From Kaiparowitsia implicata GSE-PSE-MK54-09C (GTDB lineage: Bacteria; Cyanobacteriota; Cyanobacteriia; Elainellales; Elainellaceae), in the NCBI GenBank assembly GCA_019359435.1, contig JAHHHI010000062.1:62001-126000 (forward strand): DNA of 64,000 nt, in the 5' to 3' direction. The position numbers and the translations under genes were made by a program. Positions 1 to 64,000 of the stretch are shown here, piece by piece. The notes under the pieces are model-generated. The model ran no database searches. It was given only the letters and a program-made list of their open reading frames with translations, and was not told the origin of the DNA. Within the stretch, counting starts at the first letter, position 1. Each line of letters starts with the position of its first letter.

Positions 1-68
1 CGCTCGAGGAATTGGATGATTTGATCGACGAGTTCAAGCGGACGTTCCCCGCCGAGGGTCAGGGGTAG
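1..68 (+). CDS. C-terminal fragment of an unknown protein
   Basis: Only the last 21 codons and a TAG stop (66-68) of a forward gene are visible, reading in the frame that begins at base 3. The residues are acidic and helix-like (LEELDDLIDEFKR) and end in AEGQG. This is too little to name a family. The next gene starts about 170 bp downstream and need not belong to the same transcript. Confidence 0.5.
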   Translation, partial: LEELDDLIDEFKRTFPAEGQG

Positions 69-235
69 GGCGATCGCTCTGGATATTCCGCACCTATCAG
101 CGATTTCGTTATGCCAACTATCTTGCGCAGGATAGGGCAGGGTGTTCGGCTAGGCCTGAGTCCTGTCGGTCATTGTGTCAGGCATTACATCTCGCCAGTT
201 TTTGTAAACGCTTTGTGAGCAACCGCTTTTCGACT

Positions 236-562
236 ATGGCGCATACCTATTCTGTTGAAATTCAGCATCAGGGAACGACCCACACGATTCCTGTTTCTGA
301 AGATGAGACCGTACTGAGCGCAGCGCAGGCGCAGGGGCTAGAGTTGCCCTACTCCTGTAGTGCTGGCGTTTGCACCACGTGTGCCGCAAAGCTGCAAGCG
401 GGCACGGTGGAGCAGTCTGATGCAATGGGAATTAATAAGGAGCTGCAAGAACAGGGGTTTGCCTTACTCTGCGTAGCCTATCCTCGCTCAGATTTGCGGA
501 TAGACACTGAGCAGGAAGACACTGTGTATGAGCTGCAGTTTGGACAATTTCAAAAGAAATAA
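236..562 (+). CDS. 2Fe-2S plant-type ferredoxin
   Basis: Small soluble electron carrier of 108 residues. The plant-type cluster motif is complete: Cys41, Cys46 and Cys49 in YSCSAGVCTTC, and the fourth Cys79 in ALLCVAY. The fold starts directly at the chosen ATG with a beta strand (TYSVEIQHQG). An in-frame ATG at 173 would add 21 residues that look non-native (CQALHLASFCKRF), so 236 is preferred. The C-terminal part (EQEDTVYELQFGQFQKK) extends a little beyond photosynthetic PetF and resembles the accessory ferredoxins of cyanobacteria. Its partner enzyme cannot be read from the context. The family call is sure, the specific role is not. Confidence 0.93.
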   Translation: MAHTYSVEIQHQGTTHTIPVSEDETVLSAAQAQGLELPYSCSAGVCTTCAAKLQAGTVEQSDAMGINKELQEQGFALLCVAYPRSDLRIDTEQEDTVYELQFGQFQKK

Positions 563-610
563 GAATGTAGTAGACCGGCCATACCAAACCCCATATGAAA
601 TCGGGGCGCT

Positions 611-877
611 ATGCTGACGCAGTTTGTGACAATTGAGGTGCCGCTAGAGGGCTTGCGGGTAGACAGAGTCAGTGCCGAGACTGGTTTGGCCCTGTCCCCT
701 GCTGCCGCCAATCTTCCGGCGGCCATTTACCAAGCGCTGAAACAGTATGGAGAACCGCTGCGCTGGGCGGTTACTGCGGTAGACACTCCTACTCGTACGG
801 CTACGGTAGAAGCGGTTGTGACTTACAGTGCCGATTGTCCCACTCGTTTCGAGACTCACACTATAAAAGATTTATGA
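611..877 (+). CDS. small hypothetical protein coupled to DUF3326 gene
   Basis: An 88-residue protein with no signal peptide or membrane segment and no motif I recognise. Its hydrophobic pattern suggests a small alpha/beta fold (strand-like FVTIEVPLEGLRV and TATVEAVVTYS around a central helix). It is probably real because its stop overlaps the next gene's start in an ATGA junction (874-877), the usual sign of translational coupling. The pairing suggests a shared task with the DUF3326 protein; the function is unknown. Confidence 0.6.
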   Translation: MLTQFVTIEVPLEGLRVDRVSAETGLALSPAAANLPAAIYQALKQYGEPLRWAVTAVDTPTRTATVEAVVTYSADCPTRFETHTIKDL

Positions 878-2007
878 CGCGTCCGTTTACGGTAGGGCTG
901 CTGGTGCCCACGGGGGTGGGTGCGGCGATTGGGGGCTATGCAGGCGATGCATTGCCGGTGGCGCGGGCGATCGCCCAAGTTGCTGATCGGCTAATCACCC
1001 ATCCAAACGTGCTCAACGGGGCCAGTCTTTATTGGCCGCTGCCCAATGCCTATTACGTAGAAGGCTATGGACTAGATCAGTTTGCCGCCGGGCAATGGGG
1101 GCTGCGCCCAGTGGACTATAACCGCATTGGTCTGTTGCTAGACAAAGCCATTGAGCCAGACTTGCGTCAGCGCCACCTGCAGGTGGCAGATGCAGCCCGC
1201 GCCACGCTGGGGCTGCACCTCACAGACTATGTGGTGACCGATGAGCCGTTGGGGGTGGAGTTGCGCACGGCTGCGTCTGGGGCAACGTGGGGCACGCTGC
1301 AACGCCCCGATAGCCTGCTGCGCGCTGCCGAGCGGCTGATCCACCAAGCGGGTGCGACGGCGATCGCCGTGGTGGCACGCTTTCCGGATGATGATGACAG
1401 CGCTGCACTGCAAAGCTATCGCCAGGGACAGGGCGTTGATCCGCTGGCGGGGGCAGAGGCTGTGATCAGCCATCTGGTGGTGCGAGAACTGCAGGTGCCC
1501 TGCGCCCATGCCCCAGCGCTTTCGCCGCTGCCGTTGGAACCGACGCTTTCCCCAAAATCGGCTGCGGAAGAATTGGGCTATACCTTTTTGCCCTGTGTGC
1601 TAGCCGGGCTGAGCCGTGCCCCGCAGTTTGTGCGCCACCGTCAAGGGCTCGATCGTGAGGGTGCCTTGTCTGACCTGTGGGCTGAGCAGATGGATGCGCT
1701 CGTGGTGCCTGCTACTGCCTGTGGCGGTAGTGCCGTAATGAATGGGCGATCGCCCCTGATCACCGTGCGCGACAACACCACCCGAATGCAGGTAAGCGCC
1801 CGTGATTTGGGGCTTTCTGCCATTGAAGTGCAGTCCTATCTGGAGGCGCTCGGAGTGCTAGTGAGCCTTAAGGCGGGAATTAGCCCCAGCGCTCTGCGCC
1901 CTCAGATTTCTCCGTTAGCGATGTTGCCTGAACAATCTGCCTCAGCCGCATTTGACGGTATGGCTTCTCCAGCACCGGGAATAGACGCGCTGTTGCGTTT
2001 GCCGTGA
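874..2007 (+). CDS. DUF3326 family protein
   Basis: A 377-residue protein of the DUF3326 family, conserved in cyanobacteria and plastid-bearing lineages and without a settled function. The start is the ATG inside ATGA at 874, giving MTRPFTVGLLVPTGVGA; a longer reading from 835 would add 13 residues inside the upstream gene. Glycine-rich N-terminal turns (VPTGVGAAIGGYAGDA) and a later ACGGSAVMNGRSPLI stretch are the most conserved-looking parts. No transmembrane segments are seen, so it is likely cytosolic. Family recognised from overall sequence, biochemical role unknown. Confidence 0.8.
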   Translation: MTRPFTVGLLVPTGVGAAIGGYAGDALPVARAIAQVADRLITHPNVLNGASLYWPLPNAYYVEGYGLDQFAAGQWGLRPVDYNRIGLLLDKAIEPDLRQRHLQVADAARATLGLHLTDYVVTDEPLGVELRTAASGATWGTLQRPDSLLRAAERLIHQAGATAIAVVARFPDDDDSAALQSYRQGQGVDPLAGAEAVISHLVVRELQVPCAHAPALSPLPLEPTLSPKSAAEELGYTFLPCVLAGLSRAPQFVRHRQGLDREGALSDLWAEQMDALVVPATACGGSAVMNGRSPLITVRDNTTRMQVSARDLGLSAIEVQSYLEALGVLVSLKAGISPSALRPQISPLAMLPEQSASAAFDGMASPAPGIDALLRLP

Positions 2008-2127
2008 TGCGCTGATTTAGGGCGATCGTCCTGCCATTTACGCCAAGACGACTTACTCCAAGATGGGTGACGTTTGATAGACTGAACCCAATCCGGCGAT
2101 CGCCGTAGATCTATATTCTTAGCCGCC

Positions 2128-2727
2128 GTGTCCCACCCTACCCCCCTGCCTCCCGAAACAGAAACCCTGAGCCGCATGCAAGTGTTGATTGCCATTGGCA
2201 TGACGGCAACGCTGCTGCTGGTGGTGTCGCGGGTGTGGTTGGCGCTCGATGATGTGTCGATGATTCTGCCCGTATGGAGCCCAGCAGCAGCAGGATTGGG
2301 CGTGCTGCTAGGGCTGGGGATTAGTGGAATGAGTGCGATCGCCTATCGGCTATGGGCGGCCTATCGCGACAGTGCCGACTATTTTCTAAATTTGGTGTTG
2401 CGGCCCTTGGCGCTACCCGACGTGCTGTGGTTAGGGGTATTGCCAGGGCTAAGCGAAGAATTGTTGTTTCGCGGCGTTATGCTGCCGGCCATTGGGCTGA
2501 ACTGGTTTGGGGTGCTGGTATCGAGCCTATGCTTTGGGGTGTTGCACTTTAACGGCACGCGACATTGGTCGTATGTGGCGTGGGCCAGTGTGATTGGGGC
2601 AACGCTGGGCCTGGTCGCGCTCTACACGTCGAATCTACTCATTCCCATCGTGGCGCATACGACTACCAACCTGCTGTCGAGTTGGTTGTGGAAGCTTCAG
2701 CATCCTCCACAAAGCGCGGATGCCTAG
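2128..2727 (+). CDS. CPBP family intramembrane metalloprotease
   Basis: Multi-spanning membrane protein of 199 residues in the CPBP (CAAX protease / bacteriocin-processing, Abi) family. All three catalytic motifs are visible: SEELLFRG (the EExxxR motif), FGVLHF (FxxxH) and the last-helix HTTTN (HxxxN/D), so it should be an active glutamate-type intramembrane protease. The start shown is a GTG; an in-frame ATG at 2176 (MQVLIAIGMT) is an alternative that begins just before the first membrane segment. Substrate is unknown; cyanobacterial members are mostly uncharacterised. Confidence 0.85.
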   Translation: MSHPTPLPPETETLSRMQVLIAIGMTATLLLVVSRVWLALDDVSMILPVWSPAAAGLGVLLGLGISGMSAIAYRLWAAYRDSADYFLNLVLRPLALPDVLWLGVLPGLSEELLFRGVMLPAIGLNWFGVLVSSLCFGVLHFNGTRHWSYVAWASVIGATLGLVALYTSNLLIPIVAHTTTNLLSSWLWKLQHPPQSADA

Positions 2728-2874
2728 AACGTGGGCAACAAACGTTCGAGCCAAGTTGCGATGGCTGCACGCGCTCAGCCTACCGATTCATGATGCGTCG
2801 ATGAAACTCTAGCGCTAGCGCAAGTTCCATCACACGACCTCTTTACTCTATGGTGCTTGAGGCGCTGATAGAAT

Positions 2875-2983
2875 TTCTATGTTGTAGACGCAACCCCAGT
2901 TCGGCACATGGATGAAACCATTCTGCCCGCGACGCGGGGCTGAAACAACGCCATCGAACTCTCGTTCTATGTTGTAGACGCAA
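2875..2983. repeat. 19-bp direct repeat, 90-bp period
   Basis: TTCTATGTTGTAGACGCAA occurs at 2875-2893 and again, without a mismatch, at 2965-2983. The flanks do not continue the identity. Two copies exactly 90 bp apart are too few for a CRISPR array; a paired protein-binding site or an old duplication remain possible. Confidence 0.75.
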
Positions 2984-3055
2984 GTCCGAACTCAGGCTAA
3001 ACCATTCAATCGCTGCAATCCGTTAGGGATAGATAAGTTTCATGCCCCTAAACGC

Positions 3056-3094
3056 TCAAAGAGGACAGGTGCCTAAGCAACCCGTCCTCTTTGA
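3056..3094. terminator. hairpin, probable terminator
   Basis: Perfect 11-bp inverted repeat TCAAAGAGGAC (3056-3066) and GTCCTCTTTGA (3084-3094) with a 17-nt loop. It sits just downstream of the minus-strand small gene ending at 3135 and could end its transcript. There is no clean T tract on either side, so the terminator reading is tentative. Confidence 0.5.
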
Positions 3095-3134
3095 ACTTAA
3101 CGTTGTCAGGTGCAGCACGAGGCACCTACAAAAC

Positions 3135-3347
3135 CTACAGAGTTTGGCGAGACACAAACTTTTCAAACGTGGCCTGGGTCTGATGCAAGAGCTGCGACCG
3201 CGGATCGGTGCTAGCGTCGAGCGTGGGTACTAGCTTGCGGGCATGAAGCGCCATGTGCAGCTGGAGATGGGCCACGTATTCGCTGAAATCTTCTTTGATG
3301 GGAGCGGTGCTCTGCGGGTGTTGAAAATCCAAAGTGTTGTTCCTCAT
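3135..3347 (-). CDS. small hypothetical protein
   Basis: A 70-residue minus-strand reading frame with a natural amino acid composition: an acidic/polar N-terminus and an amphipathic helical part (EYVAHLQLHMALHARKL, then HQTQATFEKFVSRQTL). It has no membrane segment or Cys motif. Support is indirect: it fills an otherwise empty spacer and is followed by a hairpin at 3056-3094. No family is recognised, and it could be spurious. Confidence 0.4.
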   Translation of the reverse strand: MRNNTLDFQHPQSTAPIKEDFSEYVAHLQLHMALHARKLVPTLDASTDPRSQLLHQTQATFEKFVSRQTL

Positions 3348-3484
3348 TGCTCGCCAGTATCTGTAGCTACGTATTAAAGCAACGCCTATGACGTTAGCAT
3401 GCAGCCTTTACGTTCTATTTTGGTTCGCAATGAAGCGTAATGCTTCTTTACCATTGTTAGGGTGATTGCTCCGTTTTGCGGTGG

Positions 3485-3787
3485 CTACCCCGCCAGCATG
3501 GCGATCGCCGCTGCCACACCCGCCCCAATCATCAGCAGGGCTGGCATCGGTTTGCGGGTTTTGGCATAGCGGACGATAAACACCACAACGAGCAAAAGGG
3601 TGATGGCGATCGCCCCACCTGCCGCCCAAGAGGCTCCCCTAATCCACAGCAGGGCACAGAGCAGCAACAGCACGCCGCTCACCAGCCCCGACACCAGCGA
3701 CGGCACGCTCTGCGCTTGCACATAGCCCACAATGCCGCCAATCAGGGTGAGCAGTCCATAGGCGATCGCTGCAATAATTCCGACCAT
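3485..3787 (-). CDS. TMEM14 family membrane protein
   Basis: A 100-residue integral membrane protein with about four hydrophobic segments (IIAAIAYGLLTLIGGIVGYV, then SLVSGLVSGVLLLLCALLWI, AITLLLVVVFIVRY, and a glycine/alanine-rich last helix). The pattern and the KTRKPMPALLMIGAGV loop match the TMEM14 / UPF0136 family, found in cyanobacteria, plastids and mitochondria. Plastid relatives (FAX) are implicated in fatty-acid export. The ATG at 3787 is chosen because the 18 residues upstream (AGGWNRTVFCNG) do not fit the family. The role in this organism is not known. Confidence 0.82.
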   Translation of the reverse strand: MVGIIAAIAYGLLTLIGGIVGYVQAQSVPSLVSGLVSGVLLLLCALLWIRGASWAAGGAIAITLLLVVVFIVRYAKTRKPMPALLMIGAGVAAAIAMLAG

Positions 3788-4055
3788 TCCCGCTGAATTA
3801 GTCCCGTTGCAAAAAACAGTTCTGTTCCATCCCCCCGCCAAGCGCCCAATCGGCCATCAGCTAGGAGGTCTCAAGAGTGGGTAACAGGCCATCAACCCCA
3901 GACGCTCCCCTGACTGTGGTTCACGACCTGTCACCTGCTTTATAGCGTACACCCATGCGTTCCAACAAAAATGCCCGCAATCGAGGGAACACCCTAGAGT
4001 TGCAACCCAGCGCCACCGTATGATTCAAACATAGGTATGTGATGAATCGATTGCT

Positions 4056-5438
4056 ATGACCCAGGTTGCTCCTCTTCTCGCGCTTCAGCAGCTCCAACGG
4101 CAGGCGGCAGGGCTACTGCTCTACCCAGCCGTGCTAAACGCTGAACCGGCGATCGCCCTACTAGATTTGCTAGACCAGTTAAATCAGATGGCGATCGCGC
4201 CAGTCGTTGCCGCTACAGACCATCAGGCGTGCTTGCGCGCCTATGGGCGGTGGTTTCAAGCCCTAGCGGCACAGGGCCAAAGCTGGCAAACCTGGCTGCT
4301 GTCGCAGATCTTGTGGGATGTCAATCCTCTCACCACGTGGGCGCAGCGGCATGGGCCGACCGATTTACCGCCCTCGCTAGTGGCGGCGGCTCAGCAAGAT
4401 TTGCGATCGCTCCAGGCTTTTTTTGCCCTGTCGGGCTATCAGGTGGCCCAATGGGTCGCGGCGGCGGTCGAGGCCGACCCCATTCCGGTCTGGACGACCG
4501 ATGAACCAGCCCCGGCGTTAGATTGGCTGCGATCGCGCCCCATTTGGCAGCACCTGCTCCATAGTCCCGATTGGTCAACCCAGGTATTTTCTCTAGCCGA
4601 ACACTACCAGTGCTATGGCACCGGCAATTTGGCACAGTATCGCGCGTTTCGCTGGCAGCAGGGGGCACTGGTGGGCATTCCCCATCCTGACCCCATCCAG
4701 CTTGCGGAATTAACCGGATACGAGCTGCCGCGTCAGGCGTTAATTCAAAATACCGAAGCATTGCTGGCAGGGTATCCGGCCCTGCACACCTTGCTCTACG
4801 GCAGTCGCGGCTCGGGGAAGTCGTCGTTGGTCAAGGCGCTGTTGAATGAATATGGCGATCGCGGATTGCGCTTAGTAGAAGTGCCGAAGGCTGATCTGGG
4901 GCACCTGCCCGCCATTGTCGATAGGCTGCGAGATGCGCCCCAGCGGTTCATTATCTTTGTGGATGATCTGTCCTTTGAGGAAGATGATGACGCCTTTAAG
5001 TCGCTGAAGGTGGTGCTAGAGGGCGGCGTCACGGCACGACCTGCCAATCTAGTGGTCTATGCCACCTCCAATCGTCGTCATTTAATTCGTGAGTTCCATA
5101 GCGATCGCCCTCGACCCAGCGACGCTGACGAAATCCACGCTTGGGATACCCTTCAAGAAAAACTGTCCTTCAGCGATCGCTTTGGGCTGACCCTCACCTT
5201 TGAACCTGCGGATCAGCCGACCTATCTCGCCATCGTACAGCACCTGGCCCAGCAAGCCCAGGTCGAACTCTCTCCGCAAGCGTTGGAATCGCGGGCGCTC
5301 CAGTGGGCCACCCGCCACAATGGGCGCTCTGGCCGCACCGCGCGGCAGTTTGTGGATGCACTGCGGGCTGAGTTGGCGCTGGCTCAATCGGCCTCGCAGC
5401 AAAGCCATCCCCTTCAGTCCCACAGGGGAATTTCCTAA
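4056..5438 (+). CDS. DUF815-type AAA ATPase
   Basis: A 460-residue protein with an AAA ATPase core of the DUF815 type in its C-terminal half. Walker A is GSRGSGKSS at residues 249-257 and Walker B is IIFVDDLSFEE near 300-310; a sensor-like YATSNRRHL and the family's DRPRPSDADEIHAWDT follow. The N-terminal ~200 residues are helical, rich in Gln and Trp, and have no recognised domain. It is likely a cytosolic ATP-driven remodelling protein with no assigned substrate. It stands alone, and the next gene is convergent. Confidence 0.85.
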   Translation: MTQVAPLLALQQLQRQAAGLLLYPAVLNAEPAIALLDLLDQLNQMAIAPVVAATDHQACLRAYGRWFQALAAQGQSWQTWLLSQILWDVNPLTTWAQRHGPTDLPPSLVAAAQQDLRSLQAFFALSGYQVAQWVAAAVEADPIPVWTTDEPAPALDWLRSRPIWQHLLHSPDWSTQVFSLAEHYQCYGTGNLAQYRAFRWQQGALVGIPHPDPIQLAELTGYELPRQALIQNTEALLAGYPALHTLLYGSRGSGKSSLVKALLNEYGDRGLRLVEVPKADLGHLPAIVDRLRDAPQRFIIFVDDLSFEEDDDAFKSLKVVLEGGVTARPANLVVYATSNRRHLIREFHSDRPRPSDADEIHAWDTLQEKLSFSDRFGLTLTFEPADQPTYLAIVQHLAQQAQVELSPQALESRALQWATRHNGRSGRTARQFVDALRAELALAQSASQQSHPLQSHRGIS

Positions 5439-5494
5439 ACGGACAGCAATAGGCTGAGCAGAAAGGAAGACGCTTTGTGGGGCGATCGCAGATG

Positions 5495-6661
5495 TTAGCG
5501 CTCAATGCCCAAGTGCTTATAGCAGCGCGGATCAGGCAGACTTGCTTTTTCGGGCTCGCGGGGAAACCAGAACGCCGTGCGCTTGCAAAGCTCAACCAGC
5601 ATCAGCATCAGAGGCACCTCGATCAGCACCCCAACCACCGTCGCCAGCGCCGCCCCAGAATTTAGGCCAAAGAGGACGACTGCGGTGGCGATCGCCACTT
5701 CAAAGTGATTGCTCGCCCCAATCAGCGCCGCCGGAGCTGCATCCTCATAGGTCATGCCTAGCTTCTGCGCCGCCACGTAGGTAATGCCAAAAATCAGATT
5801 GGTTTGCAGAAACAGCGGCACCGCAATCAGCAAAATATGAAGCGGATTCTGCACAATCACATCGCCCTTAAAGGCAAACAGCAGCACCAGCGTCAGCAGC
5901 AGCGCCACCGTTGCCACCGGACTTAGCACCTGCAAAAACCGCTGCCGAAACCACACTTCACCCTTATGCTTCAAAATCCAATAGCGAGAGTAAGCCCCCG
6001 TTAACAGTGGCAGTCCCACGTAGATCAGCACCGACAGCAGAATCGTTTGCCAAGGCACCGTCAGATCATTCGCGGCCAGCAACCAGCGCCCCAACGGCGC
6101 ATACAAAAACAGCATCGCCAAGGAATTGATCGCCACCATGACCAGGGTGTGGCCCTGGTTGCTGTAGGATAGGTAGCCCCACATCAGCACCATCGCCGTG
6201 CAGGGGGCAATGCCCAGCAAAATGGCCCCCGCGATATACGAGTTGGCCAGAGCGATTTCTGCCCCGCGCACCAGTTCTGTGCCGTCCAACAATGGGCTGA
6301 ACAGCCCGCCAAGAAAGAACTGCGCCAGCACCACCATTGTGAAGGGTTTAATCAGCCAGTTCACGACCAAGGTAAGAATGACGGGCTTGGGCGATCGCGC
6401 CGCATAGACCGCCTTCGAAAAGTCAATTTTCACCATGATGGGATACATCATGAAGAACAGGCAGATCGCGATGGGTATCGACACCTGATACAGGCTCATA
6501 GCATCTAGGGCGATCGCCACCCCAGGAAACACCCGCCCCAGGAGAATACCAGCCCCAATACACAGCGCCACCCACACCGTCAGATACCGCTCAAAGAAGC
6601 TAAGGCGACCACCCGCCTGAGAATCTATCGGTTGAGTCGAAGAATTAGAATGCATGAACAA
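5495..6661 (-). CDS. acr3: arsenite efflux permease, Acr3 family
   Basis: Ten-helix arsenite/H+ antiporter of the Acr3 (BART superfamily) type, 388 residues. Visible hallmarks are the N-terminal [18 protein letters not shown], the PIMVKIDF loop, and the conserved cysteine in [14 protein letters not shown], which is essential in characterised Acr3 proteins. It exports As(III) across the plasma membrane. It is the last gene of the minus-strand ars group, 44 bp downstream of arsJ, so probably co-transcribed. A second in-frame ATG two codons in (6655) is equally possible as the start. Confidence 0.95.
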
Positions 6662-6705
6662 TCATCACTGAGCGCATATGAACAGACCTAACCTCAGCAT
6701 AGAGG

Positions 6706-7965
6706 TCAGTCACCCCCCTCTGCACTCCAGGCCACAGCGGCGGCAGGGGGGTTCGGCAATTTAAGCGATACCAGCCATGCCGCCAGCACAAACAGCGATG
6801 ACACCCACAGGCACGCCGTCAGCCCACCAAACTGATACACCGCACCCGACAGCACCGTCCCCGCGAGGCGACCTGCCGAATTCGCCATGTAGTAAAAGCC
6901 CACATTCAGCGCCACTTTGTCGTCGTCAGTAAAGGCTAGCACCAGGTAGGAATGCACCGCAGAGTTAAACGCAAACACCAAGCCAAACAGCATTAGCCCA
7001 GCCACAATCGCCACATTGGGATCAAGGAACTGAGTCGCTAACAGAATCGCGATAATGGCAGGTACCACCGTCAACGCACCCGTCCAAAAGCGGATGGTGC
7101 TAGACTGCGGCGGCTGCCCCGAGCCAAACCGCCGAATCAGCGTAGGCGCAAGCGATTGCACAATGCCGTAGCCAATTACCCACAGGGCCAAAAAACCGCC
7201 AGTCTGAAAGAACGTCCAACCCAAAATATCCTGCAAAAACACCGGCAACCCCACCACAAACCAGACATCCCGAGAGCCAAACAAAAAGAATCGCGCCAGC
7301 GACAGGATGTTGATTTCTCTACTCTTAGAGAACAGCTGGTTGAACTTGATTTTTGCTTTGATTTTGCCCATGCCCTTGGGCAACAGCACACCCGTCGTCA
7401 TAATGGCAACCAGGGCGATCGCCATACTCCACAACGCAGGCACAAACCCAAACCAGGCCAGCAGCGCTGCCCCCACAAAAAAGCCCACGCCCTTCAGTGC
7501 ATTCTTTGATCCCGTGAGCACCGCCACCCACTTGAACAGCGACGACTGGGCATCTTGCGGCACCACCAGACGAATCGCGCTCTTAGAGCTCATCTTCGTT
7601 AAGTCTTTGGCAACCCCCGAAAAGGCCTGAGATATCATCACAAACAGCACCGCAAACCATTGAGGCCAGCCCTGATTTAAGAATGACAGCATGACTAAGG
7701 CAAAGACCTGTAGCCCAATGCCGCTGTAAAGCGTCAGCTTTAGCCCCATTTGTGACCCAATCCACCCCCCTAAAAAGTTGGTGACAATCCCAAAGATTTC
7801 GTAGAACAAAAATAACGTGGCGATTTCGAGCGGCGTGTAGCCAATCTGGTTGAAATAGAGCAGCACAATCATCCGCAGCGCACCATCCGTGACGGTATAG
7901 CCCCAATAGGCCAGCGTAACGATGGAATAGTCCTTAAGGTTGGCTTTTGACGCAGAAGAGGTCAT
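6706..7965 (-). CDS. arsJ: organoarsenical efflux MFS transporter ArsJ
   Basis: A 419-residue, 12-helix major facilitator protein. The start region (KDYSIVTLAYWGYTVTDGAL), the GVAKDLTKMSSKSAIR loop and SLFKWVAVLTGSKNALKGVG are typical of ArsJ. In characterised systems ArsJ exports 1-arseno-3-phosphoglycerate, the unstable product made when GAPDH uses arsenate in place of phosphate; outside the cell it breaks down to arsenate. The gene lies directly after its dedicated GAPDH, 86 bp apart on the same strand, the standard arrangement for this two-gene arsenate resistance path. Confidence 0.94.
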   Translation of the reverse strand: MTSSASKANLKDYSIVTLAYWGYTVTDGALRMIVLLYFNQIGYTPLEIATLFLFYEIFGIVTNFLGGWIGSQMGLKLTLYSGIGLQVFALVMLSFLNQGWPQWFAVLFVMISQAFSGVAKDLTKMSSKSAIRLVVPQDAQSSLFKWVAVLTGSKNALKGVGFFVGAALLAWFGFVPALWSMAIALVAIMTTGVLLPKGMGKIKAKIKFNQLFSKSREINILSLARFFLFGSRDVWFVVGLPVFLQDILGWTFFQTGGFLALWVIGYGIVQSLAPTLIRRFGSGQPPQSSTIRFWTGALTVVPAIIAILLATQFLDPNVAIVAGLMLFGLVFAFNSAVHSYLVLAFTDDDKVALNVGFYYMANSAGRLAGTVLSGAVYQFGGLTACLWVSSLFVLAAWLVSLKLPNPPAAAVAWSAEGGD

Positions 7966-8051
7966 GGGGGCTAGGGGGTTGAAGGTGGGGATTGTTTAGA
8001 AGTGAGCGAGAAGTTAAACAGCGCCAGTGGAACCCCGTTTAGAGGGCCCGT

Positions 8052-9062
8052 TTAGAGGGATAGTGCAACCTTGCGAGCCAGTTCCACCATGCGGTTGGAG
8101 TAGCCCCATTCGTTGTCATACCAGGCGTAGAGTTTGACATGAGTTTCATTGACCACCATGGTGGAGAGCGCATCAATGATGGAAGATCGCGGATCGTCTT
8201 TGTAGTCAATCGAAACGAGAGGACGCTCTTCGTAGCCGAGAATGCCCTTCAGAGGCGCAGCTTCTGATGCGGTCTTGAGCAGTTGATTCACTTCGTCAAC
8301 CGTGGTGGGGCGCTCAACCTCAAATACGCAGTCGGTCAGGGAGGCATTGAGGAGCGGCACTCGCACTGCATGGCCGTTGAGCTTGCCTTTTAGCTCGGGA
8401 TAGATGAGGGCGATCGCCGTAGCTGACCCAGTCGTGGTCGGAATTAGCGACAAATAGGTCGCACGGGCACGACGTAGATCCTTATGCGGCGCATCCACAA
8501 TCGTTTGGGTGTTGGTGTTGTCGTGAATGGTGGTGATGGAGCCGTGCTTAATCCCCAATCCTTCATGGATGACTTTGACCACAGGTGCAAGGCAGTTAGT
8601 GGTGCAAGAGGCTGCCGTCAGCAGGTGGTGCTCATCGGGAGCATAGAGATGGTCGTTTACCCCCATCACGACATTCAGAGCCTGCTCCTTGACGGGCGCT
8701 GCCACAATCACCTTGCGAACGCCGCGCTTAAAGTAGGAGTCGAGCGTCTCAGGCGTGCGAAACTTGCCAGAGCACTCCAGCACAAGATCCACGCCCAAGT
8801 CATCCCAAGGCACCTCTCCGGGAGCTTTGTACTCTGAGAAACTTAGGGATCGATCGTCAATCCACACGTGCTCATCTCGCGCTTCGACCTCAGGAGCCCA
8901 CCGACCATGCACCGAATCAAACTTGAGTAGATGAGCAGCCGTTACGGCCCCGCCCTTCACTTCATTGAGATGGACAAACTCCAACTCCGGCCAATCCCAC
9001 GCTGCCCGCAGTGCCAACCGTCCAATTCGTCCAAAGCCGTTAATGCCTACTCTGATTGCCAT
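8052..9062 (-). CDS. ArsJ-associated glyceraldehyde-3-phosphate dehydrogenase
   Basis: A 336-residue GAPDH. The NAD-binding start is [16 protein letters not shown], and the catalytic cysteine is in [13 protein letters not shown]. Linked to arsJ, it most likely serves arsenate detoxification: it arsenylates glyceraldehyde-3-phosphate to give 1-arseno-3-phosphoglycerate, which ArsJ exports. The ATG at 9062 is chosen because AGGAGAG lies about 9 nt upstream and the protein then begins at the Rossmann strand; a longer frame to 9143 adds an unlikely arginine-rich leader. It is the first gene of the efflux operon, read from the promoter near 9189-9216. Confidence 0.93.
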
Positions 9063-9188
9063 CTGCGTGCTGCTCTCCTCTGAGGCGATCCACTGAACCG
9101 AGTTTTGTAGTTGGGTAGAACCGCGTCGCCTAGCAATTCGCAACTCTGCTTGACGATTGCTTGCGATCGCTCACCCATTTCCCTCATC

Positions 9189-9216
9189 ATCATTTCAAAA
9201 AATGTTGATTTGTCAA
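9189..9216 (-). promoter_or_regulatory. promoter of gap-arsJ-acr3 with embedded ArsR-type operator
   Basis: On the minus strand a perfect -35 hexamer TTGACA (9216-9211) is followed after 16 nt by AATGAT (9194-9189) as -10. Between and across them lies ATCAA-N6-TTGAA (9209-9194) continuing into ATGA (to 9190), which matches 17 of 20 positions with the site before arsR at 9907-9926. An operator filling the promoter spacer is the usual ArsR repression layout. Binding by this ArsR is inferred from the shared sequence. Confidence 0.7.
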
Positions 9217-9447
9217 GTTACGAAGAACACACAGGCGATCGCCCGACTTATGCAGAGTCGTTTGGGATTGAGCAATCGTTTGATGTTGAACAATACAAAG
9301 AGCCCCGCGACTGGATGCAGCGGCGGGGCGAAGAATTCTTCAGGGATTTTTCCCAAGCTGGGGGGGAACGCAAGGGGGCGATCGCCCCCCAACTGAGGAG
9401 ATTTCTGGCAAACGTCAGCACGGGCTTGGGGATTTGCCAAACTGACG

Positions 9448-9473
9448 TTCTAAAAAAGAATTCTAAAAAAGAA
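9448..9473. repeat. 13-bp exact tandem doublet
   Basis: TTCTAAAAAAGAA is repeated twice head to tail (9448-9460 and 9461-9473). Each unit has dyad ends TTCT/AGAA. It lies in the spacer between arsR and the efflux operon, upstream of the inferred promoter. Function unknown. Confidence 0.8.
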
Positions 9474-9566
9474 ATTCCCACGTCAAGCAGCAGTTCCCTT
9501 ATACAGGCAAACGGTTATTTGCCCAAGGTACAGTGTTCTTGGCGAGAAATCTCTGTATCCCTGTCC

Positions 9567-9908
9567 CTAATCTACACAAGGCCGTGCGGGTAGCAGCGTA
9601 CTAAACCGTCGAAAGTCTGAAAGATACTGCTCTAGCGTCACAAGCTGTGCCAGATTCAAGCTGTAATAAATCCATCGACCTGACTGCTGCGATCGCACCA
9701 AATCCGCATCCTTCAACGCTTTCAGATGAAACGACAGCTTAGACTGTGACACCTTTAGCACCTCGCACAAATCACAGACACAAAACTCCTGCTCGCGCAG
9801 CAGCAGTAAAATCTGAAGCCGCAGCGGATCAGATAATGCATGGAAACCATTGATGACATTTGCCGGAGGCGTCAAAGCAGATTTGTTGGAAGCAGAAGCC
9901 GGTTTCAT
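9567..9908 (-). CDS. arsR: arsenic-responsive repressor ArsR
   Basis: A winged-helix ArsR/SmtB repressor of about 113 residues. The DNA-recognition helix region is VSQSKLSFHLKALKDADLV, and the metalloid site ECxCDLC is present as Cys43, Cys45 and Cys48 (FCVCDLCEVL); As(III) binding there releases DNA in characterised members. An upstream GTG at 9959, 2 bp after pheS, would add 17 residues; the ATG at 9908 is preferred because family members start close to it, but the operator-like site overlaps this ATG and no Shine-Dalgarno is seen. It likely controls itself and the gap-arsJ-acr3 operon. Confidence 0.9.
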   Translation of the reverse strand: MKPASASNKSALTPPANVINGFHALSDPLRLQILLLLREQEFCVCDLCEVLKVSQSKLSFHLKALKDADLVRSQQSGRWIYYSLNLAQLVTLEQYLSDFRRFSTLLPARPCVD

Positions 9909-9926
9909 CAAGTTTTGTTGAAATGA
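9907..9926. promoter_or_regulatory. ArsR-type operator before arsR
   Basis: ATCAA-GTTTTG-TTGAA followed by ATGA matches the site in the efflux promoter at 17 of 20 positions, with ATCAA, the central TTT and TTGAAATGA shared. ATCAA-N6-TTGA(T/A) resembles the site I recall for the Synechocystis ArsR. It overlaps the preferred arsR start codon, which fits autorepression. Confidence 0.65.
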
Positions 9927-9961
9927 ATTGAATATGCTAGCGGATGAATCAAGCCCCACCC

Positions 9962-10969
9962 TTAAAACTGGTTTAGGAAGCGCAAATCACTGCCATACAG
10001 CCGCCGAATGTCATCAATTTGGTGCATCACCATAGCAATGCGCTCGATCCCCAACCCTGCCGCAAACCCAGTATAAACTTCTGGATCATAGCCCACCGCC
10101 TTCAGCACATTGGGGTCTACCATGCCGCAGCCCATCACCTCGAGCCAGCGACCCTTCCACCGCACATCTACCTCCGCAGAGGGCTCTGTAAACGGAAAGT
10201 AGCTTGGGCGAAAACGAATCTCAATATCCCCAAACATGGCTTCCAGAAACACTTTTAGGGTGCCGCGCAAGTCGTTGAAGGTTAGCCCTTCATCCACTGC
10301 GAGAATTTCTAACTGGTGGAATACGGCGGAGTGCGTGGCATCTACCGTGTCGCGACGATAGCAGCGACCGGGGATCGCGATGCGAATGGGTGGGTCGTTC
10401 TCTTCCATATACCGGATTTGCACGGAGGAGGTGTGGGTCCGCAGTAAGTTTCCATCTGGCAAGAACAACGTGTCCTGCATATCGCGGGCGGGGTGATCGG
10501 GCTGAAAGTTGAGCGCCCCAAAGTTGTAGTAGTCGGTTTCCATTTCTGGGCCAGTCGCTACGGTATAGCCCAGCCCTACAAAGATGTCGACCATCTGATC
10601 GATGGTGCTCGTGATTGGGTGCGCCCGGCCTTGAGGGCGAAAGACGCCTGGCATGGTTACGTCCAGGGTTTCTGCTGCCAGTTGGGCTTCAATGGCGGCA
10701 GCTTGCAAAGCCGTGCGCTGTTGGTCTAGCCCAGCCTGCACGGCCTCTTTGACCTCGTTGGCGATCGCTCCAATTCGAGGGCGATCGCTCGCATCCAGTC
10801 GACCCATCCCGCCTAACACCTGTGACAGGCTTCCTTTTTTTCCTAGATACTTAAGCCGCAGTTGTTCGAGTTCGTCAAGGCTGGTGACCTGGGCGATCGC
10901 CGCTTGGGCCTCTGCTTGAAGTGCAGTTAACTGAGTTTCGAGGTCATTCGGCTGCATCGTAGTACTCAT
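9962..10969 (-). CDS. pheS: phenylalanyl-tRNA synthetase alpha subunit
   Basis: Catalytic alpha subunit of the heterotetrameric Phe-tRNA synthetase, 335 residues, close to the usual length. An N-terminal coiled-coil part (about 1-90: [29 protein letters not shown]) precedes the class II core. Motif 2 is [17 protein letters not shown] and motif 3 is [11 protein letters not shown] near the C-terminus. The start MSTTMQPND has no competitor. pheT is not adjacent, which is common in cyanobacteria. Its end lies within 60 bp of the arsR start. Confidence 0.97.
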
Positions 10970-11548
10970 AGCGATCTTTACAAATGTTGCTTGCGGGTGC
11001 CTGATAGGCGCGGGTCGATTGCGAAGTCGGTAGCCGTAACTAAGCTGTAACTAAACAGTCTTCATTAACAGTCTTCATTAAAACCCGGAGAAGCACTCCA
11101 GTGGGATTGGCTACCCGGATTTTATAATTGGTTTGCATTAAGATCGCAAACTGACTAAGCAATTTAGATGGGCTATGTAAATAACCAACCCTAAATTTTT
11201 CTAGGTTTCTATGGATCATGCGTAAATTCCATAGCTTCAACAGCTTGAAACTACCTCACCGATTTCAAATCGATTGAGACCTCAACGTCGGCCACCAGAT
11301 ATCGCAGTTTAGAGAACACCGCTCCCTCTCTAGTTTACGAGGTGAACTCTCTCTCCGAGTCTTAGCAACGCCTCAGCTTAAGCCTCTCACGTCCATCTCG
11401 CAAGCGATACTCCGCGCTGGGCTAGGGCGTTTCGCGTTTTGCCTAATTACTTCCCTATCCATTCATATAATTAGAGCTTCTGCTGAGCAAAGTAGTTGCT
11501 ATACAGTGTGAGGGGCGTTTGCCCTGACCCTATCTCACACACCTTCCT
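10970..11548. other. gene-free spacer between pheS and surE
   Basis: Nearly 580 bp between divergent genes with no credible coding region. The only clear structure is an exact 13-bp tandem doublet of AACAGTCTTCATT at 11054-11079. A 66-codon minus-strand frame here (11040-11240) lacks any family likeness. The part before 11549 should hold the surE promoter, but no convincing hexamers stand out. Confidence 0.6.
11054..11079. repeat. 13-bp exact tandem doublet
   Basis: AACAGTCTTCATT occurs twice head to tail (11054-11066, 11067-11079) in the pheS-surE spacer. It is one of several doublets of 13-14 bp in gene-free parts of this window. Confidence 0.8.
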
Positions 11549-12388
11549 ATGAAACTTCTAATCAGCAATGACGACGGCATTTTTTCTCAGGGCGTGCGAA
11601 CCCTCGCCAACACCTTAGCCACGGCTGGACACACAATCACCGTAGTCTGCCCCGACCGAGAGCGCTCTGCAACTGGTCACGGCCTCACCCTTCACAAACC
11701 CATTCGCGCTGACCAAGTAAAGGGCGTGTTTGACCCCAGCATTGAGGCTTGGGCCTGCTCTGGGACGCCATCCGACTGCGTGAAGCTAGCGCTGGGTGCA
11801 TTGATGCCGTCCCCACCGGATGTTGTAGTGTCGGGGATCAACCACGGCTCTAACTTAGGAACCGATGTGCTGTACTCAGGCACGGTTTCTGCGGCGATGG
11901 AGGGCACAATTGAAGGTTTGCCAGGAATTGCCTTGAGTTTGGCTAGCTTCTCCTATCAAGAATTTCAGCCAGCTGCAAATTTTGCGCGATCGCTCCTCGA
12001 CCGGCTAAAACATCAGCCTTTGCCTTCTCCAACCCTGCTCAATATCAACATTCCTCCCGTACCAGAAGAGGCGATCGCCGGTGTGATGATCACTCGTCAG
12101 GGCCTCCGCCGCTACTTTGACATGTTTGAGAAACGTGTCGATCCCCGTGGAAAAACCTACTACTGGCTAGCGGGCGAAATCATGGAGGATGTGCCTCAAC
12201 CCCCCTTAGAGTTTGTTGGCACCTCCCAAAACCAGCTCCAAGCTGATGACCTAGCCTGGATCAGTACCGCAGAAACCGATGTCAATGCCATCCGCCGCAA
12301 CTACATCACGGTGACGCCCTTGCAATATAACCTCACCTGCGCTTCTGGCATGATCACGCTAAAAGCCCTAAACCTTAATCTAGACTAG
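11549..12388 (+). CDS. surE: 5'/3'-nucleotidase SurE
   Basis: Metal-dependent nucleoside monophosphate phosphatase of 279 residues; family members remove phosphate from 5'- and 3'-nucleotides and short polyphosphates. The N-terminus LLISNDDG supplies metal ligands Asp8 and Asp9, with Ser40 (RERSATGHG) and Asn98 (VSGINHGSN) completing the site. The protein is somewhat longer than E. coli SurE at the C-terminus. It stands alone ahead of the ribosomal block, with 374 bp to rplC. Confidence 0.96.
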
Positions 12389-12762
12389 AATTCAGCCAAA
12401 CCATCGGCACTACAGTTAGACAATAGAGAATGAATAAGTAGACAATTCCATATTTATTCACTACAATACTAAATTGTCGCCAATAGTGATTCGGGGGCCT
12501 GAAAAGTCCTCTGTTTTTGAGTGGATCACGAATAGGATACTGGACGAACGGTTGTCTAAGTCCTGGCGTATGCAGGCTAGCGTTGCATTGATTAATGCAT
12601 CCATACCATTGCCTGCCGCAAGCTTACAGAGATTTTGGTCATCCGCTTGAGGGCGGTGGCGCTGAGTCAATACTGTAAACAGAACTCATTAGGTATCACT
12701 GTGTTTACCAATACGGTAAGGCAGTGCCTTTTGCAGTGCGTAAACTGAGGGAGACTGTGATC
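12389..12762. other. leader region of the ribosomal protein block
   Basis: No gene is seen. The stretch holds two overlapping inverted repeats, TGAATAA/TTATTCA (12431-12460) and GACAATT/AATTGTC (12441-12478), in an AT-rich context that could include the promoter of the rplC-led operon. In several cyanobacteria rpsJ lies in the str cluster instead, so rplC being first is not surprising. Confidence 0.5.
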
Positions 12763-13404
12763 GTGTCAGTTGGAATTCTTGGCACTAAGCTGGGCATGAC
12801 CCAGATCTTTGATGAAGAGGGGCGATCGATCCCCGTAACGGTCGTGCAGGCTGGGCCGTGCACGGTCACTCAGATCAAGACCGCCGAAACCGATGGCTAC
12901 AACTCTATCCAGATTGGCTACAAAGAAGTGGCTCAAAAAGCCCTGAACAAGCCAGAACTGGGACATCTTGCCAAATCGGAGGCGTCGCCACTGCGCCACC
13001 TTCGGGAATATCGGCTGAAGTCAACTGTAGACTTTCAGCTGGGGCAGCAGATTGGTGTCGACATCTTCGAACCTGACCAATTGGTAGATGTAACAGGCAC
13101 CAGCATTGGGCGTGGTTTTGCAGGTTACCAAAAGCGTCACAACTTTAAGCGTGGGCCAATGTCGCATGGTTCGAAAAACCATCGCCAACCTGGTTCAACC
13201 GGTGCAGGTACTACACCTGGCCGTGTTTATCCCGGTAAGCGCATGGCAGGTCGCCTAGGGGGCAGCCGCGTCACAATCCGCAAACTTAGAGTAGTCAAGA
13301 TAGATAGCGAGCGCAATCTATTGTTGATTGGGGGCGCAATTCCGGGTAAGCCAGGTTCACTGATCAATGTATCCCCCGCCAATTTGGTTGGGCGATCGAA
13401 ATAG
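12763..13404 (+). CDS. rplC: 50S ribosomal protein L3
   Basis: L3, 213 residues, an early assembly protein of the large subunit near the peptidyl transferase centre. The N-terminal [13 protein letters not shown] and the internal loop [14 protein letters not shown] are diagnostic. The GTG at 12763 is chosen because it is preceded by AGGGAG and gives the standard cyanobacterial N-terminus; a frame opening at 12724 is longer by 13 unlikely residues. It is the first gene of the S10-type cluster here. Confidence 0.97.
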
Positions 13405-13543
13405 CCGAGATAGATTGCATTGAGTTCAGCAATGCACGTTCACATGAGAGTGTGATATGTCGGCCTGATAGATAGTTTGTATGTTGTGTCAGTAGAAATG
13501 GCTTGGTGGATACCTCCCGGCAGCCGTTAGAAGGACGAATCCA

Positions 13544-14176
13544 ATGGTTGAATGTGTAGTTAAAAATTGGCAAGGCGAAGAAGCCGGCACGGCATCTCTT
13601 GAGCTGCGCGCAGCCACAGATGGCAGTGCAGCCCATGTCGTCCACAGGGCGTTAGTCCGGCAGATGAACAATGCTCGCCAGGGCAATGCATCTGCTAAGA
13701 CTCGGGCTGAGGTGCGCGGGGGTGGACGAAAGCCTTGGCGGCAAAAGGGAACGGGGCGAGCCCGTGCAGGTTCCATCCGGTCTCCCCTATGGCGTGGCGG
13801 CGGTGTAATCTTTGGGCCAAAGCCCAGAGATTACTCGGTTAAGATGAACCGAAAAGAGCGTCAGCTTGCTCTGAAAACTGCGCTTCATGGTCGTGCCGAA
13901 AGCCTGATCGTAGTTGAAGACTTTGCCGATCAGCTCGATCGTCCAAAGACGAAGGAAGTGGTGTCGGCGCTGAGTCGCTGGGGTGTGGGGGAAAACGAAA
14001 CGGCCCTCTTGATTACCGCTGAGCGCAATGAGACGGTTTATTTGTCAGTGCGGAATATCAGCCGCATTAAGCTAATTTCTGCGAACAATCTGAATGTGTT
14101 CGATCTATTAGCCGCAGACAAAATCGTAGCGACTGCGTCAGCTATTGCACGAATTCAGGAGGTGTATGGTGGCTAA
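13544..14176 (+). CDS. rplD: 50S ribosomal protein L4
   Basis: L4, 210 residues, lining the peptide exit tunnel. The extended loop is recognisable as [19 protein letters not shown] followed by [17 protein letters not shown] Shine-Dalgarno AAGGA lies about 10 nt before the ATG. There is a 139-bp spacer after rplC, long for this operon. The end overlaps the start of rplW by about 10 bp, pointing to coupled translation. Confidence 0.97.
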
Positions 14177-14471
14177 GTTTGATACTCGCAATCTGGCTGA
14201 TTTGGTGCGTCGCCCGCTAGTGACTGAGAAGGCGACTCGTCTACTCGAAGATAACCAGTATGTGTTTGAGGTTGCGCCCAAGGCCACAAAACCTCAAATT
14301 AAGGACGCAATTGAAGCACTGTTTGATGTCAAAGTCGTCAGCGTGAATACCAGCAACCCACCCAAGAAGCAGCGCCGAGTCGGGCGGTTTGCTGGATTTA
14401 GACCCCAATATAAGCGGGCTGTGGTGAAGTTGGCACAGGGCGATTCGATTGTTCTGTTTCCAGAAGTCTAG
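14166..14471 (+). CDS. rplW: 50S ribosomal protein L23
   Basis: L23, about 101 residues, at the tunnel exit where trigger factor and SRP dock. [22 protein letters not shown] is the family opening, though only its core [11 protein letters not shown] is needed for the call. AGGAGG at 14157-14162 is 3 nt from ATG 14166 and 6 nt from an in-frame GTG at 14169, so the GTG may be the real start one codon later. The gene overlaps rplD. Confidence 0.95.
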
Positions 14472-14591
14472 ATTAGGGGCTTCGCTAGCCCTGTGGTCTA
14501 GCATGCCAAGGGCTTTGATTGATTGGTGTGGATTGTTTAGTGAGTGGTTCGGGTGGCGATCGCCACATAAGTCGAAACAGCGAGTAAAGAC

Positions 14592-15455
14592 ATGGGCATT
14601 CGAAATTACCGACCGTATACGCCAGGGACGCGCGAGCGCTCTGTCTCAGACTTTTCAGAAATCACCAAGAGTGAACCAGAGAAGTCTCTGACTACGTCAG
14701 TGCATCGACACAAAGGGCGCAACAATCGAGGCGTCATTACCTGTCGCCATCGCGGAGGCGGGCATAAGCGCCTGTATCGGATTATTGATTTTCGCCGTGA
14801 CAAGCATGGCATTCCGGCCAAAGTGGCGTCTGTTGAGTACGATCCCAACCGTAATGCCCGCATTTCTCTTCTGTACTACGAAGACGGTGAGAAGAGATAC
14901 ATTCTGCATCCTGGCGGATTAGCGGTTGGAACCATTATCATTTCTGGCCCAGAAGCGCCGTTTGAAGTCGGCAATGCACTGCCGCTGGGCAACATGCCGC
15001 TAGGTACTACAGTTCACAATGTAGAGCTTGTAGCTGGCAAAGGTGGCCAGATTGTTCGTGCTGCCGGAACATCCGCGCAGATTGTAGCGAAAGACGGTAA
15101 CTACGTGACGTTGCGGTTGCCCTCTACAGAAATGCGGATGGTACGGCGGGAATGCTACGCCACCATCGGTGAAGTTGGCAACGCGGATGTGCGAAATACT
15201 AGCTTGGGCAAGGCCGGACGAAAGCGCTGGAAAGGCCGGCGGCCTGAAGTCCGCGGTAGTGTAATGAACCCGGTGGATCACCCGCATGGGGGGGGAGAAG
15301 GGCGCGCTCCGATTGGACGCTCTGGCCCAGTCACACCTTGGGGTAAACCAACTCTAGGTGCAAAAACCCGGAAGAAGAAAAAGCCCAGCAATTCCCTGAT
15401 TGTGCGCCGTCGTCGTCGGACATCGAAGCGAAGTCGGGGTGGACGGGAGTCCTAA
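14592..15455 (+). CDS. rplB: 50S ribosomal protein L2
   Basis: L2, 287 residues, one of the most conserved proteins of the large subunit, needed for subunit association and peptidyl transfer. [18 protein letters not shown] near residue 220 carries the conserved histidine. The tail is very basic ([18 protein letters not shown]), as usual. The spacer before it is 120 bp and no strong ribosome site is seen before the ATG. Confidence 0.98.
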
Positions 15456-15468
15456 GGGCCTATGCCCA

Positions 15469-15502
15469 GGAATGGAGAGGGGCGATCGCTCCTATCCATT
15501 CC
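15469..15502 (+). promoter_or_regulatory. intercistronic hairpin between rplB and rpsS
   Basis: GGAATGGA (15469-15476) pairs with TCCATTCC (15495-15502), and the enclosed bases contain a HIP1 octamer with further pairing (GGGGCGATCGCTCC). It forms a strong stem just after the rplB stop but lacks a T tract. It could be an RNA processing or partial attenuation site, or only a HIP1-rich spacer. Confidence 0.5.
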
Positions 15503-15607
15503 CTAGAACAACTGCCGTTAGCTGCCTGTTAGCTTCATTGGTGTTTGTCATTACACCGCTATAGCTTGTGACGTTACTAGAACTGAGTGATTTAGGGTAA
15601 ATCCATC

Positions 15608-15886
15608 ATGTCGCGCTCTCTCAAAAAAGGCCCATTTGTCGCGGATCATCTCCTTAAAAAGATCGAGGTGTTGAACGACAAAAACGAAAAGCAAGTGATC
15701 AAAACTTGGTCACGCGCATCCACCATTCTGCCGGAAATGATTGGACACACGATCGCGGTACATAACGGTCGGCAGCATGTCCCCGTCTATGTAACAGAAC
15801 AGATGGTAGGGCACAAGCTGGGAGAATTTGCACCCACTCGCACCTTCCGCGGACATGCCAAGAGTGACAAGAAGGCTCGTCGATAG
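15608..15886 (+). CDS. rpsS: 30S ribosomal protein S19
   Basis: S19, 92 residues, in the small-subunit head next to S13. The start [18 protein letters not shown] and the core [19 protein letters not shown] are standard, as is the tail with [10 protein letters not shown]. It is separated from rplB by a 152-bp spacer holding a hairpin, and from rplV by 84 bp with another. Confidence 0.98.
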
Positions 15887-15892
15887 GAATTT

Positions 15893-15953
15893 TTAGCGCT
15901 TAGCGTTGGCGTTTTGTCACCTGCTAAGGCTAAGCACAGATGCTAAGCGCCAA
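15893..15953 (+). promoter_or_regulatory. intercistronic stem-loop before rplV
   Basis: TTAGCGCTTAGC (15893-15904) pairs with GCTAAGCGCCAA (15942-15953) at 11 of 12 positions; the loop contains a further GCTAAGGCTAAGC palindrome. The right arm ends immediately at the rplV Shine-Dalgarno AAAAGGAG. The position suggests an RNA element influencing rplV translation or transcript stability, but this is inference. Confidence 0.5.
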
Positions 15954-15970
15954 AAGGAGATGATTTAGAT

Positions 15971-16333
15971 ATGGCCATTACTACAGCTGGAGAAGTAAAA
16001 GCAGTCGCGAAATACATCCGCATGTCGCCTTTCAAAGTGCGCCGCGTGCTGGATCAAATTCGGGGACGTTCTTACCGAGAAGCGCTGATTATTCTTGAAT
16101 TTATGCCCTATCGCGCCTGTGAGCCAGTGCTGAAGGTGCTGCGATCTGCGGTAGCAAATGCTGAACACAATGAAGGCCTCACGCCTGCTGATTTGATTGT
16201 GTCGCAAGCATTTGCGGATCAGGGTCCAGTGCTTAAGCGCTTTCGACCCAGAGCTCAGGGGCGAGCCTACCAAATTCGCAAGCCAACCTGCCACATCACC
16301 ATTACTGTCGCACCTGGCAAGATTGAAGATTAG
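15971..16333 (+). CDS. rplV: 50S ribosomal protein L22
   Basis: L22, 120 residues, contacting all 23S rRNA domains and the exit tunnel. The helix start [19 protein letters not shown] and the tunnel hairpin [18 protein letters not shown] are diagnostic. AAGGAG about 10 nt upstream supports the ATG. The preceding stem-loop abuts this ribosome site. Confidence 0.98.
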
Positions 16334-16443
16334 CGATCGCTTTGATTGCATTCCTTCGCCTTGAGCGGCGCAGTTTGGGACTAGCTGGGTTTAATTGATT
16401 CGTTTTAAGTGAACATTTCGTCGCCTTCACTAGAGGACACATC

Positions 16444-17193
16444 GTGGGACAGAAAGTACATCCAATTGGATTTCGACTTGGCGTGACGCAGGAGCATCGC
16501 TCTCGCTGGTACGCTGAATCTGAAAATTACTCTGATTTGCTTCAGGAAGACCATAAAATTCGTGAGTTCTTCTTGCGCAATCCACTAAAGCTAAAGAGCC
16601 TGGAAAATCCTAGTATTTCGCAGATTCGAATTGAGCGTAAAGCCGATCAGGTTGACCTTGAAGTGTTCACAGCACGTCCGGGTGTGGTCGTAGGGCGCGG
16701 TGGTGAAGGCATTGAGAAACTGCGCGAAGGGCTGCAGAAGGTGCTGAAAGCGGGCGATCGCCAGATTCGAATCAACGTTCGTGAAGTAGAGCGGGTTGAC
16801 GCTGATGCGGCTCTGATCGCTGAATACATTCAGCAACAGCTCGAGCGTCGGGTTTCGTTTCGTCGAGTGGTTCGCCAAGCCATTCAACGGGCACAGCGAG
16901 CTGGCGTTCAGGGTATCAAAATTCAGGTCAGTGGTCGTCTAAACGGCGCAGAAATCGCGCGGACAGAATATACCCGCGAAGGTAAAGTGCCTCTACATAC
17001 CCTGCGAGCAGACATCGACTACAGCTATGTCACCGCTCAAACCATTTATGGCATTTTGGGTATCAAGGTTTGGATCTTTAAAGGGGAGATTATCCCTGGT
17101 CAAGAAGAGATAGTTCAGCCCCCAGCGAATAACCAGCCGCGTCGTCGCCCATCCCGCCGTCGTCAGTTCGAAGATCGCTCCAACGAGAGTTGA
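16444..17193 (+). CDS. rpsC: 30S ribosomal protein S3
   Basis: S3, 249 residues, at the mRNA entry site. It starts at GTG ([15 protein letters not shown]). A type II KH domain follows, with [19 protein letters not shown] at about 76-95, then the C-terminal domain ([19 protein letters not shown]). The end is a basic, low-complexity tail ([14 protein letters not shown]), longer than in E. coli. Confidence 0.98.
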
Positions 17194-17246
17194 GTGTTTG
17201 CGCCTACCCTGCCGCTATCCCAACCCTGAATCTAAGGTAATTGGTC

Positions 17247-17666
17247 ATGTTAAGTCCTAGAAGAACAAAATTTCGTAAGCAGCAGCGCGGCCGAATGAAA
17301 GGCGAAGCGTCACGCGGCAACAAAGTTGATTTTGGCGATTTCGCGTTGCAAGCGTTAGAGCCGTCCTGGATTACGTCACGCCAGATTGAAGCCAGCCGCC
17401 GTGCGATGAATCGATACATCCGACGGGGCGGTAAAATCTGGATTCGGATTTTCCCAGATAAACCCGTCACGATGCGTCCCGCAGAAACCCGTATGGGTTC
17501 GGGTAAGGGTAACCCTGAGTTCTGGGTTGCTGTTGTCAAGCCAGGGCGGGTTTTGTTTGAAATTGGTGGGGTGCCAGAGGCGACTGCGCGTGAAGCAATG
17601 CGATTGGCTTCCCACAAGCTGCCAATTAAAACTAAGTTCATTACACGTGAATCGGAGGAGTCCTAG
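17247..17666 (+). CDS. rplP: 50S ribosomal protein L16
   Basis: L16, 139 residues, near the A-site tRNA elbow. [19 protein letters not shown] and [18 protein letters not shown] are typical. ATG 17247 is used; the frame opens two codons earlier with TTG. It is followed 3 bp later by rpmC. Confidence 0.98.
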
Positions 17667-17669
17667 ATT

Positions 17670-17897
17670 ATGCCTCTTCCCAAAATGACTGAAATTCGGG
17701 AACTCAGCGACCAAGAGCTAAATGACCAGATCTTGGCTGCTAAAAAAGAACTATTTGAGCTGCGGTTTAAAAAAGCGACTCGTCAGCTTGATAAGCCTCA
17801 CCTATTCAAATCCACCCGTCATCGTTTGGCTCAATTGATGACTGTGGAGCGTGAGCGCCAGTTGACTACGTCTGAGCCAGTTGCAGAGAAGGAGTAA
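17670..17897 (+). CDS. rpmC: 50S ribosomal protein L29
   Basis: L29, 75 residues, a two-helix protein at the tunnel exit. REL-SDQELNDQILAAKKELFELRFKK followed by the KSTRHRLAQLMTVERER helix is recognisable in short pieces. It is tightly packed between rplP and rpsQ (3 and 6 bp), so coupled. The acidic tail after residue 65 is typical of cyanobacterial L29. Confidence 0.95.
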   Translation: MPLPKMTEIRELSDQELNDQILAAKKELFELRFKKATRQLDKPHLFKSTRHRLAQLMTVERERQLTTSEPVAEKE

Positions 17898-17903
17898 AGA
17901 TCA

Positions 17904-18155
17904 ATGGCCGTTAAAGAAAGGGTTGGTGTTGTCGTTAGCGACAAAATGCAAAAAACCGTAGTTGTGGCGGTTGAGAACCGTGTGACCCACCCCAAATATC
18001 GCAAGATTGTGGTGCGCACAAAGCGATACAAAGTGCATGATGAAGACGATCAGTGCAAAGTCGGCGATCGTGTCCGCATTCGTGAAACCCGGCCTCTCAG
18101 TCGCACCAAGCGCTGGTCAGTGGTCGATATTCTCGGCGAAAAAGTCGAGGCCTAG
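17904..18155 (+). CDS. rpsQ: 30S ribosomal protein S17
   Basis: S17, 83 residues, an OB-fold primary binder of 16S r[39 protein letters not shown] and [14 protein letters not shown] are the conserved blocks. It follows rpmC by 6 bp and precedes rplN by 18 bp, with GGAGAG before the latter. Confidence 0.98.
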
Positions 18156-18173
18156 CTCTGAAGGAGAGAGACC

Positions 18174-18539
18174 ATGATTCAGCAAGAGACCTATTTAAAC
18201 GTAGCCGACAACAGTGGGGCTCGTAAGCTCATGTGCATTCGGGTGTTAGGTGGCAATCGTCGCTATGCCAATGTGGGTGACGTTGTAATCGCTGTTGTTA
18301 AAGATGCGCTGCCCAATATGAACATCAAAAAATCTGATGTGGTACGGGCTGTTATTGTACGTACTCGAAAAGGGCTACGCCGCGAAAGTGGGATGACCAT
18401 CCGCTTTGATGACAATGCAGCCGTAATCATTAACCCAGATGGCAACCCCAGAGGCACACGCGTCTTTGGGCCTGTGGCTCGAGAACTACGCGATAAAAAC
18501 TTTATGAAAATCGTTTCACTTGCTCCGGAGGTTCTCTGA
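18174..18539 (+). CDS. rplN: 50S ribosomal protein L14
   Basis: L14, 121 residues, at the subunit interface. [19 protein letters not shown] and the [17 protein letters not shown] block identify it, with [13 protein letters not shown] near the end. AAGGAGAG lies just upstream. Its stop TGA overlaps the ATG of rplX by one base. Confidence 0.98.
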
Positions 18540-18883
18540 TGGCAAAAGGTACATCCAAGGTTCGGTTCAAGGTGCATGTCAAGTCTGGCGATACTGTTCA
18601 GATCATTGCTGGCAGTGACAGAGGCAAGATTGGCGAGGTGCTTCGGGTGCTTCCTGAAACAAGCAAAGTGATTGTGAAAGGCGTCAACTTTAAGACGAAG
18701 CATATTAAGCCCCAACAAGAAGGAGAGTCTGGACAGATTCAGACTATCGAAGCTCCGATTCATAGCTCCAACGTAATGCTTTACTCCACCAAGCAGAAGG
18801 TTGCGAGTCGCGTGAGTTATACCTTCAACGAAAATGGTCGCAAGGTTCGACTGCTGAAGAAGACTGGAGAACTTCTTGACTAG
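18539..18883 (+). CDS. rplX: 50S ribosomal protein L24
   Basis: L24, 114 residues, an assembly initiator. The KOW motif [18 protein letters not shown] is at about 17-34. It is fused in expression to rplN by a one-base overlap. A 177-bp spacer follows, with an inverted repeat GCTATCT (18883-18889) / AGATAGC (18953-18959) and a small ACAAG/CTTGT hairpin, before rplE. Confidence 0.97.
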
Positions 18884-19060
18884 CTATCTTTGCTGTTTTG
18901 GTTGATGTGTTTATTAGCGAAGCCAGCGAACAAGTTAATTTCTTGTCCTTTTAGATAGCACAGCTCCATAAAGGTGAGATTAGTAAAGTTAAACGTAATG
19001 CGTGATTGAGTTGGTTTTGATATACCCTGACCAAGCCCAGGGACATCGTGAGGAAGAATA

Positions 19061-19606
19061 ATGGCAACAAAGCTCAAATCTAAATATCAAGAAACAATCG
19101 TTCCTAAGTTGATGGAACAGTTTAGCTATGGAAACATTCATCAGGTGCCTAAATTAGCCAAAGTCACGGTGAATCGTGGATTGGGTGAAGCCGCTCAAAA
19201 CGCTAAAGCACTAGAGTCTTCCCTTGCTGAACTTGCAATTATCACTGGACAGCGTCCAGTCGTTACCCGTGCGAAGAAGGCGATCGCCGGCTTTAAAATC
19301 CGGAAAGGGATGCCGGTTGGTATCATGGTTACCCTGCGGGCTGACCGTATGTATGACTTTGTTGATCGGCTTGTCAATTTAGCGCTTCCTCGCATCCGAG
19401 ACTTCCGAGGGATTAGCCCCAAAAGCTTCGATGGTCGAGGCAACTACACCCTGGGACTACGAGAGCAGCTCATCTTCCCAGAAATTGAGTATGACAGCAT
19501 CGAACAAATTCGAGGAATGGACATCTCAATTATTACGACTGCAAACACTGATGAAGAAGGACGTGCACTGCTCAAAGAGCTAGGCATGCCATTTCGGGAT
19601 AACTGA
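19061..19606 (+). CDS. rplE: 50S ribosomal protein L5
   Basis: L5, 181 residues, binding 5S rRNA and the P-site tRNA. Conserved pieces are IPxV-like [36 protein letters not shown] and [10 protein letters not shown]. The ATG at 19061 follows GAGGAAGAATA. The next gene rpsH begins 23 bp later. Confidence 0.98.
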
Positions 19607-19629
19607 GGCAGTTTGACGAAGAGGAAACT

Positions 19630-20031
19630 ATGGCGGTAAACGACACAATTTCAGATATGTTGACGCGGATTCGTAACGCGAATATGGCGCGTCATCAAAC
19701 TACGTATGTTCCATCAACGAAAATGACTCGCAACATTGCTCGAGTCTTGTTGGAGGAAGGGTTTATCACTGACTTCAGCGAAGAAGGCGAAGGAATCAAA
19801 AAGAATCTGGTTATCTCGCTGAAATACAAAGGCAGAAATCGCCAGCCCATCATCAATAAGCTTCAACGAGTGAGCAAGCCCGGTCTGCGAGTTTACTCAA
19901 ATTCTCGAGAACTTCCCAGAGTGTTGGGTGGCATTGGCATTGCTGTCATCTCTACGTCTAGCGGTATTATGAGCGACCGAGATGCTCGTCGGCATGGAGT
20001 AGGTGGCGAAGTGCTTTGCTATGTTTGGTAA
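19630..20031 (+). CDS. rpsH: 30S ribosomal protein S8
   Basis: S8, 133 residues, a central-domain binder and in enterobacteria the spc operon repressor. It begins [19 protein letters not shown] and ends with [19 protein letters not shown] followed by VLCYVW. As in other cyanobacteria, rpsN is absent between rplE and rpsH. Confidence 0.98.
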
Positions 20032-20145
20032 TTTCACTACGTGTTGTCTGTCTTGTGTGTTGCTGCTAGCTCCCTCAGTCGGTAGCTAACAGAGCACTGT
20101 TTCTCTTCAGGTCGTTGCCCGTTGTCCAGCTCAGGAGTAGTAGTT

Positions 20146-20685
20146 ATGTCCCGTATCGGAAAGCGTCCCATCCAAATTCCAGAGAAAGTAACCGTCACTA
20201 TCTCAGGCCAGAAAGTTGCAGTCAAAGGTCCAAAAGGGGAACTATCGCGTGTTCTGCCAGCTGAAGTAGAGGTTGTCCAAGAAGACGGCACTCTTTATGT
20301 CAATCGACGCAACGAGTCGCGTCTAGCTCGGCAGCGACACGGGCTGTGTCGTACCTTAGTGTCCAATATGGTTGACGGTGTCTCTCAAGGCTTTCAAAAG
20401 CGCCTAGAAATTCAAGGAGTGGGATATCGAGCCCAGAGTCAAGGGAAAAATCTGACCCTGAATGTAGGGTATAGCAACCCGGTACAAATTCCTGCTCCTG
20501 ATGGAATTCAGCTCGCAGTCGAAGGCAACACGAATGTCATCGTGAGTGGCATTGACAAGGAATTAGTCGGGAATGTGTCTGCCAGAATTCGTGCCGTCCG
20601 CCCGCCCGAACCCTACAAGGGCAAAGGTATTCGGTATGCAGGTGAGTTCGTACGACGCAAGGCTGGTAAAGCAGGGAAGAAATAA
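20146..20685 (+). CDS. rplF: 50S ribosomal protein L6
   Basis: L6, 179 residues, two tandem L6 folds near the factor-binding site. [17 protein letters not shown] is the standard start and [19 protein letters not shown] the end. The ATG at 20146 follows AGGAG (20133-20137); an in-frame codon at 20122 would add eight residues and is rejected. Next gene 3 bp away. Confidence 0.98.
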
Positions 20686-20688
20686 GCT

Positions 20689-21051
20689 ATGAAATATACT
20701 CGGAAAGAAGCAACTCGTCGCCGGCATGGACGTATCCGCCGCGTCGTTCAAGGTACCGCAGAGCGTCCTAGACTCAGCGTATTTCGTTCAAATCAGCACA
20801 TCTACGCACAGGTCATTGATGACAGTAGCCAAAGTACTCTAGTAGCTGCCTCTACACTTGAGCCAGAACTACGCGAAAAGTCTTCTGGTCGGGCTAACTG
20901 TGACGCCTCTGCCGAAGTTGGCAAGCTAGTAGCAAAACGACTATTAGACAAGGGTATTACTCAGGTTGTATTTGATCGCGGCGGCAACTTATACCACGGA
21001 CGTGTCAAGACTCTGGCAGAAGCCGCGCGTGAAGCAGGGCTGAATTTCTAG
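20689..21051 (+). CDS. rplR: 50S ribosomal protein L18
   Basis: L18, 120 residues, 5S rRNA-binding. The basic start ([15 protein letters not shown]), [19 protein letters not shown], and the end [18 protein letters not shown] are family signatures. It follows rplF by 3 bp. Confidence 0.98.
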
Positions 21052-21146
21052 TTTGCACTCAATCGTGCATGAGTAAGGTCTGCGCAGCAACATCTTACTG
21101 AACTAGTATTAGAACTTAAAGCACCAAATTGGCAAGGATTGGGGAA

Positions 21147-21671
21147 ATGGCGAAAAACACACGAAAAAGTAGCCGCGCTAAGGAAAAAGAAACGGACTGG
21201 CAAGAGCGAGTCGTTCAGATTCGAAGAGTTACGAAGGTCGTGAAAGGGGGAAAAAAGCTCAGCTTTCGCGCCATTGTAATTGTAGGCAATGAAAAAGGCC
21301 AAGTTGGCGTTGGCGTTGGCAAAGCGAGTGACGTGATTGGTGCCGTTCGCAAGGGTGTCGCTGATGGCAAGAAGCATTTAATTGATGTACCTCTGACCAA
21401 AGCCAATTCCATTCCTCATCCTGTTAAGGGTGACAGCGGTGGAGCCAAGGTGATGATGCGTCCAGCTGCTCCTGGTACAGGGGTAATTGCTGGAGGAGCA
21501 ATTCGGACTGTATTGGAGTTGGCAGGCGTTAAAAACATTCTGGCGAAGCGTTTAGGATCTAGCAGTCCCTTAAATAACGCTCGAGCTGCGACCGAGGCGC
21601 TAGCTGCACTGCGTACATTTCCAGAAGTGGCAGAGGAACGAGGTGTCTCTTTAGAGCACCTTTACTCGTAA
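21147..21671 (+). CDS. rpsE: 30S ribosomal protein S5
   Basis: S5, 174 residues, involved in decoding accuracy. The dsRBD-like half has [18 protein letters not shown] and [18 protein letters not shown]; the C-terminal half has [22 protein letters not shown] 21147 gives MAKNTRKSS; a TTG-opened frame from 21129 is longer by six residues. rpmD (L30), present next in many bacteria, is absent, as usual in cyanobacteria. Confidence 0.97.
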
Positions 21672-21751
21672 CCAGTTTCAAATGTTCCAAATATTTAAAT
21701 GGTTGGCGAAAAGAACACGTTAGACTTTAACGGTTATTGCAGGGCAAAACG

Positions 21752-22198
21752 ATGAGACTATCAGATGCTATACCCCAAGAGGGTTCGAGGAAACGTCGCC
21801 GCAGAGTAGGGCGAGGAATTGCAGCGGGTCAGGGAGCTAGCTGTGGCTTTGGTATGCGAGGGCAAAAGTCTCGTTCTGGTCGAAGCACTCGTCCTGGCTT
21901 TGAGGGTGGACAGATGCCCTTATATCGGCGCATCCCCAAGCTAAAGCATTTTCCCATGGTTAATCGGCAGCAGTACACCGTGATAAATGTGGGCAAGCTA
22001 GCTTCCCTATCGGCAAACGCAGAGGTAACGTTAGCAGCGTTGATGGATGCAGGTATCGTAACGACAGATGATGGCCCGCTGAAACTTTTAGGAGACGGTG
22101 AGGTAACCCAGCCTCTTCAAGTTACGGCGGCGGCATTCACAGCCTCCGCTCGATCCAAAATTGAGGGCGCTGGCGGAACATGCAACCTGCTAGATTAA
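21752..22198 (+). CDS. rplO: 50S ribosomal protein L15
   Basis: L15, 148 residues, a late assembly protein. [19 protein letters not shown] and [10 protein letters not shown] are diagnostic glycine/arginine-rich pieces, with the globular C-terminal part ending [14 protein letters not shown] 21752 ([12 protein letters not shown]) is the expected start. It precedes secY by 92 bp. Confidence 0.97.
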
Positions 22199-22290
22199 GA
22201 CGTGTCTGCAGCAGTATGTTTACTCGATTGCAGGGATTTTCTCACAGTCAATGTTAAGGGCTGTAATCCATCTTCCGTAGAGGTTTTGCC

Positions 22291-23598
22291 ATGGTTCGCG
22301 ATAAAACACCAACTGCTCAGGAAACGTTTTTGCAAATGGCTCAGGCAGCGGGCCTTCGAAGTCGGCTTTTGGTGACGATTGGGATTTTGATACTAGTACG
22401 ACTTGGGATTTTTCTTCCAGTTCCTGGCATCGATCGAGTCGCCTTTCAACAAGCCATTCAAAGTAGTGCTGGGCTAGGTAGTTTAATTGGGTTCTTGGAT
22501 TATTTCACCGGACGAGGACTCTCGACTCTAGGCATTTTTGCCCTGGGGATTATTCCTTATATTAATGCTTCAATCATCATGCAGCTGCTGACTGCTGCTT
22601 TGCCTACTTTAGAAGATCTTCAAAAAAATGAAGGTGAGGCGGGGCGACGCAAGATTGCTCAGATTACTCGCTACGTTACTCTAGGATTATCCCTACTGCA
22701 AAGCGTCGGGCTAGCGACTCTGGTCAGTGCTTATGCACTAGAACCGGGGCCGCTGTTTATCGTGCGGACAGCCTTAGCTCTTACAGCTGGCTCAATGTTT
22801 GTGATGTGGGCAGGAGAGTTGGTCACAGAGCGAGGCGTGGGCAATGGAGCCTCTCTGCTAATTTTTCTCAGCATTGTGTCAGTTTTGCCACAGAGTCTGG
22901 GACAAACGGTTGAGCTCGCACAAAGTGGGGATCGTGGCGTTGTGGGTGGGGTGATTATTCTGCTACTAGTTTTTCTAGCCATGATCGTGGGTATTGTGTT
23001 TGTTCAAGAAGGAACGCGACGAATCCCAATTATTTCTGCTCGTCGCCAAGTGGGGAGGCGGCTTTATCTTGAGAAGAGTAGTTACTTGCCTTTGCGATTG
23101 AATCAGGGTGGGGTGATGCCAATCATCTTTGCTTCTACAGTGTTTGTTTTGCCTAGCTTTTTGCAGGGGATATTTCCAACAAACGCGGTGATTCAGACCA
23201 TTGCTCAGTGGTTAACGCCTGGAAACTGGATCTACATCTTGTCTTATTTAGTGCTGATTTTATTCTTCAGCTACTTTTATGCTTCCATTGTGGTGAATCC
23301 TGTTGACATGTCTCAAAACTTGAAGAAGATGGGGGCAAGTGTTCCGGGTATTCGTCCTGGCAAGGCGACTAGCGACTATATTGAGCGGGTACTGAATCGC
23401 CTTACGTTTTTGGGTGCGGTTTTCCTAGGTTTAGTGGCAACGATTCCAACTGCAGTGGAAGGAATAACCAATGTTCGTACGTTTCAAGGACTTGGGGCAA
23501 CATCACTGCTGATTTTGGTTGGTGTTGCGATTGATACGGCTAAGCAGATTCAAACTTATGTAATTTCTCAGCGTTATGAAGGTATGGTGAAGCAATAG
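22291..23598 (+). CDS. secY: protein translocase subunit SecY
   Basis: Central channel of the Sec translocon, 435 residues and about ten membrane helices. In cyanobacteria a single SecY serves plasma and thylakoid membranes. Recognisable parts are [19 protein letters not shown] at the pore ring/TM2 region, [17 protein letters not shown], and the cytosolic loop [17 protein letters not shown]. The TAG stop overlaps the adk GTG by one base. Confidence 0.98.
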
Positions 23599-24149
23599 TG
23601 GTTCGATTGATTTTTTTAGGGCCTCCCGGCGCAGGAAAAGGGACACAGGCGAAGCTTTTAGCAGATCGATGCGAGATCCCACATATTTCGACTGGCGACA
23701 TCTTGCGGTCGGCCGTGAACCGCAAGACGACTCTAGGCATTAAGGCCCAAACTTATATGAACCAGGGTGAGCTTGTACCCGATGAGCTAATTTTGGATTT
23801 GGTGGGCGATCGCCTCTCCCAAGATGATGCTCAGAAGGGATGGCTGTTAGATGGTTTTCCCCGCAATGTCTCACAGGCGGAGTTCCTGGATGCTTTGCTG
23901 GAAACTCTTCAGCAAGGCTATGAATGTGTCGTTAATCTAGACGTGCCGGATGAAGTGATCGTGGCGCGACTACTGGAGCGGGGCCGCGATGATGACAGCG
24001 AGGCAGTGATTCGCAATCGTTTGACGGTGTATCGAGAGCAAACTACTCCTCTGATTGATTTCTATCGCGATCGCCAGCAGCTTATTTCTGTAGATGGCAA
24101 TCAGCCTATCGAAGCAGTATCCACTGCGCTCCAAGACATCATTCAATAG
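23598..24149 (+). CDS. adk: adenylate kinase
   Basis: Converts ATP + AMP to 2 ADP; 183 residues. The P-loop [12 protein letters not shown] is at about 7-18, and [11 protein letters not shown] and the substrate-binding arginines ([22 protein letters not shown]) follow. The LID is the short form, without the zinc-binding insert. The start is GTG overlapping secY by one base, so translation is coupled. After it the operon continues with infA at 178 bp. Confidence 0.97.
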
Positions 24150-24327
24150 ATTGGAAGAGGTGAAGCGTAACAGCGACTCCAAGAGTGTGAGGGGCGATCG
24201 CTCTTTGAACTCAAGCAGCTTACTAAATCATTTGTTAGGCTAGAAACTGCGAAAAAATATTTTATCTTTAATTTTTTGAAAACATTTTTACTGAGTAGTG
24301 TGAACTCAAACTGGGAGGTTACATCGT

Positions 24328-24552
24328 TTGTCTAAGCAAGATTTGATTGAGATGGAGGGAACCGTAACGGATTCACTTCCAAATGCAATGTTTCGTGTTG
24401 ATTTAGATAATGGGTTTAATGTACTAGCCCATATTTCAGGCAAGATTCGGCGTAATTACATCAAGATTCTACCGGGTGATCGGGTCAAAGTGGAGCTAAC
24501 TCCGTACGATTTGACAAAAGGTCGAATTACGTATCGACTCCGTAAAAAGTAA
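24328..24552 (+). CDS. infA: translation initiation factor IF-1
   Basis: IF-1, 74 residues, an S1/OB-fold protein occupying the 30S A site. [19 protein letters not shown] and [19 protein letters not shown] are characteristic. The start is TTG; it is supported by GGGAGG nine nt upstream and by the standard N-terminus MSKQDLIE. Confidence 0.96.
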
Positions 24553-24700
24553 GTAGGAAGTAAAGCAGGGTTTAGCTGCATTCTAGACAGTAGCAACTGT
24601 GTCGACGAAACTGATCTTAGTTCTTGGTGCTAATTTTGTTGACACGGAATAGGTTTTGTTGATATGATTTCTTGTTTGTAGTAAGCAATGGAAACTGGAC

Positions 24701-24814
24701 ATGAAAGTCCGAGCCTCGGTTAAAAAGATGTGTGATAAGTGCCGCGTCATTCGACGGCGTGGCCGGGTAATGGTGATTTGTTCTAACCCAAAGCATAAGC
24801 AGCGTCAAGGGTAG
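24701..24814 (+). CDS. rpmJ: 50S ribosomal protein L36
   Basis: A 37-residue zinc-ribbon protein reading [19 protein letters not shown] at its start and ending KQRQG. The C-x2-C pair (Cys11, Cys14) and the later Cys27-x4-His32 form the zinc site. It is the usual gene between infA and rpsM and is too short for most gene finders. Internally located in the 24553-24939 spacer. Confidence 0.97.
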
Positions 24815-24939
24815 TGAGGAATCAGGACGGAGTTGGGCGACGCTCTGGGCGATCGCTTTTTCAGCCCTTGTTCAAAGTGAAGGCGTAACAGCCTCAAAAG
24901 GTTTCGGAGTATAGAGAGCAGTATTTAGGAGAATTAACT

Positions 24940-25323
24940 GTGGCACGAATTGCCGGAGTAGACCTGCCGCGAGATAAGCGGATAGAAATTGGTCTCACCT
25001 ACATCTATGGCATTGGACTGACTCGGTCAAAAGAAGTTTTGGCAAGTACTGGGGTCAATCCTGATACCCGCGTTAAAGACTTGAGTGATACTGATGTTGC
25101 CGCTCTACGGGAATCTGTAGAAGCCAATTATGAGGTAGAAGGCGATTTACGTCGTCTAGAATCACTCAACATCAAGCGGCTGATGGATATTGGAACCTAC
25201 CGCGGACGACGCCACCGGATGGGATTGCCTGTACGGGGGCAGCGGACACGTACCAACGCCAGAACTCGCCGTGGCGCGCGGCGCACTGTAGCCGGTAAGA
25301 AGAAAGCACCAGGTAAGAAGTAA
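24940..25323 (+). CDS. rpsM: 30S ribosomal protein S13
   Basis: S13, 127 residues, in the head forming intersubunit bridges. [18 protein letters not shown] and the tail [18 protein letters not shown] identify it. The start is GTG with AGGAG seven nt upstream. A 260-bp spacer without visible gene follows before rpsK. Confidence 0.98.
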
Positions 25324-25583
25324 TCAGAATCAGCGCGTGAGGCTGCTTGTCTGACCTTCTGACTTGTAGAGTAAGGCGGATTGCTGTTTTGTTTTGTAAA
25401 GCATCATCCGTATCCTCAGCCAGTGAGCAGTTTTGAGCCCTTGCAGAAACATCTCAACTAGAGACGAACCTCTATGGCGCTCAGGCTCTTAACCAAGTTA
25501 AGAGAATCTCTCTAGCATGGGCATTTTATAGCTCTGCTGCCAGCTACTACAAATCATTGATGAATTAACAAAGGGAACAAGAC

Positions 25584-25979
25584 ATGGCTCGACAACCAAA
25601 CAAGAAGGCAGGCCCTAAAAAGCAAAAGCGCAACGTTCCCAACGGCGTTGCTCACATTCAATCCACTTTCAATAACACTATTGTCACCATAAGCGACGCC
25701 AGCGGAGAAGCCATCTCCTGGGCGTCCGCAGGGTCAAGTGGATTTAAGGGTGCGAAAAAAGGCACACCTTTTGCAGCGCAAACAGCCGCAGAAGGAGCCG
25801 CCCGTCGAGCCATGGATCAAGGAATGCGCCAGGTTGAAGTATTAGTCAGTGGCCCTGGCTCAGGCCGGGAAACTGCAATCCGGGCATTGCAAGGTGCAGG
25901 GCTTGAGATTACGCTGATCCGTGACGTTACGCCAATTCCGCACAATGGTTGTCGCCCGCCCAAGCGGCGAAGGGTGTAA
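25584..25979 (+). CDS. rpsK: 30S ribosomal protein S11
   Basis: S11, 131 residues, on the platform near the E site. [19 protein letters not shown], the [18 protein letters not shown] block and the end [11 protein letters not shown] are diagnostic. The stretch between rpsM and this gene holds no recognised element. Confidence 0.98.
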
Positions 25980-26160
25980 TTTCTAGGGTTACTGCAATTG
26001 TTCCTCTTACGTATACATCTTGGTTAGGTAGCGTTCAACTGGGTGCAGAGCTTGAGAGCGTAGTGTGTTGGGCTTGATGATAGGTACTGTCCGAAAAGTC
26101 AACGAATTGGGAAAACTCGCTACACTTTTTGCGGCGGCATAGGACAAGGGAGATTGATCA

Positions 26161-27108
26161 ATGGCACAGTTTAAGGTTGATTGCATAGAGTCAGACTCTA
26201 GCGACGATCGTAGTTTCTACAGTAAGTTCGTGTTTGAGCCGCTAGAACGGGGCCAAGGCATCACTGTTGGCAATGCTTTGCGTCGGGTGCTACTTTCCAA
26301 CTTAGAGGGAACCGCAATTACTGCCGTACGCATTGCAGGCGTGACCCATGAGTTTATGACTGTTCCAGGGGTCAGAGAGGATGTTTTGGACGTTCTGCTC
26401 AACATGAAAGAGATAGTGCTCAAAGCCTACTCTTCTCATCCTCAAATTGGTCGCTTGCGAGTAGAAGGACCCGCAAATGTCACCGCTGCTGACTTTGATC
26501 TACCGTCTGAAGTTGAAGTAATTGATCCTACGCAGCATGTCGCAACCATAGCGGCAGGTGCTGTTCTAGAGATGGAATTCCGGGTAGAGAAAGGCATTGG
26601 ATATCGAGCGATTGATCGCAGTCGTGACGATGTGACCGCCGTTGATTTCTTGCAAATTGACTCGGTGTTTATGCCAGTTCGTAAGGTCAATTACTCTACC
26701 GAGGATGCTCGTGTAGGCGGATCGCTGGAAAAAGATCGCTTGATCATGGAAGTCTGGACCAATGGAAGTGTTTCTCCTCAAGATGCGCTGGGCCAAGCTG
26801 CTTCTATTCTAGTTGAGCTCTTCAATCCGCTGAAAGACATCAATATTCAAGAAATCAAGAGTATTTTCCAGGATGAGGAAGACCCTCATAGCCAGATTCC
26901 TATTGAAGAGTTGAACCTGTCGGTGCGTGCCTACAACTGTTTGAAGCGCGCTCAGGTCAATTCAGTCTCTGACCTATTAGATTTCTCTGAAGAAGATTTG
27001 CTGGAAATTAAAAACTTTGGTCAGAAGTCTGCAGAAGAAGTGATCGAAGCTCTACAAACTCGATTAGGCATTACGCTCCCACGGGAGAAGACGTCTAAGC
27101 CTGGCTAG
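26161..27108 (+). CDS. rpoA: RNA polymerase alpha subunit
   Basis: Alpha subunit, 315 residues. The N-terminal assembly domain (to about 230) contains FVFEPLERGQGITVGNALR and RRVLLSNLEGTAIT; a linker follows, and the C-terminal domain at about 250-315 has LNLSVRAYNCLKRAQVNSV and LLEIKNFGQKSAEEVIEAL, the DNA and activator-binding helices. AGGGAG precedes the ATG. The 181-bp spacer from rpsK could hold an internal promoter. Confidence 0.98.
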   Translation: MAQFKVDCIESDSSDDRSFYSKFVFEPLERGQGITVGNALRRVLLSNLEGTAITAVRIAGVTHEFMTVPGVREDVLDVLLNMKEIVLKAYSSHPQIGRLRVEGPANVTAADFDLPSEVEVIDPTQHVATIAAGAVLEMEFRVEKGIGYRAIDRSRDDVTAVDFLQIDSVFMPVRKVNYSTEDARVGGSLEKDRLIMEVWTNGSVSPQDALGQAASILVELFNPLKDINIQEIKSIFQDEEDPHSQIPIEELNLSVRAYNCLKRAQVNSVSDLLDFSEEDLLEIKNFGQKSAEEVIEALQTRLGITLPREKTSKPG

Positions 27109-27201
27109 ACTTTGGGTGTATTGCTGCTGCCTGCGGCAAGGTCGACAGAGTTGCAGTGTTGCAACACCACATGTTGTTTTTCATTTAGGTATTGAAGCGT
27201 T

Positions 27202-27552
27202 ATGCGTCACGGTCGTCGAGTTCCTCAATTAGGCAAGCCTGCCGATCAGCGTCGTGCTCTATTGAGAGCGCTGACGACTGAGCTTATTCGCCATGGTCGG
27301 ATCACTACTACTAAAGTTCGGGCTAAGGCTGTGCGTTCTGAAGCTGAACACATGATTACATTAGCCAAAGATGGTTCTCTGTCTGCTCGGCGGCAGGCTT
27401 TAGGATATGTGTATGATAAGCAGCTTGTTCATGCGTTATTTGAGCAAGCGCCGAAACGTTATGCCACACGCAACGGTGGTTATACCCGAGTCGTGCGTAC
27501 AGTAAGTCGTCGAGGCGATAACGCTGAGATGGCCATTATCGAGCTGACTTAG
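27202..27552 (+). CDS. rplQ: 50S ribosomal protein L17
   Basis: L17, 116 residues, at the tunnel exit ring. [19 protein letters not shown] and the tail [19 protein letters not shown] are conserved. It follows rpoA in the classic alpha operon order. Confidence 0.98.
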
Positions 27553-27593
27553 AACCGATTTGAGGGAATTGTAGAGGAGCAAGTGCATCTAAA

Positions 27594-28490
27594 ATGCCTG
27601 TGACGTTTGATCATCATACTGAGACAGCCCCGCCTAAGGCTGTGGTGCGGTCTCAGCGAGTTGCCCTAGTAATTCAATACTTGGGCACTCGTTTTCACGG
27701 GTGGCAACGTCAAGCGCAGCATCGCACGGTGCAGGAAGAGCTCGAGCAAGTGCTGCAGTCAGTTCTGGGTCATCCGGTTACGCTACATGGCGCTGGACGA
27801 ACTGATTCTGGAGTGCATGCGGCTGCTCAAGTTGCACATTTTGATGCGACTACAGTGATTCCTCCCCATCGCTGGGCTGCTATTCTCAATAGTCGATTGC
27901 CAGACGATATTGTGATTCGAGCATCGGCACAGGTTGAGGGCGGCTGGCATGCTCGGTTTTCGGCAGCGTGGCGACGCTATCGCTACACGATTTACACCGA
28001 TACTTGTCCTAACCTGTTCTTGCGCTCTCTTAGCTGGCACTATTACCAGGCACCGTTGGATGTAGCTCAAATGCAGGCAGCACTGACACCGTTGTTAGGA
28101 CGTCACCATTTGGCAGCATTCCATAGAGCGGGTTCAAAACGACCTCATTCTTGGGTTGATGTGCAGGCGGCAGAGTGCGTTCGTTATGGCCCTCTAGTGC
28201 AGCTTGAAATTCAAGCTAGTGGGTTTCTTTACGGGATGGTTCGGCTGTTAGTCGGAATGCTGGTGGATGTCGGGCGAGGTGAGCGATCGCCCGATTCCTT
28301 TACCCAACTTTGGCAAGAGCAGCGACGAGAGGAGGTCAAGTATGCAGCTCCCCCCCAGGGTCTGTGTTTACTCCGAGTAGGGTATGACCAGTTTCCCTTT
28401 GCGGATCATATCTGGTATGACAATCAGCCTCAGTTTTTATTAGCTGCTGCGGCTGAGCAGAACGCTCAGCTAGGGCTGCTTCAAACGTAA
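27594..28490 (+). CDS. truA: tRNA pseudouridine synthase TruA
   Basis: Makes pseudouridine at positions 38-40 of the tRNA anticodon arm; 298 residues. The catalytic aspartate lies in GAGRTDSGVHAAAQV. FHGWQRQAQHRTVQEELE and GFLYGMVRLLVGMLVDVG are further landmarks. GAGGAG upstream supports the ATG at 27594, giving an N-terminal extension of about 25 residues over E. coli TruA; a later start near RSQRVALVIQYLG is possible. The rplQ-truA-rplM order is common in cyanobacteria. Confidence 0.96.
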   Translation: MPVTFDHHTETAPPKAVVRSQRVALVIQYLGTRFHGWQRQAQHRTVQEELEQVLQSVLGHPVTLHGAGRTDSGVHAAAQVAHFDATTVIPPHRWAAILNSRLPDDIVIRASAQVEGGWHARFSAAWRRYRYTIYTDTCPNLFLRSLSWHYYQAPLDVAQMQAALTPLLGRHHLAAFHRAGSKRPHSWVDVQAAECVRYGPLVQLEIQASGFLYGMVRLLVGMLVDVGRGERSPDSFTQLWQEQRREEVKYAAPPQGLCLLRVGYDQFPFADHIWYDNQPQFLLAAAAEQNAQLGLLQT

Positions 28491-28607
28491 TGCCAAGCCA
28501 CCCTAATCTAGATTGCTGCGATCGCCAGCCTACAGTAAAGCTCAGGGCTGCATTAGGGTTTAGTCCATAAAGTTTAGTATTTTGAATACTGTTGACGCAT
28601 AACCATC

Positions 28608-29060
28608 ATGAACAAGACATACACTCCCGCTACTGACGTAATAGAACGCAAATGGTACGTTGTTGACGCCGCCAATCAACGACTAGGACGGCTGGCGACT
28701 GAAGTCGCTAATGTTCTGCGGGGTAAAAACAAGCCCTACTTCACCCCTCATATGGACACTGGGGATTTTGTCGTCATTATTAATGCTGAGCAGATTGCTG
28801 TAACCGGCAGAAAGCGCTCCCAAAAGCTCTACCGTCGTCACTCCGGGCGTCCCGGTGGAATGAAGGTAGAAACGTTTGAGAAACTGCAGGCGCGCATCCC
28901 TGAACGGATTGTAGAGCAAGCTGTTAAAGGAATGCTTCCGAAAAACAGCCTGGGTCGGCAACTGTTTACCAAGCTAAAGGTATATGTAGGCCCAACTCAC
29001 CCGCATGATGCCCAAAAGCCTGAAGTATTGACCATTAAAACCCTTCCTGGAGACGAGTAA
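28608..29060 (+). CDS. rplM: 50S ribosomal protein L13
   Basis: L13, 150 residues, an early assembly protein. [37 protein letters not shown] and [19 protein letters not shown] are typical blocks. Its TAA stop overlaps the ATG of rpsI by one base. Confidence 0.98.
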
Positions 29061-29473
29061 TGCAAGCTACTGATAAAACTGGCCGTGCCGTGTATTGGGG
29101 CACAGGACGACGTAAAACTTCTGTCGCGCGGGTTCGGCTGGTGCCTGGTGATGGCAAGCTCGTGATCAATGGAAAGCCGGGAGACCTGTACCTACAGTAC
29201 AATCCCACCTATCTTGCGGCGGCTAAGGCTCCCCTAGAAACCTTAGGCTTAGAGCACGAATACGATGTGTTGGTTAACGCTTCGGGGGGTGGGCTTACCG
29301 GGCAGGCTGATTCTATTAAGTTGGGTGTTGCCCGTGCCTTGTGTGAGCTTGATCCCGACCATCGCAAGCCGCTAAAGATTGAAGGCTATCTCACGCGTGA
29401 TCCAAGAGCCGTGGAACGTAAAAAGTACGGCTTACATAAAGCTCGTAAGGCTCCTCAGTATTCGAAGCGCTAG
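29060..29473 (+). CDS. rpsI: 30S ribosomal protein S9
   Basis: S9, 137 residues, whose C-terminal tail touches the P-site tRNA; the tail [11 protein letters not shown] is intact. [19 protein letters not shown] marks the N-terminus. It overlaps rplM by one base and is followed by rpmE. Confidence 0.98.
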
Positions 29474-29588
29474 TCGCCTACTGAATGCAGTTGGCCTAGC
29501 TATCGCGAGTGTCTCTGGAGACGGCGGCGATGCATCGCTTGATATGATTAAAGATGGAATCTTAGATACGTTTAAGTTGAGGCACATC

Positions 29589-29828
29589 ATGGCAAAAGAA
29601 GGCATTCATCCGACTTGGTATCCAGAAGCCAAGGTCTATTGCAACGGCGAAATGGTTGCAACAGTGGGTTCTACAAAGCCTGAACTGCATGTAGACGTTT
29701 GGTCGGGTAACCATCCCTTTTATACAGGAACTCAGAAGATTATTGATACTGAGGGACGTGTGGAGCGTTTCCGGCGGAAATATGGTCTGGGGAATCGTAA
29801 AAATGCAGGTGGCGACAGCGCAGAGTAG
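29589..29828 (+). CDS. rpmE: 50S ribosomal protein L31
   Basis: L31, 79 residues. It begins MAKEGIHPTWYPEAKVYCN; the middle has VDVWSGNHPFYTGTQKIID and the end RFRRKYGL. Only one cysteine (Cys18) is present, so the four-Cys zinc site of C+ L31 is missing. The reading frame opens upstream at 29379 inside rpsI; the ATG at 29589 is the family start. Confidence 0.96.
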   Translation: MAKEGIHPTWYPEAKVYCNGEMVATVGSTKPELHVDVWSGNHPFYTGTQKIIDTEGRVERFRRKYGLGNRKNAGGDSAE

Positions 29829-29949
29829 AGAAGGTAGTCGTAGTTGCAGTCACGCTAGCTACGACTACCCTCTGGGCAACGATGTGATATGAGCTCGCGT
29901 CATTGTCTATTTAATTTCCATTCGCGTTATTGTGGCGACTTCCTGCACC

Positions 29950-31056
29950 ATGGCTGAAGCATATCTACTAGAAAAGCTAAACTCTGTCGAGCAAACGTTT
30001 CATGAATTGACTCGACGAATGGCTGATCCTGATATTGCTACGGATCCCACTGAGTTTCAGCGAGTCGCAAAAGCGCGGTCGTCTTTGGAGGAAACCGTCG
30101 CTACCTATGACGCTTGGCGAAAAGCCCAGAGTGATCTAGCCGAAGCTCGGCAAATCTCGAAGGAGGCAGCCAGCGATCCCGAAATGCGGGAGATGGCAGA
30201 ACTCGAGATTGGAGAGCTTGAAGCGGCACTAGAGCAACTAGAACAGCATATGAAAGTGTTGCTGCTGCCCCGCGACCCCAATGATGATAAAAACATCATG
30301 CTTGAGATTCGTGCTGGCGCTGGCGGTGACGAAGCATCAATCTGGGCTGGGGATCTGTTGCGAATGTATTCGCGTTATGCGGAGACCCAAGGCTGGCGAG
30401 TCAAGCTAGTCAGTGAGTCGCTTGCAGACATGGGTGGATTTAAAGAGGCCATCCTGGAAATTCAGGGTGATCAGGTGTATAGCCAGCTAAAGTTTGAGGC
30501 GGGCGTTCATCGCGTGCAACGGGTGCCTGTGACAGAGGCGGGTGGACGGGTTCATACATCCACAGCAACGGTAGCCGTGATGCCAGAGGTGGATGAGGTA
30601 GCGGTTGAGATTGATCCAAAAGATTTAGAAATTAAAACTGCGCGGTCGGGCGGTGCTGGTGGGCAAAACGTGAACAAAGTGGAAACGGCAGTGGATTTGT
30701 TTCACAAACCGTCGGGGATCCGCGTGTTTTGTACTGAGGAGCGATCGCAGCTAAAAAACCGTGAGCGGGCTATGCAGATTTTGCGAGCCAAGCTGTATGA
30801 AGCGAAGCAGCAAGAGCAGCATGATTCGGTGTCGTCAATGCGGCGATCGCAAGTAGGAACTGGGGAACGTTCTGAAAAGATTCGCACCTATAACTACAAA
30901 GACAATCGCGTTACCGACCATCGACTAGGGCAAAATTTTACGCTGACTCCTGTGCTAGAAGGAGAGCTAGAAACGCTGGTTCAGTCTTGCATTTCTCAAG
31001 ATCAGCAGGAGCGCCTAGAAGAGTTGGCAAGTTCTACGTCCGCTGAGATGGTGTAA
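29950..31056 (+). CDS. prfA: peptide chain release factor 1
   Basis: RF1, 368 residues, reading UAA and UAG. The tripeptide anticodon PVT is in [14 protein letters not shown], and the catalytic GGQ in [14 protein letters not shown] at about 235-248. The helical N-terminal domain and PCRF part are complete. ATG 29950 is preferred over a GTG six codons upstream. It is the last gene of the long translation block. Confidence 0.97.
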
Positions 31057-31116
31057 TCCGGTCTGGTTTGCGATCTGTCCTGATTGCCGTCATGTTATAG
31101 AGATGTATTCAGCCTT

Positions 31117-32418
31117 ATGCCGCGATTTCTCCACCTAGCTGACATACATCTTGGGTTTGACCGATACGATAACAAAGAGCGAACGCAAGATTTTTATTAT
31201 GCTCTCAATGATGCAATTGAGACCTATGCGATCGCCCAATCGGTAGATTTTGTCGTGATTGCGGGCGATCTGTTTGAGCATCGCACCATTCAACCCAACA
31301 TTCTTAATCAAGCTCAGCTCTGCCTGCAAGCGCTGCGCGATGCAGAGATCCCAGTGCTGGCGATTGAAGGGAATCACGATAACCGCCCTTATGGAACCAA
31401 AACAAGCTGGCTGCGCTATTTGTCAGATTGGGGGTTGCTGAAACTGCTAGAGCCCGGAGATGTCAACGCAGGTGAGCCATTCTATGCACCCTGGGACGAG
31501 ACCTCTCGCCGAGGCGGTTATCTCGATCTGCCTTGCGGAGTGCGGGTGCTGGGATCACACTGGTATGGGGCAACTGCACCCAAAGCCATTGAGCAAATTG
31601 CGGCGGCGATTGGACGGTTGCCGCGAGGGCCAGCCCATACATTACTCATGTTCCACCATGGGTTAGAAGGACAAATAGCCCGCTATCAAGGGGCTTTGCG
31701 CTACGCCGACTTGTTGCCTTTAAAGGACGCTGGTGTGGATTATCTGGCGTTGGGGCATATCCACAAGAACTATGCCATGGAAGGTTGGATTTTTAACCCT
31801 GGTTCTGTAGAAGCCAACAGTGTTGAGGAAGGCGGCTTTGAGCGAGGGGTATATCTAGTGGAGCTGAGTACTGATGGTATTGAGGCCAAGCTTCAGCATG
31901 ATTATTACCAGCGTCCGATCGTGCGGCTGCGCCACAAGGTGACGGAATCGCAGTCAATGGATGACGTTGAGCAGGGGGCGATCGCCCGCATTGAAGCTGC
32001 TGTGCAGAACGGTGTCATTCCCGCTGAGAACGCTCCGATTGTAGAACTCCGCATCGAAGGCAGCATTGGCTTTGATCGGCTTGATCTAGATATTCGTCAG
32101 CTTAAAGACCAGCTACAGAAGCTCAGTGGGGCGCTTATTTTTCTGCTCAAATTCGAGGCAGAAATGATGGAATACGCCTCGCCCATTGCCGATGGTGCTG
32201 AGCGGTTAGAAGTAGAACGGGAGGTATTCCGTGATTTGTTAGCGGCCCACAACACCTACAAAAACCGTACCGACGAACTATCTCAGGGTCTAATCCACCT
32301 TAAAGAACAGCATTTGGATGGGCGATCAGAGGATGACTTGTACGAGTTTTTGCAGCAGTTGTTGTTGCCCAACGCCAACAGTGCCGACCCGTCTCTTGGT
32401 CAATCTGCAGAAGAGTAA
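31117..32418 (+). CDS. SbcD/Mre11-like DNA repair exonuclease
   Basis: A 433-residue calcineurin-type metallophosphoesterase of the SbcD/Mre11 family. All metal motifs are present: HLADIHLGF, VIAGDLFEHR, IEGNHDNR, MFHHGLEG and LGHIHKNY. A C-terminal cap follows from about residue 270 with acidic and coiled regions. These nucleases usually pair with an SbcC/Rad50 ATPase, which is not adjacent here. ATG 31117 starts directly at the first strand (PRFLHLADIH). A hairpin at 32482-32512 follows. Confidence 0.9.
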   Translation: MPRFLHLADIHLGFDRYDNKERTQDFYYALNDAIETYAIAQSVDFVVIAGDLFEHRTIQPNILNQAQLCLQALRDAEIPVLAIEGNHDNRPYGTKTSWLRYLSDWGLLKLLEPGDVNAGEPFYAPWDETSRRGGYLDLPCGVRVLGSHWYGATAPKAIEQIAAAIGRLPRGPAHTLLMFHHGLEGQIARYQGALRYADLLPLKDAGVDYLALGHIHKNYAMEGWIFNPGSVEANSVEEGGFERGVYLVELSTDGIEAKLQHDYYQRPIVRLRHKVTESQSMDDVEQGAIARIEAAVQNGVIPAENAPIVELRIEGSIGFDRLDLDIRQLKDQLQKLSGALIFLLKFEAEMMEYASPIADGAERLEVEREVFRDLLAAHNTYKNRTDELSQGLIHLKEQHLDGRSEDDLYEFLQQLLLPNANSADPSLGQSAEE

Positions 32419-32805
32419 AGGTATTCAGCGTGAGAGCAATGCCGTTGTCTCAGCCTCGCGCTATTGGGCTGAAACAATGCTAAACCCTGCTGCCCGCGCG
32501 CGGCACGGGTTTAAAAATTTTGCCGAACTGGCGTTCATTAAGAACATATATTTTTGAGGCACGAGGCGCTCTGTAAATTGAAGCGGATGCGATGCTCAAA
32601 TCGTTGGACAATTAATGAGAAAGGGTCGAGAAATGGGCACTGGCCCGATCTCGCCAACGTCAATACGGGAGATTCCTCCTCTCTTATTGATTGACCCACC
32701 TGTTTGATCGGCGAGTTGGGAGCAGTTTTTTAGTGCTCACGGCTGGCTAGCGCCCTGCAGGAAGGGTCATATAAAAAGTTGGGATAGACATAAGTTGCAA
32801 GGTTT
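32419..32805. other. gene-free spacer
   Basis: About 390 bp. Apart from the terminator-like hairpin at 32482-32512, I see no gene or repeat. The segment before 32806 presumably carries the promoter of the FAD oxidoreductase. Confidence 0.5.
32482..32512 (+). terminator. probable intrinsic terminator
   Basis: AAACCC (32482-32487) pairs with GGGTTT (32507-32512), with an inner TGCC/GGCA stem and a GC-rich loop, followed by TTTAAAAATTTT. It lies about 65 bp after the SbcD-like gene. Confidence 0.6.
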
Positions 32806-34887
32806 ATGCGAGCTAAAGTCATGGGCATTAATCGGATTCGAGTGTCGGTTGTATCCCTGTTGGGATCGCTGTTCACAGCAGCTGGAACGTTGCCCTATGG
32901 AGCATGGGCGCAATCAGCGCAGCCCCTAGGGATAACTCCCGACACGATGGAAGAGTGCGAATTGCTGATTGTGGGCGGTGGGTTGTCGGGTGTGAGTGCT
33001 GCCTACGAGTCGCTGCAGATGGGGCGCACGGTGTGTATGACAGAACTCACTGATTGGATGGGCGGACAGCTTACCTCTCAGGGCACCTCGGCACTCGATG
33101 AGGTGCGCCAGCAGCGAGCGCTGCTCTACTATCCCAAAGGCTATCTCGAATTTCGACAGCTAATTGAGCAACACTACGGCAGGTTGAATCCGGGAGATTG
33201 CTGGGTCAGCCTTTCCTGCTTTTTCCCCGATGATGCGGAAACTATTCTGCAAGATATGCTGAACAATGCAGCGCGGCGCGGGCGCGGCACTCTCAAGTGG
33301 TTCCCTTCTACAATCATCAAAGAGTTGGAATACAACGCTGAGGGCAATCAGATTGTGGGGGCGATCGCCATTCAGCATTCTCCCGCTCCTGGCACCCCGC
33401 CGCTCAATACAGAACCCCTCTCGGCTTTTATTGAAGATGCTTATAGCTACGATGACTCAGCCCGGTTAACCAAAACCGTCATTCAGTTTGCGCCTCAGCC
33501 CATCCGCAATCGAGATGGTTCCACCACGCTGCCCGATCCGGCCCCTTGGTATATGATTGAAGCCACAGAGACTGGGGAACTGATTGCGCTGGCAGACGTG
33601 CCCTACCGAGTGGGGTTAGACGCGCGATCGCCCGTCAATCCGTCTTCTGCCAGCGCTACTGGCGATCCCTATTGCACCCAGGGCTTTACCTATACCTTTG
33701 CGATGGAGCGCACAGAAGAGGCGCTGGAGCATGAGCAACCGCCCTTTTATGAGCGCTATCGTCCTTACTATGGCTATGACCCCAATCCCCGCCTAGCGGA
33801 TATTGACGTGGTCTTTACCTATCGTCGCTTATGGAGCCCAGAACCAAGAGAGAGCGATCGCGTCTTTGGCGTCACCCGCCCCAAGCCGGGCGATATTTCC
33901 ATGCAGAACTGGGTCTGGGGCAATGATTACCGCCCTGGCACTGCTGCCGACAATCTGATTTTTACGCGCGAGCAACTCCAAGCGTTAGGGCAATTAGAGC
34001 CCGGTGGCTGGTTAGGCGGTCTACGAACAGAAACCCTGCAAGCGGGTGAAGAGTTGGCACTCGGATTTTTCTACTGGATTGTGGCAGACGACACCGACTC
34101 GCAATTGGGTGAAGGGGTTAAAGAACCCCATCCTAACCATCGCCTGCTTACCGGGTTAGAGTCTCCCATGGGCACAGAGCACGGCCTATCCAAGTTTCCT
34201 TACATTCGAGAAGGGCGGCGCATCATTGGTCGGCCCGCCTATGGCTATAGCCAAGGCTTCGCGATCAACGAAATCGATATCTCTTGGGTTGACTACAACC
34301 AAGAATTTTATCAAACCAATCTGGTACCGCGCGATTATCAGACCCTGTGGTATGGCCTAGCAGGATTGGAGACAACCTCTGCCATCCGCAATCAGACGCC
34401 ACCGGATCAAATTCAGCGGCGCACCCGCTCTGCCATCTTCCCTGATGCGGTGGGCATTGCCCAGTACGCCATCGACTTCCACCCCTGCATGGAGTTTTCA
34501 CCAGCCGAAGCCCCTGGTAATGTTGAACGCGTAGATTCACGACAGGCGCATGGGCGTGCCTATCCGGGACAAATTCCACTCTCAGCGATGATTCCCCAAC
34601 GGCTAGACAACCTGTTGGTGGCGGGTAAGAGCATTGCGACCAGCCATATTGCAGCGGCGGCCTATCGGGTGCATTCCTTTGAGTGGTCGGCTGGGGCAGC
34701 GGCGGGCACCACAGCATCGTTTGCTCTATCTGAGGGTCTCATGCCCTATCAGCTCATCGACAACTTGCCTCGGATGGAGCCCAAACTGATGGAACTGCAA
34801 GCCCTGCTGCGTCGGAATGGCAACCCTACGGAGTTTCCTGATACATCTATCTTTAATGAAGAGTGGGAAGAGTGGGCCCCTTGGTAA
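32806..34887 (+). CDS. exported FAD-dependent oxidoreductase
   Basis: A 693-residue flavoprotein of the FAD_oxidored type. An N-terminal Sec-type signal is visible (basic MRAKVMGINRIR, hydrophobic VSVVSLLGSLFTAAG, then a likely Ala-x-Ala cleavage before QSAQ). The Rossmann dinucleotide motif LLIVGGGLSGVSAAYES follows at about residue 50, and the C-terminal FAD-contacting segment has DNLLVAGKSIATSHIAAAA. The middle is unusual in length and Pro/Tyr-rich. Substrate is unknown; export and cofactor are supported, and it has no operon partner. Confidence 0.83.
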   Translation: MRAKVMGINRIRVSVVSLLGSLFTAAGTLPYGAWAQSAQPLGITPDTMEECELLIVGGGLSGVSAAYESLQMGRTVCMTELTDWMGGQLTSQGTSALDEVRQQRALLYYPKGYLEFRQLIEQHYGRLNPGDCWVSLSCFFPDDAETILQDMLNNAARRGRGTLKWFPSTIIKELEYNAEGNQIVGAIAIQHSPAPGTPPLNTEPLSAFIEDAYSYDDSARLTKTVIQFAPQPIRNRDGSTTLPDPAPWYMIEATETGELIALADVPYRVGLDARSPVNPSSASATGDPYCTQGFTYTFAMERTEEALEHEQPPFYERYRPYYGYDPNPRLADIDVVFTYRRLWSPEPRESDRVFGVTRPKPGDISMQNWVWGNDYRPGTAADNLIFTREQLQALGQLEPGGWLGGLRTETLQAGEELALGFFYWIVADDTDSQLGEGVKEPHPNHRLLTGLESPMGTEHGLSKFPYIREGRRIIGRPAYGYSQGFAINEIDISWVDYNQEFYQTNLVPRDYQTLWYGLAGLETTSAIRNQTPPDQIQRRTRSAIFPDAVGIAQYAIDFHPCMEFSPAEAPGNVERVDSRQAHGRAYPGQIPLSAMIPQRLDNLLVAGKSIATSHIAAAAYRVHSFEWSAGAAAGTTASFALSEGLMPYQLIDNLPRMEPKLMELQALLRRNGNPTEFPDTSIFNEEWEEWAPW

Positions 34888-35039
34888 GACAGTTTTGTGG
34901 TGGGCTCTACTAGCTCACGGCTCTGTCACTCTAGGGCCAGACAAAGGGGGTAGCTGGTTTTGGCATCGATTTTCTCATCGAATTTGCCTAGATCAGCCGC
35001 TCGAAAGGCGCTGAGAGACTACGCTCAGCACTGAGTCCG

Positions 35040-35078
35040 GTGTTGTCGAGCCTTGGCTGTGTCAAGGCTCGACAACAC
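35040..35078. terminator. perfect 16-bp stem-loop
   Basis: GTGTTGTCGAGCCTTG (35040-35055) and CAAGGCTCGACAACAC (35063-35078) form a perfect stem with a 7-nt loop GCTGTGT. It lies 150 bp after the FAD oxidoreductase. No T tract follows, so it may be a weak terminator or mRNA 3'-end stabiliser. Confidence 0.6.
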
Positions 35079-35132
35079 TCAATCCATCAACTGGCGCTTT
35101 GATCGCTCTATCCCGTACCTGTCGTTCCTTAC

Positions 35133-35999
35133 ATGACTCTTTGGCAAGCCGATTTCTATCGCCGATCGGGGCGAGATGTGACGGGCAATTCTCGATGGGA
35201 GTTGCTGGTGGTAACGGCTGAGGGCGACGTGGTCGTGTTAGCTGACTGTGCTCAGGCTGAGGTGACAGCGGAGTGGGCTAGGGCTCAGTTGCAGCCGCAG
35301 GTCGTTGCCCACTCACCCGAGTGCATGCAGGTGTTTCGTCCCCAGTGTTTGAATTTGCTAGAAGCGGCCTGTCAGCCGCTAGGGGTGGCGGTAGAGCCTA
35401 CTCGACGCACACCTGCTCTGAAGCAAGCTCTGCAGCAGCGGGCGGTAGTGTATGAGGATCAGGCCAGCAATGGGGACGCAGTGGATTTGCTGCGAGTGGA
35501 GTCGCCGCCGCCGCTGCCGTTGCCCGAATCTCTTTGGGGCGATCGCTGGCGGTTTGGGGCGATCGCCGCTACAGATTTTGACTTAGCGTTTGCTCACAAG
35601 CCCATCCCCATTCGGGTAGAGCCAGAGGAGTTAAGGCCGGTTCATTTGGGGCTGGCCTCTACAATCCCAATTCCGGGTGTGGTCATTGACGGAGGACGGG
35701 TATCCATGCGGTTGGCACAGTGGCTCAGTCGCGTTCGCCCAGCCTGGTTAACCTATATCCCTGGTGAACCCGATGGCTTACTTCTAGAAGCGGGGTTGAA
35801 CGAGCGATACATCTTGGCAACCTTTGAGGATGCAGAGGCGATCGCCTCTGCTCGCACCTTTCGCGAACGCCAGCATGCGGCCAAGGGTCTACATTTTTTG
35901 CTGGTGCAGCCGGATGACTCTGGCGTTACCTATAGTGGCCTATGGCTACTGCAATCAGACAGCAATCCCACCCCCTTAGGGTTGCCCCAACCGCCTTAA
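35133..35999 (+). CDS. Tab2/Atab2 family RNA-binding protein
   Basis: A 288-residue protein of the Tab2 (DUF1092) family. The start WQADFYRRSGRD followed by NSRWELLVV is the signature. Plant and algal relatives bind the psaB leader and support photosystem I translation; the bacterial role is only inferred from them. The middle is Pro-rich (ESPPPLPLPESLWG). The C-terminal half contains VIDGGRVSMRLAQWL and FRERQHAAKGLHFLLVQPD. No signal or membrane segment. Confidence 0.85.
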   Translation: MTLWQADFYRRSGRDVTGNSRWELLVVTAEGDVVVLADCAQAEVTAEWARAQLQPQVVAHSPECMQVFRPQCLNLLEAACQPLGVAVEPTRRTPALKQALQQRAVVYEDQASNGDAVDLLRVESPPPLPLPESLWGDRWRFGAIAATDFDLAFAHKPIPIRVEPEELRPVHLGLASTIPIPGVVIDGGRVSMRLAQWLSRVRPAWLTYIPGEPDGLLLEAGLNERYILATFEDAEAIASARTFRERQHAAKGLHFLLVQPDDSGVTYSGLWLLQSDSNPTPLGLPQPP

Positions 36000-36079
36000 G
36001 CAACATCACAACAGGTCAAGTGTCGCAGATCGGGCGTTTCATCCGGTAGAATGCGGGCGTTGGCTAGCAAGGTGGCAGC

Positions 36080-36952
36080 ATGGCAGAGGCAAAGATTGGC
36101 ATCATCGGTGGCAGTGGCCTCTATGGGATGGAGGCCCTAACGGACATCAAAGAGATTGAGGTAGACACGCCCTTTGGCAAACCATCTGACGCACTCATTG
36201 TCGGGTCGCTAGAGGGGACAACAGTCGCGTTTTTGGCGCGACATGGGCGCGATCATACCTATATGCCATCAGAACTGCCCTTTCGCGCGAATATCTACGC
36301 GATGAAACAGTTGGGGGTTCAATACTTGATTTCGGCCTCTGCGGTGGGGTCACTCAAGGCAGAGGCTAAACCACTGGATATGGTGCTGCCCGATCAGTTC
36401 ATTGATCGCACTAAAAATCGAGTGTCGACCTTTTTTGGGGATGGCATTGTGGCGCACATTGCCTTTGGAGATCCGATCTGCAAAAACCTAGCTGATGTGA
36501 TGGCGGGGGCGATCGCCTCTCTAGAGCTACCTGATGTCACCCTGCACCAAGGCGGCGCTTACGTCTGCATGGAAGGCCCTGCCTTTTCTACTCGCGCCGA
36601 ATCCAACCTGTATCGCAGTTGGGGCGCCACTGTAATCGGCATGACTAACCTACCCGAAGCTAAACTCGCTCGCGAAGCTGAAATAGCCTACGCGACCCTG
36701 GCGATGGTGACTGACTACGACTGCTGGCATCCCGATCATGACAACGTCACAGTCGATATGGTGATTGGAAATTTGCAAAAAAACGCGGTCAACGCCCAAC
36801 GCATCATTCAAGAGACTGTGCGTCGCCTGAGCCAAAATCCGCCGCCATCTGAGGCGCACTCAGCGCTCAAGTTTGCTGTGATCACGCCTCTCGATAAAGC
36901 GCCTATGGCAACCAAAGAACGTCTCGGACTGCTGCTGAGCAAGTATTTATAG
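36080..36952 (+). CDS. mtnP: S-methyl-5'-thioadenosine phosphorylase
   Basis: First enzyme of methionine salvage: cleaves 5'-methylthioadenosine to adenine and methylthioribose-1-phosphate. 290 residues. Phosphate and substrate motifs are [31 protein letters not shown] and [15 protein letters not shown], and the purine-site TDYDCWH aspartate favours 6-aminopurines. Released adenine can be reclaimed by Apt, encoded 3.5 kb downstream. It ends at a strong bidirectional terminator. Confidence 0.95.
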
Positions 36953-37016
36953 CAGCCGCCACTCAACGGTTGCACCACAACCTGAGTTGGCTTGTAGGGA
37001 ACCAAATCTGAGTCTT

Positions 37017-37060
37017 AACATTTAGGAGGGGGTCACATTGCAGACCCCCTCCTAAATGTT
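37017..37060. terminator. bidirectional terminator between mtnP and fabF
   Basis: AACATTTAGGAGGGGGTC (37017-37034) and its exact complement (37043-37060) form an 18-bp stem with an 8-nt loop between two convergent genes. The A-rich and T-rich ends give a T-rich 3' side on either strand. Confidence 0.85.
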
Positions 37061-37102
37061 GTTACTTGTAAGGTGAATGGGGGCGATCGCTCACCACTAG
37101 GC

Positions 37103-38362
37103 TTACGCCCGATACTTACGGAAGGCGAGGGTCACATTGTGCCCACCAAAACCAAAGGAATTGGAGAGCACGATCTCCACAGGCAACTGACGGCTCTGGT
37201 TCGGCACATAGTCTAAATCACAGGCCGGGTCAGGATTTTGCAAATTAATGGTGGGAGGAACCTGATCATGGTTGACCGCCATCACCGCCGCAACGGCCTC
37301 GATGCCGCCAGACCCGCCTAGCAAGTGTCCTGTCATCGATTTGGTCGAGCTAATGGCAACCTGACGTGCATGGTTGCCCAGCGCAGTCTTAATCGCAGCG
37401 GTTTCAGTTGAGTCGTTGGCAGGCGTGCTGGTTCCGTGAGCATTGATATAGCTGACCTGACTAGAATCAATTCCAGCATCTTTCATACAGAGCTGCATGG
37501 CGCGCGCTGCACCATCACCACCGGGAACTGGAGACGTAATATGGTAGGCATCGCAGGTCATGCCATAGCCTACGATTTCAGCATAGATGCGGGCTCCACG
37601 ACTCAAGGCATGCTCCAACTCTTCGAGGATCAAGATGCCAGATCCTTCGCCCATGACAAAGCCATCGCGATCGCGATCAAAGGGTCGAGATGCGTGATCA
37701 GGGTCATTGTTTCGTGTAGACATGGCCTTACAGGCCACAAACCCCGCAAACGATAGGGGGGTGACAGCGGCCTCAGTGCCACCGCAAATCATCGCCTGAG
37801 CATAGCCTCGCTGCACCAAGCGAAAGGCGTCGCCAATCGCATTGGAGCCCGCGGCACAGGCGGTCACGGTGCAGTTATTTGGCCCTTTTGCTCCGGTGTG
37901 GATAGCCGTTAGCCCTGCTGCCATATTGGCAATCATCATCGGCACCATGAAAGGGCTACAGCGGTCGGGGCCACGGCTAAGATAAATCTCTTGCTGCTCT
38001 TCCATCACCTTCAATCCGCCGATGCCGGTGCCAATGATGACGCCCACTTGCTCTGCATTAAGGTCATTAATTGTGAATTGCGCATCCGCCAGCGCCTGTT
38101 TGCTAGCCGATACGCCAAATTGAGCAAAGCGATCCATCCGCTTTGCTTCTTTGCGCTCCATATAATCTTGTGGATCAAACCCCTTGACCTCTCCGGCAAT
38201 CCGGCAGCCATGACGCGATGCATCAAACAGAGTGATAGGTGAAATGCCACTTCGACCCTCCAACAACCCATCCCAGTAATCCTGCAGGGTGTTTCCGAGC
38301 GGTGTAATCGACCCTAACCCCGTAACAACGACACGCTTAAGGGCAAAATCAGAGTTTGTCAT
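37103..38362 (-). CDS. fabF: beta-ketoacyl-ACP synthase II
   Basis: KAS II, 419 residues, elongates acyl-ACP by Claisen condensation with malonyl-ACP. The catalytic cysteine is in [16 protein letters not shown], the two histidines in [11 protein letters not shown] and [11 protein letters not shown], and the lysine in [11 protein letters not shown] 38362 gives [15 protein letters not shown]; a GTG three codons upstream is rejected. It is downstream of acpP on the same strand (305 bp spacer), the usual cyanobacterial pairing. Confidence 0.97.
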
Positions 38363-38667
38363 GGTAACCACTTCAACGAAGGTGACCTACTGACTTAACG
38401 GACTGACTCAACGGAAGACAATATCTTCAGAGCTTTGTTCCATAGACAGCAGGAAAGGTGAACGAAAACATGCAGCGCAGCAAGATGACCAGTGTTAACC
38501 ACCGACTACTTTGACCAACAGCAGTCCTAATTCATTTCAGCAACTTTTAGCTTGTATGTGAAAGCCACGTTGCAGCTAGGCGAACTAACTAAGAGAGACC
38601 TATGCCTGAGCATGGAGCCGACCTTCAATAGCGGTGTAGCGTTGTCTCCAGACTCAGGCAGCGTGAG
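38363..38667. other. acpP-fabF spacer
   Basis: About 300 bp without a gene. Right after the acpP stop there is an inverted repeat TGCCTGAG (38603-38610) / CTCAGGCA (38653-38660) with a 42-nt loop, which could lower read-through from acpP to fabF. The GGTAACCACTT region just before fabF has no clear promoter. Confidence 0.45.
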
Positions 38668-38913
38668 CTAGGCTACAGACTTTTGCTTGATGTAGTCTAC
38701 GGCGGCTTGCACGGTAGCGATATTTTCGGCAGCTTCGTCAGGAATCTCGATGTCGAATTCTTCCTCTAGTGCCATCACCAATTCCACGGTGTCTAGAGAA
38801 TCAGCTCCTAGATCATTCGCAAAGCTGGCTGATGGTGTCACGTCAGCTTCATCAACACTCAACTGTTCAGAAACAATTTTCTGAACTTTCAGCATAATCT
38901 CATCTTGGCCCAT
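38668..38913 (-). CDS. acpP: acyl carrier protein
   Basis: ACP, 81 residues, carries growing fatty acids on phosphopantetheine. The attachment serine is Ser39 in [18 protein letters not shown]. Four-helix fold intact and strongly acidic. ATG 38913 with GGGTGGGGA upstream is chosen; a longer frame to 39006 would add 31 residues not found in ACPs. It precedes fabF on the same strand. Confidence 0.97.
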
Positions 38914-39332
38914 GTCTTTTTCCCCACCCAATTTTGATGGCAAACTCAAGTAAACAGTATCTACAGATCGTGATTCAAAATTCACGACAGATTGCAATGA
39001 GATCAATGAACCCGCTGCATATCGTACGATGTGAGCAGTGGAGCCGCTTCGGGTTAGAACTGTAATGCTCTAGGCAATCTGTTCAACCTAAGCTCGCCCA
39101 CTCTCCCCGATGCATTTCTGCAATCAGGCATTACTCCATATTACTCTGTCGCGAAACCGTTTCCATCCTATCAGGATGCATGCTGCTGGAATCATGGGAA
39201 TTGCTGGGGCGATCGCCCATCACGCCTAAACTCTACTATCGACATAGCTCCTTTGACGCACAACCTATCGCCGGAGTGCCGCGCGTAGGGTAGCTTAGCT
39301 TAGGAAGCTTAGCTTACGGTGCGATCGCCCAC
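38914..39332. other. gene-free spacer upstream of acpP
   Basis: About 420 bp. It presumably holds the acpP promoter. Near its left end is a compact repeat, two AGCTT units, AGGA, then two more AGCTT units (39292-39316), directly after the permease stop. No gene is seen. Confidence 0.5.
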
Positions 39333-40403
39333 CTAGTTCATTTTCGAAAGACTAATGCGAGGATCAACAATCTTAAGCAGCAGATCCGCTAGGATATTGC
39401 CCACGATTAACATCACTGCCGCCATCATTAAGCTTGCCATCACCAAGTAAAGATCCTGCGCGACCACCGCCTGCAGAATCATGCGCCCCAACCCCGGCCA
39501 GTTAAAAAAGTTCTCGGTAATGAATGCACCGCTGAGCAAGTTCGCAAATTCAAACCCCAGCAGTGTAATCAAGGGGTTCACCGCATTGCGTAGGGCATGG
39601 ACATAGATGACGCGGTTTTCTGGCAAGCCCTTAGCACGAGCCGTTTGAATGTAGTCTTGCCGCAGCACATCGAGCAGTTGCCCCCGCGTAATGCGCTGCA
39701 ACCCAGCAAAGCCAGTAATGCTGAGGGCAATGGTGGGCAGAATCATGTGCCAGCCAATGTCTAAAATTTTGCCAAAGAGAGAAAAATCAGCATGATTGAT
39801 GCTAGTCATGCCACCAACCGGAAAGATCGGTGAGAGCTGTTGGGCTAGAAACAGCAACAGCAACCCCGTAATCAGCGTCGGAAAGCCCTGACCGATGTAG
39901 CTGATAATGCGCACCAGCCGGTCAATGAACTGATCTTGCCGCACGGCCCCAATCACGCCCAGAGGCACGGCGATCGCCCAAGTCAGCACAATCGACGTAA
40001 TCGATAGCAACAGCGTCGCCGGAATCCGCTCCCAAATTAGCGACGACACTGAGCGTTGTGAATAGATAAAACTTACGCCAAAGTCACCCCGCGTCAAAAT
40101 GTTTCGCAGCCATAGAAAGTACTGCTCAATGGCTGGCCGATCCAACCCAAACTGCTGCTGAAACGCTTCTAGAGTTTCGGGGGTAATGCGCGGGTCTTGC
40201 CGCAGCACGTCTAGATAATTGCCCGGTGCAAGCTGAATAATAAAAAAGCTGAGGGCAGAGGCCAGCAGCAGCGTCAGCGCTCCCTGGGCTAGCCGCTTCA
40301 CCACATAAATCAGCACATCGCCGGTAAACAGCCGTGCTAAGCCCTCGAGGAGCGATTGTAGACGGGTAGGATTGGCTGGGGCTGGGGCCGGAGTCAGTGT
40401 CAT
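39333..40403 (-). CDS. ABC transporter permease, DppB/OppB family
   Basis: Inner-membrane permease of 356 residues with about six helices. It fits the peptide/nickel uptake class: FFIIQLAPGNYLDVLRQDP at the start, and the ATPase-contacting EAA loop DYIQTARAKGLPENRVIYV then HALRNAVNPLITLLG. No partner permease (DppC), ATPase or binding protein is adjacent; scattered dpp/opp genes are common in cyanobacteria. Substrate cannot be predicted. An N-terminal ~30 residue Pro-rich cytosolic lead (APAPANPTR) is unusual. Confidence 0.9.
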   Translation of the reverse strand: MTLTPAPAPANPTRLQSLLEGLARLFTGDVLIYVVKRLAQGALTLLLASALSFFIIQLAPGNYLDVLRQDPRITPETLEAFQQQFGLDRPAIEQYFLWLRNILTRGDFGVSFIYSQRSVSSLIWERIPATLLLSITSIVLTWAIAVPLGVIGAVRQDQFIDRLVRIISYIGQGFPTLITGLLLLFLAQQLSPIFPVGGMTSINHADFSLFGKILDIGWHMILPTIALSITGFAGLQRITRGQLLDVLRQDYIQTARAKGLPENRVIYVHALRNAVNPLITLLGFEFANLLSGAFITENFFNWPGLGRMILQAVVAQDLYLVMASLMMAAVMLIVGNILADLLLKIVDPRISLSKMN

Positions 40404-40466
40404 GGGTGAACCAGAAGTAAGTCGGAAGGCGCGTCTGGCCGATGCGGAGAACTAGCGCGTCGCATC

Positions 40467-40979
40467 CTAATAATCTACCAGGGTAATAATCGGTGCCTTA
40501 GGTAGGCGTTGCCGACCATTCAAAAAGAGAAGTTCAATAATGAACCCAAACCCGGCGAGTTCACATCCGGTTTGCTGCACCAGATTGGCGGTAGCGGCGG
40601 CGGTTCCCCCGGTGGCGATCACGTCATCTACGATCAACACCCGACTGGGCGGCGAGGCGGCATCTTGGTGGATCTCTAACCCATCGGTGCCATATTCCAA
40701 ATCATATTGAATCGAGTGAACAGCCGCAGGCAGTTTGCCGGGCTTGCGCACAGGAATGAACCCGGCATTGAGCTTATAGGCCAAGGGTGCGCCAAAGATA
40801 AATCCACGGGACTCCATCCCAACTACATAGTCAACTGATAGGTCAGCGCAGCGCTCGGCCAGGGTGTCGATGGTGTAGCGCAGCCCTTCGGCGTTTTGTA
40901 AGAGAGTGGTAATGTCCCGAAAAACTACGCCAGGCTTGGGAAAATCTGGAATATCGCGAATCAGCGATTTGAGATCCAT
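40467..40979 (-). CDS. apt: adenine phosphoribosyltransferase
   Basis: Purine salvage enzyme making AMP from adenine and PRPP; 170 residues. The PRPP loop [18 protein letters not shown], the N-terminal [18 protein letters not shown] and [14 protein letters not shown] are family signatures. It fits functionally with mtnP, which releases adenine. It lies 63 bp upstream of the ABC permease on the same strand, possibly co-transcribed. Confidence 0.97.
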
Positions 40980-41147
40980 ACGGGTCGATTTACGGGAACG
41001 GGGAATACGAAAACCTGAATCGTAGATATCTTAGCATTCACCCTCTAGATTGCTCGGTCTGTTGCTGATCTTCTGGGGACGGGCAACAACCCAGACCCAG
41101 CAATCATCGGGGTATTCTATCTCTGCTCTAAATCTCTGGCCTAGCGG

Positions 41148-42365
41148 TCAATACACTCGATCGGCTGAGCGATCGCGCCGCGTCGAAAAGTTCTCAAACC
41201 AGCCGCGTCGTTTGAAGTAGAAAACCTGGAGTAGGGCGATCGCCCCCATAACTCCCACGCACACAGGATAGCCCCAATACCATTCCAGTTCTGGCATATT
41301 AAAGGGCGATCGCCCTGGATCAAAGTTCATGCCATAGACTCCGGCAATAAACGTTAACGGAATAAACACACTAGATACCACCGTCAGCACCTTCATCACC
41401 TCATTCATCCGGTTGCTGACTGACGAGAGATACACATCCATCAAACTCGACGCCACCTCGCGATAGGTTTCCACCATATCCAGCACCTGCACCGCATGGT
41501 CGTAGCAGTCTCGCAGGTACAGCCGCACTTCAGGACTCACCAAATCTCCCGAATCTCGAATCAGCGAGTTTATGGCATCTCGCTGAGGCCAGATAGTGCG
41601 TCGCAAGGTCAGCAACCCACGCTTAATGTCGTGAATTTTTTGCAGCGTCTGCTGACTGGGATTCGCCACCACTTCGTCTTCTAGCTCTTCCAGCATCTCG
41701 CCATAGTCTTCAAGTACCGGAAAGAAGCCATCAATGATCGCATCAATCAACGCATAGGCTAAGTAGTCTGTGCCCTGGTTGCGAATGATGCCTTTGGCAA
41801 GGCGCAACCGTGATCGCACAGGCTCTAGGCAGTCATATTCAGCTTCTTCTTGCACCGTGAGCAAATATGTTTTGCCCCAGATCAAGCTCACCTGCTCACT
41901 AAAAAATCCCGTTCCGTTACCGGTTGGGGTGACCATACGCGCAATATAGAGAACCTGATCCTGATATTCCTCAAACTTAGGGCGTTGGGGCACATTCACG
42001 ATATCTTCTAACACCAAGGGATGCAGATGAAAGACCTGACCCAGCCGTTGCAAAATATCTTCGCTTCCTAAGCCTTGCACATCAATCCACGTGATGGTAT
42101 CTTCGGCTTCGATGTAAGGAATGCAAGCTTCGGGAGCCTCGACTCGCCGTTGAAGGGCGGAGGTGCTGGAGTAGTCAATCACCTCGATCACAGGCGGAGA
42201 GGCATCTGTCTCAATGTCGAGGGTGCCGGGGACTGCTCCCGGTTCTGAATAAGCGTAGTCCAATGATGTACTGTCGTCCTCGTCCTCGAATTGAGAGAAC
42301 GGCCTGCGGGTCTGCATAGGCGTTCGATAGCGGTGGCGAGCAACGGACTTGAAGTGGAGAGACAT
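41148..42365 (-). CDS. corA: magnesium/cobalt transporter CorA
   Basis: Pentameric Mg2+ channel, 405 residues. The GMN selectivity motif is in AGVYGMNFDPG between two C-terminal helices (VVSSVFIPLTFIAGVYG and VCVGVMGAIALLQVFYF). The large cytoplasmic N-terminal funnel contains TWIDVQGLGSEDI and HPLVLEDIVNVPQRPKFEE. The extra N-terminal ~60 acidic residues are variable and the true start could be a few codons later. Confidence 0.95.
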   Translation of the reverse strand: MSLHFKSVARHRYRTPMQTRRPFSQFEDEDDSTSLDYAYSEPGAVPGTLDIETDASPPVIEVIDYSSTSALQRRVEAPEACIPYIEAEDTITWIDVQGLGSEDILQRLGQVFHLHPLVLEDIVNVPQRPKFEEYQDQVLYIARMVTPTGNGTGFFSEQVSLIWGKTYLLTVQEEAEYDCLEPVRSRLRLAKGIIRNQGTDYLAYALIDAIIDGFFPVLEDYGEMLEELEDEVVANPSQQTLQKIHDIKRGLLTLRRTIWPQRDAINSLIRDSGDLVSPEVRLYLRDCYDHAVQVLDMVETYREVASSLMDVYLSSVSNRMNEVMKVLTVVSSVFIPLTFIAGVYGMNFDPGRSPFNMPELEWYWGYPVCVGVMGAIALLQVFYFKRRGWFENFSTRRDRSADRVY

Positions 42366-42560
42366 GGCGATCGCCTATAAAATCTGCTCTCATCCTATTG
42401 CAACCATTGGGTAGATTAAATCAACATTTTCGTAGAACTCTTGCACAGCAAGGATTCTGCAAAAATAAGCGTTTAACCCAGCGCGTTCGGTGTGATGGCT
42501 CTGGTCTTTGACAGCAACCCAACCGAAAGAAAGCTATTGCCCCAAAGTCCACCAAAAAAC

Positions 42561-42598
42561 AGCCGGAGTTCCTCACAGTCACGCGAGGAACTCCGGCT
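42561..42598 (-). terminator. intrinsic terminator of groEL
   Basis: AGCCGGAGTTCCTC (42561-42574) pairs perfectly with GAGGAACTCCGGCT (42585-42598) across a 10-nt loop. On the minus strand the stem is followed by GTTTTTTGG, a proper T tract. It lies about 40 bp after the groEL stop. Confidence 0.92.
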
Positions 42599-42639
42599 AT
42601 GAGCAATGTGAATGCTTGCAGGCAAGCGACTGCGGGAAA

Positions 42640-44328
<1,689 letters not shown>

Positions 44329-44363
44329 TCATTCACGAATTTGCACAGTTCTCATACAGCAAT

Positions 44364-44390
44364 TTAGCACTCTCCGGGGGTGATTGCTAA
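44364..44390 (-). promoter_or_regulatory. CIRCE element (HrcA operator)
   Basis: TTAGCACTC (44364-44372), nine spacer bases, then GATTGCTAA (44382-44390). The consensus is TTAGCACTC-N9-GAGTGCTAA, so only one base differs. It lies 36 bp upstream of groEL, as expected for HrcA repression. Confidence 0.93.
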
Positions 44391-44602
44391 AAAAGATCAA
44401 CAATTTAGAGGTCTAAGTCGGGGGCGTACCTAAAAAAGGTGACGCAGTGCAGGCTATAGGCACAACTTTCCTAGCGCCATTTTTAGGGAGACCTCGCCGC
44501 GCCAGACTGGCCTCGCAATTCTCAGCGGAGAGAGCGCAGACGCCTAGTTTTAGCGTTGATTATTCTGCTTGCGTGCTGATGCTGGGCAGGTATCAACCAA
44601 GG

Positions 44603-45745
44603 CTAATCAACGGATTGCTCACCCCATAGCCGCAAACTTCTGGCTACGCGGGGCACAAGTGATGGTTGATCAAGCGACAGCGGCTCAGCAGGAGGTGCCT
44701 CCTCTGTGGCCTCGTCTAAAATTTCCGCTTGGTAGGTGACTAAGCCTGCGTCTTCTCCACCAATGCATCGGGCAGCCTGCCAGGATAAATCGAGAGAGCG
44801 ATCGCCCACATAGGGCCCACGGTCGTTGATTCGAACCACAACGGACTGCTGAGTTTTAACATTGGTGACCCGCAAAAAAGTATTGAAGGGCAAGGTTTTG
44901 TGGGCAGCCGTAAGCGCCATCTGGTTAAAGCGCTCGCCATTAGCCGTGAGCCGTCGATGAAAATACGGGCCATACCAAGAGGCCGTGCCTTTGAGCGTGA
45001 GCGGGCTAGCCAGCAGCCCATCCATCGTCATCTGCGCCTGATGCAGAGAGAGCGGGGGCGCATCTAGGGCCTCGCGTAGATTGTTGACCCAGTTGATGGC
45101 GATCAGGTCACTGCTGCGGCCATAGACTTTGGCCTGGGCTTCATGAATGACAAAGAGCGGAGTCTGATCGGCCAGACCAGCAGGCGATCCGTTTAGCCGC
45201 GCAGGCTGAATCTGCTGGGGATCAAAACTGGATCGCTGGAGCATGCGCCGAAAGGTTTGTGCTAGCCGGGTGGCCTCACTGCGGGTCAGCACCTCTGCGA
45301 TCGGCTGCCCCTTGACGCTAACCTGATAGACCGTGGATGCAGCATAGGGAACGGCAGCCGCCTGAGATTCGATGGGACAAAGCTGCAAACTTTGCACATG
45401 GGAGGCAAGGAGAGTGTCAGCTTGAGGGTGCTGGTCTGCCATAATGCGATGAACCGTCACCAAGGGCGGCATTAGCGACAGATGGCGACGGTTAACCCAA
45501 GGCGACACGCGGCCTAGCAGCCCAGTTGGAACCAGCGTCGATGAGCGGTGAAGCGGCTGGTCTGCAGGCTGCCAGGCGAGAGCCTCCGGCTTAGTCGTTA
45601 TCGATTCGACAGGCAATGGAGAGCTAAATCGCGATTCCCAGGTTTCGATAGGTTGGGCAATGGGGGTGGCGGTAGCCCATGGGGCGATCGCCCCGAGCAT
45701 GCCACTTACCCAAACAGCCGCCCAAGCAACTCGTGACGAGTTCAT
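44603..45745 (-). CDS. RlpA-like septal ring lytic transglycosylase
   Basis: An exported protein of 380 residues with a C-terminal double-psi beta-barrel (DPBB) of the RlpA family, at about 255-350: GTASWYGPYFHRRLTANGE, LPFNTFLRVTNVKT and VVRINDRGPYVGDRSLDLS. A signal peptide is present (SSRVAWAAVWVSGMLGAIA). The long middle part is cyanobacterial and of unknown function. RlpA enzymes cut denuded glycan strands at the septum; catalytic activity here is inferred. Confidence 0.88.
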   Translation of the reverse strand: MNSSRVAWAAVWVSGMLGAIAPWATATPIAQPIETWESRFSSPLPVESITTKPEALAWQPADQPLHRSSTLVPTGLLGRVSPWVNRRHLSLMPPLVTVHRIMADQHPQADTLLASHVQSLQLCPIESQAAAVPYAASTVYQVSVKGQPIAEVLTRSEATRLAQTFRRMLQRSSFDPQQIQPARLNGSPAGLADQTPLFVIHEAQAKVYGRSSDLIAINWVNNLREALDAPPLSLHQAQMTMDGLLASPLTLKGTASWYGPYFHRRLTANGERFNQMALTAAHKTLPFNTFLRVTNVKTQQSVVVRINDRGPYVGDRSLDLSWQAARCIGGEDAGLVTYQAEILDEATEEAPPAEPLSLDQPSLVPRVARSLRLWGEQSVD

Positions 45746-46180
45746 GATGACGTTCTACTTTTCTTAAAACCAGCGATCGCAACCCATCACCCGTGGATGA
45801 ACCCCGGTCAATAGCGTGCGTCGTGGGTGTAAATGCAACAGTCTGCCGATGCGCCCATCAGGACGATCCCTGGGATAATCCCACAGTGGGGATCGGCAAA
45901 ACCTTCTATAGAATAGGCGAATTAATCTGAAAGGCAAATAAATTGTGCTTTTCTATACTGACAATTATGAAGTTTTAATAAACTCTTTTCAAGAAATTTA
46001 AAGGCAAGATCCCTCTTGGGAGGGATGGGGCTCAGCGGAGTTTGGGCATTTGAGGCTGACGCCTTGCCTCTCGGGATCTACAAGAAGCCTTCTCCATCAA
46101 GGCGTTTCGCAAATTTTCGGCTTGCGCCTAGCTCGTCCCTAGGCTTGCGTCCTACCGCTGTGATCTCTACGCTATTCCCT
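45746..46180. other. spacer with alternative RNA pairings
   Basis: About 435 bp between divergent genes without a convincing gene; an in-frame extension of the downstream gene back to 46016 is possible but reads oddly (Arg/Ser/Pro-rich). The part 46002-46079 can form either a local hairpin or longer-range pairings. Confidence 0.5.
46002..46079 (+). promoter_or_regulatory. possible leader RNA with competing stems
   Basis: ATCCCTC TTGG GAGGGAT (46009-46026) is a perfect 7-bp hairpin. The same left bases also pair elsewhere: AGGCAAG (46002-46008) with CTTGCCT (46063-46069), and AGATCCC (46007-46013) with GGGATCT (46073-46079). The pairings exclude one another. No known riboswitch class is recognised. 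Confidence 0.35.
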
Positions 46181-47074
46181 ATGGCAGATTTAAAAGAAAC
46201 ATTGATTCCTGACGCGCAGTGGCCCTGTCTGTTGCTGCATCTGGGCAGTTGGCAAGGCAGCTTCGCACGGCTTGATCCCCTGGGCGACCTTCAAACCGAA
46301 ATGCCTACGATCATCCAATTAGCAGGAGAGGATAACAATCAAGCGGTGCGCCAAACCCTGAACTATTACCAGGCTGGGGCTACCGTTTTGAACGACCAGA
46401 CCTTAGAGCGGCAGACGGTGCTGAACTACCGCACGCTGAATCGAGGGGTGCTGTTTTTTGGCAATGGGGCGTTTTCGCAAGGATCGCTGCAATTTAGCCC
46501 CATGGCAGATTTTGGGGGAGAGTTTGGGTTTATTCAGGGCGATCGCCGCTTGCGATTAGTGCAGATGTTTGTGGCAGAGGGCAAGGGCGCACTGTCGGGA
46601 ATCACGCTCATTCGAGAGCGATCGCCCCACAGTATCAGTTCTGAGCAACCTCCACTGACAGTAGACGCACTGCTCGGCTGCTGGAAAGGTCAAGCGGTAA
46701 CGCTCTATCCAGATTGGCGATCGCCCGATGCTTTTCCCACTGAACTCACGCTTGAGCCCATTCCCGATCAGCCGTCTCAGCTGCGACAGCGCTTGATGAT
46801 GCCGTCTCGAACGATCGTCTCTGCCGCCACAATTCAAACCACCTCAGCCGGATCACGGCTGCTGTTTGGGAGCGATCGCCATGCCACCCAAGTCTTGCTG
46901 TTGCCCGACGGAGCCTCCTGCACAACGCCGCTGGCTTGCCCTTCAGGGCAGCCCTTTTTTCTAGAGGCGGGCTGGCTCGTCGCGCCAGACCTGCGGCAGC
47001 GGTTAATTCGCCGCTACGACGCCCAAGGCGGCTGGCAAAGCCTAACGCTGGTTGTCGAGCAGCGAGTTGGCTAA
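46181..47074 (+). CDS. DUF3598 family protein
   Basis: A 297-residue protein of the cyanobacterial DUF3598 family, which I associate with lipocalin-like beta-barrel folds related to phycobilin lyases. WPCLLLHLGSWQGSFARLD is the typical start, with further barrel-like repeats (GVLFFGNGAFSQGSLQF; LLGCWKGQAVTLYPDW). ATG 46181 begins MADLKETLIP; the longer frame is rejected. No chromophore-binding site can be named. Confidence 0.75.
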   Translation: MADLKETLIPDAQWPCLLLHLGSWQGSFARLDPLGDLQTEMPTIIQLAGEDNNQAVRQTLNYYQAGATVLNDQTLERQTVLNYRTLNRGVLFFGNGAFSQGSLQFSPMADFGGEFGFIQGDRRLRLVQMFVAEGKGALSGITLIRERSPHSISSEQPPLTVDALLGCWKGQAVTLYPDWRSPDAFPTELTLEPIPDQPSQLRQRLMMPSRTIVSAATIQTTSAGSRLLFGSDRHATQVLLLPDGASCTTPLACPSGQPFFLEAGWLVAPDLRQRLIRRYDAQGGWQSLTLVVEQRVG

Positions 47075-47096
47075 CATCGCTAACATCCCAAGATCG

Positions 47097-48623
47097 CTAG
47101 CGCGTTCTCTTGCGTCGAGGTTTGGCATGGCCTGACGAGGAACGCTGTGGCTGGTATCCCATGGCGGCGTTATACGCCCGCTCACTAGCCTCGGCAGATT
47201 TGAACAAATCCACCACTGGATGGGGATAATCCACTCCCAGCACCACCCCAAACCGCTGCTGCTCTGCAGAGTTCAACAGCCAGGGCTGATGCACCTTAGG
47301 GGTGGGCACCTGCGCCAATTCGGGTAGCCAGTGCTTCACATATTCGCCTTGGGGATCGTAATCCTTCGATTGCTTCAGGATGTTGAAAAAGCGAAAGCCG
47401 CGAGCATCGTTGCCGACCCCAGCGGTATAGTTCCAGTTGCCATAATTGCTGCACACGTCATAATCAATCAACAGCGACTCAAACCACTCTGCCCCCATCC
47501 GCCAGTCGATACCCAAATTTTTAGTCAGAAAGCTGGCTACGTTCTGTCGGCCCCGGTTTGACATATACCCAGTCGCCGCTAGTTCGCGCAAGTTAGCATC
47601 CACCAAGGGAAACCCAGTCTGGCCTGCACGCCATAGGTCAAACCGCGCCCAGTCTTGCTGCCAGGGTATGGAGATGCCCTGCAAGCCATCTGGCTGAAAT
47701 ACGCGGGTTCCATGCTGGGCACAGATGAAGCGAAAATAGTCGCGCCAGAGCAGCTCAAACACGAGCCAATAGGTCGAGTCGTTTTGGATGCGCTGGGTTT
47801 CGTAGGCCTGCACCTGGGCATGGATGTAGCGGGGCGAAAGGCAGCCCAGCGCCAGCCACGCTGAAAATTTGGAGGAATCATCGGGGTGCAACATGCCGTT
47901 GCGGGTGGCTTTGTAGACTTTGAGGCGATCGCTCTCCCAGAGATAGTCTTGCACCCGCGCCTTGCCCGCTGTCTCGCCCCCCATCCATCGCATCCCGGCA
48001 CGAGCATCGGGTGTCGGGGCGTCTAGTCCCAGCGCAGTCAAAGTCGGCAACTCGCCCACAGCAGATAGTAATTCGGCAGGCAGCGGCGGCAAGCGCGTGG
48101 GCGCTGGCAGCGGCGGATTCACCCCTGACTCTCGCTCAACCTGTTTGCGAAACTGGGTAAAGACGTCTGGCGTTTGGGTGACATCAAAGGGCAGATCATC
48201 GGGATGGTAGAGGGTGTGGCCCCAGTCGGGTTTCACATCCACTCCCAACGGCTGAAGCGCTCGGTTCAAGGCCGTTTCCACCCTCGTCTCTTCGGCTGTT
48301 GCTTCGCGATGGTAATACACTGCGTCGATCTGCAAGTCAGCCACCAGTTGAGGTACTACGTCCTCTGGTTTGCCCTGGCGCACCACTAGGTCACTGCCTA
48401 GGTGGCGGAGAGTCTGACGGAGATCTGCCAAGCTTTCGAGTAAAAACTGAGCGCGAAAGGCCCCCGTTTTGGCAAACCCAAAGTATGTTGTGGAAAACTG
48501 GCGCGGGTCGATGCAGTAGAGCGGAACCAGGTAGCTGGGTTGGTGGGCGATCGCCCGACACAGGGGAGCGTGATCATGCAGACGCAGATCGGTGCGAAAC
48601 CAGAGCAGAATGCGAGAAGCCAT
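47097..48623 (-). CDS. cryptochrome DASH / photolyase-family flavoprotein
   Basis: A 508-residue protein of the photolyase/cryptochrome family, DASH type. The N-terminal alpha/beta domain starts ILLWFRTDLRLHDHAPL with VYYHREATAEE; the FAD domain includes WLALGCLSPRYIHAQVQ, LLWRDYFRFICAQHG and ATGYMSNRGRQNVASFL, and YDVCSNYGNWNYTAGVGND. DASH proteins repair cyclobutane dimers in single-stranded DNA and may sense blue light. A basic tail (GHAKPRRKRTR) ends the protein. Transcribed away from the carbonic anhydrase gene. Confidence 0.93.
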   Translation of the reverse strand: MASRILLWFRTDLRLHDHAPLCRAIAHQPSYLVPLYCIDPRQFSTTYFGFAKTGAFRAQFLLESLADLRQTLRHLGSDLVVRQGKPEDVVPQLVADLQIDAVYYHREATAEETRVETALNRALQPLGVDVKPDWGHTLYHPDDLPFDVTQTPDVFTQFRKQVERESGVNPPLPAPTRLPPLPAELLSAVGELPTLTALGLDAPTPDARAGMRWMGGETAGKARVQDYLWESDRLKVYKATRNGMLHPDDSSKFSAWLALGCLSPRYIHAQVQAYETQRIQNDSTYWLVFELLWRDYFRFICAQHGTRVFQPDGLQGISIPWQQDWARFDLWRAGQTGFPLVDANLRELAATGYMSNRGRQNVASFLTKNLGIDWRMGAEWFESLLIDYDVCSNYGNWNYTAGVGNDARGFRFFNILKQSKDYDPQGEYVKHWLPELAQVPTPKVHQPWLLNSAEQQRFGVVLGVDYPHPVVDLFKSAEASERAYNAAMGYQPQRSSSGHAKPRRKRTR

Positions 48624-49021
48624 GAATGGGGACTATCGGAGGTGGGGACTGAATCGAGCAGGGCTGAATATCGAGTAAGGCTAGTGATGGAACTGTTCAA
48701 AAGGTTTGATAGATGCACCGCCTGGCAGACGGGCGATCGCCCCTCCTTCAGAGTACACTTCTTCTTATAGCGATTTCTGATACCGATTTCTGATAGCGCG
48801 GTTGCTGGCTGACACGAGCCCCTCGCCACAGGCGTCAGCCTATCGCCCGCTAGGGCTGACCCTCGGGCCCGCAACCTCCGATATCGCGCCATTGTCTAGC
48901 CCCGACCGAGTGTAAACAATTTCAGCAAACCGGTGCGATCGCCCCCCAGGTTCTCAGTTTGCGCCTAGGGTTTATAAAGACAGACTGCTCGCCGTCGCAC
49001 CTAATCTCCACCTACACGATT
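48624..49021. other. divergent promoter region, cry-DASH / carbonic anhydrase
   Basis: About 400 bp between divergent genes. It holds a 13-bp doublet with unit CGATTTCTGATA plus one base (48771-48796) and an inverted repeat GGCTGAC (48807-48813) / GTCAGCC (48834-48840). Both promoters should lie here but none stands out. Confidence 0.5.
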
Positions 49022-49972
49022 ATGAAAGACCTGATCAAAGGCATCCACCGCTTTCAAACTGAGTATTACTGCACCCATCAAGATCTCTATCAGGAGCTAG
49101 CGCGGGGGCAGCATCCCAAAGTATTGTTTATTACCTGCTCTGATTCGCGCATTGACCCCTCGCTCTTGTGCCAGGCAGAGCCCGGCGAGATCTTTGAGAT
49201 TCAAAACGCAGGCAATATCATTCCCCCGTATGAATCTACCAATGGCGGCGAGGGTGCAACGATTGAGTATGCCATTGATGCATTGGGCATTCGTCAGATT
49301 GTGATTTGTGGGCATACCCACTGTGGCGCGATGAAGGGCTTGCTCAATTTGCACAAAATTGAGGAAGAGTTACCCCTCGTGCATGGTTGGCTTAAACATG
49401 CTGAAGCCACTCGGCGCGTGCTAAAGGAGCACTACACCCACCTCAGCGGCGAAGACCTGCTGGACGCGGCAGTGTCGGAAAATGTGCTGACTCAGATCGA
49501 AAACCTTCGCACCTATCCCACGATTCGCTCCAAGCTTTATAACAACGAGCTCAAAATCTATGCCTGGACTTACGACATCGACACAGGCGAGGTGATGGCT
49601 TACGATCCCGCCACTCACTCCTATGTGCCGCCTTACAAACTACTCCCTCCCGACGAGCAAGATTTAGAACTGTCGCAGACCTTTGCAGGCTGCGTGCTGC
49701 CTAACCGCGATCCCAAGCATCTGATCTCACCCAATGCCTCCAAAACAGCCTCTAGCCTCTTAGAGTCACCTCCGGGTACGGAGGCCATGCCCGCCGTTGC
49801 GTCTAGCAAAAAGCAGGGGAGTGCGAGTAGACAGGCCCCAGGCCAACCCAATGGGCGATCGCACGTAGACAGCGTGCCAGCCCAACCGAACGAGCGGTTC
49901 CCGTTTATGTATATGCCGCCCGACCAAGCCGACCGCATCTATCGGGGCTCTAAACCCAGATCATCTCGCTAA
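49022..49972 (+). CDS. ccaA: beta-carbonic anhydrase, CcaA-like
   Basis: Beta-class carbonic anhydrase of 316 residues. Zinc ligands are in FITCSDSRIDPSL (Cys and Asp-Arg dyad) and VICGHTHCGAMKG (His and Cys). The catalytic domain ends near residue 215. The next ~100 residues form a polar, Ser/Pro-rich tail, as in the carboxysomal CcaA of beta-cyanobacteria, where the tail binds CcmM. Carboxysome targeting is therefore likely but inferred. ATG 49022 is used, since the upstream 21 codons do not fit the family. Confidence 0.9.
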   Translation: MKDLIKGIHRFQTEYYCTHQDLYQELARGQHPKVLFITCSDSRIDPSLLCQAEPGEIFEIQNAGNIIPPYESTNGGEGATIEYAIDALGIRQIVICGHTHCGAMKGLLNLHKIEEELPLVHGWLKHAEATRRVLKEHYTHLSGEDLLDAAVSENVLTQIENLRTYPTIRSKLYNNELKIYAWTYDIDTGEVMAYDPATHSYVPPYKLLPPDEQDLELSQTFAGCVLPNRDPKHLISPNASKTASSLLESPPGTEAMPAVASSKKQGSASRQAPGQPNGRSHVDSVPAQPNERFPFMYMPPDQADRIYRGSKPRSSR

Positions 49973-50005
49973 GGGGACTAGGGTTGGAGGGTAGGTACTA
50001 GAAGT

Positions 50006-50033
50006 AGAAGATAGGCGCTAGAGGATAGGCGCT
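50006..50033. repeat. 14-bp near-tandem doublet
   Basis: AGAAGATAGGCGCT (50006-50019) is followed directly by AGAGGATAGGCGCT (50020-50033), one mismatch, between the carbonic anhydrase gene and the amidase pseudogene, touching the latter's end. Confidence 0.7.
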
Positions 50034-51756
50034 AGGGCGTGGTCTCGGGCAGCTGTCTGAGCTGCGTGGCCTGCTCAAACGCATAGGCAAAGCCCAAAAG
50101 TTTGGGCTCACTGTAGGCCTCGGCCATAAACGACAGGCCAACCGGGAGGGCATGGGCCGTAAATCCCATCGGCACAGTGATATCGGGGAAGCCAGCAATA
50201 TTGGCTAGGTATTCAGCCGTATAGGGATCATCCGCTGTGCAGGTATAGGTCGGGTCATCTGCCGTAAACACAGGGTGGCCGGGCAAGACATGGTTGGATA
50301 CAGAATGGCCTCTATCTCCGCATCCGCCATCATGTTGAGGATCGCGGTTCGTACGGCTGGAATTTGGTTTTGGGCTGTGTATAGATACCCCGTATCTGCC
50401 AGACCCAGGCTTTCTTCCGCCTCGATTAATCCAGAAATTCGCCCTGGATTCGCGGGCGTTTCTGATTCTGCGACCTCTGGAGCCGTGAGGATTGTGATGA
50501 GGTCGCTCAAGGTTTTAGCCATGCCATTGACTAGGGACGAGAGATAGGCCTCGATCTGGGGCTTGAACTCAGCCGTCACGGCAGGCCCCATCACCCCCCA
50601 CGTTGACTGCAAGTTCTCTGGGATCGTGATATCCACGACCGTTGCCCCCAATTGCTCTAGCGTGGCGATCGCCTCTTCCATCCGGGCATCCACATCGGGA
50701 TGATGCCCCATAAACTCGCGAGCAATGCCAATGCGAGCACCTGCGAGCGCATCAACATCCAGAGATGTAGTGTAGTCGGTCTGGTATTGACCGCTGCTTT
50801 CTAGCGTGCGGGGGTCGTCGTCATCCACACCTGTCATAAACCCGAGGGCGATCGCCGCATCGGTCACCGTGCGCGCGAGGGGGTCACCCACATCAAACGA
50901 CAACGTCAGCGGAACAATGCCACTGCGACTGGTGAGCCCTAGCGTCGGCTTGATGCCGACCAGCCCCGTCACGGCTGCCGGGCCACGAATTGACCCCGCC
51001 GTATCCGTGCCGGTGCCAAATACGCCAACGTTAGCGGCGATCGCCGCTGCTGTGCCGCTGCTTGAACCAGACGCATCTCGGCTAAGGCGATAGGGGGTTG
51101 AGCGTTAGCCCGCCTAGGGAGCTATAGCCCAGCCGACCATAGGACAGGGCAAACTCGCTCATATTGGCCTTGCCCAAAACAATCGCCCCTGCCTCTCGCA
51201 ACTGCCGCACCACAAAGGCATCCGCTGGCGAAATCGATCCTTCTAACGCCACAGAGCCTGCCGTCGTGGGCAAGTCAGCGGTGTTGTAGTTGTCTTTGAG
51301 AATAATCGGAATGCCATGCAAAACGCTGCGCGGGCCGCTCATCTGCCGCTCCTGATCTAGCGCTTGAGCCTGGGCGATCGCCTCTGGGTTAATTGTAATT
51401 AGTGAATTAATCGCTGGCCCCTGTTGATCGTAGGCGTCAATGCGATCGAGATAGAACTGCACTAACTGCTCAGACGTGAGCGTGCCCGCCTCAAACGCCT
51501 CGTTCAAATCGGGGATCGTGGCTTCTATCACTTGCATGCTAGATAGCAGAGCAATGTCGCCTGCCTCTGCACTAACCGGATCTGCACCCACGGCCTCTGC
51601 ACTCACAGCTTCTGCGCCCAGAATATCTGCACACACAGCTGCCGTCAGCCCAGCCCAGCCAGCCCAATGTTGAGGCCGCGAGGGTTGCCACGACAGGGGC
51701 AATTCTTCTCGAGACGGTGACGCCAAACCTTCGCTCAACGCTGCCTTTTTTAGCAT
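50032..51756 (-). pseudogene. amidase (amidase signature family), two frameshifts
   Basis: An amidase-signature enzyme gene in three pieces. Piece 1 (51756 to 51082) has the catalytic-lysine motif HGIPIILKDNYNT. Piece 2, in another frame, carries the SGSSSGTAAA and GTDTAGSIRGPAAV serine motifs and runs to 50205. Piece 3 (from about 50286 to 50032) returns to the first frame with NIAGFPDITVPMGF and the normal C-terminus. The first break fits one extra base in a G5 run (51093-51097): the expected NPYRLSRDASG reads on only after removing it. The second fits one lost base near 50278-50284. The Ser-Ser-Lys triad is split, so no active enzyme is expected unless these are sequencing errors. Confidence 0.87.
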
Positions 51757-52024
51757 CTTAAGGTTTTAGGTAAGCAAGGATTAGAACGAGTTTGGAGCCA
51801 GCGACGGCACCACACTGAGGTTGATATAGGCATAAGCAGGGAACCTGGGTCAATACCTCGCCACCCTACCCCGCAGGTTCCCTGCAAACCGTTGTTACAA
51901 ATACCTCAGAGCAGACTCCACCCATAAACCTCTATCAAACTCAAAATTCTTTGGCATGACCCAACAGATCGGGTAATCTGATAGCTCAGTCAAGCCCTCC
52001 CCTCATACCCTACAAGGATCACCC

Positions 52025-53623
52025 GTGACGATTGACCCGCTAACAACATATCCCTACGCCTCAGGGCGACGGGTGGTAATGGGCACGCGGGGCGCAGTGG
52101 CGACCAGCCAGCCTTTGGCTGTTACTGCTGGCGCTGAAATGCTGTGGGCGGGGGGCAATGCGGTGGATGCGGCACTGGCAATGGCGATCGCCCTAACGGT
52201 CGTCGAGCCCACCTCTAACGGCATCGGATCAGACGCCTTTGCCCTAGTGTGGGATGGGGCGCTGCACGGGCTAAACGGATCGGGCAAAAGCCCGCAGCAA
52301 CTGCCCCTCAGCGTATTTGCAAATCAATCAAAAATGCCCCTGTATGGCTGGCAGCCGATCACGGTATCGGGGGCCGTATCGAGCTGGCGTGCCCTATGGC
52401 AGCGGTGGGGCACACTGCCCTTTGAGCAATTATTTGAACCGGCGATTCGCTATGCTCGCGATGGCTTTCCCGTCTCGCCAGAAACCGCCCGCGCTTGGAA
52501 ACGGGCAGAGGCGCTGTTTTTGCCGTTGCAAGGGCAAGAATTTGAGGCTTTTCAGGCGGTGTTTTTCCCAAATGGGCGATCGCCCCGCGCGGGCGAAAGC
52601 TGGGGCAGCGAGGCCCATGCCAAAACCCTGACAGAGCTGGCCAATTCGGGCGGTGACAGTTTTTATCAGGGGGCGATCGCCCAGCGTATTGCAGATTTTG
52701 CCGCAGCCACAGGCGGACACCTTACCTCAGCAGACTATGCGGCGCATCAGTCCGAGTGGGTGGCCCCCATCAGTACGGATTATCGGGGGCTAACCGTATG
52801 GGAACTGCCGCCCAACGGGCAGGGTATCGCGGCGCTGATGGCTCTAAATATTTTGGAGGGAGTAGAGCTAGGTCGCTATCCGCGAGACTCGGTTGAGAGC
52901 ATCCACTGGCAGATCGAAGCAATGAAGCTGGCCTTTGCCGATGTCTATCACCATGTGGCCGACCCGCAGCATCTGCAAGTATCGGTGGCGGAGATGCTTG
53001 ATAAAGGCTATGCGAGCGATCGCCGCGCCCTGATTAGCGATACGGCAATTCCGTTGGCAAACCCCGGCCTGCCACGCGGCGGCACTGTATATCTTGCCAC
53101 AGCTGATGCCGACCTGATGGTGTCCTTCATTCAGTCCAATTACGAAGGGTTTGGCAGCGGCGTCTTGGTTCCGGGGACGGGCATTGCGCTGCACAATCGC
53201 GGCGCTGGGTTTGTACTAGACGACGGTCACCCAAACCAATACGCTCCGGGGAAGCGCCCGTTTCACACCATTATTCCCGGCTTTTTGAGTCGAGAGGGGC
53301 AGCCCCTTGGCCCCTTTGGCGTGATGGGCGCGCCGATGCAGCCCCAGGGGCATGTGCAGGTCGTGGTGAATCTGGTGGACTATGGCATGAATCCCCAAGC
53401 GGCGCTGGATGCACCTCGCTGGCGGTTTTTGGAAGGAAACCAAGTGCTGCTAGAGCAGTCGATGCCCCGCGCCGTAACCAGCGGGTTGGGCGATCGCGCC
53501 CACTCGGTGCAGGTAAGCGGCGGGGTGCAGTTTTTTGGCAAAGGTCAGATCATCCTTAAGCACGGCAGTGCGCTCATTGCCGCCTCAGAACCCAGAGCGG
53601 ACGGTCTGGCGATCGCCCTTTAG
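52025..53623 (+). CDS. gamma-glutamyltransferase-like Ntn hydrolase
   Basis: A 532-residue member of the gamma-glutamyltransferase family. RGAVATSQPLAVTAGAEML and GGNAVDAALAMAIALTVVEP are typical of the large chain; the autocleavage/nucleophile threonine is expected in PRGGTVYLATADADLM, followed by QSNYEGFGSGVL and GFVLDDGHPNQYAPGKRPFH. No signal peptide is seen and the start is GTG, suggesting a cytosolic enzyme, unlike classical periplasmic GGT. Glutathione versus other amide substrates cannot be decided. Confidence 0.87.
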   Translation: MTIDPLTTYPYASGRRVVMGTRGAVATSQPLAVTAGAEMLWAGGNAVDAALAMAIALTVVEPTSNGIGSDAFALVWDGALHGLNGSGKSPQQLPLSVFANQSKMPLYGWQPITVSGAVSSWRALWQRWGTLPFEQLFEPAIRYARDGFPVSPETARAWKRAEALFLPLQGQEFEAFQAVFFPNGRSPRAGESWGSEAHAKTLTELANSGGDSFYQGAIAQRIADFAAATGGHLTSADYAAHQSEWVAPISTDYRGLTVWELPPNGQGIAALMALNILEGVELGRYPRDSVESIHWQIEAMKLAFADVYHHVADPQHLQVSVAEMLDKGYASDRRALISDTAIPLANPGLPRGGTVYLATADADLMVSFIQSNYEGFGSGVLVPGTGIALHNRGAGFVLDDGHPNQYAPGKRPFHTIIPGFLSREGQPLGPFGVMGAPMQPQGHVQVVVNLVDYGMNPQAALDAPRWRFLEGNQVLLEQSMPRAVTSGLGDRAHSVQVSGGVQFFGKGQIILKHGSALIAASEPRADGLAIAL

Positions 53624-53661
53624 TCGGTTCAGCACAGGGTGAATTCAGCACCTAGCGCGTA

Positions 53662-53754
53662 ATATCAAGTCCGGTCAATTAACCTAAGAATCCTAAGCCG
53701 CCAACCCTTGTCCATCCTGAGTTCATAGTGAGGTCGATAAAGCAGACTTGATAT
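53662..53754. repeat. MITE-like element with 10-bp inverted ends
   Basis: ATATCAAGTC (53662-53671) and GACTTGATAT (53745-53754) are exact inverted repeats bounding 93 bp in the spacer between two convergent genes. Size and ends suggest a small non-autonomous insertion; a transcription end structure is the alternative. Confidence 0.45.
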
Positions 53755-53789
53755 AAACCGTCAAGCATGGGGCATGTTAACCCATCGGC

Positions 53790-55877
53790 TTACTGAGGGA
53801 GCTTCCAGAGACGCACGTTAGTATAGCCGCGCCCGGTCGCCAAATAGCGCCAGTCTGCCTGCACGGAGACGTGATCCAGCGGCAACAGCCGCTCTGCACT
53901 GGTATAGGTGGCGATCGCCCGTTCATCCACCAAATCCCACTGAATGAGCTTGCCATCAGAATCACTGCTGAGCAGGCGTCGCCCATCACCGGATATCATC
54001 AGCGAGTTGACAAAGCCCGAGTGCTTTTCCAACGTTTGCTGAAGCGTGCCATCCGCTGTACTCCACACTCGAATGGTGCGGTCTGTGCCGCTCGCAATGA
54101 CGCTAGCGCCATCGGGGCTATACACCAGCGCATTGAGCGCGCCGCTAAAGCCACTCAGAGTTTGCAGCGGTTCCCCTGTTTCGTAGTTCCAGATCACAAT
54201 TTCGGAGCCTGTGCCTGCGGCAGCCACCTGAGGAGCCACCGGGTTGAGGGCGATCGCATTGATAAGTCCATCGTGATCCGTCAGAGTTCGGAGCGATTCT
54301 CCCGTGTCAACATCCCAGACCCGCACAGTGCGATCGGCACTGCCGCTAATCACCAACCTGTTGGGGCTAAATCTCACAGCGTTGATGGGGCTGGTATGCC
54401 CCTGCAACTGTTGCAGTTGTTCCCCCGTCTCCATGTCCCACACGCGAACCGTCGTATCGGCGCTGCCGCTAGCCAGCAACCTCCCATCACCGCTCAGCTC
54501 TAGCGTATTGACATAGCTGCTGTGCCCCCGCATCTGCTGCACCGGTTCCCCAGTAGCCCGATCCCACACGAGGATGGTGGTGTCTGCGCCAGCGCTGATG
54601 ATTGCCTGACTATTGGCGGTAAAAATTACAGTATTAATGGGGGCAGTATGGCCGACTAGCTCAGCCTCTACTGACAACTGCTGCTCATCAGATGGCAGAG
54701 ATGATACAGCCGCGAGGGGTGGGGTAACCGCTTGCTGGCGGGTGTGGAACACCAGCCAGCCGCCCCAGCCAGCCAGCCCCACCAGCACGGCAGCCCCTAC
54801 CCAAAGACGGCGATCGCCCCTCCATCGCCCTGTCACCAGAGATCCCTTAAGCAGACTGGTTGAGCCCTGCACCATCGTTTCCGCCCCGCCCGTGGGTGAG
54901 GGCAGCGACATCTCTCGGGTCGTAGGCAAGCCCCCCGTGGGCATGCCCGACGCACCAATTCCCTGCTGGCGCAGAGACGTCAGCATCGCCAAAATTTCTT
55001 GGGTACTTTTAGGCCGCCCTGAGGCTTTGGGCGCAATTAGCTGATCAATGAACTCAGCAAACGGGGCCGACACATGGGGCGCAAATCGCCGCCAGTTGTA
55101 GGAATCGTTCAACGAATCGTAAATTTCGGGATCAGTCGGCTGTCGCCCCGTCAGCAGAAAAATGAAGGTCCACCCCAGCGCATAAAAGTCCGACTGGGGC
55201 ACGGCTAAGCCCTTTTCTTGCTCAGGCGGGGTATAGCCTGCAGAGCTAATGCGTGTCATCCCCTGCGAGCCGCCGAGTTGGTTGAGATACGTCTCAGTCA
55301 TTTCACGGGCTGCACCGAAATCCACGAGCACCACTTGCCCACCCGAGCGCAGCATAATATTCTCTGGCTTAATATCGCGGTGAAAGTAGTTGCGCTGATG
55401 CACCAAATTCAGAACTTGAACGACCTGCTCTAGCCATTTCATCGCTTGAGATTCGCTGATGGGATGGTTGCCCTGCTGGCGCATCCATTCCTTCAGATTG
55501 GGGCCGTCTATTTTTTCCATCACCAAGCAGTGCATCGGCTCAGAGCCATTGCGGGGATAGAACTTGAAATAGCCGTCTGGCTCAACGTGGGGAACCCCCG
55601 AGCTTTGCAGTTGGCTCAGCACTTGGGCTTCTTGCTCAAACAACTGCACCGCCTTAGGGTTGTGGTTGTGCACTTCTTTCAGCACTTTAAGAATTTTGGG
55701 AATGCTGCGCTCATAGGCTTCATACACTTGCCCAAAGCCGCTGCGTTTATTGAGCACGCGCATCACTCGGTATCGCTCCTGCAGCAGCAGATCCGAGCCG
55801 CAGCTTTGACAGTAGCGACTGCCATCGTTGGACGGGTGATCGGGTTGGGGACAGGCAGTGTTAATGCAAAGGCTCAT
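53790..55877 (-). CDS. serine/threonine protein kinase with WD40 repeats
   Basis: A 695-residue Hanks-type kinase. A zinc-ribbon start (Cys4, Cys9, Cys23, Cys26) precedes the kinase domain at about 36-310, with Lys64, HRDIKPEN at 166-173 and DFG at 186-188 intact. The glycine loop is present in degenerate form (NKRSGFGQVYEA). A single membrane helix (LWVGAAVLVGLAGWGGWLVF) at about 357-376 is followed by seven WD40 repeats to the C-terminus, which should sit on the outer side. Targets unknown; 270 bp downstream of the FHA-cyclase gene on the same strand. Confidence 0.94.
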   Translation of the reverse strand: MSLCINTACPQPDHPSNDGSRYCQSCGSDLLLQERYRVMRVLNKRSGFGQVYEAYERSIPKILKVLKEVHNHNPKAVQLFEQEAQVLSQLQSSGVPHVEPDGYFKFYPRNGSEPMHCLVMEKIDGPNLKEWMRQQGNHPISESQAMKWLEQVVQVLNLVHQRNYFHRDIKPENIMLRSGGQVVLVDFGAAREMTETYLNQLGGSQGMTRISSAGYTPPEQEKGLAVPQSDFYALGWTFIFLLTGRQPTDPEIYDSLNDSYNWRRFAPHVSAPFAEFIDQLIAPKASGRPKSTQEILAMLTSLRQQGIGASGMPTGGLPTTREMSLPSPTGGAETMVQGSTSLLKGSLVTGRWRGDRRLWVGAAVLVGLAGWGGWLVFHTRQQAVTPPLAAVSSLPSDEQQLSVEAELVGHTAPINTVIFTANSQAIISAGADTTILVWDRATGEPVQQMRGHSSYVNTLELSGDGRLLASGSADTTVRVWDMETGEQLQQLQGHTSPINAVRFSPNRLVISGSADRTVRVWDVDTGESLRTLTDHDGLINAIALNPVAPQVAAAGTGSEIVIWNYETGEPLQTLSGFSGALNALVYSPDGASVIASGTDRTIRVWSTADGTLQQTLEKHSGFVNSLMISGDGRRLLSSDSDGKLIQWDLVDERAIATYTSAERLLPLDHVSVQADWRYLATGRGYTNVRLWKLPQ

Positions 55878-56147
55878 AGTAGATAGTCATCGGCTCCCTG
55901 AATACCTGGGCAATCTTCTCTGGCCTTGTCTCGAAGAGGATGTGGAGCAAGCGGTCGATAGCCTCTCGCTGCATCGGATACGACAGGCATGCTGCCTCAA
56001 GAGAAAATTAGACCTGGGCATTATCAGCATACCCTCTCCCCATGGGGAGAGACGAAGGGCAATGCAGCTCAGGGAAGCTGTGGACACCAAATAAATGCCT
56101 GCCGTCCTGCGTTAGCGCTTTGGGTGCACCGCTGGAGCAAGCCGCGG

Positions 56148-57140
56148 TTAGCGCGGTACGCTGATCTGCAAAAAGGTATCAAGATCTGAAAACGACCCGG
56201 CGTAGGTCACTGTTGGGGTATCGTACCCCTTTAAATTGACGGCGTGCTGCTGAAATAGATTGGCGTTAGAGATAGATTCGACCAAATATCCATAGGTAGA
56301 CTCGCCCAACGCAACATCCCTGCCGATTTGCTTTGTGGCAGATTCCAACCGAAACGCCGCATTCACCGTGTCGCCCAAGGCGGTATAGTCTGGGCGATCG
56401 CCCGTTCCCGTATTGCCCACCATGGCGTAGCCCGTATTCAGCCCTGCCCCCACCCGCAGCGGAAACGGCAGCGGATAGCGCTCATGCAGGCGGCTCGTCA
56501 TTTTGTGAAGCGCGCTCAGTGCTTGGGCAATGCGAACCATCTCGTCATGGCTTACCCCCTGGGGCCCATGAATCCACACCGCCATAATGGCATCGCCAAT
56601 ATACTTATCGACCCAACTGCCATACTCGCGGATGATATCTCCGGCGCAGCGAAACCAAGTGCCAATCGCCTCTGACAGAATCTTCTCATCGATCTGCCGA
56701 GTCATCACGGTAAAGTCGCGAATATCGACCACCAATACCGAAATCAAGCGGCGCACGTGTAGCGTTGCGGTGGCCGTAAATTCTTGAGAGTCGATGCCGA
56801 GGGACGAGTCGCTTGGATGTGATGCAAAATCTGGAGAGAAGAAATCCAGCTCGGTTTGCCCAAAGGTCAGGTGATCGCCATTGTGCAGAGTAACCGGAAC
56901 GCTGACTCGCCGCCCATTAACAAAGGAACCATTGCGGCTGCCTAGGTCAATTAAATAAAACTCTCCGGTCTCCATCCGTTGCAGCATTGCATGGTTGCGC
57001 GAGATCCAGCGATCGGGCAGCACGAAGTTGTTGTCATCCCCCCGACCCACCGTCCAACAGTTGCTGTTCGTGAGCGAGAGATAACGACTGCCAGAATCGG
57101 TGCGTAAGACCAAATGAGGAACAGGCTGGGGTGCAGTCAC
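56148..57140 (-). CDS. adenylate/guanylate cyclase with FHA domain
   Basis: A 330-residue soluble class III nucleotidyl cyclase. The FHA domain spans about 22-95 (WTVGRGDDNNFVLPDRWISR and LGSRNGSFVNGRRV), with the phosphothreonine-binding Arg33 and Ser47 in place. The cyclase domain spans about 130-310, with metal aspartates Asp139 (VVDIRDFT) and Asp183 (YIGDAIMAVW). Nucleotide specificity is not decided from sequence. The FHA domain could read phosphorylation by the neighbouring Ser/Thr kinase. Confidence 0.93.
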   Translation of the reverse strand: MTAPQPVPHLVLRTDSGSRYLSLTNSNCWTVGRGDDNNFVLPDRWISRNHAMLQRMETGEFYLIDLGSRNGSFVNGRRVSVPVTLHNGDHLTFGQTELDFFSPDFASHPSDSSLGIDSQEFTATATLHVRRLISVLVVDIRDFTVMTRQIDEKILSEAIGTWFRCAGDIIREYGSWVDKYIGDAIMAVWIHGPQGVSHDEMVRIAQALSALHKMTSRLHERYPLPFPLRVGAGLNTGYAMVGNTGTGDRPDYTALGDTVNAAFRLESATKQIGRDVALGESTYGYLVESISNANLFQQHAVNLKGYDTPTVTYAGSFSDLDTFLQISVPR

Positions 57141-57379
57141 TGCGAACCAAGAACCGCTAATATTTCTGAGGAAGCCATTTTAAGATACACCTAAGCAGTG
57201 GCAGCAACAGGTCAACGTGCGCTTAAGGCCCAAGCTACGTTAGAACAGCACCATGCCGAAGCTCGAGGCCAAGAAGAGCCCTTACTAAGAACAATGGGCT
57301 ATGCCTAACCGCTCAACTGGCGCATTAATCGCCTTGAAAGCGTTCAACCTGCCTCAGAACATCCGAATCATAGCCTACT

Positions 57380-58153
57380 CTAGGCTGCCGCCGCCGCTAG
57401 CCAAAACAGGCCATCTACCAGGATCGTACTGAGCACTGCTCCGCTAAAGGCCCACCAATGCAATTGCTGAGAACGCAACGGAACTAGACCTACCAAAAGT
57501 AATATACCCAGCAATGCTACTGCGCAACCAATTCCCCAAGAGGTTTGCATATGCACTAGGGCGCTATGAAGGATAGAGCGCGCTTCTACCAAATCAGCCA
57601 GAACAACCTGCCGCCAAAATGGAATGAGCCGCACCGCATAGAAGTAAACATCGGTAATGGCAGTTCCAAACAGTGACCCTAGATAAAACCAATTGCCCAG
57701 TTTGCCCTGCTGGCGCGTTAGGGCATAGATTGCAAAAGGCAACCCAATCGCTTCAACCGGTAGATGCACTAAAGGTTCCCACCGGAGCCAGCCCCAGTAT
57801 ACTGACCCCGCTAGCCATGTCCAGTTAAACCCCATCATTAGATCACCCCAACGCTGAAATCGGGGAGAACGTTCGAGCCGTTGGGCGATCGCAACCAACA
57901 AGGGCGTAATCGCTAGACTAACCCACGGCAACACCCGCACCAAGGGCGCTTGCACCAGTACAGGAATCGCAATTAAGAAGATGGCACCTGCAAAAATTAA
58001 AAGCCTTTCATTCAGAGAATTTTGAATAACCTCAGATGCAAGTGACTTAGTAGCATCCTGTTGAGGGCGCGTTATGTCAACAGAAGCGCCCTCCAAATGG
58101 GCTGGAGGGGCATTCAGTGCTGATCTATTGGACGGGACGGTGTAGAAAATCAA
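57380..58153 (-). CDS. DUF3120 membrane protein
   Basis: A 257-residue integral membrane protein of the cyanobacterial DUF3120 family, with about six or seven helices (LLIFAGAIFLIAIPVLVQA, WVSLAITPLLVAIAQ, FNWTWLAGSVYWGWL and others). PVEAIGLPFAIYALTRQQGK and YLGSLFGTAITDVYFY are the most conserved-looking parts. Function unknown. A possible later start (about residue 25) would remove the polar N-terminal lead. Confidence 0.82.
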   Translation of the reverse strand: MIFYTVPSNRSALNAPPAHLEGASVDITRPQQDATKSLASEVIQNSLNERLLIFAGAIFLIAIPVLVQAPLVRVLPWVSLAITPLLVAIAQRLERSPRFQRWGDLMMGFNWTWLAGSVYWGWLRWEPLVHLPVEAIGLPFAIYALTRQQGKLGNWFYLGSLFGTAITDVYFYAVRLIPFWRQVVLADLVEARSILHSALVHMQTSWGIGCAVALLGILLLVGLVPLRSQQLHWWAFSGAVLSTILVDGLFWLAAAAA

Positions 58154-58485
58154 GTGCTTGTATGAGGCTGAGTTAATGATTCTTATTTAGTTAACTTAAT
58201 TTAACACTAGTTCGTGTTTCCTTACAATACATCCTCCCTGGGGGGATATCTCATTCATTATCGAGCATTCCACCTAAAATGTGTAAACCGTACTCAATAG
58301 AGCAGAGTGGGTCAGGTCTCTAGGGTTTTGAGATTAGCTTTGTTCTCTCGGGAAGGCTGGCGTTGGGATCAGGCATCAGTTGAGCCTGCCTTCAATCCCC
58401 AACCATCCTGCAATTTGAGCGCTCTTCTCGTCAGACAATCGGCGTAGAATCGATGCGTATGGCGTTTTCTATTGCAAGGCAGGCT
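58154..58485. other. divergent spacer
   Basis: About 330 bp between divergent genes, AT-rich near 58190-58230. It probably carries both promoters. No repeat or RNA was recognised. Confidence 0.45.
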
Positions 58486-58809
58486 ATGAAACCATCGCTA
58501 ACCCATAACGTATTCAAGCGCTTGCTCGGGCATCCCAAGTATCGATGGGTGATTATTTTGGGTGCGATCGCCTACCTCATTAGCCCCATTGATATTTCGC
58601 CGGATGTGTTTCCGGTGCTGGGGTGGATTGATGATGGGGTATTAGCAACCATCGTGGTGACTGGGCTGACGCAGGTGTTGCTAGAACGCCGCCAGGCCAT
58701 GAAAGCAGAGCGGCTAACGAAATCTGCTGCCGGAGAGGCAGAACAGACGGAGAAGCCCGCTGTCGCTGAGGGGAGCACGGGTGATGGGCAACGTGAGGAG
58801 CAGGTCTAG
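58486..58809 (+). CDS. YkvA family (DUF1232) protein
   Basis: A 107-residue protein with the DUF1232 motif YRWVIILGAIAYLISPIDIS followed by PDVFPVLGWIDDG. It has one or two membrane helices and a polar tail. The ATG at 58486 follows AAGGCAGG and matches the family start (MKPSLTHNVFKRLL); an ATG at 58453 is eleven codons longer without a ribosome site. Function unknown. Confidence 0.82.
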   Translation: MKPSLTHNVFKRLLGHPKYRWVIILGAIAYLISPIDISPDVFPVLGWIDDGVLATIVVTGLTQVLLERRQAMKAERLTKSAAGEAEQTEKPAVAEGSTGDGQREEQV

Positions 58810-59176
58810 TATCGGTGCTGCAGCAGGGTCTGAACCGGTGGGTGCGATCGCCCCCGAATGTGACTGCCGTCTAAAGTTCGAGTTCAGCCACCGCTTAGAA
58901 TAGAGAAATGGATGGGTGGAATAGTGGGATGGGGGCGATCGCTCCTTCGCTCCTCCTTCTTCCAACATCACGTTAACGACCAATCCTCCAGCGTTCGTAT
59001 ATATATCCCGATATCCCGTTTATTCCGTTCCATTCAAGCGGCCTTTTATTCAAAGGGAAAACTTCAAAGGGAAAACCCTCTTAACGCTCAGCTATTGCAA
59101 TAACGGCGACTGGGTGTGAATGGTGCGCATAAGTATAGTCGGAACCTAACTGGATCAGCCCTCGCATGAGACTTGC
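58810..59176. other. spacer upstream of mnmG
   Basis: About 370 bp with no gene. It contains an exact 14-bp doublet (59049-59076) and several AT-rich runs; the promoter of mnmG should lie here. Confidence 0.5.
59049..59076. repeat. 14-bp exact tandem doublet
   Basis: TTCAAAGGGAAAAC occurs at 59049-59062 and 59063-59076, head to tail, about 100 bp upstream of mnmG. Confidence 0.8.
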
Positions 59177-61111
59177 ATGAGTACAGTGGATTTTTTAGAT
59201 CGGTATGATGTGGTGGTGGTGGGTGCAGGGCACGCAGGCTGTGAAGCGGCCTTGGCCTCGGCGCGTCTAGGCTGCCGCACGCTGCTGCTCACCCTCAACC
59301 TAGATAAAATCGCCTGGCAGCCCTGCAACCCGGCGGTCGGTGGCCCTGCCAAATCTCAGCTGACGCACGAAGTCGATGCCCTGGGGGGGGAAATCGGCAA
59401 GATGGCCGATCGCACCTACCTTCAGAAGCGGGTGCTAAATGTGTCGCGAGGCCCAGCCGTATGGGCGCTGCGGGCGCAAACCGATAAGCGCGAATATGCC
59501 GCCGTGATGAAAGGCATTGTGGAAACCCAGGAAAACCTCACCGTGCGCGAAGGTATGGTGACGGATTTAGTGCTGGGACAGCACGATGAAGTGATTGGCG
59601 TCGAGACCTATTTTGGCGTGGCGTTTGGCTGCACCGCTGTAGTGCTGACCACGGGCACGTTTTTGGGAGGGTGCATTTGGGTTGGCAATAAGTCAATGGC
59701 CGCCGGGCGCGCTGGAGAATTTGCTGCAGTCGGTTTAACAGAGACGCTGAGCCGCCTCGGGTTTGAAACCGGACGACTCAAGACTGGCACCCCAGCCCGT
59801 GTCGATCGCCGCTCCATTAACTTTGACGTGCTAGAACGGCAGCCTAGCGATGCTGAGGTGCGCTGGTTTAGCTTTGACCCGCAAGAATGGCTGGTGCGTG
59901 AGCCCATGGACTGTCACCTTACCCGCACGACTGCCGAAACCCATCGAATTATTCGCGAAAACCTCCATTTATCTCCCGTCTATGGGGGCTGGGTAGATGC
60001 GAAAGGGCCCCGCTATTGCCCTAGCATTGAAGACAAGATTGTGCGCTTTGCGGATAAAGAGAGCCACCAAATTTTTCTAGAGCCAGAGGGGCGCGATATC
60101 CCCGACGTGTATGTGCAGGGGTTTTCAACCGGGTTACCGGAGTCGATTCAGCTGGCCATGCTGCGATCGCTCCCAGGGTTAGAACAATGCGCCATGCTGC
60201 GCCCCGCCTATGCCGTGGAGTATGACTACCTGCCCGCCACCCAGTGCTACCCCACTCTCATGACCAAAAAAATTAATGGGCTCTTCTGTGCCGGGCAGGT
60301 CAACGGCACAACTGGCTATGAAGAAGCCGCAGCTCAGGGGTTAGTAGCAGGCCTCAACGCGGCGCGCCTAGTGCAGGGCAAAGAGCTAGTCGTCTTTCCC
60401 CGTGAGCAAAGCTATCTTGGCACGCTGATCGACGACCTCTGCACCAAAGACTTGCGAGAGCCCTACCGGATGCTGACCTCTCGCTCGGAATATCGGTTAC
60501 TGCTGCGGTCAGATAATGCCGATCAGCGCCTGACGCCCTTAGGACGTGAGATTGGGTTAATTGGCGATCGCCGCTGGAGTCTGTTTCAGCACAAACAAGC
60601 CCAAATCAGAGCCGAGGCCGAACGCCTCCACGCCACCCGAATTAAGGAACTGGAGCCCATAGGTCAACGCATTATCAGCGAAGCTCAGCAGCCCATTAAA
60701 GGATCAATTACCCTAGCAGAACTGTTGCGACGCCCCGGTTTCCACTATGGGGATCTCGTTGCGTACGAACTGGGGAATGGGGTGCTGCGTCGTGACGTGC
60801 GCGAAGCGACAGAAATTGAGATTAAGTATGCAGGCTACCTGCATCGGCAACAGGCGCAAATTGATCAAATCTCCCGCCAGTCCCATCGCGCGCTCCCGCC
60901 CGATCTCAACTATCACGCCATTGACACCCTTTCAAAAGAGTCGCGCGAGAAGCTGGCAACCGTTCGTCCACTCACCATCGGGCAGGCCAGCCGCATCGGC
61001 GGGGTAAATCCTGCCGATGTGAATGCGCTGATCTTACACCTCGAAATTCAGGCCCGGCAGCGAGCCACTCACGCGTCTGACCGCAACCCGGCAAACGCGG
61101 CAACTAGCTGA
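59177..61111 (+). CDS. mnmG: tRNA uridine-5-carboxymethylaminomethyl modification enzyme MnmG
   Basis: FAD-dependent tRNA wobble-uridine modifier (GidA), working with MnmE; 644 residues. The dinucleotide motif [18 protein letters not shown] is at about 12-29, and [20 protein letters not shown] follows. The C-terminal domain has [20 protein letters not shown] and [19 protein letters not shown]. The start ATG at 59177 gives [12 protein letters not shown]. mnmE is not adjacent. Confidence 0.97.
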
Positions 61112-61446
61112 TACAGCCCTGCATCTGAAGCCAAGGGGGCTGGTTTTAGACATTTTGGGATCTGCTGCAAGATTGAGTGATCGCTTTTTAGAAGGATGCG
61201 ATACATTTAGGTGAAATGTTGTCTGATGCGGCTAAATGTCCTGATATATCAGCGTTGTGTAGTTTGCGCTGGCGTTCTGGAAGTGTAGCTGTGCAGCACA
61301 GTATTCAAGCCAAGTCAGTTCAAGCCCAGTGATTGGATGATTTGGTTGGATTAAGGTGCAGTCGATAGGCGATTCTCTCCGAGACAGCAACGCCGAACGC
61401 TGCTCCTAGCCTGATCTTGACTCGACCTGCAAGAGCGTTGTCACCT
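61112..61446. other. gene-free spacer
   Basis: About 335 bp between mnmG and the next forward gene. I see no gene, repeat or clear terminator here. Confidence 0.5.
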
Positions 61447-62496
61447 ATGTCTCAAGACGCAAACCTATCCCCTACCCCAACAAATTCTGAGCCTTCCTTT
61501 GGGGCGATCGAGCCTGCGACCCTTACCATTGAACGGGAACAAGCTGTAGCCTCAGCCTCTCAGCAGTTTGCTGATGATGCGGCCCATCAGCTGATGGATG
61601 AATTATTTGGCGATGTGGAGCAGGTGCTGGGGGTGGATGTGTCTCTGCCTCGCGAGTCGGTTGATCCCATGGATCTGCCTCCAATGTCGTTGGCGATCGC
61701 CGGATTGTTACCTAGCATTACTGAACCCACGGAAGATGAGACTGCTGAAAACGGGCTAGATGCTACCGATGCGGCTGATATTGCCGCCTTGGGTGAACCA
61801 GAAAGCAAGCAGGATAACGTCTGGGGGCGATCGCTTGACCAATGGCTGATGGCATTGGCGGTCATTTCCATCGCTGCTACCGGGCTAATTTGGTGGGTGA
61901 TGCAGCGTCAAGGGCAACCCTCCACCGCCGAAGTCGCCACCACTGGGGAGACGTTACCCGCAGGCGATCGTGAGTTTTTGAGCTATATGGAGCGATCGCT
62001 CGTAGTACTAGATCAAAAAACTGAGCAACGCCCATCCGAGTCAGATAGCTTGCCCAATATCTCAGTTGCGGCGGCCAATAGCCCTACCGTGCTGGAGCGC
62101 GTCTACGTACCTATTTACCAGCCACCTCAGTCCACCGCAATGGCCCCTGTGCCGATTCCTGCGCCCACTACCTTGCCCCAGCCCCAATCTCAAATCGCTG
62201 CGTCAATCACCGCTCCCAATGCTCCTGCTGCTCCTACGCCAGAGCCAAATACCGGGGATCAAACGGCGGCGGTGATCCCCAACATCACCCCTGTGGTCAA
62301 TCACGTGCTGATTGGGGTGCTGGAACTGGGCGATCGCTCTGCGGCACTATTCGAGATTAACGGCGTGCCCCAACGAGTGCAGATGGGAGAGAGCGTCGGC
62401 TCTAGCGGGTGGATGTTGGTTTCTGTCAGCAATGACGAAGCCATCGTGCGCCGCAACGGAGAAGTTCGCTCTATCTACATTGGGCAAACGTTCTAG
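61447..62496 (+). CDS. single-pass membrane protein with GspC/PilP-like C-terminus
   Basis: A 349-residue protein. The N-terminal ~130 residues are acidic and cytosolic; one membrane helix follows (WLMALAVISIAATGLIWWV). A Pro/Ala-rich extracytoplasmic linker (about 190-280) leads to a 65-residue C-terminal domain, VLIGVLELGDRSAALFEING, then QRVQMGESVGSSGWMLVSV, ending EVRSIYIGQTF. That last part resembles the small beta-barrel of GspC/PilP-type secretion and pilus proteins. Start ATG 61447 is preferred over a frame opening at 61417. Family not firmly assigned. Confidence 0.65.
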   Translation: MSQDANLSPTPTNSEPSFGAIEPATLTIEREQAVASASQQFADDAAHQLMDELFGDVEQVLGVDVSLPRESVDPMDLPPMSLAIAGLLPSITEPTEDETAENGLDATDAADIAALGEPESKQDNVWGRSLDQWLMALAVISIAATGLIWWVMQRQGQPSTAEVATTGETLPAGDREFLSYMERSLVVLDQKTEQRPSESDSLPNISVAAANSPTVLERVYVPIYQPPQSTAMAPVPIPAPTTLPQPQSQIAASITAPNAPAAPTPEPNTGDQTAAVIPNITPVVNHVLIGVLELGDRSAALFEINGVPQRVQMGESVGSSGWMLVSVSNDEAIVRRNGEVRSIYIGQTF

Positions 62497-62595
62497 GCCG
62501 TCATGTTCCCATTGTTGTTATGGAGCATCTGTCAAGCGCTAGTTCTTCCTAGTTCTTAATAGAGTTCTAAACAGGCAACCCTTGACAGCGGTCTC

Positions 62596-62732
62596 ATACC
62601 AAATCCGAATTCTACATCCCCGGTTTCACAACTGCTCATAGCACAAGGCTTTTAGTCGGAATTAATGACACGCCCTAGGGACGCATGGCATTCGACTTGC
62701 CCAACCGAGGATAACCAAAGAGGATTTGATAT
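62596..62732. repeat. MITE-like element
   Basis: ATACCAAATCC (62596-62606) and GGATTTGATAT (62722-62732) are inverted ends (10 of 11 match) bounding 137 bp with no gene. The ends resemble the ATATCAAGTC ends at 53662-53754. It fits a small non-autonomous insertion element; no transposase is present. Confidence 0.45.
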
Positions 62733-62801
62733 CCTAACCCCTAGTGGAGCAATTTATCTGGGGTCTTTGGTTGTATTGAACCTGAGTTCCGGATAAGCTC
62801 A

Positions 62802-62846
62802 AACCCTTAATGTGCTGTGCGCGACGCGCACAGCACATTAAGGGTT
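62802..62846. repeat. perfect 21-bp stem, GAC loop
   Basis: Left arm 62802-62822 begins AACCCTTAATGTGC and right arm 62826-62846 ends GCACATTAAGGGTT; all 21 pairs match with a three-base loop GAC. Confidence 0.93.
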
Positions 62847-62883
62847 TTGGGGCATCGCGCGTCGCGCGATGCCCCAAAACCCT
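62841..62883. repeat. perfect 20-bp stem, GTC loop
   Basis: Left arm 62841-62860 begins AGGGTTTTGGGGC and right arm 62864-62883 ends GCCCCAAAACCCT; all 20 pairs match with loop GTC. Its first six bases are shared with the right arm of the previous stem, so both cannot be fully formed at once. Confidence 0.93.
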
Positions 62884-63258
62884 CTCAACCCGAACTGACG
62901 TTATTAGAAGCTCACATTTCTCGACTCTCAGCTTGGGCCTAAGGGGGGGGATGGGACGCTGCGCAACATGCCGGACTCAGTGTGCACAGTGCATAAAGGG
63001 TTGAGCTTATCCCGAAGATTCACAACCCTTTAGTCCGCTACATGGCCTGATACGGCTATGGGGCATCCGCCTAGACCATAGCCGCCATGGATTCGGTTCA
63101 GTATGTGGCTTGCCATGTTTTTTACTTAAACTGTAAATAATCTCCGTAGTTTCCGGGCATTCTAGATCGACGAGTTTCGGTTTATGAATGCAGAGTAGGG
63201 CGATCGCCCTACCGCATCTAGGGCCGATTAACAGGTGCCATCTACGCGGAGTCAATCT

Positions 63259-64000
63259 ATGTCAAATCAAGTCTTACGCATTCTGCGTGACAGCTACGTG
63301 AAGCGTCGCCCAGAGCATTTAGGCCACCTGCCCGACCATGAAAAGCACATTGTTCGTGCAGGTACAGAATATCCTATTGCATCCTATGCCTGGGCAGATT
63401 CTGCAGGTGACTTTGATGAACACATTAAGTTTGCATTAGCCGATCAAACCATCTCAGGCTTCAACACCTGGTTTATTTTCAACCGCCATGCAGAAGTGAT
63501 TTCTAATGACAGCGTTGTGTATCCCTTAGAAGAGCAGGCGGCTATTCAGCGCTTAGTTATTACCCAAGCCACGCTACTCAAACGCCGTCCAGTGCTTTCA
63601 TCAGAGCTATCAGCAGAAGAGACTGTATCGGTGGCGCCAGGCACTACCTTTGAGCTACATTCCTACGCCTATGCAGACACCCAAGGCGGGTTTAGCGACC
63701 ATATCCGCATTGCAATTGGTCGTCCAGAGGAATATGTGCAGGGTTTAAGCACTTGGTATGTATATAAAGCCCATGCTCAGGTGGAGTTTGATAAGTCGGT
63801 GGTGTATCCCATTACAGATGAGGCCCTGCCGCCCTCTCGCCCAGTATCTCCTACCCCAGATCCTATCCCGTCACTGCGTCCCACACCCACACCCAGCCCG
63901 TCTTTGGGTACACCGTCACCCAACCGCCCATCCATCGCATTGCCAGGGCGCGGGCTCGTGTTTTTGAATGAGCCGATTTTGCCCAAGGGCAACTTTACCT
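63259..64000 (+). CDS. protein with two tandem domains, truncated at window end
   Basis: The reading frame starts at ATG 63259 (GGAG seven nt before it) and is open to the window edge: 247 codons. Two related ~85-residue repeats are clear: residues 5-90 (ILRDSYVKRRPEHL, SYAWADSAGDFDEHIKFAL, GFNTWFIFNRHAEV) and 98-185 (ITQATLLKRRPVLS, SYAYADTQGGFSDHIRIAI, GLSTWYVYKAHAQV). A Pro/Ser/Thr-rich linker (about 190-220) follows, then GLVFLNEPILPKGNF, the start of a further domain. In related cyanobacterial proteins such repeats precede cell-wall hydrolase domains, but the catalytic part lies outside the window. No signal peptide. Confidence 0.75.
   Translation, partial: MSNQVLRILRDSYVKRRPEHLGHLPDHEKHIVRAGTEYPIASYAWADSAGDFDEHIKFALADQTISGFNTWFIFNRHAEVISNDSVVYPLEEQAAIQRLVITQATLLKRRPVLSSELSAEETVSVAPGTTFELHSYAYADTQGGFSDHIRIAIGRPEEYVQGLSTWYVYKAHAQVEFDKSVVYPITDEALPPSRPVSPTPDPIPSLRPTPTPSPSLGTPSPNRPSIALPGRGLVFLNEPILPKGNFT

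Follow-up and report, generated by a model that had tools for sequence, protein, structure and literature searches.

How long, perfect hairpins arise in DNA and how they remain perfect is an open question, and it is posed by a short segment near the right-hand end of the 64-kb window (the whole stretch of Kaiparowitsia implicata DNA analysed here, 64,000 nucleotides). The two longest perfect hairpins of the window overlap there: H1 (62801-62847), whose 23-bp perfect arms (62801-62823 and 62825-62847) flank a single central A; and H2 (62841-62883), whose 21-bp perfect arms (62841-62861 and 62863-62883) flank a single central T. Neither hairpin is assigned to a strand. They share the seven bases 62841-62847 and have the minimal loops GAC and GTC, so the pair of overlapping hairpins described in the original prediction is real. 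No hairpin with arms of 12 bp or more was present in order-2 Markov sequences as long as the window. Folding z-scores against shuffled sequences were -9.9 as RNA, and -11.6 as DNA for the enclosing 122-bp element. The shared bases constitute a segment X' (AGGGTTT, 62841-62847, forward strand) that can take as its partner either the left copy of a segment X (AAACCCT, 62801-62807, forward strand), to give H1, or the right copy (AAACCCT, 62877-62883, forward strand), a direct repeat of the left one, to give H2. The layout of the element is therefore X-h1-X'-h2-X.

The earlier statement that the locus codes for nothing is borne out, the sole open reading frame across the element being a mechanical one of 64 amino acids with no gene-like signs. 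No intrinsic terminator (a stem followed by a T-tract) was found in 62400-63300, and no Rfam family was matched within 60000-64000. For the upstream neighbour (61417-62496) the match to type II secretion protein C (PF11356) is weak and falls below the cut-off, and mnmG/gidA lies at 59177-61111 of the window.

Boundaries of the element and its copies in the genome

The hairpins had been placed in a 222-bp unit with inverted ends. A search of the K. implicata genome (6.72 Mb in 109 contigs, a draft) with positions 62771-63035 as query returned about 40 scored copies, 94-98% identical, none of which continued beyond query position ~139; what repeats is the left 122-124 bp. The 222-bp boundary proved wrong because two copies, one intact and one decayed and inverted, had been taken as a single element. 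The intact copy is a 122-bp MITE at 62780-62901 on the forward strand, with terminal inverted repeats (TIRs) at both ends and 95-98% identity to the best-scoring copies. Its left TIR (62780-62797, forward strand) is ACCTGAGTTCCGGATAAG, the family consensus being ACCTGAGTTCGGGATAAG; its right TIR, likewise of 18 bp (62884-62901, forward strand), is CTCAACCCGAACTGACGT, with the consensus CTTAACCCGAACTGACGT; and the two TIRs are identical at 15 of 18 positions. The decayed second copy lies in inverse orientation at 62928-63016 on the reverse strand, and aligns reversed to the whole MITE, albeit with decay, with a score of 59, where 200 shuffles reached 35 at most. It is the source of the supposed outer end: the inverted ends exist (62787-62809 and 62994-63016, with 87% identity), but they are not the ends of one unit, since the far one belongs to this decayed inverted copy.

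Counting of end patterns with at most two mismatches gave 169 left ends and 176 right ends, with 0-1 hits per strand for reversed control patterns, so that the genome houses roughly 170 MITE copies, counted as end sites. The copy search proposed in the original prediction, now run on the whole genome, thus reveals some 170 copies in place of the single sequence without relatives that would have suggested a local accident. Individual reading of 106 of the ~170 copies showed that 78 match the window copy in length (122 bp plus one duplicated target base), and have ACCTGAGTTCGGGATAAG as their left and CTTAACCCGAACTGACGT as their right boundary. One copy (L124) is 246 bp long, H2 and the right TIR being separated by ~120 bp of foreign sequence that forms a hairpin of its own; this is possibly a nested insertion.

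The 106 also include fusion forms, 85-86 bp long, and twelve copies of 45-48 bp (one target base included). Loss of the sequence between the direct repeats X...X (AAACCC...AAACCC) would remove both hairpins and yield a 47-bp form, with the right copy of X at its junction, while deletion between GCGCG...GCGCG would fuse one arm from each hairpin to give the forms of 85-86 bp. Several collapsed copies are flanked by target duplications of their own, which implies that they were either formed in place or are still able to move.

Target duplications and genomic placement

Exact target duplications of 6-9 bp flank 77 of the 106 copies (45 are of 6 bp and 28 of 7 bp), compared with ~0.03 copies expected by chance, and nearly all have the form T(A/G)N2-3TA. 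Copies with a base other than A just before the left TIR show a matching change in the right flank (L111, L117 and L123). The duplication around the window copy has decayed: its left half, TATTGA (62774-62779, forward strand), is no longer identical to the right half, TATTAGA (62902-62908, forward strand). When the element and its duplication were removed in silico, 4 of 72 copies were found to interrupt an open frame, the rest being intergenic. On the basis of simple longest-ORF gene calls, convergent gene gaps hold 28 of 64 copies, against 6 of the 47 gaps of the window (p=0.0007), and in tandem gene gaps the MITE shows no preference of orientation (13:13). Often the target duplication starts with TAA, TAG or TGA, and for some copies a stop codon is no more than a few bases away; a second copy of the stop codon could accordingly be made on insertion, and the gene would stay intact.

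IS982-type ends and probable mobilisation of the MITE

Genes for IS982-family transposases are present in this genome (PF13612; NF033520 at 213 bits, the cut-off being 130), and the IS982-family insertion sequences (ISs) L159, L160 and L224 carry TIRs of the MITE type; the same 18-bp left end is found on IS982-family ISs of this genome. Two 979-bp ISs in the genome have the ends ACGTGAGTTCGGGATAAG ... CTTAACCCGAACTGACGT, the second of these being the exact right end of the MITE. In Trichocoleus sp. FACHB-40 a 965-bp IS982 has the same ends as the MITE and is flanked by exact TATTTA duplications, which are of the MITE target type. Termini held in common with IS982 ISs, together with the exact TATTTA duplication in Trichocoleus, identify the element as an IS982-type MITE: it is short, non-coding and multi-copy, with 18-bp TIRs common to autonomous-type IS982 and with target duplications. 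The earlier suggestion of a mobile palindromic repeat is thereby upheld. Beyond the TIRs the MITE is unlike IS982, with matches at 5 of 21 subterminal positions, and derivation from IS982 by internal deletion was rejected because the interior is unmatched and only the TIRs agree.

An IS982-family DDE transposase would recognise the 18-bp ends ACSTSAGTTCGGGWTAAG and move the non-autonomous MITE in trans, and insertion at T(A/G)N2-3TA would then duplicate 6-7 bp. On this proposal, which draws on the termini, the duplications and the matching IS, the 122-bp element has probably been moved by the transposase of a larger IS. An intact IS982 transposase was not seen in this draft genome, where most copies contain stops and the best has no in-frame N-terminus; nor did searches with PF13612 and with protein sequences find an IS982 transposase in two genomes that contain relatives of the MITE, M55_K2018_004 and FACHB-8. 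In view of these absences, current mobility is no more than possible.

Relatives in other genomes

Full-length relatives, each of exactly 122 bp, occur in Synechococcales cyanobacterium M55_K2018_004 (83-86% identity) and in Leptolyngbya sp. FACHB-8 (70-74% identity). These represent two other genera of the same family, and each contains at least ~100 copies. The stems of these relatives are largely different in sequence, yet ~98% paired. A covariance model of the MITE gave strong hits in three genomes only of the host family; the weaker hits examined were for the most part chance matches, collapsed forms of 46 bp or hairpin repeats of other kinds. A plasmid search with the window element gave no match.

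The right end CTTAACCCGAACTGASGT recurs across genome contigs in at least 106 stretches, nearly all of them cyanobacterial among the matches listed. Pseudanabaena has a 145-bp element in which two different hairpins adopt the same overlapping arrangement, with GGGCTTT as X, and also a 63-bp collapsed form; the Pseudanabaena sequences L219, L298 and L318 have the usual right end and other hairpin sequences. Comparison of these sequences suggests replacement of hairpins within one MITE lineage. Nostoc, Calothrix, Fischerella, Chroococcus and others have elements of 101-133 bp that share the same ends and lack a strong hairpin. The left subterminal 21 bp is common to the hairpin MITE and these hairpin-less elements (14-18 of 21 positions, using the own-genome consensus; shuffle p <=0.0003), whereas similarity in the central part is near background. 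On the simplest reading, the right arm of H1 seems to derive from an old left subterminal MITE motif by inverted copying.

A second MITE family, with the unrelated ends CAGTAGATCGCAAA, is found in genus g5, and also contains double hairpins; two of the three perfect cases show an overlap, of 4-6 bases. Its elements, with ends CTCAGTAGATCGCAAA ... TTTGCGATCTACTGA (L328:1459-1602, L329 and L327; genomes G005-G008 and G017), are mostly 126-134 bp long, with some 20-180 end sites in each genome, and close pairs of ends ~44 bp apart resemble collapsed forms.

The IS982 on a plasmid of Pseudanabaena sp. ABRG5-3 was considered as a matched parent and rejected, as it has the different ends ACCTAAGTTGCT. 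An intact-looking IS982 transposase gene, encoding 276 amino acids and likewise with the ends ACCTAAGTTGCT, lies at L352:11831-12661 (NZ_AP017563.1 111831-112661) between two pieces annotated as MBL-fold hydrolase, and this IS982 may interrupt one MBL-fold hydrolase gene. The 18-bp IS982-type end was also met in records labelled as non-cyanobacterial: L225, L301, L320 (Methylococcaceae MAG), L229 (Glaciecola MAG) and L264 (Methylococcales MAG). In L225 it belongs to an element of 206 bp flanked by a direct repeat. Mis-binning is a possible source of such ends in these MAGs.

Variation in the stems and loops

Covariation was assessed by aligning, without gaps, 24 diverse copies drawn from three genera, the helices being counted separately over common columns. 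In H1, 98.3% of cells are paired over the three genera and 12 of 22 pairs show two-sided change; in H2, 96.9% of cells are paired and 11 of 20 pairs show such change; and for both helices, 18 and 20 of 35 pairs have changed two-sidedly, transversions included, although the copies are related by descent, so that neither these stem counts nor the loop counts below represent independent events. The covariation score was 0.41, falling to 0.04-0.08 when partners were slid by 1-3 columns. Rare two-sided pairs numbered 12, where independent hits should have produced ~0.03, and rare one-sided changes in the stems are half as frequent as rare changes in the element ends (p=0.0015).

The three copies of segment X change in concert. 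In five copies AAACCCT/AGGGTTT/AAACCCT has become AAAGCCT/AGGCTTT/AAAGCCT, and on a finished plasmid of Pseudanabaena ABRG5-3 GGGCTTT has become GGACTTT at all three X positions. In copies of 125 bp the inserted bases come as matched pairs, GGAGGCACC/GGTGCCTCC. Loop alleles tend to be accompanied by their reverse complement (32 of 49, against 18 expected; p=0.0002), the pairs being GAC/GTC, GGT/ACC, CCG/CGG, GAA/TTC, AAA/TTT, GTT/AAC and GTA/TAC. Copies identical in the remaining 119 bases have GTC loops in 13 cases and GAC in 7, or GAA in 3 and TTC in 1, with the proviso that most of the genomes are drafts, whose assembly may have mixed short repeats.

These patterns can be accommodated if the palindrome folds during replication, so that one arm serves as template for its partner. 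Any change in an arm would then be copied to the other arm and to all three X segments, and the loops would flip to their reverse complement. Two-sided changes and inverted loops have been proposed as footprints of template switching (PMC8794818), and template-switch mutations in quasipalindromes are known in E. coli (PMC7202029). The combination of two-sided changes, no excess of G-U mismatches and reverse-complement loops points to self-templating at the level of DNA rather than to selection on RNA. From the patterns of variation we infer that arm-to-arm copying in replication, by template switching, is the main means by which the hairpins are maintained; similar patterns could arise from selection for a cruciform, or from conversion between inversely oriented copies. 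The strongest evidence for maintenance of short stems by template switching has itself been termed circumstantial (PMC8794818). The RNA hairpins considered there resemble the MITE in their two-sided changes and loop inversions, but they lie in rRNA and miRNA genes, whereas the MITE is a DNA transposon of many copies, in which the arms measure 20 bp and one segment is shared three ways.

Weighing of alternative explanations

The joint explanation that we favour, to which we assign a probability of roughly 0.75, is that the element is a MITE mobilised in trans by IS982, and that the perfection of its overlapping hairpins is maintained mainly at the level of DNA. It is possible, though on balance unlikely, that selection keeps the hairpins instead, either because a DNA cruciform is favoured or because a protein, of the host or the transposase, recognises DNA in its folded state; unpaired mutants would then fail to transpose, and only compensated copies would spread. 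This would fit the constant length of 122 bp and the ~98% pairing over three genera, as well as the recurrence of the overlapping layout in the 145-bp Pseudanabaena element and in the MITE family with different ends. It fits poorly with the hairpin-less 47-bp forms, whose own target duplications show that hairpins are not strictly required for presence at a site; and such selection alone does not predict the rare two-sided changes, or pure inversions of the loop between otherwise identical copies. A role as structured RNA, also raised in the original prediction, would have the element act near gene ends as a stabiliser of mRNA 3' ends, as a terminator or as a small RNA. The very stable fold and the excess of copies in convergent gaps speak for it, but that excess is equally explained by avoidance of promoters and genes. 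If the RNA strand were under selection, G-U mismatches should outnumber A-C, and they do not do so consistently (9:6, 12:20 and 22:9 in three genomes, or 43:35 in total). Given also the even orientation in tandem gaps and the failure to find either a T-tract terminator or an Rfam match, we regard this role as improbable, and the earlier suggestion of it as unsupported.

Hairpins promote polymerase switching in vitro, and the genomes are drafts, so that the pairing and loop flips might be thought artefacts of PCR or of short-read assembly of a repeated palindrome. Such artefacts cannot account for the divergence of stems between genera, and the finished ABRG5-3 plasmids hold copies with exact flanking duplications and with the three-way change in X, which makes this a very improbable account. 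Tandem palindromes that are extragenic and of high copy number also call to mind REP/BIME-type repeats, moved by a RAYT (HUH tyrosine) transposase. This reading is contradicted by the 6-7 bp target duplications and by the 18-bp TIRs common to an IS982 DDE element, and there is no GTAG/CGTC tag at the foot of the MITE hairpins; we consider that it has almost no chance of being correct.

Comparison with known elements and significance

The closely comparable MITECca01 of Cardinium cOegib (PMC9769881) is, like the present MITE, non-coding, with IS982-type inverted repeats, and its 169 copies are mostly intergenic and outnumber the parent IS. It differs in its length of ~240 bp and its occurrence in one lineage only, and the available text of that report mentions neither a double hairpin nor cross-genus covariation. 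Nezha (Zhou 2008, as cited in PMC10969869 and PMC3049150) is also a cyanobacterial MITE and is set beside the 122-bp element here by description only; its proposed parent is ISNpu3-like, according to PMC3049150. Tagged REP/BIME palindromes are likewise extragenic and of high copy number, cyanobacteria included, but as portrayed in PMC3733652 they have a GTAG/CGTC tag and an association with RAYT, and are without TIRs or target duplications of the MITE kind. QMITE, BOX, RUP and Correia-type MITEs share with our element their small size, IS-like ends and foldable transcripts, but overlapping internal palindromes with a three-way segment are not described for them in the available text of PMC10969869 and PMC3733652. 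In the open-access literature we found no description of an overlapping double hairpin combined with three-way concerted change and with inversion of loops across genera.

It is tempting to go further and to propose, tentatively and at somewhat less than even odds, that X-h1-X'-h2-X is a self-propagating DNA architecture, which would have arisen repeatedly across MITE families by serial template switching; intrastrand copying would keep its shape while the sequence turns over, and the architecture would aid persistence or transposition. Recognition of the MITE also explains palindromes that are easily mistaken for RNA genes or terminators, and provides a defined cyanobacterial pair of MITE and IS982 that could be used in transposition assays. 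The hundreds of palindrome copies, with their precise bounds, subfamilies, hairpin-less kin, collapsed forms and reverse-complement loops, make up a natural data set that would allow single events to be read and the rate of arm-to-arm copying to be estimated: a natural record of the birth and maintenance of palindromes.
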